The notes under the pieces were generated by a model. It had not been told where the DNA came from. It saw nothing but the letters and a program-made list of their open reading frames with translations, and ran no database searches. Positions 1-22,112 of a DNA stretch of 22,112 bases are shown here, one piece after another. The stretch is from positions 1 to 22,112 of the IMG/VR virus record IMGVR_UViG_3300025849_000256; one strand, given 5' to 3'. Source of the stretch: a virus. The translations under genes and the position numbers were made by a program. Each line of letters opens with the position of its first letter. The stretch's first letter is position 1.

Positions 1-87
1 TTTTGCAAATAATCTATCCGCAAACTTTTCGATACCATCTAAATCTCTTTGTGATATCTCTTCTCGTAATTCTGAAAATTTACGCAT
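1..87 (-). CDS. small conserved T4-like phage protein, partial (C-terminus beyond window)
   Basis: The reading frame stays open from an ATG at 87 to the window edge, giving 29 residues that begin MRKFSELREEISQRDLD and end KFADRLFAK. The start overlaps the gene 27 stop by 8 bases, and AAAGGA lies 8 bases upstream, so it looks translationally coupled to gene 27. From memory, this N-terminus resembles a short protein of cyanophages and other marine T4-like phages that continues with a segment like GIDVEFTRHFLDRVN. That part lies outside the window. The function is unknown. An in-frame ATG at 96 is an alternative start. Confidence 0.55.
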   Translation of the reverse strand, partial: MRKFSELREEISQRDLDGIEKFADRLFAK

Positions 88-1480
88 TCCATCCATCCTT
101 TACAATATTTGTATCACACTTATATTGTGCAGTACCGTTTCCAACAGGTCTTACAATATGAACACAATCTCTAATTAAGTATAACCCAGAATACTTTTTC
201 TGATAAGCATCATCAGGTTTTAAAACTTTACGCATTGAAGGAAAGTTAAACTCAACTAAACGACCAGAGGTAATTAATGGATGTCCAGGTATAACAAAGT
301 TTTCAACTACATCATCTGTTATTTGTTTTAACACATGTTTTCTGCCTTGTACATAGTCATCAGCAAAAAGATTTCTGAATCCTTCTTCATTTTTTTTCTG
401 AGCATGTATTCTACTTTGTTTAGGAGATAACATAATCTTAACATCAGAGGAAACTTTATTTTCATATATTCCATAGTGGGGTATTTTTCCTATGCGTTTT
501 ATCTTCTTCTTTTTATCTTCATAACTATCAAAGTAGTCGTATGTGTCTACTTTATAATTCTTAAAAAACAAATCATGTGTTATATGCTTTGAAGAAAGAA
601 ATCCATCATTCACATCTTTAAGATATGTTTGTCTATAGTCTACACGAAAGTCATCTACATTCTGAAGAGTTTCATCTCCAACAGCACCGGAAGTTGGTTT
701 GCCATCAGACCCTATAGTAGGTATTCCAGGGACTTTGTATAAATAACCTTTCTTCACTTTACCGCCAGCGCGAATTGCTTCCGCCTCAGCATATTTATCA
801 GTAATGCACACATTTCTGTTTCGGTCAAAAAGAGTGCTAGTCGATAAAAATCTAAATCCGTGCATTGCTTGAAAGAAAAAGAATCCAGGAGCGTTTGTCT
901 CAATGTCGATTGCTTTATTCATTACATAATTAATTACTTGAAATGCTCTCCATCTAGGACACACAACTTTTAGTGCGCCAAGAGCATCATCGACTGCAAT
1001 CTTTTTTCCACTATCAGAAAATAAGTAATTATCAAATACATCAGAAATAATTTCACTAGGCGAACCTGTGAATGAAGAAGAAATTGAAGTATGTGCGTTT
1101 TTAAATCCCTCTTCAGATATAAACTGAATAGTAAAGATTTGCTTTCGTTCTTTAATAGCAATATTCTTAATACCAGTTAATCTAAACCATAAGTCAATCT
1201 TTGTATCATCTGTACCACCTGAAACATTATATGCAATGTGAATTAGTTCTCCACCTATAAGAGGATAGTCTGCTATCATGTCATTGCTGTCGGTAATCAT
1301 CATCTCACCCGCTTGAAAAGGTGATAGAATGCTGTCATAGATTTCAAATCCTGCGTATACATTTAATAAGTCAACAAACTTATTTGTACTTTTTGCTGAT
1401 TTAATATTAACTACTTCGTTGTGATATATCTTTAATGATTTTATAAGTAGTTGACCACCACCTTTACTAGGTTCTGCCAT
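80..1480 (-). CDS. 27: baseplate hub protein gp27-like
   Basis: 466 residues, longer than T4 gp27 (about 390). In T4, gp27 forms the trimeric hub that adapts the six-fold baseplate to the three-fold gp5 spike. The N-terminal part (residues about 35-70, FVDLLNVYAGFEIYDSIL then GEMMITDSNDM) matches in pattern the T4 segment with FVELAATITTLTMRDSLYG followed by LQFYDSKNI. Near the C-terminus, GHPLITSGRLVEFNFPS corresponds to the T4 stretch ending LTPGVKIIFN. The gene is 1 base from gene 53 and next to gene 48 on the same strand, as expected for a hub and wedge cluster. The extra length lies mainly in the middle (a glycine-rich loop and lysine-rich segments around residues 240-330). Transcription probably comes from the late promoter at 3191-3198. 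Confidence 0.8.
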   Translation of the reverse strand: MAEPSKGGGQLLIKSLKIYHNEVVNIKSAKSTNKFVDLLNVYAGFEIYDSILSPFQAGEMMITDSNDMIADYPLIGGELIHIAYNVSGGTDDTKIDLWFRLTGIKNIAIKERKQIFTIQFISEEGFKNAHTSISSSFTGSPSEIISDVFDNYLFSDSGKKIAVDDALGALKVVCPRWRAFQVINYVMNKAIDIETNAPGFFFFQAMHGFRFLSTSTLFDRNRNVCITDKYAEAEAIRAGGKVKKGYLYKVPGIPTIGSDGKPTSGAVGDETLQNVDDFRVDYRQTYLKDVNDGFLSSKHITHDLFFKNYKVDTYDYFDSYEDKKKKIKRIGKIPHYGIYENKVSSDVKIMLSPKQSRIHAQKKNEEGFRNLFADDYVQGRKHVLKQITDDVVENFVIPGHPLITSGRLVEFNFPSMRKVLKPDDAYQKKYSGLYLIRDCVHIVRPVGNGTAQYKCDTNIVKDGWNA

Positions 1481-1481
1481 A

Positions 1482-2042
1482 TTAGTCTCCTATCATATCT
1501 TCAAATTCTTCTACGAATGAAGACACTAATGACGGGCGCAATATCTTAATTCTTCTTTTAGTTTCATTTAATCTTTCTTCATATAATTGGTTAGTTACTG
1601 CAATAGAATTAAGAGTTTGAGTAACTCCAATATTAGTGACTATAGTATAAGTAGTTTCTGTAGTTCGTACCATTACCTCTGGATCACCTGATGCTTGTGG
1701 TCTCTCATAGTGATGAATTGCTTGAGGATTAGTGTACTTATCATTAATAAATTTTCGCAACTCTCTTTCGGTACGTGGCCATTCTTCGTATATATCGTGT
1801 ATCTCATTTGTTAGTAAGATAATCCAAGCAAGGTCACTGTCGTTATAAAATGAATGTGCTAAAATATCCGGACGTTCACCTTCTTGAATATCATATTCAT
1901 CATATGCAAAAACATTATTTTGAATATTTTCTCTTAACTTAACTCGGCGTACAATATCTTTTGCAATAACAAATCTAGTGTCGGTCTCTCCTGGTTTTGT
2001 TAAGTCATAAATCAGATTTGGAAATTTCGAAAAATAACTCAT
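1482..2042 (-). CDS. 53: baseplate wedge protein gp53
   Basis: 186 residues against about 196 in T4. gp53 is a wedge component that helps join neighbouring wedges around the hub. The diagnostic region is residues about 50-90: RPDILAHSFYNDSDLAWIILLTNEIHD followed by a tryptophan-proline turn and acidic residues, corresponding to T4 RPEELANAIYGNPQLYWVLLMCND. The C-terminal helix (KRRIKILRPSLVSSFVEEFE) resembles the T4 end (LRQIKIIAKSDINSFMNDL). The gene lies 2 bases downstream of gp48 and 1 base upstream of gp27, in one late transcription unit. I am confident in this assignment. Confidence 0.88.
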   Translation of the reverse strand: MSYFSKFPNLIYDLTKPGETDTRFVIAKDIVRRVKLRENIQNNVFAYDEYDIQEGERPDILAHSFYNDSDLAWIILLTNEIHDIYEEWPRTERELRKFINDKYTNPQAIHHYERPQASGDPEVMVRTTETTYTIVTNIGVTQTLNSIAVTNQLYEERLNETKRRIKILRPSLVSSFVEEFEDMIGD

Positions 2043-2044
2043 AT

Positions 2045-3157
2045 TTAAAATCCTTCAGCAATACGATGTTTATGCATAACTTCAATTTCTCTAAAGTTAA
2101 GTGTCATTTGTATTTCAGTTGGTTGACCGTCTCGGTTTGTAGAAAATACTCCAGTTGAAGTGTAGTTTAGTGTGCATCCTGTTAATACACAAGTTGAAAT
2201 TTTATGCATATATTGATTTTCTTTATCTTTAAACATTAAGGTAATATCAAATAGTGATGGATAAGAAAAGTATAACCCACTCTCAACCAATTCAGGATGC
2301 ATGTGAAATCTGAATGCTTTGATAATATTGTCGATAGCATCGGTCTCTGCTTTTGACCTACCAACAAACTCATGCACAAAGGTAAACTCTCTAGGTGCCA
2401 TCTCTTCAAATTTTTGTTCAACATGAGAATTCTGAACTCTACGAGTTGTAACTTCTAGCATATCTCTAAAGTTTAATCCAAATGCTTGAAATGCTGATGC
2501 GGCAGTGTCTAATCCAATACGAGCAAGTTCACCTGTCATTTGGGTTGCTTGTTCACCACTCATGTTACTAAACTTATCAACAATACCCCCAACTCCACCT
2601 TCCATACCTCTTGCTAAAGCACCACCCAAGGCACCCATCTTCGCAGGACCCCAATTAGCAGATGAACTTGTGGTAAAGGTGTTAGGAACAGCAAGAGCAA
2701 TAGAGGTGTTTAATTTCTTCATGTTTCGCGCACCAGCAAAAACTGATCCAGCAAAGTTGTTTAGGGAATCTGTAGCAGTCTTAGCACCAGCACCAACTCC
2801 AGATGATACGTTTGCGCCTAACCATCCACTAATCGCATCACCTACGGATGCTCCTTCTTGACCCAATGCTGAGAGTCCATTTCTCATCTTTTGTGATGCG
2901 ATTGCTGTGTGACCTTGAAATGCTTGAGGTTCACCTGCAGTTGTTTGATTAATTGCGGCAAAAGAAGTACTGTCATCAATATAGATATCAAATATAATAT
3001 GATTATCAAGTTCAGCAGGTGCTTCGATTCCCATATCTAAAGGATATGTTAAACCATAAGTGCCATATTGCCGACCTGTTTTTCTAGGTTCTTGTCGAGA
3101 TGATACAAGTCCATGTCCACCTACGATGTCACCAACTAATTGTCCTAATGATGCCAT
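2045..3157 (-). CDS. 48: baseplate tail-tube cap protein gp48
   Basis: 370 residues, close to T4 gp48 (364). In T4, gp48 sits on the hub and, with gp54, forms the platform from which the tail tube polymerises. The middle (residues about 85-215) is low-complexity and rich in Gly, Ala and Ser, as in T4. The C-terminal tube-like domain contains REFTFVHEFVGRSKAET, SYPSLFDITLMF and, near the end, EIQMTLNFREIEVM, matching T4 FTLEITMREIITLNR. CAGGAG lies 7 bases before the ATG. It is the first gene after the minus-strand late promoter at 3191-3198. Its T4 partner gp54 is encoded divergently just to the right. Confidence 0.82.
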   Translation of the reverse strand: MASLGQLVGDIVGGHGLVSSRQEPRKTGRQYGTYGLTYPLDMGIEAPAELDNHIIFDIYIDDSTSFAAINQTTAGEPQAFQGHTAIASQKMRNGLSALGQEGASVGDAISGWLGANVSSGVGAGAKTATDSLNNFAGSVFAGARNMKKLNTSIALAVPNTFTTSSSANWGPAKMGALGGALARGMEGGVGGIVDKFSNMSGEQATQMTGELARIGLDTAASAFQAFGLNFRDMLEVTTRRVQNSHVEQKFEEMAPREFTFVHEFVGRSKAETDAIDNIIKAFRFHMHPELVESGLYFSYPSLFDITLMFKDKENQYMHKISTCVLTGCTLNYTSTGVFSTNRDGQPTEIQMTLNFREIEVMHKHRIAEGF

Positions 3158-3169
3158 TGGGTACTCCTG

Positions 3170-3177
3170 TATAAATA
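3170..3177 (+). promoter_or_regulatory. late promoter TATAAATA for gene 4 unit
   Basis: Exact match to the T4 late -10 element TATAAATA in the 53-base gap between divergent genes 48 and 4. By T4 geometry the start would be near 3183, giving a leader of about 28 bases to the ATG at 3211. No -35 box is visible, as expected for late promoters. It faces the box at 3191-3198. Confidence 0.75.
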
Positions 3178-3190
3178 GTTATTGCAATAT

Positions 3191-3198
3191 TATTTATA
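3191..3198 (-). promoter_or_regulatory. late promoter TATAAATA for gene 48-53-27 unit
   Basis: TATTTATA on the plus strand is TATAAATA on the minus strand. The predicted start near 3185 is about 28 bases ahead of the gene 48 ATG. The two face-to-face boxes in this gap are separated by only 13 bases. Confidence 0.75.
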
Positions 3199-3210
3199 TG
3201 AGTTTTACAC

Positions 3211-3645
3211 ATGGCATACAAAGGAAGATATTCTCCCGTTAATCCAGGAAAATATCAAGGTAACCCAACAAATATTATCTATCGCTCTTTGTGGGAAAGA
3301 AAGATGATGAAGTGGTGTGATTTAAATCCAGATGTAGTAAAGTGGGGAAGTGAAGAAACTGTTATACCTTATGTATCTCCATTAGATAAAAAAATTCATC
3401 GATATTTTGTTGATTTCTATGTGCAAGTTAAAACTAAAGATGGTCAACTAAAATCCTTTCTTGTAGAAGTAAAACCGAAAAAATATACAAAACCACCAGA
3501 CAAAGCACCAAAAAAGAAGACTAGAGCATGGTTTGGTGAAGTTAAAGCGTGGGGCATAAATTCTGCTAAATGGAAGGCGGCAAGTGAATATTGCAAAGAC
3601 CGTAAGTGGGAATTCATAATTTTAACAGAAGACCATTTAAACTAG
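3211..3645 (+). CDS. 4: head completion protein gp4 (TnsA-like nuclease fold)
   Basis: 144 residues, near T4 gp4 (150). T4 gp4 (also called 50 or 65) is needed to finish the DNA-filled head before tail joining, and belongs to a TnsA-like endonuclease superfamily. The sequence shows the expected pattern: NIIYRSLWERK with E29, the strand HRYFVDFY with D68, and FLVEVKPK with E86 and K88. Together these make a complete PD-(D/E)xK active site. A later INSAKWKAASEYC segment is also typical of gp4. The gene is first in the plus-strand late unit. The upstream GAG is a weak ribosome-binding site. The pairing with baseplate genes is like T4, where genes 4 and 53 are neighbours. Confidence 0.87.
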   Translation: MAYKGRYSPVNPGKYQGNPTNIIYRSLWERKMMKWCDLNPDVVKWGSEETVIPYVSPLDKKIHRYFVDFYVQVKTKDGQLKSFLVEVKPKKYTKPPDKAPKKKTRAWFGEVKAWGINSAKWKAASEYCKDRKWEFIILTEDHLN

Positions 3646-3653
3646 CATAAATA
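3646..3653 (+). promoter_or_regulatory. possible late promoter CATAAATA at start of the 3659 gene
   Basis: CATAAATA fits the relaxed NATAAATA late motif reported for a marine T4-like cyanophage, but not the strict T4 consensus. It begins at the gene 4 stop codon. T4 spacing would put the start at 3659, exactly the A of the next ATG, so the transcript would be leaderless. Confidence 0.4.
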
Positions 3654-3658
3654 CTATT

Positions 3659-4249
3659 ATGGCAGAAGAGATGGGTATCTTAGAACAAGTTAGAATTGCG
3701 AGAGGTGATGCTTCTCGCTCCGTACAGTGGTATCAAGACCAAGTACGAGAAGTTGTGGGTACTGCATATACAGGCGCACAGTTTCAAAGAGAGTATGCAG
3801 AAAATCTTACAAACAGAATGTTACCTGGACGCATGTACTTGATACACTATGCAAATCCAGTGACTAGAGACAAGTTACCATACTTTGACAAATTTCCACT
3901 AATACTTCCGTTTAACATTGAAAGTAATTTAGTGACAGCAATAAATTTTCATTATCTGCATCCTGTTCAGAGAATTATTCTTTTAGAAAAATTAAGTCGC
4001 TTCAAAGTTGGTGACAGAGATATTTCTACAAGAATTCGCGCAGACTGGGATATATTAAAAAACTTTTCTAGGTTTAGAGAAGTTAAACCTGCAGTAAAGA
4101 AGTATAGAAAAAGTCTAATTAAAGGGAGACTTCTTTTTATTAAACCGGATGACTGGACAACTGCCGCTATGTTACCAACTGAACAATTCAGAGGTAGCAG
4201 TAAACAGAAAGTTTGGTTAGATAGCAACAGAAAAATGAGGCAGAGATAA
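3659..4249 (+). CDS. conserved T4-like phage protein of unknown function
   Basis: 196 residues. I cannot assign a function. A central signature, PGRMYLIHYANPVTRDKLPYF followed by DKFPLILPFNIE and NFHYLHPVQRIILL (residues about 55-110), has the look of a family I associate with tail and head-completion genes of T4-like phages, but I cannot name it with certainty. The C-terminal part is basic (KKYRKSLIKGR and a lysine/arginine-rich tail). It lies between genes 4 and 54 and shares one base with gene 54 (TAATG), so a virion or assembly role is likely. No ribosome-binding site precedes the ATG, and a NATAAATA box ends 5 bases before it. Neck, wedge or DNA-end protection roles are all possible. Confidence 0.75.
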   Translation: MAEEMGILEQVRIARGDASRSVQWYQDQVREVVGTAYTGAQFQREYAENLTNRMLPGRMYLIHYANPVTRDKLPYFDKFPLILPFNIESNLVTAINFHYLHPVQRIILLEKLSRFKVGDRDISTRIRADWDILKNFSRFREVKPAVKKYRKSLIKGRLLFIKPDDWTTAAMLPTEQFRGSSKQKVWLDSNRKMRQR

Positions 4250-5085
4250 TGTCAATATCAGAATTTTTAGCAAACGCAAAAACAAGAGACTTTGCAAGAG
4301 CAAGTAAGTATCTTGTTATCATCGATATGCCGAGAGGTCCTTCAGCAAATCAAAATGGATTAACAAATCCTTTCGCATCACTATTCAGAACTGGTGGTAG
4401 AGGTGCAAATGATGCTTTTGGTGGTCTTATCAATAACTTTGTGAAAGCAGATGGACAATATCTAGCATCGTTATTCTGTGAAGCAACAGCATTACCATCT
4501 TTAAACGTAGACACTAAATTACAAAAAGTTTATGGTCCAGGAAGAGAAATACCATATGGTCGCAGTTACACTCCCGTAGGTATGAATTTTTATATTGATG
4601 CAAGTTATCAAATTAAAGACTTCTTTGAGATTTGGCAAGGGATGATTTTTGATGAGGATTCATCTCATATGAATTACTATAATGAGTACACAACTAATGT
4701 TCATATCTTAGCACTAGATAATAGAGAAGGTCGTTTCGGTACGTTTGGAATATTACCTGATATCGGAACAATTCAAAACAGTATTATCGTATCTCGCTAT
4801 CAATGTACATTACAAGAATGTTATCCCAAAGTTGTAGCAGAAGTACCATTGGGCGCAGGTAACAATGCGGTTCCAACATTACAAGTTCAGTTTCAATATA
4901 GAAAATGGACAAACACAAGCACATTGATGGGAGTTGGTAACGTAACATCAACATCACATCCAGATAGCAGTGTGTACTATAATCCAACAAATGGGGTTGT
5001 TGGCGGACAACCAGACAGAACCATTTATTCAAGTAACAATGGGACAGCACCAGGACAATATGACAGTTCTAACAGTCCCTTCTAA
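4249..5085 (+). CDS. 54: baseplate tail-tube initiator gp54-like
   Basis: 278 residues against 320 in T4. The start MSISEFLANAKTRDFARASKY parallels T4 gp54 (MYSLEEFNNQAINADFQRNN), and the tube-domain core SYTPVGMNFYIDASYQIKDFFEIWQ parallels T4 LVISFRMDSEACNYRAMQDWV. LQVQFQYRKWT near residue 220 is the closing beta strand typical of tube-fold proteins. gp54 works with gp48 to start tube polymerisation. The C-terminus (after residue 235) is Asn/Ser/Gly-rich and probably disordered. A tail-tube protein (gp19-like) is the main alternative because the folds are related; the N-terminal match and the baseplate neighbours favour gp54. Confidence 0.75.
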   Translation: MSISEFLANAKTRDFARASKYLVIIDMPRGPSANQNGLTNPFASLFRTGGRGANDAFGGLINNFVKADGQYLASLFCEATALPSLNVDTKLQKVYGPGREIPYGRSYTPVGMNFYIDASYQIKDFFEIWQGMIFDEDSSHMNYYNEYTTNVHILALDNREGRFGTFGILPDIGTIQNSIIVSRYQCTLQECYPKVVAEVPLGAGNNAVPTLQVQFQYRKWTNTSTLMGVGNVTSTSHPDSSVYYNPTNGVVGGQPDRTIYSSNNGTAPGQYDSSNSPF

Positions 5086-5114
5086 ATAACCATATACTAT
5101 GAGGAGAAAATAAT

Positions 5115-5819
5115 ATGGCACTACCAAGAATTGACACTCCAACCTATGATTTGATTTTAGCATCATCAGGTGAGACAATTAAATACAGACCGTTCTTAGT
5201 TAAAGAACAAAAAATTCTTTTGCTGGCGGCAGAAGATGGTAAACCAGAGGCCGTTGTTAATGGCATTTCGCAGATTATTGAAAACTGCACATTTGGTAAA
5301 GTAAACGCAAGAGACTTACCTATCTTTGATATTGAAAATATCTTCTTGCGTCTACGAGAAAAGTCTGTAGGTGAGATAACAGAGTTCAGCGTTGCATGTA
5401 CTGATGATGAATGTAAGGGAACAACAAAGACAGGTGTAGATTTGAGGGATATTAAGTTATCAGATGCCGTTGCAGAAAAGAATATTAAAATAACAGACAA
5501 TATTACTGTTAACATGAAATATCCAACTTTGATAAATCTAACACAACTAAATGACCTAAATAATATAGATGATAATTTTAAGTTCTTAGCAAATTGTATC
5601 GAAACAATTGAACATGATGGTAACATCATCGATGCAAAGACAACTTCAAAAGAAGAGTTGCAAGAATTTATTGAGAATATGACACAGGCACAGTTTGATA
5701 AGATTAAGGCATTCTTTACAACAATGCCTAGAATGGTAGGAAAACTAGAGTATGATTGTTCTGTTTGCGGAACACACTGCGAAAGAGAATTAAGTGGGTT
5801 GCAGAATTTTTTAGCATAG
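5115..5819 (+). CDS. 26: baseplate hub subunit gp26
   Basis: 234 residues (T4 gp26: 208). Family pattern: a short N-terminal strand, then KYRPFLVKEQKILLLAAEDG at residues 24-43, typical of T4-type base plate protein gp26, then an acidic helical region. Two cysteine pairs, C95-x4-C100 and C215-x2-C218 (with C222 nearby), could make a zinc ribbon joining the middle and the C-terminus. GAGGAG lies 9 bases before the ATG. The last codons contain a U UUU UUA slippery heptamer in frame. A -1 slip would bypass the TAG and add 60 residues, so this gene may make both a 234- and a 293-residue product. In T4, gp26 is a minor hub component needed for hub assembly. Confidence 0.82.
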   Translation: MALPRIDTPTYDLILASSGETIKYRPFLVKEQKILLLAAEDGKPEAVVNGISQIIENCTFGKVNARDLPIFDIENIFLRLREKSVGEITEFSVACTDDECKGTTKTGVDLRDIKLSDAVAEKNIKITDNITVNMKYPTLINLTQLNDLNNIDDNFKFLANCIETIEHDGNIIDAKTTSKEELQEFIENMTQAQFDKIKAFFTTMPRMVGKLEYDCSVCGTHCERELSGLQNFLA

Positions 5820-5834
5820 GCCTCTCTCACGAGG
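5807..5834 (+). other. predicted -1 programmed frameshift signal (slippery site plus hairpin)
   Basis: TTTTTTA at 5807-5813 is read in frame as T TTT TTA, followed by GCA and then the TAG stop. After 7 bases, CCTC (5821-5824) can pair with GAGG (5831-5834) across a 6-base loop. The spacing suits a stimulatory hairpin, although the stem is short. The -1 frame continues without a stop to 5995. Confidence 0.6.
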
Positions 5835-5995
5835 ATTTGTTTAATTTAATGAAAACAAATTTTGCGCTAATGCAACATCACAAATATTCTCTAACCGAGT
5901 TAGAAAATATGATGCCGTGGGAGAGGGAAGTCTATGTAACTCTTCTAGTGCAGTATTTGGAAGAAGAAAAAGAGAAACAAAGACAGAGAGGGTAA
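5813..5995 (+). CDS. gp26 frameshift extension / small hub-assembly protein (gp51-like position)
   Basis: The frame is open from inside gene 26 to the TAA at 5993. The conserved-looking part runs SIGLSHEDLFNLMKTNFAL, then QHHKYSLTELENM, then MPWEREVYVTLLVQYLEEE, and ends in charged residues. Helical content and a central S-L-T-E-L/MPWERE pattern resemble tail-assembly chaperone extensions. The conserved sequence begins directly at the slip point, before the first ATG (5849). That ATG has only a distant GAGGA, 13 bases away. Translation as a C-terminal extension of gp26 is therefore more likely than independent initiation. In T4 the gene after 26 is 51, a hub-assembly catalyst, but I see no clear sequence match to the longer T4 gp51. 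Confidence 0.65.
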   Translation, partial: SIGLSHEDLFNLMKTNFALMQHHKYSLTELENMMPWEREVYVTLLVQYLEEEKEKQRQRG

Positions 5996-5996
5996 A

Positions 5997-6326
5997 ATGG
6001 GAGAAGATATCAAAGAAGCAGGTTTCCATCCAGCAGACACTAATGGGGATGGTATTGTAACTTCTGATGAACGGAAGATGTATCTTGAGTTCAAACGTAA
6101 AGAACTTGAAGATGCAGACGCGAGAAGAGATGCAATGAGATATATGACATGGTTCGCTTTGTTGGGTATATTCAACTATCCAGGGGCGATTTTGATTACA
6201 GCAATGTTAGGTTATGATACAGCGGCGAATATTATCGGAGATATTGCTCCGACTTACTTCGTTGCCACTTCAGCAATTGTTGCCGCCTACTTTGGTGCAA
6301 ATGCTTATGCAGATAAAAAGAAGTAA
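5997..6326 (+). CDS. EF-hand protein with two membrane segments
   Basis: 109 residues. Residues 14-25, DTNGDGIVTSDE, make a canonical 12-residue EF-hand loop: D14, N16, D18, G19, I20/V21, T22 and E25 in the ligand and hydrophobic positions. A charged helix follows (KMYLEFKRKELEDADARRDA). Two hydrophobic stretches come next, about 50-71 (MTWFALLGIFNYPGAILITAM) and 85-102. The C-terminus is lysine-rich. The gene starts one base after the preceding stop, inside the late tail operon, just before the tape-measure candidate. A membrane-active virion component or a holin-like protein would fit the topology, but I cannot assign a function. A single EF-hand would probably need to dimerise to bind calcium tightly. 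Confidence 0.8.
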   Translation: MGEDIKEAGFHPADTNGDGIVTSDERKMYLEFKRKELEDADARRDAMRYMTWFALLGIFNYPGAILITAMLGYDTAANIIGDIAPTYFVATSAIVAAYFGANAYADKKK

Positions 6327-6337
6327 GGAATAATTAA

Positions 6338-8245
6338 ATGGCAGATATAGCATCACTAGCAGACGCAATTGAAAGTCTAAAGATTGAAGTTCAATCTACA
6401 GGCGGACAGCAAATAGCATTCTTAGACAGTATCGCTTTAGATATGTCTGGGATGCTTGACAACTCTAATACAATGGTTGAAGAGTTGCGTTTGTTGCGTG
6501 AAGCATTGGCGCCAGATAATGCGTTTGAACGTGCAGGACAAACTGAACGTGAACGTGAAGCAGGTCTATCTGGACAGAATGTAACACCAGACCAACAAGC
6601 AATCAAACCAATGGGTAAAGGTATATCGGGCAAAGGAATGCTTATGGGTGCCGCGCTTGTTGGTGGCGTTGCCGCATTACTTGCAACATTCGCAGGATTG
6701 CTTGACTTTGATGCAGATAAACTAGTAGGAAAAATAAAAACATTAATGTCACTCAAAGATGAAGTAGCAGATGGTAGTCTATTAAAACTTCTTGCTGAAG
6801 GTGGTGTGCTTATTGCAGTTCTTGGTGGTATAGGTCTCGCTCTTGGAGCATTCGGTATTGGTGCCGCTGTTGCTGGTGGTGGTATGGCACTTGCAGATTG
6901 GTCGGGCGGAAGCGACTGGTCACAAGCAATCGTAGACCACGTTGTAACTCTACTTTCTATTAAGGACCAACTCGGTGGAAACATGAAAATGCTACTGGAT
7001 GGTGGAGCATTTATGTTGACCATGACAGGTATTGGTTTAGGTCTTGCCGCATTTGGTGCTGGTGCATTTGTTGGTGGAGGTGCATTGGCATTCGCAGATT
7101 GGATAGGTGGGGATAAGTCCTGGTCCGAAGCAATTAAAAATCACGTTGTTACGTTACTGTCTATCAAAGATGAACTAGGCGGTAATATGAAGATGTTAAT
7201 GGATGGTGGAGCATTTATGCTAACGATGGCAGGCGTTGGATTAGGTCTTGCCGCGTTTGGTGCTGGAGCGTTTGTTGGTGGTGCTGCATTAAAACTTACT
7301 GATTGGGTAGGTGGTGATGATTGGTCACAAGCAATCAAAGACCATGTAATAACTCTATTATCAATTAAAGATGAGTTGGGTGGTAACTTAGACATGCTTG
7401 CCGATGGTGGTGCATTCATGTTGACCATGGCAGGTATTGGTTTAGGTCTTGCCGCATTTGGTATAGGCAGTGCAACAGCAGGTCTTGGGGAATCAGTTGC
7501 AAAGTTTTCTATGGGTAGTGATTGGACCCAAACAATAAAAGATAATGTTATAAAACTCGTATCAGTAACAGACGAAGTATCTGTAGAAAAGGCACAGCAA
7601 TTCAGTAATGCAATGGGACTTGTCTCTGCAGGACTGTTAAAGTTCTCTGGTGGTAATTTCGGATCAGCATTCTTAGAAGCAGGAGCAAACATTCTAAACT
7701 TCTTATCTGGAGGTAAAAGTCCTATTGAGCAGATGATGGATGTTGGAAACAATGCAGACAACTTGAATAAAGGCGCAGATGCACTAGACAGAATACAAAT
7801 TGCATTAGGTAAACTAGGTGGTCTGAAATTCAGTGGTTCTAAATTAGGCATCACAGAAATGGCAGAAGACTTATTGAATGCTATACCTGCAATTGAAACT
7901 GCTATCAATGGTGGTACTGTTGGTGAAGGATGGATATCATCCGGAACAAAGATTAAAGGTCTCGCATCTGGCGATATTAAGTTTGAAGATGCCGCAACTA
8001 ATATTAAGTTGTTAAGGGAATCTCTTGGATTAACGGCAGAGGTTCAACCAGCACCTATCACTCCTCAAGTAAATGATAGAACATCACAGATGGGCGCACA
8101 AAATAGTGGTGGTAATACTACGATAGCGGCGCCTACAATAGCACCTACTCAAGTTAACAACTCTAGTAGTAACTCTACAGCATTCGCTGGACGCAACGAG
8201 CATCGTAAGAGAGACTTTGATGATTTGATGTTTGCTGGTGCTTAA
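6338..8245 (+). CDS. large repeat-containing tail protein, tape-measure candidate
   Basis: 635 residues. The N-terminus (1-75) is helical and probably coiled coil. From about residue 131 a unit of 67-68 residues repeats: a W-S-x-A-I-K-D-H-V start, then TLLSIKDELGGNMKML, DGGAFMLTMAGIGLGLAAFG, a glycine/alanine stretch and DW. The tryptophans that end the units fall at 194, 262, 329 and 396, and a diverged fifth unit follows. The C-terminal third is less repetitive, and residues 555-610 are Asn/Ser/Pro/Thr-rich. Length, helicity, hydrophobic Gly/Ala segments and position after the hub genes suit a tape measure (T4 gp29 has 590 residues), but I see no direct gp29 match. It could instead be another membrane-interacting internal tail protein. 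It ends convergent with the next gene, the stop codons overlapping. Confidence 0.7.
   Translation: MADIASLADAIESLKIEVQSTGGQQIAFLDSIALDMSGMLDNSNTMVEELRLLREALAPDNAFERAGQTEREREAGLSGQNVTPDQQAIKPMGKGISGKGMLMGAALVGGVAALLATFAGLLDFDADKLVGKIKTLMSLKDEVADGSLLKLLAEGGVLIAVLGGIGLALGAFGIGAAVAGGGMALADWSGGSDWSQAIVDHVVTLLSIKDQLGGNMKMLLDGGAFMLTMTGIGLGLAAFGAGAFVGGGALAFADWIGGDKSWSEAIKNHVVTLLSIKDELGGNMKMLMDGGAFMLTMAGVGLGLAAFGAGAFVGGAALKLTDWVGGDDWSQAIKDHVITLLSIKDELGGNLDMLADGGAFMLTMAGIGLGLAAFGIGSATAGLGESVAKFSMGSDWTQTIKDNVIKLVSVTDEVSVEKAQQFSNAMGLVSAGLLKFSGGNFGSAFLEAGANILNFLSGGKSPIEQMMDVGNNADNLNKGADALDRIQIALGKLGGLKFSGSKLGITEMAEDLLNAIPAIETAINGGTVGEGWISSGTKIKGLASGDIKFEDAATNIKLLRESLGLTAEVQPAPITPQVNDRTSQMGAQNSGGNTTIAAPTIAPTQVNNSSSNSTAFAGRNEHRKRDFDDLMFAGA
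6728..7525 (+). repeat. in-frame tandem repeat, about 201-204 bp units
   Basis: Four units encode residues 131-194, 195-262, 263-329 and 330-396, with a diverged fifth starting at 7526. Spacing between equivalent tryptophan codons is 68, 67 and 67. The second to fourth units are the most alike (for example GGAFMLTM, then GLGLAAFG). Third-position differences between units show that the copies are not recent identical duplications. Confidence 0.85.
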
Positions 8246-8697
8246 CCGTACTTAGGTAGATACGCAAAGGTATAGAACAACCACACTAGAAGCGAAAATA
8301 CTGCCGCACCAGCGGTTAATGCCGCGGCAAGTTGAATCCACTCCATTATATTTTCATGTCTTTCTATTGCCGCTTTTCTTGCGGCGATTTCCGCTTCGCG
8401 TCTTTTCTCTGCCGCTTGCTTTTGAAATTGTAACCAGTCTTGCCACATGCCAGCACGACCTGTATAAATCATCATCTCTCGGAGTTCATCTTCTTGTGCC
8501 TTGAGTTTTTCAAGTGCCATAAACTCTTCTAAGTCAGATTTGTTTCCGCCTGCGTTATTTACTTTTTTCTGTAAAGAATTTTTTGCATCAAAATAACCGA
8601 CCAGTTGCTCACCACAATCGTACAGTTCTTTCCCGTTGCTTATGAATTCTTTTACAGTATTGAACGCCGCAGATGCTAATGCTAGTTCTGCTAACAT
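8242..8697 (-). CDS. coiled-coil protein with C-terminal membrane anchor
   Basis: 151 residues from the ATG at 8697. That start is chosen because AGAGGGG lies 10 bases upstream; the longer reading from 8730 has no such site. The first 20 residues are alanine-rich and helical. Residues about 50-115 are charged and helical (LEEFMALEKLKAQEDELREM and EKRREAEIAARKAAIERHE). A single transmembrane segment lies near 120-143 (LAAALTAGAAVFSLLVWLFY). From memory, proteins of this layout sit near virion genes in marine T4-like phages, without known function. A TATAAATA late promoter at 8774-8781 drives it, so it is made with the virion. A spanin or inner-membrane tail-contact role is possible but unproven. 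Confidence 0.78.
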   Translation of the reverse strand: MLAELALASAAFNTVKEFISNGKELYDCGEQLVGYFDAKNSLQKKVNNAGGNKSDLEEFMALEKLKAQEDELREMMIYTGRAGMWQDWLQFQKQAAEKRREAEIAARKAAIERHENIMEWIQLAAALTAGAAVFSLLVWLFYTFAYLPKYG

Positions 8698-8773
8698 AAT
8701 GATGATACCCCTCTTTCGGTGTTGTATCATATATCATGTTGTAAGGGAAAGTTTCAACTCAAGTCGTTATGAC

Positions 8774-8781
8774 TATTTATA
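8774..8781 (-). promoter_or_regulatory. late promoter TATAAATA for the 8242-8697 gene
   Basis: Exact TATAAATA on the minus strand, with a start predicted near 8768. It overlaps the last T of the upstream terminator's T run, so the gp32 unit ends where this unit begins. Confidence 0.7.
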
Positions 8782-8808
8782 AAAAAAGAGGACACTAGGT
8801 CCTCTTTT
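8781..8808 (-). terminator. rho-independent terminator of the gp32 unit
   Basis: A 10-bp perfect stem (8784-8793 with 8799-8808, AAAAGAGGAC/GTCCTCTTTT) has a 5-base loop ACTAG. On the minus strand the stem runs into seven consecutive T residues. It lies about 120 bases past the gp32 stop. In the plus direction the tail is poor, so I call it minus only. Confidence 0.9.
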
Positions 8809-8930
8809 AAAGTTTTATTATTTCTTTTGTTACTGTTAACTTCTTATGAAGTACCTACATTTGTAGACCAAACTAGTATAAGGCGCATACCTCATAAAGG
8901 AATAACTTCCAGTTCTCCTATATGTTTATC

Positions 8931-9860
8931 TTAATCGTCAGCGGCAAGTTTGGAGAAGTATGACATTGCTTCATCATCTTCATCTTCTTGTACTGGTGCT
9001 GACACTGCTGGCGTTGGTGTAGTAGATTTCTCTTCTGCTACCCAAGGCACCGTCTCCTCTACAGTCTGTTGTCTAACAGGTGCAGAAGGAGTATAACTTG
9101 GTACATCTGCATTAGCATTCAATACCAAATCAAGTTTTGCCTTCAGTTCTTCATATGACTTGAAGTTAGAAGGTGCAAGGAAGTCTTGCAGTTTATATTG
9201 TGTTTTCCACAATGCTTCGATTTTAGCATCGTCACCCTCAAAGAGTGGTGATACACTATCGAATTCTGATTTATCGTAGTTGGTAAAACCTTCTACTTTA
9301 CGAATTTTCAGTTTGAAGTTAGTTCCTGCCCAAGGATCAAATGGGTTAATAGGACTCTCATCTTCGAACTGAGGTTTCATCACATCCATAATCTTATCAA
9401 AGATTTTCTTACCAAACTTAAACAGTTTGACTTGACCTTCATTCTCAGGATGCTTCGGATCAGAAACAACGAGAACATTGGCAATGTAAGAAAGTCTACG
9501 CTTTTGCTTTCGTGCGATATCTTTGTTTGCTTCTGTACCAGAGTTCCATAGAACAGAGTTGTACTCTGCAACAGGGTCTTTTTCATTAAGCGTTGTCAAA
9601 GAGTTCTCAATGTACCACTTACCAGTAGGACCTTGAAACCCATGATTAAAGATACGAACCCAAGGAAGTTCTTCACCTTCGCTTTCTGGAAGAAAACGAA
9701 TAACAGCAAAACCATTACCAGACTTATCTAACTCTGGACGCCAGAAGCGGTCATCGTTGTTGCTGTTGTTGGATTGTTGTGGGGTGTTTACTTTTTCTAC
9801 TTCGTTAAGTAGGCGTGAAAGATTGTCGTTAGACTTTTTAAGTTGTGCAAAATTTGTCAT
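8931..9860 (-). CDS. 32: single-stranded DNA-binding protein gp32
   Basis: 309 residues (T4: 301). gp32 coats single-stranded DNA at the replication fork and in recombination. The N-terminal cooperativity region carries LKKSNDNLSRLLNEVEK. The core has FWRPELDKSGNGFAVIRFLP, then PWVRIFNHGFQG and GKWYIENSLTTL. KLFKFGKKIFDKIMDVM and FDPWAGTNFKLKIRKVEG are also gp32 hallmarks. The C-terminus is a Pro/Thr/Val linker followed by the acidic tip EDEDDEAMSYFSKLAADD, which recruits partners in T4. The zinc-binding cysteines of T4 gp32 are absent; there is no Cys in the protein. GAGGT lies 8 bases before the ATG. It is last in a 33-oxygenase-59-32 cluster, with its own host-type and late-type promoters upstream. 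Confidence 0.95.
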   Translation of the reverse strand: MTNFAQLKKSNDNLSRLLNEVEKVNTPQQSNNSNNDDRFWRPELDKSGNGFAVIRFLPESEGEELPWVRIFNHGFQGPTGKWYIENSLTTLNEKDPVAEYNSVLWNSGTEANKDIARKQKRRLSYIANVLVVSDPKHPENEGQVKLFKFGKKIFDKIMDVMKPQFEDESPINPFDPWAGTNFKLKIRKVEGFTNYDKSEFDSVSPLFEGDDAKIEALWKTQYKLQDFLAPSNFKSYEELKAKLDLVLNANADVPSYTPSAPVRQQTVEETVPWVAEEKSTTPTPAVSAPVQEDEDDEAMSYFSKLAADD

Positions 9861-9938
9861 TTGTATTTACCTCGTATGTACGTTATATTGCGTTGTATAA
9901 GTTTATCTTATCCACATATGTTTCATAATGTATAAGAC

Positions 9939-9946
9939 TATTTATA
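9939..9946 (-). promoter_or_regulatory. late promoter TATAAATA upstream of gp32
   Basis: Minus-strand TATAAATA just past the gp59 stop, with a start predicted near 9933, giving a leader of about 70 bases for gp32. Together with the host-type promoter at 9984-10012 it would keep gp32 expressed both early and late. Confidence 0.65.
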
Positions 9947-9950
9947 TGAC

Positions 9951-10574
9951 TTACACGTTAGTTTCGTCATATTTCTGTATTCTACTATACATTATTACCT
10001 TGTATTTGTCAACATCAAAATCAAGAAAAGGTCGGTATTTAATTAACTTTCGCCGCTCTTCTTTCCAAAAGAAATCATCTTTTAGCATCTTGTCCCAATA
10101 TGACAAATAGTTGTTAATAGCGTCTAGTATTAGCATCGTTTCGATTTTTACATCTCCACGACTGTACATTTGTAGTAGCAGAGGATGTTGCTCATCTTTT
10201 ACTACAAAGCATTTGTCAAACTTGTTTACTTCTTCATAAGCAAGTTCTGAGCAAATCTGTTCTAGGTCATTCTCAAAGTTTTTAGTTAAACTCTGTAGAC
10301 GACCTTTCCATTTATTATAAACCTGGAGTGCCTCTTCATATATGAATGCTCCACCCCATCTATTACCATCAACATGATTAGCAATTAAAAACTTAGGTAA
10401 CTCATCTTCACTAAACTCCTTTGCCAATTTAGTAAAGTTGAATTGGTCACTTCTTTTATAGAAGGTCTCATTCTTTGTTTTGACTGCACCTCTAGTCTTG
10501 GTGATATCATATCTATCTGTTGTGAAATGTAACTTGAAAGCAAGGTACACATTAAAAGCATCGAATTCATTCAT
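9951..10574 (-). CDS. 59: gp41 helicase loader gp59
   Basis: 207 residues from the ATG at 10574 (T4: 217). gp59 places the replicative helicase gp41 on gp32-coated forks. DAFNVYLAFKLHFTTDRYD aligns with T4 SVYKLYLMIKQHMNGKYDV. The middle GGAFIYEEALQVYNKWKGRLQ parallels T4 DADALVFYREYIGRLKQ, and both share an internal pattern of an acidic helix followed by LLQMYSRGDVKIETMLILDAI. The start is chosen because ATGA overlaps the stop of the preceding gene by 4 bases; an upstream in-frame ATG at 10598 is less likely. Gene order 33-(oxygenase)-59-32 mirrors T4 33-59-32 with one insertion. Confidence 0.88.
   Translation of the reverse strand: MNEFDAFNVYLAFKLHFTTDRYDITKTRGAVKTKNETFYKRSDQFNFTKLAKEFSEDELPKFLIANHVDGNRWGGAFIYEEALQVYNKWKGRLQSLTKNFENDLEQICSELAYEEVNKFDKCFVVKDEQHPLLLQMYSRGDVKIETMLILDAINNYLSYWDKMLKDDFFWKEERRKLIKYRPFLDFDVDKYKVIMYSRIQKYDETNV
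9984..10012 (-). promoter_or_regulatory. host-type promoter for gp32, inside gene 59
   Basis: TTGACA (10007-10012) and TATAGT (9984-9989) are separated by 17 bp. The start is expected near 9977. It lies within the last codons of gene 59 and would give early or middle expression of gp32 independent of its operon. Confidence 0.65.
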
Positions 10575-11146
10575 ACGAAAGGTTTGCCGCATATCCATCC
10601 TACTAAACTATAACGAACACCTTTTGTTACTGGTGTTACTCTGTGAAATTTAAAACTAGGAAATACTATAGCACATCCTTTGCTTGGTGTCAAGGTAATA
10701 ATTCTATCTTCTTCGTATGGGGCGCCGACTTCAAATTGAAAATCTCCACCCTCATAATCATCATTAAGAATAATAGAAAAACTAATCTTTCTAATTTTAC
10801 CAGATAATTCCTCATCATGATAAACAGTACTTGTTTGGTCGGCATGCCAATTATAATGTTGTGATTTATCATACCGAGTAAATTGCAAATCTTCTATAGC
10901 ATCATAGTCAAAGTTCCATTTGTTATTTACATTTTCCATATATATCAACTGCAAAACTTTTGAATATATAAATTCTGTAGTATCATCTCGTTTTAACCAA
11001 GAAATACTACTTGACCTGTGTTCTTTTATTTTGTCTGCTTCAATTGTAGCATCTTCCATATCAACTTCACCAAGAGAAATAATACTATTCAACTCATCTT
11101 GATTAAACACAGGTTTAGTTTCAGAAAATTCATGCTCTAAAATCAT
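10571..11146 (-). CDS. 2OG-Fe(II) oxygenase, prolyl-4-hydroxylase/PiuC-like
   Basis: 191 residues. The iron ligands are visible: H101-x-D103 in QHYNWHADQT, distal H168 in FPSFKFHRVTPV, and the 2-oxoglutarate-binding R178 in GVRYSLVGW. KISFSIILNDDYEGGDFQ is the family's jelly-roll strand. Such enzymes couple 2-oxoglutarate decarboxylation to substrate hydroxylation; the phage substrate is unknown. It overlaps gp33 upstream and gp59 downstream by ATGA, so it is translated within the replication and late-transcription operon. It is one of five 2OG-type genes in the window and the only one with a clear HxD pair. The other four have histidine-rich HxH-like motifs. Confidence 0.88.
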   Translation of the reverse strand: MILEHEFSETKPVFNQDELNSIISLGEVDMEDATIEADKIKEHRSSSISWLKRDDTTEFIYSKVLQLIYMENVNNKWNFDYDAIEDLQFTRYDKSQHYNWHADQTSTVYHDEELSGKIRKISFSIILNDDYEGGDFQFEVGAPYEEDRIITLTPSKGCAIVFPSFKFHRVTPVTKGVRYSLVGWICGKPFV

Positions 11147-11388
11147 ATTGGTAATACTGCAGTCTTAGGAAGATAGTTTAGTTCTTGTGCAGTTACTTCT
11201 ACCTTCTCTTTTAGAGTTCGTGAGACATACTTACGAATATCTTCAGGTTCAAGTTGATGCTCTTCGCAGTAATAAAGAATAGCATCCATATAATTAAGTT
11301 CTTTTTCTCTAACAAGTCTTTCAATAACGAGAGAAAATCTTTTAGGTGTCATTGGTTCAATAGTAGTTTCAATTTCTGTTTCTGTCAT
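11143..11388 (-). CDS. 33: late-promoter transcription coactivator gp33
   Basis: 81 residues from the ATG at 11388 (T4: 112). T4 gp33 bridges the sliding clamp gp45 and RNA polymerase to activate late promoters read by gp55. FSLVIERLVREKELNYMDAI followed by CEEHQLEPEDIRKYVS matches in pattern T4 FIIEKMVEEFGMSYLEATTAF then LEENSIPETQFAKFIP. The typical clamp-binding tail of T4 (TLDFLL) is not obvious; the protein ends PKTAVLPI, with a hydrophobic LPI tip that might serve. Position ahead of 59 and 32 supports the call. The ATG at 11400 overlaps the previous gene and has no ribosome-binding site. Confidence 0.82.
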   Translation of the reverse strand: MTETEIETTIEPMTPKRFSLVIERLVREKELNYMDAILYYCEEHQLEPEDIRKYVSRTLKEKVEVTAQELNYLPKTAVLPI

Positions 11389-11390
11389 TA

Positions 11391-11927
11391 TTAATCCCAT
11401 CTATAAAAAATGTGGTCACCTATTTGAGCAATATATGTTTTCGTCTTTGCCCAATAAGGATTTACATAAGTTGCATGATAATGTGTCGACCCCTCAATCA
11501 TACCATCATAACGACCATCTATTACTCTTGTCGCTAAAAGATATAATCCTGAGTATGCGTACACATCTCTAATTTCGTCAGACTTACCGTCACAGAACCA
11601 ACTAAACTGACATTTATTTCTAATTGGAACATCTTTGTTGTGTTCTTCTTTCCACCACTTAGATGTTGGTCCTTGATACACCACTTCACATATAGTGTTA
11701 GGAAATCTTGAATCCTTAACACGGTTCATAACAACTAATGATACTGCAATCTGACCCGCTTTGGGTTGTCCCTTTGCTTCAAAGTACATATTTTTTGCGA
11801 GACAAGTTGTTTCTGCATCAATAGTAAATGTTTCGGTTGCAACCTCTGCACTTGATCCGCTTGACTTATAAGCGATTGCAGAAGCAACTAATGCTGTTAA
11901 CACAATTGTTTTTTTCATCATGTACAC
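11391..11927 (-). CDS. secreted cell wall hydrolase, SleB/CwlJ type
   Basis: 178 residues. An N-terminal signal peptide (MMKKTIVLTALVASAIAY, then a Ser/Gly stretch ending near residue 27) is followed by the hydrolase_2 domain: AKNMYFEAKGQPKAGQIAVS with the likely catalytic E50, VVMNRVKDSRFPNTICEVVYQ, CQFSWFCDG, and a terminal HYHATYVNPYW. These enzymes cut peptidoglycan in the periplasm. The host-type promoter at 11928-11956 puts the start of transcription at about 11921, on the third codon (ATG ATG AAA). Either the true start is 11921 on a leaderless message, or a longer message is used. An early promoter for a wall enzyme is unusual. The gene precedes gp33 with a short overlap region. Confidence 0.85.
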   Translation of the reverse strand: MYMMKKTIVLTALVASAIAYKSSGSSAEVATETFTIDAETTCLAKNMYFEAKGQPKAGQIAVSLVVMNRVKDSRFPNTICEVVYQGPTSKWWKEEHNKDVPIRNKCQFSWFCDGKSDEIRDVYAYSGLYLLATRVIDGRYDGMIEGSTHYHATYVNPYWAKTKTYIAQIGDHIFYRWD

Positions 11928-11956
11928 AGTATACTATAAAAGAAGAAAGAAGTCAA
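11928..11956 (-). promoter_or_regulatory. host-type promoter for hydrolase-33-59-32 operon
   Basis: TTGACT (11951-11956), 17-bp spacer, TATACT (11928-11933). The start is expected at about 11921. The -35 box is the 3' arm of the terminator hairpin of the previous unit, and the spacer is its T-rich tail. Confidence 0.8.
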
Positions 11957-11977
11957 GCAGAAAACCACTTGACTTCT
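11948..11977 (-). terminator. rho-independent terminator after the tmRNA unit
   Basis: A 10-bp perfect stem (11948-11957 with 11968-11977, AGAAGTCAAG/CTTGACTTCT) has a 10-base loop. On the minus strand it is followed by TTCTTCTTTTA. It lies 14 bases past the stop of the 72-residue gene. Confidence 0.75.
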
Positions 11978-11990
11978 CATTATTACCACC

Positions 11991-12209
11991 TTAGCGTTGT
12001 GAAACGAAAGAATTCATCTCATTTGCTAGTTTGCTGATATCACCGAATGTCGGAAATGTAGGCATTTCTGGAAACTGAACATCTAGTCCTGCTTCTTTGT
12101 CTGCATAGTATTTCTCTTTAATATTGCTGATATCAGTGTGATATTGCTCTGTGAGCAGTTGTTTAGCACTCTCAATCATAGAGAAGCGCAAATCGAATGG
12201 ATTACTCAT
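11991..12209 (-). CDS. small conserved marine T4-like phage protein
   Basis: 72 residues beginning MSNPFDLRFSMIESAKQLL, with a middle helix (DISNIKEKYYADKEAG), a proline-rich turn (FPEMPTFPTFGDI) and a C-terminal helix ending NEMNSFVSQR. I recall similar N-PF/Y-D-x-RF-starting proteins in cyanophage genomes, without known function. AAGGAG sits 9 bases before the ATG. The gene directly follows the tmRNA coding half on the same strand, so it is probably carried on the tmRNA precursor transcript, which ends at the hairpin 11948-11977. Confidence 0.8.
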   Translation of the reverse strand: MSNPFDLRFSMIESAKQLLTEQYHTDISNIKEKYYADKEAGLDVQFPEMPTFPTFGDISKLANEMNSFVSQR

Positions 12210-12260
12210 ACTATTTCTCCTTGTGTGTATGTGTGTAAAATGTAGGGTGAAGCAATTGCT

Positions 12261-12425
12261 TCTTCTGTTTCCAGGCGTCCCTACAACACCCAGAAGATTA
12301 TGCCGCTAGGCGAATATCTTCATATGCAATGTTATCGTTTGCATTTACTTTGTTTTGACTTATTAGGCGGTCATCCCACAGTTCTACTCTTTCCTATTTA
12401 CGTCAGTCGATCCTTTTTCGCCCCC
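12261..12425 (-). ncRNA. ssrA: tmRNA coding piece
   Basis: Mature 5' end predicted at 12425. After the acceptor strand and D-like loop come a pseudoknot-like region, the resume codon GCA at 12342, the tag, a TAA, and a 7-bp closing stem TCTTCTG/CAGAAGA (12291-12297 with 12261-12267) in the place of helix 5. The 3' end is uncertain; a 14-base palindrome at 12249-12262 overlaps it. Confidence 0.85.
12298..12342 (-). other. tmRNA proteolysis tag ANDNIAYEDIRLAA
   Basis: Fourteen codons (GCA AAC GAT AAC ATT GCA TAT GAA GAT ATT CGC CTA GCG GCA) are followed by TAA. The ANDN start is that of alphaproteobacterial tags and the LAA end is the ClpXP degron; the middle (IAYEDIR) is distinctive. Confidence 0.92.
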
Positions 12426-12527
12426 ATCATAATTACTCGATTTACCAACACCAGATAGATATCTTATTGGTGTCTTTTCTTGTATCTTAAACAGTTTTAT
12501 AAAAAACTCTGTTAGTCTATCAAACAT
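12384..12527 (-). CDS. possible 47-residue protein nested in the tmRNA intervening segment
   Basis: The ATG at 12527 has GAGG 5 bases upstream. The frame runs MFDRLTEFFIKLFKIQEK, then TPIRYLSGVGKSSNYDGGEK and ends TDVNRKE at 12384, so it reads through the mature 5' end of the coding piece. The N-terminus is an amphipathic basic helix. It would be translatable only from uncleaved precursor RNA. The good ribosome-binding site argues for a gene; the overlap with structured RNA argues for caution. Confidence 0.35.
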   Translation of the reverse strand: MFDRLTEFFIKLFKIQEKTPIRYLSGVGKSSNYDGGEKGSTDVNRKE

Positions 12528-12547
12528 ATTGTCCTCAAGTAATTATG
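12428..12547 (-). repeat. 10-bp inverted repeat closing the tmRNA intervening segment
   Basis: CATAATTACT (minus strand, 12547-12538) pairs perfectly with AGTAATTATG (12437-12428). In the precursor this stacks on the acceptor stem and presents both mature ends, the CCA at 12546 and the G at 12425, in a small internal loop for processing. A 6-bp hairpin ACACCA/TGGTGT lies inside the segment. Confidence 0.85.
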
Positions 12548-12605
12548 GTGGAGGCGGTGGGTATCGCACCCACGTCCTGCCCGTCATTCAGATTGTATCA
12601 ACAAA
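12546..12605 (-). ncRNA. ssrA: tmRNA acceptor piece
   Basis: Holds, from the 3' end, CCA (12548-12546), discriminator A, the acceptor strand, the T-arm (12573-12557) and an upstream part that should pair with the coding piece. The 5' end is a guess, based on a predicted transcription start near 12609. Confidence 0.85.
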
Positions 12606-12615
12606 CTGTACATTA

Positions 12616-12644
12616 TATATAACATGCTTTGATGTAAATGTCAA
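12616..12644 (-). promoter_or_regulatory. host-type promoter for the tmRNA
   Basis: TTGACA (12639-12644), 17-bp spacer, TATATA (12616-12621); start near 12609. The -35 box overlaps the TGA stop of the upstream gene. Confidence 0.8.
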
Positions 12645-12997
12645 GTAGTAATTCCATTATTACCAAAAATACTGTTATACTCTAATTCACCTCCATCTGA
12701 TATAACGCAAGTTACATTTGCTGATGGAAGAAATTCTAATATTGTGACTGTACCTTTGTCTTTGTTAACTAGAACTTCGACAATACTAGGTAGTGTAGTT
12801 TTGTATCTAATCATTCCAACTTCGCCGTACTCATTCGCGAATTCTGCTTTTACTTCGTTGTATGGTTTCTTAGTACAGACAACAGGTTTTTGTCCTTGTC
12901 TATATTCATGTTCTGGATTATCTTCACCGAAGGCAAATCCACACCAAAAAGATATACTAAGAATTATTAGATAATGTGGAAAGTATTTCTGTAACAT
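12641..12997 (-). CDS. small secreted protein of unknown function
   Basis: 118 residues. The signal peptide is clear: a short basic start, a hydrophobic core LIILSISFWCGFAFG, and likely cleavage before EDN at about residue 24. The mature part has two cysteines (C41 in PVVCTKKPY and C97 in NVTCVISDG) that could form one disulphide. A GTVTILEFLPSANVTCVI segment resembles small exported proteins I recall from marine phages. The start overlaps the preceding gene by 41 bases in another frame, supported by GAGGA 9 bases upstream. Export suggests a role at the cell envelope. Confidence 0.75.
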   Translation of the reverse strand: MLQKYFPHYLIILSISFWCGFAFGEDNPEHEYRQGQKPVVCTKKPYNEVKAEFANEYGEVGMIRYKTTLPSIVEVLVNKDKGTVTILEFLPSANVTCVISDGGELEYNSIFGNNGITT

Positions 12998-13544
12998 TTT
13001 TATTTTCCTCAGAGGTTACCATCTTAAAATTGAAAGGCATCGTTATTCGATATCCTTCAGTATTATGAGGTGGCATTTCATGTTCTAACCATCCTGGAAA
13101 TAAAACTACTTTACCCCTTTCCGCTTTTATTGAAATAGGAGTAAAGTTAAATACCTGAGGTCTTGGATCATAAAAATTAGTATGTCCAATATCGTCATAA
13201 TACACAATAGCACATACCATGTTATTATCACCATGACTGTGTTTCGAATGTGTACAACCTTTTTGTACATAGTTAAAGAAACTCATGTCAATCACAGCGC
13301 GCCGCTGATACAGTTGCGTTACATGATTTGTTACTAATCTATTTATCATAGATGTGTATGGACCACAAACTTCAGTCGTTAAGTCTCTATTGTATGTTGA
13401 AAAATATAAAGATATACCACTCGCATTCTTATTATCTTCAGCATATTTTTCTAGTTCGGTTCTAGAATTTGCTATGACAGTTTCATCTAAGAAATATTCA
13501 TGTATTGTTGTCTCAAAGAAACTATGTTGAGTAACACCTTGCAC
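12957..13544 (-). CDS. putative 2OG-Fe(II) oxygenase (histidine-rich phage type)
   Basis: 195 residues. The iron site appears as H102 and H104 in THSKHSHGDNNMVCAIVYYDD, then VVLFPGWLEHEMPPH with H155, and R166 in GYRITMPFNF for 2-oxoglutarate. This layout (HxH, then LFPxWLEH, then RxxxxFN) is that of the putative 2OG-Fe(II) oxygenase family often seen in marine phages (Pfam 2OG-FeII_Oxy_5, as I recall). The start is GTG, with AAGGG 7 bases upstream, and shares one base with the preceding stop. It follows the MGME1-like nuclease in one operon. The substrate is unknown. Confidence 0.8.
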   Translation of the reverse strand: MQGVTQHSFFETTIHEYFLDETVIANSRTELEKYAEDNKNASGISLYFSTYNRDLTTEVCGPYTSMINRLVTNHVTQLYQRRAVIDMSFFNYVQKGCTHSKHSHGDNNMVCAIVYYDDIGHTNFYDPRPQVFNFTPISIKAERGKVVLFPGWLEHEMPPHNTEGYRITMPFNFKMVTSEENKNVTEILSTLSNNS

Positions 13545-14215
13545 TACACACCCTTTACTGATTGATAATCATTTCTAACTTGAATGTATTTACCAATCCA
13601 ATCATCACGTTTCACCTGAAACAATTGACATTCATTACCCTCAACTGCAATGAGAATTGAAACTGTATCAACGACAATGCCGGTTCTCTCTTCATACATG
13701 ACTGCATATGCGGCGCCTTGCATAAAGTAGTTTTCTATATAATTTGCTGACTTAGGTTTACTTGATGTTTTAAAATCGATAATAGAAAGACGACCATCAA
13801 ACTCAGCAATACAATCTACACGTCCTGCAGTTTTTAAGTGATTAGAGAATAGTGATACTTCTTGACAATGTACATTATTAATTCTATGCAACAGAGGTTT
13901 AATACTATTAAACATATCTTTCTCTGCAGGAGTTTTTAGGTTTGGTTCTTTGTTGTTGATATAGTCTTCAACTTGATAGTGAAACTTAGTTCCTCTCGTT
14001 GATGCTTGTCTACTGATTTTGTTCGCCGCTTCTTCACCAACTCTCTTGCGCCACTCCATGATACCCTTTTGAGATAACCATCCTAGAACAGTTGTGACTG
14101 AAGGATATTTTAATCCATCAGGAGTAACGTACAGACGCATGTTATCTTCATTGATTGTTTCTAATTCATCAATCTTTATATCATGCTGTAAATGTGTATA
14201 GTTCATCAATTTCAT
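13544..14215 (-). CDS. PD-(D/E)xK exonuclease, MGME1/RecB-like
   Basis: 223 residues. YPSVTTVLGW is the N-terminal helix pattern of this family, and RGTKFHYQVEDY carries H79. E119, D134 in AGRVDCIAEFDG, and D147-F-K149 in LSIIDFKTSSK form the nuclease centre, and Q166 in FMQGAAYA is the family's glutamine motif. MGME1-like enzymes degrade single-stranded DNA ends; in phage a role in recombination, repair or host DNA breakdown is inferred. ATG at 14206 is a reasonable alternative start, as GGA lies 8 bases before it. Transcription comes from the promoter at 14242-14270. Confidence 0.85.
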   Translation of the reverse strand: MKLMNYTHLQHDIKIDELETINEDNMRLYVTPDGLKYPSVTTVLGWLSQKGIMEWRKRVGEEAANKISRQASTRGTKFHYQVEDYINNKEPNLKTPAEKDMFNSIKPLLHRINNVHCQEVSLFSNHLKTAGRVDCIAEFDGRLSIIDFKTSSKPKSANYIENYFMQGAAYAVMYEERTGIVVDTVSILIAVEGNECQLFQVKRDDWIGKYIQVRNDYQSVKGV

Positions 14216-14241
14216 TCCAATAGAAGTGGTAGTATGCTAAC

Positions 14242-14270
14242 ACTATAACACACTACCACGCACTTGTCAA
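14242..14270 (-). promoter_or_regulatory. host-type promoter for the nuclease-oxygenase unit
   Basis: TTGACA (14265-14270), 17-bp spacer, TATAGT (14242-14247); start near 14235. It begins 4 bases past the endolysin stop codon. Confidence 0.8.
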
Positions 14271-14273
14271 GTA

Positions 14274-14825
14274 TTAAATTAATCCAAATGCTTTAGATGT
14301 AGTTTCATCTACTCTTCGTAACCATCCACGACCAAAGGTCTCAAAAGTACCCAACTTCTTATAGTAGTTTGTACGCATCTCTTGATAGTTGGTGATTGCT
14401 TGGTGAAGACCCGCATCTTCATTTGCTTTATCATTATCAATTTCATCAATATATTCTTGTAATGCTTTTAGCGTCATAGGTCCGATACCACCATCTGGAG
14501 TTGCACCAATCATCTGTTGTAAGTATTTTGCGGCACGACCTGTTCCAGCATTAACACCAAAATCAAAAACACACAAGTCTAAACCTGCAGGTAAATCATC
14601 ACCTTTCAGTCTATCCCAATATTCTTCTTTATAAATTGGGGCAACGTCCTTGACTTTAAGTGATTTCATTTTTTTCACTTTAAGGTCCTTGCGCTCACAG
14701 TATGCCTCGTAGACACGTTTTGTTACTCCAAGGTTAGTCTCACCTCCTGGGTCCTTAGGGTGATTAACGTATCCACCTTCGTGGTGTAGAATGGTCTCTA
14801 AGCATTCTTCATAATTCTTCTGCAT
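14274..14825 (-). CDS. endolysin, glycoside hydrolase family 108
   Basis: 183 residues. The N-terminal catalytic domain shows LHHEGGYVNHPKDPGGETN with the catalytic E16, then LGVTKRVYEAY, and KEEYWDRLKGDDLPAGLDL followed by FDFGVNAG, all typical of GH108 N-acetylmuramidases. The C-terminal part (NYYKKLGTFETFGRGWLRRVD) matches the peptidoglycan-binding domain that usually follows. There is no signal peptide, so release would need a holin or other membrane lesion. AGGAG lies 6 bases before the ATG, and the gene is 9 bases after phoH. Confidence 0.93.
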   Translation of the reverse strand: MQKNYEECLETILHHEGGYVNHPKDPGGETNLGVTKRVYEAYCERKDLKVKKMKSLKVKDVAPIYKEEYWDRLKGDDLPAGLDLCVFDFGVNAGTGRAAKYLQQMIGATPDGGIGPMTLKALQEYIDEIDNDKANEDAGLHQAITNYQEMRTNYYKKLGTFETFGRGWLRRVDETTSKAFGLI

Positions 14826-14834
14826 TTTAGTCTC

Positions 14835-15572
14835 CTATGCGATTTTTAATTTCTTGTCAATACTCTCGTAAAGACCAGCGTACTCTTTTCTGTTCTTTGC
14901 TATGATATACTCTTTAACAAGTCCGCTTCGTACAATGTCTTCTTCTTTAAAGTCAATCATGTCAAAAGATTTCATATTCTTCACAATGTCCATAAAGTCA
15001 ATGATACCTCTCTGTTCATTCTGTCTAGTCAAATCAGTTTGCATAAAGTCACCAGAGAAAATAATTTTAGAGTTTTCACCAACTCTTGTTATAATTGTGT
15101 CCAACTCATGAAAGTTTAAGTTTTGACACTCATCTACAATCACAATACTATCAATAAGTGTTATGCCTCTTATATATGATGTAGGAAGAAATTCTAGTAT
15201 CTCTTGATATTTAGCAAGTTCGTATGGGTTCTCTACACCAGGAAATAGTTCATTCATTAATGCCACATATGGTTCATTATATACTGCAGACTTCTCTTCT
15301 TGTGATCCAGGAAGAAAACCTATATCTCTGATAGGTAACATAGACCTAACTAATACAACTTTTCTTTGGTCAACTCTACGCGATAAAATTGCGTTCATTG
15401 CAAGATATAATGCAATAAAAGTTTTCCCTGTTCCAGCACATCCATGAAGGATTAAATTTTTATCGTTATTGAATGCCTCAAAAGTTTTTTCCTGATTGGT
15501 TGTAATCGGTTTAACTTTTTTTAGTAACGTGTCTGATAATGCTTTAACGGTAATTACTTTAGATTTTGTCAT
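14835..15572 (-). CDS. phoH: PhoH-like P-loop ATPase
   Basis: 245 residues. Walker A is HGCAGTGKT (residues 43-51) and Walker B is SIVIVDECQN with D147-E148. VRSMLPIRDIGFLPGSQEEK and KIIFSGDFMQTDLT are PhoH signatures. It is a common auxiliary gene of marine phages, often linked to phosphate stress, but the biochemical role in infection is not settled; RNA helicase or RNase-linked functions are proposed for relatives. Start: ATG with AGAGGAG 6 bases upstream. I see no consensus promoter directly in front, so it is probably read from upstream genes. Confidence 0.93.
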   Translation of the reverse strand: MTKSKVITVKALSDTLLKKVKPITTNQEKTFEAFNNDKNLILHGCAGTGKTFIALYLAMNAILSRRVDQRKVVLVRSMLPIRDIGFLPGSQEEKSAVYNEPYVALMNELFPGVENPYELAKYQEILEFLPTSYIRGITLIDSIVIVDECQNLNFHELDTIITRVGENSKIIFSGDFMQTDLTRQNEQRGIIDFMDIVKNMKSFDMIDFKEEDIVRSGLVKEYIIAKNRKEYAGLYESIDKKLKIA

Positions 15573-15623
15573 GTGTTCTCCTCTGTTATGACTGAACCAT
15601 TACAAGAGTTTTCAACAAATACA

Positions 15624-16598
15624 TTATGACTTATGAAATGGACATTTTCCTCCTTTATTCTTCTGCGTATACCCAAAGTATTTTAACGCATTTCTATATG
15701 GTACTGATGATCCCCATGCTGTACCCCTCATAAAATTAGAAATTTCTCTATGTCTTTCTATGTCAGTATCATTAATCATTCTGACTTCTAAAGGTAGTCT
15801 ATCTCTCTTAATAGGAATGTATGTGACAAGAGGTGTCATATAAGGTATTTCAAATTGAACACCCTTCTCCTTAACAAAGAAAAACATATTAGAAGTGTGC
15901 CAGTAGTCTGTGTTAAGTATTCCTGGCATTGCTTCTAATGTATTGTTGAATTGATATGTGGGATCAATCTGTAACATTGCCCATCCAGGAGGGGTGTGTA
16001 TTTCCCATATACTATCCAACTTCAATAAACAAGATGCCCAGTGTTCTGGCATCTCAGGAATCATTGTTGAATACTGAGAAGTAGGATGTATACCCCAATT
16101 TTCATTGGTATCGTTTTCTTGTTGCCACTGTTCTAACTTACTTAGTGTTACACTCTCACTAGTAGCAAAATCTCCATCCATATTTTTATGCTGGTCTGTT
16201 TTTGCTGTGTAACCTGCTCTATGCGTTGATGAGTGTGTTATTAAATCTTTACCATCTTCAGTAACAGTTACAATCGTATTACCCCAATACGGCATTGTGT
16301 ATCCAACACTGAGAATGTCTTGCATTCCAGGGCAGGTCTTAATTGTTTGACCATGTGTCTTAAAGTCAGGATGAATACCTCCAGGTGCCGCCCGCAGAAT
16401 TTGCGCTCTTGCTTGTTCATCAACATCTAGTAATTGATTGGTTGGTAACTTCTTAAACCAATCAGGAATAAAATGACTACTATTCTTAATAGGTGCCCAT
16501 TTTTGCACACCCTCTATCTGTGTGACAAATTCAACTTTTGGTGGTGTATATGTTTTCTTTGCTAACCATGTAGCAAAGTCGTTGAGTAATTCTCTCAC
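15624..16598 (-). CDS. conserved phage protein, DUF6065-like
   Basis: 324 residues. Segments in order: FIPDWFKKLP (about 43-52), TIKTCPGMQDILSVGYTMPYW, WEIHTPPGWAMLQIDPTY, GILNTDYWHTSNMFF and TPLVTYIPIKRDRLP. This order (a PDWFK start, CPG, PPGW, GxxDTD, then PL-x-IPxxR) is what I recall for DUF6065, a family of unknown, possibly cupin-like, function. The C-terminus is CPFHKS with scattered basic residues. The start is GTG and overlaps the preceding stop (GTGA). Function unknown. Confidence 0.75.
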   Translation of the reverse strand: MRELLNDFATWLAKKTYTPPKVEFVTQIEGVQKWAPIKNSSHFIPDWFKKLPTNQLLDVDEQARAQILRAAPGGIHPDFKTHGQTIKTCPGMQDILSVGYTMPYWGNTIVTVTEDGKDLITHSSTHRAGYTAKTDQHKNMDGDFATSESVTLSKLEQWQQENDTNENWGIHPTSQYSTMIPEMPEHWASCLLKLDSIWEIHTPPGWAMLQIDPTYQFNNTLEAMPGILNTDYWHTSNMFFFVKEKGVQFEIPYMTPLVTYIPIKRDRLPLEVRMINDTDIERHREISNFMRGTAWGSSVPYRNALKYFGYTQKNKGGKCPFHKS

Positions 16599-16894
16599 TT
16601 TTTCTTTGACCTATGCTTTGCTAAGATTTGTTCAGTCTGACTTCTCTTAATAGATTTACGATTGTATTGTTGATCCACTGCCGATCCAGGCGCATTCTCT
16701 CCAATTCGTGACATTACTTCTTTGAATCCGTCAGAGGTTTTATCAGATAGTGATACGCCGCCAACAATTGTAGGAGCGGTAATGACTGGTTCAATATTGG
16801 GATTTGTTTTGAGGAAGTCTTCTCGGTCTTTCCATGACATGAATTCGTCAAATACTTCTCCAGTTTGCTGATTAATAAACGTGTATGTGGGCAT
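16595..16894 (-). CDS. FmdB-like small phage protein without zinc ribbon
   Basis: 99 residues starting MPTYTFINQQTGEVFDEFMSW, the beta-hairpin start of FmdB-type regulatory proteins, followed by REDFLKTNPNIEP. The two Cys-x2-Cys knuckles of FmdB are absent; there is no cysteine. The C-terminal half (SLSDKTSDGFKEVMSRIGE, then a basic tail ILAKHRSKKK) resembles a protein common in cyanophages. It overlaps its upstream neighbour by 23 bases and its downstream neighbour by 4. Function unknown; nucleic-acid binding is a guess from the basic tail. Confidence 0.78.
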   Translation of the reverse strand: MPTYTFINQQTGEVFDEFMSWKDREDFLKTNPNIEPVITAPTIVGGVSLSDKTSDGFKEVMSRIGENAPGSAVDQQYNRKSIKRSQTEQILAKHRSKKK

Positions 16895-17468
16895 TATCTA
16901 TATCTCTATTTAGTGATTGGTTATTGTACCATTGAGGTACATCTCTCTTTTTCCAGTTAGCAAAAGTCTTTTTTGCCTCACGATAAAAGTTGCGATAAGC
17001 ACTGATGCTATCACCTTCTACCATACATTGCGGAAACTGCTTCATCGCTTGAGGTGGTTCTACAAAATCTTTATCAGAAATATTTGTCGGTACAGTTTTT
17101 AGAAGTTCTGACAAAAGCGTATAACTAGCGTGGGATTTTCCATATCTATAGATGAACTCTTTATGCAACTCAGACCAGAGGTTGTACAACCACTTATAAT
17201 GAGTGACAGACTGACGAACCCAAATAGCAGACGGGTGATTGACATGACATGCTTTATATACGATTTTCTCTGCATTGTCGTTTTGTAAACGCCATCGTTT
17301 TACTTTTCTGTTGTTCTTGCTATAATCAGTGTACTCATCGCCGTCAAGCACCCTGTGGGCGGTTGACATGAGTTGTGCATACTCGACAAGCATCTTACTC
17401 ACATGTTTGTCTACATGCCACTCAGCGCACGTTTTAGGGTCATTATGTAGATAGAATATATTCATCAT
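16872..17468 (-). CDS. conserved marine phage protein of unknown function
   Basis: 198 residues from the ATG at 17468 (17465 is equally possible; GAGG lies 2 to 5 bases upstream, and the GTG at 17471 is too close). NIFYLHNDPKTCAEWHVDKHVSKMLVEYAQL is histidine- and aspartate-rich, and is followed by HVNHPSAIWVRQSVTHYKWL and, further on, EPPQAMKQFPQCM. The pattern is familiar from cyanophage and pelagiphage genomes, but I know no function. The DxHVxKH and HPxxxW motifs look like a possible metal or catalytic site. Confidence 0.8.
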   Translation of the reverse strand: MMNIFYLHNDPKTCAEWHVDKHVSKMLVEYAQLMSTAHRVLDGDEYTDYSKNNRKVKRWRLQNDNAEKIVYKACHVNHPSAIWVRQSVTHYKWLYNLWSELHKEFIYRYGKSHASYTLLSELLKTVPTNISDKDFVEPPQAMKQFPQCMVEGDSISAYRNFYREAKKTFANWKKRDVPQWYNNQSLNRDIDNAHIHVY

Positions 17469-17494
17469 CACCTCATTGTATCATTAACTATATT

Positions 17495-17523
17495 AATGTA
17501 TCATAAATCAGTCATTATGTCAA
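17495..17523 (-). promoter_or_regulatory. possible host-type promoter for the 16872-17468 unit
   Basis: TTGACA (17518-17523), 17-bp spacer, TACATT (17495-17500), a weaker -10 box. Start near 17488. The -35 box overlaps the bS21 stop codon. Confidence 0.45.
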
Positions 17524-17789
17524 GAATTTTCTTCAAGTTTCTTCTGTAGTTTTCTCCAACGCTTGACTGCTTCTTTTTTCTTACGTTGTTTTGCTTCTGC
17601 TGGTTTCTCATAGTACTGCTTTGCTTTGAGTTCTTTGAGTATACCAGATTTTTGCACTTTCTTTTTAAACAGACGCAATGCTTTTTCAACATCGCCGTTG
17701 CGTACTGTTACTTCAAGACCTCCATCGCGAGGTCTATCATCTTTTTTAACATATCGTTTGTTACTGTTGTAGTTATTTTTATAAGTCAT
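17520..17789 (-). CDS. rpsU: ribosomal protein bS21
   Basis: 89 residues. The core from about residue 25 (LEVTVRNGDVEKALRLFKKK, then VQKSGILKELKAKQYYEKP and a basic helix with KRWRKLQKK) is a clear bS21. The first 24 residues are an Asn/Lys/Arg-rich extension compared with the usual form of about 70. bS21 sits at the mRNA exit region of the 30S platform near the anti-Shine-Dalgarno and helps initiation. Virus-encoded bS21 has been reported, including in SAR11 phages. The host-type promoter ends 7 bases from the ATG, and no other ATG fits, so the message should be leaderless or nearly so. Confidence 0.93.
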   Translation of the reverse strand: MTYKNNYNSNKRYVKKDDRPRDGGLEVTVRNGDVEKALRLFKKKVQKSGILKELKAKQYYEKPAEAKQRKKKEAVKRWRKLQKKLEENS

Positions 17790-17795
17790 TGTGCT

Positions 17796-17824
17796 AATAT
17801 ATCACTCTTCTTATGTAATGTCAA
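17796..17824 (-). promoter_or_regulatory. host-type promoter for bS21
   Basis: TTGACA (17819-17824), 17-bp spacer, TATATT (17796-17801). The start is expected at 17789-17790, on the bS21 start codon. It begins 4 bases after the stop of the preceding gene. Confidence 0.8.
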
Positions 17825-17827
17825 GTA

Positions 17828-18451
17828 TTAATGTACACTTTTGCCGAAATTAAAGGCAATAGTTACTCTATTCTTAATTATATCATACTCACTATGTATC
17901 TGGTCACGAACATAAGGTACGGTGTGCATCATGTATCCAGGAAACAAAACCAACTGTCCAGGTTGAGGAAGTACTTTGTGCGATACTTTCGTAACTTCAG
18001 TATTCTTTGCTTCTTCATATGATGTATGAAATGTGTAACTATTAGGATTTACAAAAACAGTTGGCGTCAAGTCAGGAGTTGCATAATAGATAGCGCATAT
18101 GTGACACTTACCATGATGATGTGCTTCTTGTGAATGATGTCTTTCAGTGTATTTGTTAAACCAAGCAGAGGTAATCATAGAAGGATTGTCAGTATCTTCC
18201 CACCCAATAGCATCACAGAACTGTTGACCTTGCTGTGTTACTTGGTCAAACAGTTCTGTGCATTCTTCATTGAGAATTTTATTAATATTGTCATGGTTAT
18301 AGGAAGATACAACCTTACAGTCCCATGTATGATTTGCGTCTTCTTCTGTGATGTTTTTTGCGAGAGCATCAACAGTTTTTAAAACATAATCATTATCTAT
18401 TTTCAAATCTACAACCGCAATTGGATGCGGAAAAATATAATCAATATTCAT
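17828..18451 (-). CDS. putative 2OG-Fe(II) oxygenase (histidine-rich phage type)
   Basis: 207 residues. The start IDYIFPHPIAVVDLKID is a common opening of this family. SQEAHHHGKCHICAIYYATPD holds H111-H113, LVLFPGYMMHTVPYV holds H176, and R195 lies in NRVTIAFNFG. This is the same layout as the gene at 12957, but the two are too different to be a recent duplication. It follows the 18467-19060 gene by 15 bases, with only a weak AGAGAG as ribosome-binding site. The substrate is unknown; such phage enzymes may modify proteins or nucleic acids. Confidence 0.8.
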   Translation of the reverse strand: MNIDYIFPHPIAVVDLKIDNDYVLKTVDALAKNITEEDANHTWDCKVVSSYNHDNINKILNEECTELFDQVTQQGQQFCDAIGWEDTDNPSMITSAWFNKYTERHHSQEAHHHGKCHICAIYYATPDLTPTVFVNPNSYTFHTSYEEAKNTEVTKVSHKVLPQPGQLVLFPGYMMHTVPYVRDQIHSEYDIIKNRVTIAFNFGKSVH

Positions 18452-18466
18452 TATAAGGTTTACTCT

Positions 18467-19060
18467 CTATTTGTTACCATCTTCTTTACAAAGCGTATTG
18501 CTAGTTCCCCTCATTACATAGTCATCAGATTGAAGTTCACCTCTTGAAGTTCTTAGAATTTTATATTCATCTCCCTCTAGAACAATCTTTGCTCCAGCAT
18601 CAGGACCATCAAACATTACACATGAGATTTTCATTGTGCTAAAATCACGAACATGAGCAACATATGCTGGATGACCATGATGTGCCGGATCGTTAACTTT
18701 ATTTACTTCAACAATATCGCCAGGAAACAATGCACATGATTTTGGATATTTTTTATGACCATAGTAAACATAGTCTACGGTATCATCACCTTCTTCGTCA
18801 AAAACATATTTAAGACCTTGCTTGGCAAGTTCATCAGGACTTTCAATAAGTCCCCCATCAACAAGACGCTTTTGATTGTGTCTGCTATATCCAGCGATGA
18901 CGCAATCATAAGTTGATGCAATGTCACCATATGATAGATGACCAACTTTAGAGACAATATCATCTCTACCAAGGTTGTCCGACAACCGACTTCCGCCGGT
19001 AATATATTGAATTGTTCCGTCTGGAAGTAACTTCCTTTCGGTTTTAGTGTAATCTGACAT
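18467..19060 (-). CDS. unknown protein under late promoters
   Basis: 197 residues. I do not recognise it. It begins MSDYTKTERKLLPDGTIQY, has a DDIVSKVGHLSYGDIASTYD region, and then a probable small beta barrel (residues about 108-160) with PGDIVEVNKVNDPAHHGHPAY and a strand-rich segment VAHVRDFSTMKISCVMFDG. It has no membrane segment or signal. AGAGGA lies 10 bases before the ATG. Two minus-strand TATAAATA boxes (19104-19111 and 19152-19159) precede it, which suggests a virion or late function. The opposite-strand P-loop gene shares the same intergenic region. Confidence 0.75.
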   Translation of the reverse strand: MSDYTKTERKLLPDGTIQYITGGSRLSDNLGRDDIVSKVGHLSYGDIASTYDCVIAGYSRHNQKRLVDGGLIESPDELAKQGLKYVFDEEGDDTVDYVYYGHKKYPKSCALFPGDIVEVNKVNDPAHHGHPAYVAHVRDFSTMKISCVMFDGPDAGAKIVLEGDEYKILRTSRGELQSDDYVMRGTSNTLCKEDGNK

Positions 19061-19103
19061 TTTATTTTATCCTCTCGCAAAAGAAATGTGTAATTCTTTA
19101 AAG

Positions 19104-19111
19104 TATTTATA
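19104..19111 (-). promoter_or_regulatory. late promoter TATAAATA (proximal) for the 18467-19060 gene
   Basis: Exact late motif on the minus strand. Start near 19098, leader about 38 bases. Confidence 0.65.
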
Positions 19112-19133
19112 AGAGATGCCTACTCAGTAAATT

Positions 19134-19141
19134 TATAAATA
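19134..19141 (+). promoter_or_regulatory. late promoter TATAAATA for the P-loop kinase gene
   Basis: Exact late motif. Start near 19147, 26 bases before the ATG at 19173, with GGAG in between. Confidence 0.7.
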
Positions 19142-19151
19142 CATATAGAAT

Positions 19152-19159
19152 TATTTATA
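19152..19159 (-). promoter_or_regulatory. late promoter TATAAATA (distal), facing the kinase promoter
   Basis: Minus-strand match 10 bases beyond the plus-strand box. The predicted start near 19146 is next to the plus-strand start at 19147, the same geometry as at 3170-3198. Confidence 0.6.
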
Positions 19160-19172
19160 TTGGAGTGTTACA

Positions 19173-19880
19173 ATGTCTAAGAAATTTTCAGATGTTAAAG
19201 ATGACATCATTAAAGAACAAATCAAAGACTTAAACGAGGGTGTTTATGATCCAGGTATCTTTAAAGCATTCTTCTTAGCAGGAGGTCCTGGTTCAGGTAA
19301 GTCTTATGTACAAAAACAAACAACTGGTGGCATGGGTCTCAAAGTAGTTAACTCAGATGATATTTATGAGAAGATGCTAAAAGATGCTGGTATGGATACA
19401 ACACCAGAAGATATCTACTCAGACAAAGGTCAAGAAATTCGCGGACAAGCAAAGCGAGTGACAAAGGCAAGACAATCAAATTTTTTAATGGGTCGTCTTG
19501 GTGTTGTTATTGATGGTACTGGTAAAGACTTTGACAAAATTCAAAGACAAGCGGCATCGCTAAAGCAACTCGGTTATGATACTTATATGATTTTCGTTAA
19601 TACTTCAGAAGAAGTTGCACAAGAAAGAAATCAAGCAAGAAAAAGAACACTACCAAGAGAAGAAGTCAAATCAATGTGGATGGGTGTTCAAAAGAACATT
19701 GGTGCATTTCAGCGTTTCTTTGGTAGCAAGAACTTTATCATTCTCGACAACAATGGTCCTAATGATGATGTTCTACAAATGGTCTTTAAGAGAGTTCGTA
19801 ACATGGTCAAAACTCCAGTTAAGAACTACATTGCAAAGCAGTGGATTGCTAACGAACTAGAAAAGAAAAGAAGGAGATAA
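19173..19880 (+). CDS. P-loop kinase, zeta-toxin/polynucleotide kinase-like
   Basis: 235 residues. Walker A FLAGGPGSGKS (residues 34-44) is followed by VVNSDDIYEKML, an acid pair in the substrate site, LGVVIDGTGKD (D114) and a lid region with RNQARKRTLPREEV. This is the layout of the zeta-toxin/AAA-type small-molecule or nucleic-acid kinases found in many T4-like marine phages. The substrate is unknown; a lone zeta-like gene without an antitoxin neighbour argues against a toxin-antitoxin pair. GGAG is 8 bases upstream of the ATG. Late promoter at 19134-19141, so it acts late. The C-terminus is basic (LEKKRRR), and the stop codon lies in the loop of a hairpin. Confidence 0.83.
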   Translation: MSKKFSDVKDDIIKEQIKDLNEGVYDPGIFKAFFLAGGPGSGKSYVQKQTTGGMGLKVVNSDDIYEKMLKDAGMDTTPEDIYSDKGQEIRGQAKRVTKARQSNFLMGRLGVVIDGTGKDFDKIQRQAASLKQLGYDTYMIFVNTSEEVAQERNQARKRTLPREEVKSMWMGVQKNIGAFQRFFGSKNFIILDNNGPNDDVLQMVFKRVRNMVKTPVKNYIAKQWIANELEKKRRR

Positions 19881-19890
19881 TTCTCCTTCT
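19869..19890 (-). terminator. terminator hairpin between convergent genes
   Basis: A 9-bp perfect stem, AGAAGGAGA/TCTCCTTCT, with loop TAAT that contains the stop codon of the kinase gene. On the minus strand it is followed by CTTTTCTTTTCT, so it ends the 19893-20090 unit. In the plus direction the tail is not T-rich. Confidence 0.7.
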
Positions 19891-19892
19891 AC

Positions 19893-20090
19893 TTAGTTGT
19901 CACCCAACATTATTCTTTTTGCCTCTTCATGGTAACCCATTTGTGATAATGCATGTGCCGCTCTTGCACGTCCTGCAGTCTCACTAATTGCGATTACAAA
20001 TACTAAACCCGCAATAAATGCAGTTCTAATCACCTCACATGCTTTGCATGTGTATTCATAACTGTTGTGTAATGCTATGCCAATCGACAT
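19893..20090 (-). CDS. small membrane protein
   Basis: 65 residues. C15-x2-C18 (YTCKACEV) precedes one hydrophobic segment, about 22-38 (RTAFIAGLVFVIAISETA), then an amphipathic helix ARAAHALSQMGYHEEAKRI. AGGAG is 9 bases before the ATG. No function is known to me. It lies 6 bases downstream of the next small gene, in one minus-strand unit. Confidence 0.75.
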   Translation of the reverse strand: MSIGIALHNSYEYTCKACEVIRTAFIAGLVFVIAISETAGRARAAHALSQMGYHEEAKRIMLGDN

Positions 20091-20096
20091 TTATTT

Positions 20097-20258
20097 CTAT
20101 CTCCTGTATTTTATATAATTGTTATAGTACGCAAGCGCATCATCGTCTTGTAGATGTTTTGTATCATTAGAAAATTCAGTTCTAATAAAACGAATAATGT
20201 CCGAGTTTGGATTTGATCCTACTAATGTATTGAATAAATTTTTGAACAAGTTCTTCAT
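20097..20258 (-). CDS. small conserved phage protein
   Basis: 53 residues from the ATG at 20258. AAGG lies 9 bases upstream, and the part before this ATG in the longer frame lacks protein character. MKNLFKNLFNTLVG is an amphipathic start, then SDIIRFIRTEFSNDTKH and a tyrosine-rich end. The D-I-x-R-x-x-x-x-E-x-x-N-D pattern resembles short cyanophage proteins of unknown function. The minus-strand late box at 20367-20374 is the likely promoter. Confidence 0.6.
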   Translation of the reverse strand: MKNLFKNLFNTLVGSNPNSDIIRFIRTEFSNDTKHLQDDDALAYYNNYIKYRR

Positions 20259-20292
20259 GCTATTAACCTTAAACGCCCGCACCACTTTTGAC

Positions 20293-20321
20293 TTGACCCC
20301 TTGGCACAAGTCATATATACT
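20293..20321 (+). promoter_or_regulatory. host-type promoter for thyX
   Basis: TTGACC (20293-20298), 17-bp spacer, TATACT (20316-20321). A second TTGACT begins 5 bases upstream. Start near 20328, leaving a leader of about 137 bases. The spacer and -35 contain an inverted repeat GACTTG/CAAGTC (20290-20295 with 20307-20312), a possible operator. Confidence 0.75.
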
Positions 20322-20366
20322 AGTGTATAGTGTGATGATGTTGTACAGTATTGCACTGCACAAATC

Positions 20367-20374
20367 TATTTATA
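20367..20374 (-). promoter_or_regulatory. late promoter TATAAATA for the small minus-strand genes
   Basis: Minus-strand match, start near 20361, with about 100 bases of leader to the ATG at 20258. It lies within the thyX leader, so late transcription here is antisense to the thyX leader and runs through the early promoter. Confidence 0.5.
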
Positions 20375-20464
20375 CAAGAGACTATAAAAAAGGTCAATAG
20401 TATTGATGTTTTTTTAGAATAACACATGTGACAAAAACGCACAAGTAACATAATGGAGCATATA

Positions 20465-21130
20465 ATGAAAGTAAAGTTGATTTCATATTCACAACCACCA
20501 CTCGGTGACATTGAAGGTTTAGATGATGTACAAGACTTAATCGCTTATTGCGCGAGAGTATCAAACCCTAGCGGACAGATGAACTCCGCAACATCTAAAA
20601 AACTTCTATCATATCTAGCAAAGCACAGTCATTGGTCACCTTTTGAGATGGTGTCTGCTTGTTTAGAAATTGAGACTACAAGAGATATCGCAAGACAAAT
20701 TCTCAGACACCGTTCATTCAGTTTTCAAGAGTTTAGTCAACGGTATGCTAATCCAACAGAAGATTTAGAGTTTGTAATTAGAGAAGCGAGATTGCAAGAT
20801 GAAAAAAATAGACAAAACAGCATCACCACAGAGGATGAAATTCTACAAGAAGCATGGGCGGCAAGACAAAGAGGTGTTATTGATGAAGCAAATAGTGCTT
20901 ATCAATGGGCAATCGAAAACGGTATTGCTAAAGAGCAAGCAAGAGCAGTCTTACCAGAAGGTAATACTATGTCACGTTTGTACATGAATGGTACACTTCG
21001 TTCTTGGATGCATTACATTGAACTTCGTGCCGCTAATGGAACACAGTTAGAGCATATTGAAATTGCGAAAGCATGTGCAGAAGTGATTGCAGGTATATTT
21101 CCACTTGCTGAGGACTTAGTAAATGATTAA
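20465..21130 (+). CDS. thyX: flavin-dependent thymidylate synthase ThyX
   Basis: 221 residues from the ATG at 20465, chosen because GGAG lies 6 bases upstream; the ATG at 20453 lacks such a site. The ThyX motif RHRxxSxxExSxR is intact as RHRSFSFQEFSQR (81-93). HSPFEM-type flavin and dUMP contacts appear as HSHWSPFEMVS, and LPEGNTMSRLYMNGTLRSW is the C-terminal substrate region. ThyX converts dUMP to dTMP with FAD, NADPH and methylenetetrahydrofolate, supplying thymidine for AT-rich phage DNA. The stop overlaps the next gene by 8 bases. Confidence 0.96.
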   Translation: MKVKLISYSQPPLGDIEGLDDVQDLIAYCARVSNPSGQMNSATSKKLLSYLAKHSHWSPFEMVSACLEIETTRDIARQILRHRSFSFQEFSQRYANPTEDLEFVIREARLQDEKNRQNSITTEDEILQEAWAARQRGVIDEANSAYQWAIENGIAKEQARAVLPEGNTMSRLYMNGTLRSWMHYIELRAANGTQLEHIEIAKACAEVIAGIFPLAEDLVND

Positions 21131-21671
21131 TCGCATTGGATATACTGGTTCTACTGGTTCATGGGTGGGGGAAAATCAATATGAAGTCTACAAATCAGAT
21201 ACGATTATTAACAATCAAGAACTTCTAATAGAACATCTACTAGAATTTCATCATAATACAGAGTATAGAACAAGTAATTTTGATACTTATAATATATTCA
21301 CAGAATGGACTACCAATACAATGTATGATTTGTTTACAAATGTTAAAGATGTGGTTCGCACTCATTTACCAAAGGGAAGACTTTGGTTACAAGCATGGGT
21401 AAATGTACACAAACAGAATGAGTGTCTAGATTGGCATCATCATCATTTCCCTTTTCATGGATACATATCAATCGATCCAAAGAATACAACTACAGAGTTT
21501 GCAAAATGGAAAGTAAAGAATAGCGTAGGAAATATATATTTTGGACACGGCGGAAAAGCAAACGAGCATAAGGTTACAGTTAATGAACCATACGATGACT
21601 ATCGCATTACAATAGGATTCGATGTGCAGTCGGTTGCAACTCAAGGAAGAAATAAATTTATACCGATATGA
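21123..21671 (+). CDS. putative 2OG-Fe(II) oxygenase, cyanophage type
   Basis: 182 residues. LWLQAWVNVHKQNECLDWHH opens the core; H105-H108 lie in DWHHHHFPFHGYISI, then HKVTVNEPYDDYRITIGFDV with H149 and R161. The start overlaps the thyX stop, so it is coupled to thyX and probably expressed early. A GHGGKANEH stretch, and a shorter loop between the motifs than in the 12957 and 17828 genes, place it in a different subfamily. Substrate unknown. Confidence 0.75.
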   Translation: MINRIGYTGSTGSWVGENQYEVYKSDTIINNQELLIEHLLEFHHNTEYRTSNFDTYNIFTEWTTNTMYDLFTNVKDVVRTHLPKGRLWLQAWVNVHKQNECLDWHHHHFPFHGYISIDPKNTTTEFAKWKVKNSVGNIYFGHGGKANEHKVTVNEPYDDYRITIGFDVQSVATQGRNKFIPI

Positions 21672-21684
21672 AAAAGGAAAAAAG

Positions 21685-22112
21685 ATGATTGAAGAAATAT
21701 TTCCAACACCAATTATGGTCGTGGACTTATCTGAAATGTTAGATATGACAGATGTTCATGAAAGATGCCTAAAGATTATTAGTCAACCCAACCATGTATG
21801 CGAACACGGACTAGTACCAAAAGGAGTGAGTTCGTACAATTCTAACACACCAGTTATTACAAATGATAGCATCAAAGATGTGAAAAACATAATTATGATG
21901 CAAGTAAGACAACTAGAAAAAGCATTAGCAATTTATCCATTAGAGTTTACTAATAGTTGGATTAATATTATGCCAAAAGAAAGTACCATTGGTTCACATC
22001 TACATCCATATTCAGTTATCAGTGGAGCGTTCTATTTGAATGCTGGAGAAGGTGCAGGTGAATTTGTAATTGAAAATCCTTTATATCATAGTCAAATGAT
22101 GATGCAATCTCA
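21685..22112 (+). CDS. putative 2OG-Fe(II) oxygenase, partial (C-terminus beyond window)
   Basis: 142 residues are visible, with no stop before the window ends. MIEEIFPTPIMVVDLSEM is the family start (FPTPI). SWINIMPKESTIGSHLHPYS with H105-x-H107, then VISGAFYLNAGEGAGEF, match the first half of the histidine-rich 2OG-Fe(II) family. The distal His and Arg should follow outside. AAAGGAAAA lies 5 to 8 bases upstream, and the gene is 13 bases after its neighbour, in the thyX unit. Confidence 0.8.
   Translation, partial: MIEEIFPTPIMVVDLSEMLDMTDVHERCLKIISQPNHVCEHGLVPKGVSSYNSNTPVITNDSIKDVKNIIMMQVRQLEKALAIYPLEFTNSWINIMPKESTIGSHLHPYSVISGAFYLNAGEGAGEFVIENPLYHSQMMMQS

Follow-up and report, generated by a model that had tools for sequence, protein, structure and literature searches.

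Frameshifting in the genes of tail assembly chaperones (TACs) is reportedly conserved in several groups of T4-like phages, and T4 itself is said to use the genes 26 and 51. As the study of Vladimirov, Gautam & Davidson (2022, Virology 566:9-15) is summarised in later papers, some T4-like phages have one gene for the short TAC and another, fused one for the long TAC (PRFect, PMC10885494), and polyT frameshift signals lie in the TAC-N genes of T4-like phages (PMC12846349). Tail assembly chaperone frameshifts are also described for lambda (gpG/gpGT) and P2 (E/E+E'; Xu, Hendrix & Duda 2004, cited in PMC9024508). The T4 proteins gp26 and gp51 appear in the literature as chaperones of hub assembly, gp51 being required and absent from the particle (PMC3004832). 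In cyanophages, gp51 has been reported with about 20% of its usual length, and in Aeh1 it has been reported as missing (Sullivan et al. 2010, PMC3037559).

The stretch of DNA analysed here (the window, 22,112 bases) carries a gene 26 for which we consider it very likely, with a probability of about 0.93 and judging from sequence, that gp26 and gp26-51 are the short and the long form of a tail assembly chaperone, with the long one made by -1 slippage. Translation of gene 26 would give TAC-N, the short form. From the sequence, its conservation, the homologies and the modelled fold, we infer that a minority of the ribosomes slips back by one base at U UUU UUA, passes the UAG stop, and appends the 60-residue gp51 domain (TAC-C), which would result in a TAC-NC of 293 aa. 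In analogy to gpG/gpGT of lambda, the mixture of short and long forms may then coat and solubilise the tape measure protein, and TAC-C may recruit tail tube subunits.

The 3' end of gene 26 and its surroundings

Gene 26 (5115..5819, + strand) encodes 234 aa with about 41% identity to the counterparts of cultured phages, and its product matches Pfam PF12322 (T4_baseplate, E 3.4e-59) and phrog_150 (baseplate hub, E 8.3e-63). The gene ends with GGG TTG CAG AAT TTT TTA GCA TAG, in which T TTT TTA (5807..5813, + strand) lies in the X XXY YYZ register two codons ahead of the stop (TAG, 5817..5819, + strand), exactly as had been claimed in an earlier note on this DNA. Equally, the -1 frame is open as described there: it runs for 62 codons from the slip site and is closed by TAA at 5993-5995, and the part that would be appended (5813..5995, + strand) comprises 60 codons and the stop. 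The predicted fusion on the + strand is thus join(5115..5813,5813..5995). With simultaneous slippage, LQNFL-SIGL is expected as the main junction and LQNFF-SIGL as a minor form, so that the junction LQNFFSIGL of the earlier note may occur but is not the main predicted product. The tryptic junction peptides would be ELSGLQNFLSIGLSHEDLFNLMK (main) or ELSGLQNFFSIGLSHEDLFNLMK, and the unshifted C-terminus is expected to be ELSGLQNFLA.

The genes around the site are T4-type tail genes; those for a baseplate wedge protein, a tail-tube-cap protein and one more tail protein lie on the opposite strand. Directly upstream of gene 26 is the tail tube protein gene (4249..5085, + strand; phrog_45, E 7.4e-27; PF23849). 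Gene 26 and the -1 frame are followed by one small ORF (5997..6326, + strand) for a probable membrane protein that is 58% identical to the ORF which Pelagibacter phage HTVC008M has at this position, and then by an ORF at 6338..8245 (+ strand). The latter encodes 635 aa, in which a unit of about 68 residues, rich in Gly, Ala and Leu, recurs nearly unchanged; it has no family match, and BLASTP found no significant match to the tape measure protein of HTVC008M. As HTVC008M has a 'putative tail tape measure' in the matching place, position and the repetitive hydrophobic sequence make 6338-8245 a probable tape measure gene.

The window is AT-rich, and with 23 in-frame X XXY YYZ sites among the 6,585 codons of its likely genes such sites are frequent; the heptamer by itself therefore proves nothing. 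One such site, T TTA AAC at 3636-3642, lies in frame one codon ahead of the stop of the ORF 3211-3645; the -1 frame closes there within a few codons, and the site is thus probably due to chance. What is above chance in gene 26 is the conservation of the heptamer, not its mere presence.

Conservation on both sides of the proposed slip site

Conservation of the heptamer across T4-like relatives had been proposed as a check in the earlier note. Relatives of gp26 were gathered from viral contigs with four queries and from isolate records, and removal of duplicates left 124 distinct loci. In 120 of these, gene 26 has an in-frame T TTT TTN within its last three codons, compared to 14 such sites among the 27,498 other codon positions of these genes, and its last codon is mostly TTC or TTA, in some relatives TTT. 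The four loci without heptamer are T4, Vibrio phage K476, Salmonella phage SFP10 (Kuttervirus), and a locus (L093) whose gene 26 frame is broken early. The 124 loci share ancestry and their counts are not independent trials, which is why the spread over clusters is the safer statement: with one representative per 60% identity cluster, 29 of 29 have the heptamer.

It could be argued that T TTT TTN is kept merely because the protein has to end on Phe-Phe or Phe-Leu, without any frameshifting, as GLQSFF/GLxNFL is indeed a conserved protein motif and AT-rich genomes favour TTT. The codon choice at the heptamer shows that the motif alone is not sufficient. The first Phe codon is TTT in 120/120 loci, whereas Phe elsewhere is encoded by TTT in 70% and TTC in 30% of the cases; the codon ahead of it ends with T in 120/120 (about 63% expected), although six kinds of codons are used there (AGT, TCT, AAT, GAT, GCT and ACT); and when the second residue is Leu, its codon is always TTA, with six Leu codons in use elsewhere. 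In T4, where the shift is dispensable, the same two Phe residues are spelled TTC TTT. As, in addition, only the -1 reading frame is conserved past the heptamer, a mere motif effect has a negligible probability. No relative was seen that combines non-slippery codons with an intact -1 domain lacking an own start.

Every one of the 120 loci with the heptamer has an open -1 extension, with a length of 60-71 residues. After the slip, the window and its relatives differ mostly in the third positions of -1 codons, and 31-43 of 48 residues are kept (43 in L003); when the same bases are read in the other frames, far fewer residues are kept, and ahead of the slip the 0 frame is the conserved one. This pattern of changes indicates that both frames, each on its side of the slip, are under purifying selection. 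That a fused ORF was split by a one-base indel, through decay of the gene or through an error in sequencing or assembly, would be conceivable in view of the fused gp26-51-like ORF known from T4 (gp51), but an identical frame offset at an identical place in 120 distinct loci, finished isolate genomes included, together with the selection on both frames, is incompatible with this, and the comparative data have already refuted it.

A more serious objection is that gp51 might be a separate short protein that is made by re-initiation or translational coupling near the beginning of the -1 frame, and GenBank has it so for several cyanophages. In the records of S-SM1, S-PM2 and P-SSM2, gp51 starts with an ATG just past the gp26 stop, an in-frame ATG is present near the junction in 52 of the 120 relatives, and Vibrio phage K476 apparently has a true separate gp51 start at TAATGATG. 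However, 45 of the 120 loci have no ATG, GTG or TTG near the junction at all, a start codon with a Shine-Dalgarno (SD)-like 4-mer is found there in only 8 (an ATG with such a 4-mer in just 7), and the annotated gp51 starts vary in place and drop conserved residues (45 aa remain in HTVC008M as well as in S-H25). Re-initiation also leaves unexplained why the heptamer and the wobble T in front of it are invariant, and why gp51 is fused in T4. We therefore regard a separate start as improbable. In the window itself, TTG at 5756, TTG at 5837 and ATG at 5849 were considered as starts for the -1 frame and rejected, as they have no well-placed SD sequence and are not conserved; the ATG at 5849, which lies inside the -1 frame, is absent from L003. 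The earlier note had stated that the conserved-looking -1-frame sequence begins at the slip point and not at an ATG, and no start codon is conserved among the 120 loci. Relatives with an own start and no heptamer, which it had named as the case against a fusion, were encountered only in the far relative K476 and in T4, the latter with a separate fused gene, and not among the other loci. With a conserved heptamer, a conserved -1-frame protein and no conserved start codon, the proposed -1 frameshift fusion is well supported.

Candidate stimulatory elements

Downstream of the heptamer, CCTC (5822-5825) and GAGG (5831-5834) are present as noted earlier, but the hairpin that they could form (5822..5834, + strand) is weak and not above chance in the window phage. 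A 64-nt fold gave z = -0.96 relative to dinucleotide shuffles, of which 30/200 were equal or better, and synonymous-codon shuffles gave p ~0.14-0.22 for L001 and L002, which are identical or nearly identical loci. In the window clade (L001-L003) the mean z was -0.36, the hairpin thus not being stronger than the coding sequence predicts. As a stimulator in this phage, the hairpin was therefore dropped.

In the relatives, folding of the first 42 bases past the heptamer is more stable than that of synonymous shuffles (mean z -1.16 +/- 0.26 over the 29 clusters, 7/29 with z < -2), and in the next stretches this effect is smaller or absent (-0.45 and then 0.06). The P-SSM2 group, L025/L057, the L151 type and L046/L069 have strong stems. 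Lineage-specific strong hairpins 5-8 bases past the heptamer, with sequences that differ by clade, were observed in L088, L134-L180, L025, L057 and L151-L179.

Upstream, the Glu codon that precedes a conserved Gly about 9 bases (4 codons) before the heptamer is GAG in 62 of 91 cases, versus 14 of 76 in other Glu-Gly pairs, and in these relatives it creates an SD-like GAGGG, comparable to the SD-like upstream stimulator of E. coli dnaX. P-SSM2 has such a GAGGG in addition to its hairpin. Counted by cluster, this bias is weaker (about 11 GAG versus 10 GAA) and may thus be lineage-bound. The window has AGTGGG at the usual place and no SD-like GAGG. A tentative picture, to which we would give slightly below even odds, is that the heptamer is fixed in T4-like marine phages and the stimulators turn over, being an upstream GAGGG at a distance of about 9 bases, a downstream hairpin at about 6 bases, or both, and that the window lineage, in which neither is detectable, would rely on the heptamer and some further aid.

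A probable chaperone pair and its known counterparts

The -1 peptide matches phrog_634 (E 5.8e-28), the family of T4 gp51 with the annotation baseplate hub assembly catalyst, as well as the C-terminal end of phrog_150, while no Pfam model matched the 62-residue peptide. A profile built from -1 peptides without those of T4, Aeh1 and phiW-14 matches residues 200-245 of T4 gp51 as well as -1 frames downstream of gene 26 in Aeh1 (E 6e-11) and phiW-14. These profile matches identify the -1 domain as the C-terminal domain of T4 gp51. The earlier note had imagined a chaperone-style frameshift attached to a baseplate hub protein, and in this point it has to be corrected: as the -1 domain corresponds to the C-terminus of T4 gp51, the locus very probably encodes the TAC pair of T4-like phages and no chaperone trick newly attached to a hub protein.

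This is supported by the fold. The AF2 model of gp26 (pLDDT 87) was matched by VIA structural re-alignment over residues 1-85 to the HK97 tail assembly chaperone (2OB9, Z 7.8), and the other top PDB matches of the N-terminal domain were RBSTP2171 (3FGX, Z 7.7) and YqbN (3KLU, Z 7.0). These three TAC-type matches cover 83-85 residues; the next one is 5IR0 with Z 4.9, and all remaining ones are below 3. Foldseek alone gave no significant match of the model in the PDB, and no PDB sequence relatives of gp26 were found. With Z values below 8, the match is supportive and not conclusive for a tail assembly chaperone fold of the N-terminal domain (residues 1-94 as modelled). What gp26 would have in common with the HK97 chaperone, YqbN and RBSTP2171 is the fold of the N-terminal ~90 residues, and gp26 is longer by ~140 residues, among them a Cys-containing ribbon.

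T4 has the two parts in another arrangement. T4 gp26, the homolog of the window TAC-N, matches only phrog_150 (14-235), whereas T4 gp51 spans phrog_150 (13-280) and phrog_634, and as the TAC-C profile finds its C-terminus, gp51 of T4 is the fused long form; the fusion joins at the same Phe point (VFKLL). Unlike in the window, this long form is a separate gene of 249 aa on the opposite strand, and there is no heptamer. The best explanation is that T4, with gp26 as short form and gp51 as separate fused long gene, does the same job without frameshifting. The genetic data on T4 (PMC3004832) agree with this chaperone reading.

In Vibrio phage K476 (L086), the ORF in the position of gp51 (3223-3405) starts with an ATG of its own that overlaps the stop of gp26 (TAATGATG), and the heptamer is lacking, which is possibly a third arrangement. 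In Aeh1 (L084, ~3208-3387), T TTT TTC stands at the end of gene 26, and the -1 frame after it contains a gp51 domain that had been left out of the annotation. In S-CAM8 (L189), S-BM3 (L191) and similar cyanophage records, the gp51 part is unannotated or has a truncated ATG start, and none of the inspected isolate records joins the two frames. The short cyanophage gp51 and the missing gp51 of Aeh1 both follow from the frameshift. A 'baseplate hub' gene and an orphan mini-ORF would thereby become a single recoded chaperone pair, whose frameshift appears to be the rule among marine T4-like phages, and this suggests that in the annotation of T4-like genomes the two frames are better joined.

The chaperone pairs of lambda and P2 are similar to that predicted for the window in having a -1 shift, a minor C-terminally extended form, and adjoining tail genes. 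The slip site of P2, T TTT TTG, resembles that of the window, whereas lambda slips on the different G GGA AAG, and we know of no sequence homology between gp26 and the chaperones of either phage. Much closer are the T4-like TACs of Vladimirov et al. (2022): as far as these are described in the papers that refer to them, they share with the window the gp26-type TAC-N, the polyT site at its 3' end and the gp51-type C-terminal domain, and there is no essential difference. With polyT sites in T4-like TAC genes already in the literature, the mechanism is a known one, and the locus of the window, a marine relative, is a further case of it.

Follow-up and report, generated by a model that had tools for sequence, protein, structure and literature searches.

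Gene content and order around the frame

The window analyzed here, the whole 22,112-base stretch of a virus record, holds T4-type tail genes in its left part, namely those for gp53, the tail tube cap, gp4, gp2, gp54, gp26 and gp51 (Pfam and PHROGs). At 5997..6326 (+ strand) it carries an open reading frame (ORF) for a protein of 109 aa, hereafter the loop protein, in which a calcium-binding-type loop is followed by a charged helix and two membrane helices and which is put forward here as a candidate holin; it is documented by the ORF, 321 loci with a member and an AlphaFold2 model. The sequence-only reading had placed this frame in the tail operon, and this was borne out: gp4, gp2, gp54, gp26 and gp51 all lie upstream of it (PHROGs). 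The frame begins with ATG; the stop codon of gp51 lies 1 nt upstream and the next ATG 11 nt downstream. The preceding genes code for a gp26-like baseplate hub subunit (5115..5819, +; PF12322, 3.4e-59; phrog_150, 8.3e-63) and a gp51-like baseplate hub assembly catalyst (5849..5995, +), the latter recognized by a phrog_634 match of 3e-29 to the ORF 5756-5995, with the ATG at 5849 chosen by eye. The 635-aa ORF that follows (6338..8245, +) gave no reliable family match in Pfam or PHROGs and is called tape-measure-like from its position and from the annotation of Pelagibacter phage HTVC008M, where the gene at this position is a putative tail tape measure; the hydropathy scan of the window detected hydrophobic stretches in this ORF also. 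The order of the tail genes is nearly identical to that of HTVC008M and Methylophilales phage Melnitz. Upstream of the genes running from gp4 through gp51 and the loop protein gene to the 635-aa gene, a word search located TATAAATA at 3170..3177 (+), which we take to be a T4-type late promoter core; the window contains 9 copies of this word as compared to 2.49 expected.

With respect to lysis, the window codes for a GH108 endolysin (14274..14825, −; PF05838, 2.5e-29; PF09374, 1.1e-5), in which no segment exceeded the hydrophobicity threshold of the window scan, and soluble endolysins normally require a holin. A Hydrolase_2 cell-wall hydrolase (11391..11927, −; PF07486, 1.2e-24) with a signal-like N-terminus, as judged by eye, is encoded as well, so that the window carries two wall enzymes of different export type. 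GH108 was found in 9 of 29 records searched, including HTVC008M, Melnitz and pelagimyophage Mosig, while the T4 holin PF11031 was found in none of 11 records in a search run without a T4 positive control. Of 208 ORFs called in HTVC008M, 2 combine a length of at most 180 aa with at least two hydrophobic segments over the threshold. One is the loop protein and the other, of 67 aa, lies at 133994-134197, a count that depends on the threshold: the window protein itself scores a single segment at the same setting since its second segment peaks at 1.54, and other proteins with two transmembrane (TM) helices may therefore have been missed in HTVC008M. The 67-aa protein is sited in a region of small ORFs. 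Elsewhere in HTVC008M, a membrane-helix/coiled-coil ORF (117049-117276) followed by a lipoprotein-like small ORF (117442-117582) resembles, by eye, an Rz/Rz1 pair, far from the endolysin.

A further membrane protein of the window, group 2 (8242..8697, −), is a phrog_32327-like protein (6.4e-6) of about 150 aa with a C-terminal membrane helix, and a T4-type late promoter core lies near its gene at 8774-8781. Its relatives were found by tblastn in roseophages, in several of them near the terminase end, and in Mosig. In the AlphaFold2 model of group 2 (pLDDT 90), three helices accompany a long one whose end lies in the membrane; among the structural neighbours of the model are syntaxin Habc bundles, with a Z of about 8, which is too low for a helical bundle to indicate kinship.

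Calcium-binding-type loop and predicted membrane topology

Residues 14-25 of the loop protein (6036..6071, +) form the 12-residue loop DTNGDGIVTSDE, in which every canonical ligand is present in canonical register (D14-T-N16-G-D18-G-I-V-T-S-D-E25) and whose DTNGDG stretch conforms to the Dx[DN]xDG motif. Glutamate at position 12 of an EF-hand loop is the calcium-preferring choice. All 237 distinct frames keep the ligands, with D at position 1, D or N at 3, D or N at 5, V, I or L at 8 and E at 12; position 6 is G in 210 of them and D, N or H in 27, and positions 2, 7, 10 and 11 vary. Loss of the loop ligands in relatives, which the sequence-only reading had named as the observation that would speak against it, was thus not seen among these frames. 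In a 70-row alignment whose rows fall to 26% identity, D14 and E25 are the only invariant columns, and at the DNA level both synonymous codons occur at positions 1, 5 and 12 across 206 distinct loop sequences. Shuffling the window protein 200,000 times produced the strict pattern in 20 cases, and of 7,776 other ORFs from the sampled loci (six frames, 60 aa or longer) 3 contain it. The sample was drawn from four viral scans, with the window protein, an 11-row alignment, the CRP-207 protein and the CRP-9 protein as queries, taking the best 80 of 141, 578, 594 and 204 confirmed loci, respectively; together with six annotated phage loci and the window this gave 321 loci with a member (7 contigs being counted twice with different flanks), 237 distinct upstream-extended frames and 213 distinct proteins when counted from the loop to the end. 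Since few search peptides reached into the loop (1 of 6, 0 of 2, 1 of 6 and 1 of 6 across the four scans), the loop was not the main selector of the scanned loci.

The loop is followed by a charged helix (residues 26-50; 6072..6146, +), delimited from the model and from K+R counts, which is continuous with TM1 (residues about 51-70; 6147..6206, +; hydropathy and model); TM2 (residues about 79-101; 6231..6299, +) rests on a weak hydropathy peak of 1.54 and on a model helix. Two membrane segments had been claimed before, and hydropathy and model agree with this. The AlphaFold2 model (65 rows; pLDDT 80, pTM 0.50) consists of coil 1-22, helix 23-70 and helix 74-107, so that the calcium-type loop passes into a charged helix running straight into TM1, followed by a tight turn and TM2; confidence is low at the N-terminus, with blocks of 47 and 69 in the first 20 residues and pLDDT 47-76 over residues 1-30. 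A canonical EF-hand has a helix on both sides of its loop, and in the model the entering helix is missing; in 79 of the 321 members just five residues precede the loop. The earlier assignment as an EF-hand therefore holds for the canonical 12-residue loop with its ligands but not for a full EF-hand, and the protein is better described as a half EF-hand. In Pfam, EF-hand_1 matched 8 of 11 diverse members and EF-hand_5 matched 7 of 11 at E up to 0.1 (best 1.7e-4), with scores below the cut-offs wherever cut-offs are given; the window protein itself reached only 0.12.

In all 237 frames, K+R residues are more numerous in residues 34-50 than in the turn between TM1 and TM2, K and R are absent from TM1 in these frames, and the C-terminal tail is basic on average (mean 2.45 K+R, range 0-5). 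From this charge distribution an N-in/C-in topology is predicted, although a cruder count, in which both flanks must beat the middle, gave N-in/C-in in only 236 of 321 members. Hydropathy, model and charges thus jointly predict a small membrane protein with at least one TM helix, as expected of a holin, and more specifically the class II layout of two TM helices with both termini inside.

Database searches did not assign the family to known holins: no holin family in Pfam or PHROGs matched the window protein or the 11 diverse members above cut-off, the sole holin-family match being PF07332 at 0.024 in 2 of the 11. The GTA-type holin family PF11351 was absent among the Pfam matches of the 11 members at E up to 0.1, and the T4 holin PF11031 matched neither the window protein nor these members. 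The PHROGs family phrog_27150, which has no function assigned, matched 6 of the 11 members (best 5.2e-11) and the window protein only at 0.09. A PDB fold search with the model returned nothing significant (best E 2.8), BFVD yielded one significant protein, 84% identical, and a scan of genome contigs gave 3 loci, all in metagenome bins. Homology to GTA holins had been suspected from similar C-termini and was rejected: hhalign gave 2.5% against PF11351-type sequences and 0.4% against their relatives in group 31, and none of thirteen further protein sets used as controls, most with a membrane segment, exceeded 2.0%.

Neighbourhoods of relatives and the holin slot

The loop protein was found in named phages, comprising four Melnitz strains, HTVC008M, CRP-207, CRP-345, CRP-810, CRP-9, CRP-1 and the freshwater Limnohabitans phage DC31, and in the records examined its gene is annotated as a hypothetical protein. 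Neighbouring genes, of which representatives were searched in Pfam and PHROGs, differ between groups of phages. An endolysin gene adjoins the loop protein gene in CRP-1 and CRP-9; CRP-345 has a spanin at +1 and an endolysin at +2, CRP-810 a PF11351 holin at +1 and a GH108 enzyme at +2, and DC31 an Rz-like spanin (3.9e-7) at +1 and a peptidase endolysin at +2. In 78 of 81 CRP-9-type contig loci, a member of five lysis groups lies no more than two genes away, as compared to 26.7 expected, the expectation being taken from other positions in the same loci and the five groups not covering every lysis gene. The other larger contig clades show little or no such enrichment: 4 of 38 versus 4.2 expected in L128, 3 of 34 versus 1.5 in L170, 4 of 23 versus 2.8 in L123 and 2 of 9 versus 1.2 in L208. 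Among the 117 loci with gp26 or gp54, where the loop protein gene lies among tail genes, lysis-group neighbours number 9 as compared to 2.6 expected, and in three loci inspected their source is a coiled-coil protein. A lysis cassette or holin slot is occupied in CRP-1, CRP-9, CRP-345, CRP-810 and DC31 and, by a homologue that lacks the loop, in CRP-171, but not in the T4-like loci or in several contig clades.

In CRP-207, the neighbouring gp73 is labelled lysozyme but gave no lysis-family match, and we do not adopt this label. A protein family with an N-terminal membrane helix and a long coiled coil, which is an i-spanin-like topology (group 12; L009:5790-6311, −, and L083:3292-3873), is present in T4-like relatives, and in CRP-207-type phages its gene immediately precedes that of the loop protein; no lysis-family match supports it.

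Comparison of gene orders indicates what occupies the same slot elsewhere. CRP-1 has the order group 2, small basic gene, loop protein and endolysin, and HMO-2011 has group 2, a small basic gene related to that of CRP-1 (by eye), gene _58, a 37-aa ORF and lysozyme. Gene _58 alone gave no PF11351 match; aligned with its relatives (group 31), it matched GTA holins at 96.2% with an E of 2.6e-9 (hhalign). In the T7-like roseophage CRP-361, the slot that separates group 2 from DNA maturase A is filled by a PF11351 holin (8.6e-12), and in CRP-171 the same slot holds a 79-aa protein with two TM helices together with a member of phrog_30566, to which the putative spanins of CRP-9-type loci likewise belong. 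Whole-genome search (E 2.3e-5) and hhalign against the loop family (90%, E 1.6e-6, with 15 other sets reaching at most 2.5%) identify the 79-aa protein as a relative of the window protein that lacks the loop. The membrane part can thus exist without the loop, because none of the 8 distant T7-like homologues examined, of which 4 are nearly identical, has an intact one. Around the start of one such homologue (L329:4377-4454), the frame reads DFNMTDGHIVDKQ, which by eye may be a decayed calcium loop.

A similar alternation is seen among T4-like pelagimyophages: HTVC008M and Melnitz have the loop protein and no PF11351 match, while Mosig shows the reverse, its PF11351 score of 24.9 bits standing against a cut-off of 24.8. 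Homologues of this Mosig gene overlap annotated lysozymes in vibriophages; the Mosig-like population sample comprised 36 loci, and no contig among them was longer than 23,340 bases. Twenty named genomes were selected because they had the loop protein or group 2; the loop family was found in 9 (CRP-171 included), PF11351 in 3, both in 1 (CRP-810) and neither in 9. PF11351 was found in 1 of 25 loop-protein records chosen for length, which may be incomplete, and a GTA-type relative (group 60 or 31) accompanies the loop protein in 23 of the 321 loci.

Probable function of the loop protein and comparison with known systems

We consider it reasonably probable, judging from sequence comparison, that the loop protein is a small class-II-type holin with an added N-terminal calcium-binding-type loop, because the genes of its relatives sit with lysis genes or in slots filled elsewhere by GTA-type holins. 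The sequence-only reading had proposed calcium-dependent membrane action in DNA entry or lysis. Lysis gained comparative support from the lysis neighbours and from the GTA-holin slots in several other phages, while DNA entry rests on the position in the tail operon, a position not seen for the named relatives from phages that are not T4-like. The corresponding explanation, i.e., a virion protein of the tail that rides with the tape measure and helps DNA to cross the inner membrane, would account for the place after gp26 and gp51 and before the long tape-measure-like ORF in T4-like loci, for the single gene run behind the late promoter core and for the hydrophobic stretches in the 635-aa ORF; we regard it as unlikely in view of the endolysin or spanin genes beside relatives in CRP-1, CRP-9, CRP-345, CRP-810 and DC31 and of the loop-less homologue before the maturase genes in CRP-171. 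Somewhat more doubtful still is a role as a lysis regulator, either antiholin or holin partner, with the hole formed by group 2 or a GTA-type protein. In CRP-1 and DC31 the loop protein has the group 2 membrane protein as a neighbour, as does its loop-less cousin in CRP-171, and since CRP-810 and 23 of the 321 loci hold both the loop protein and a PF11351 holin or GTA-type relative, the loop protein need not be the holin there and is possibly a regulator or a second holin. Against a general regulatory role, a PF11351 holin accompanies the loop protein in only the one record of 25, and neither PF11351 nor PF11031 nor group 2 was matched in HTVC008M or Melnitz, which leaves nothing recognized to regulate.

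Regarding the mode of action, the candidate holin would be made late together with the tail proteins, gather in the inner membrane and open holes through which the soluble GH108 endolysin could reach the wall. Free calcium inside bacteria is far below the level in seawater. The loop, predicted to lie on the cytoplasmic side of the membrane with its very low free calcium, should therefore be empty until the membrane first leaks. A first leak would then admit outside calcium, which might close or order the loop, and the helix joining loop and TM1 could stiffen and relay the calcium signal to an abrupt, cooperative opening of holes. We tentatively propose, as a possibility of rather low probability, such a calcium-triggered holin, in which the loop senses the calcium inrush via first leaks and opening is sudden and all-or-none, the calcium gradient serving as lysis trigger; the gating step itself is one we infer. 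Alternatively, the loop might only stabilize the fold or anchor the protein to anionic lipid via calcium, without acting as a switch. This alternative, which is compatible with the holin reading, is a serious possibility, given that the loop is single and without a partner in the window protein, that all 8 T7-like homologues examined manage without an intact loop and that structure stabilization is described as a common role of bound calcium in the part of PMC3123361 consulted. Full ligand conservation down to 26% identity and the one continuous helix from loop to TM1 in the model would rather fit coupling, but are no proof of it.

If calcium gates the loop protein, lysis of common marine bacteria would be timed by an ion gradient, and calcium may contribute to when common aquatic bacteria burst. 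One small membrane module is common to T4-like, CRP-9-type, CRP-207-type, CRP-810-type and Limnohabitans phages, and T7-like roseophages carry a relative of it that lacks the loop. The class II holins, to which phage 21 S and T7 gp17.5 belong, are likewise small proteins with two membrane helices and, as predicted for the loop protein, N-in/C-in and probably late; T7 gene 17.5 sits before the maturase genes, like the loop-less homologue in CRP-171. Unlike these holins, the loop protein has a cytoplasmic arm of 45-50 residues with a calcium loop and, in T4-like phages, a place in the tail operon.

For T4-like pelagimyophages a candidate holin can now be named, where the Melnitz analysis, in the portion available, invoked the curli pore CsgG as a pinholin-like permeabilizing step (PMC9004378); in the main text as available 'holin' occurs 4 times, each within 'pinholin', and CsgG is an outer-membrane pore, unlike the loop protein. 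No EF-hand holin was found in the literature searched, outside whose coverage many subscription papers lie, and neither 'holin' nor 'EF-hand' occurs in the accessible parts of the CRP-9 (PMC8528129) and CRP-810 (PMC11288001) reports. In cobaviruses, genes with one or two TM helices near the endolysins were called potential holins and antiholins (PMC6775973, as far as accessible); these are likewise small membrane proteins, encoded beside roseophage endolysin and spanin genes, and are described in that portion of the text without the words 'EF-hand' or 'calcium'. GTA_holin_3TM (PF11351) fills the equivalent slot in CRP-361 and, via a relative, in HMO-2011 and is present in Mosig, but no homology to the loop protein was detected (hhalign 2.5%) and both can co-occur, as in CRP-810. 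Finally, EF-hand and Dx[DN]xDG calcium loops, as presented in the part of PMC3123361 consulted, have the same 12-residue ligand pattern with Gly at position 6 and Glu at position 12, whereas the loop described here lacks the entering helix, is present in a single copy and is joined directly to a membrane helix.
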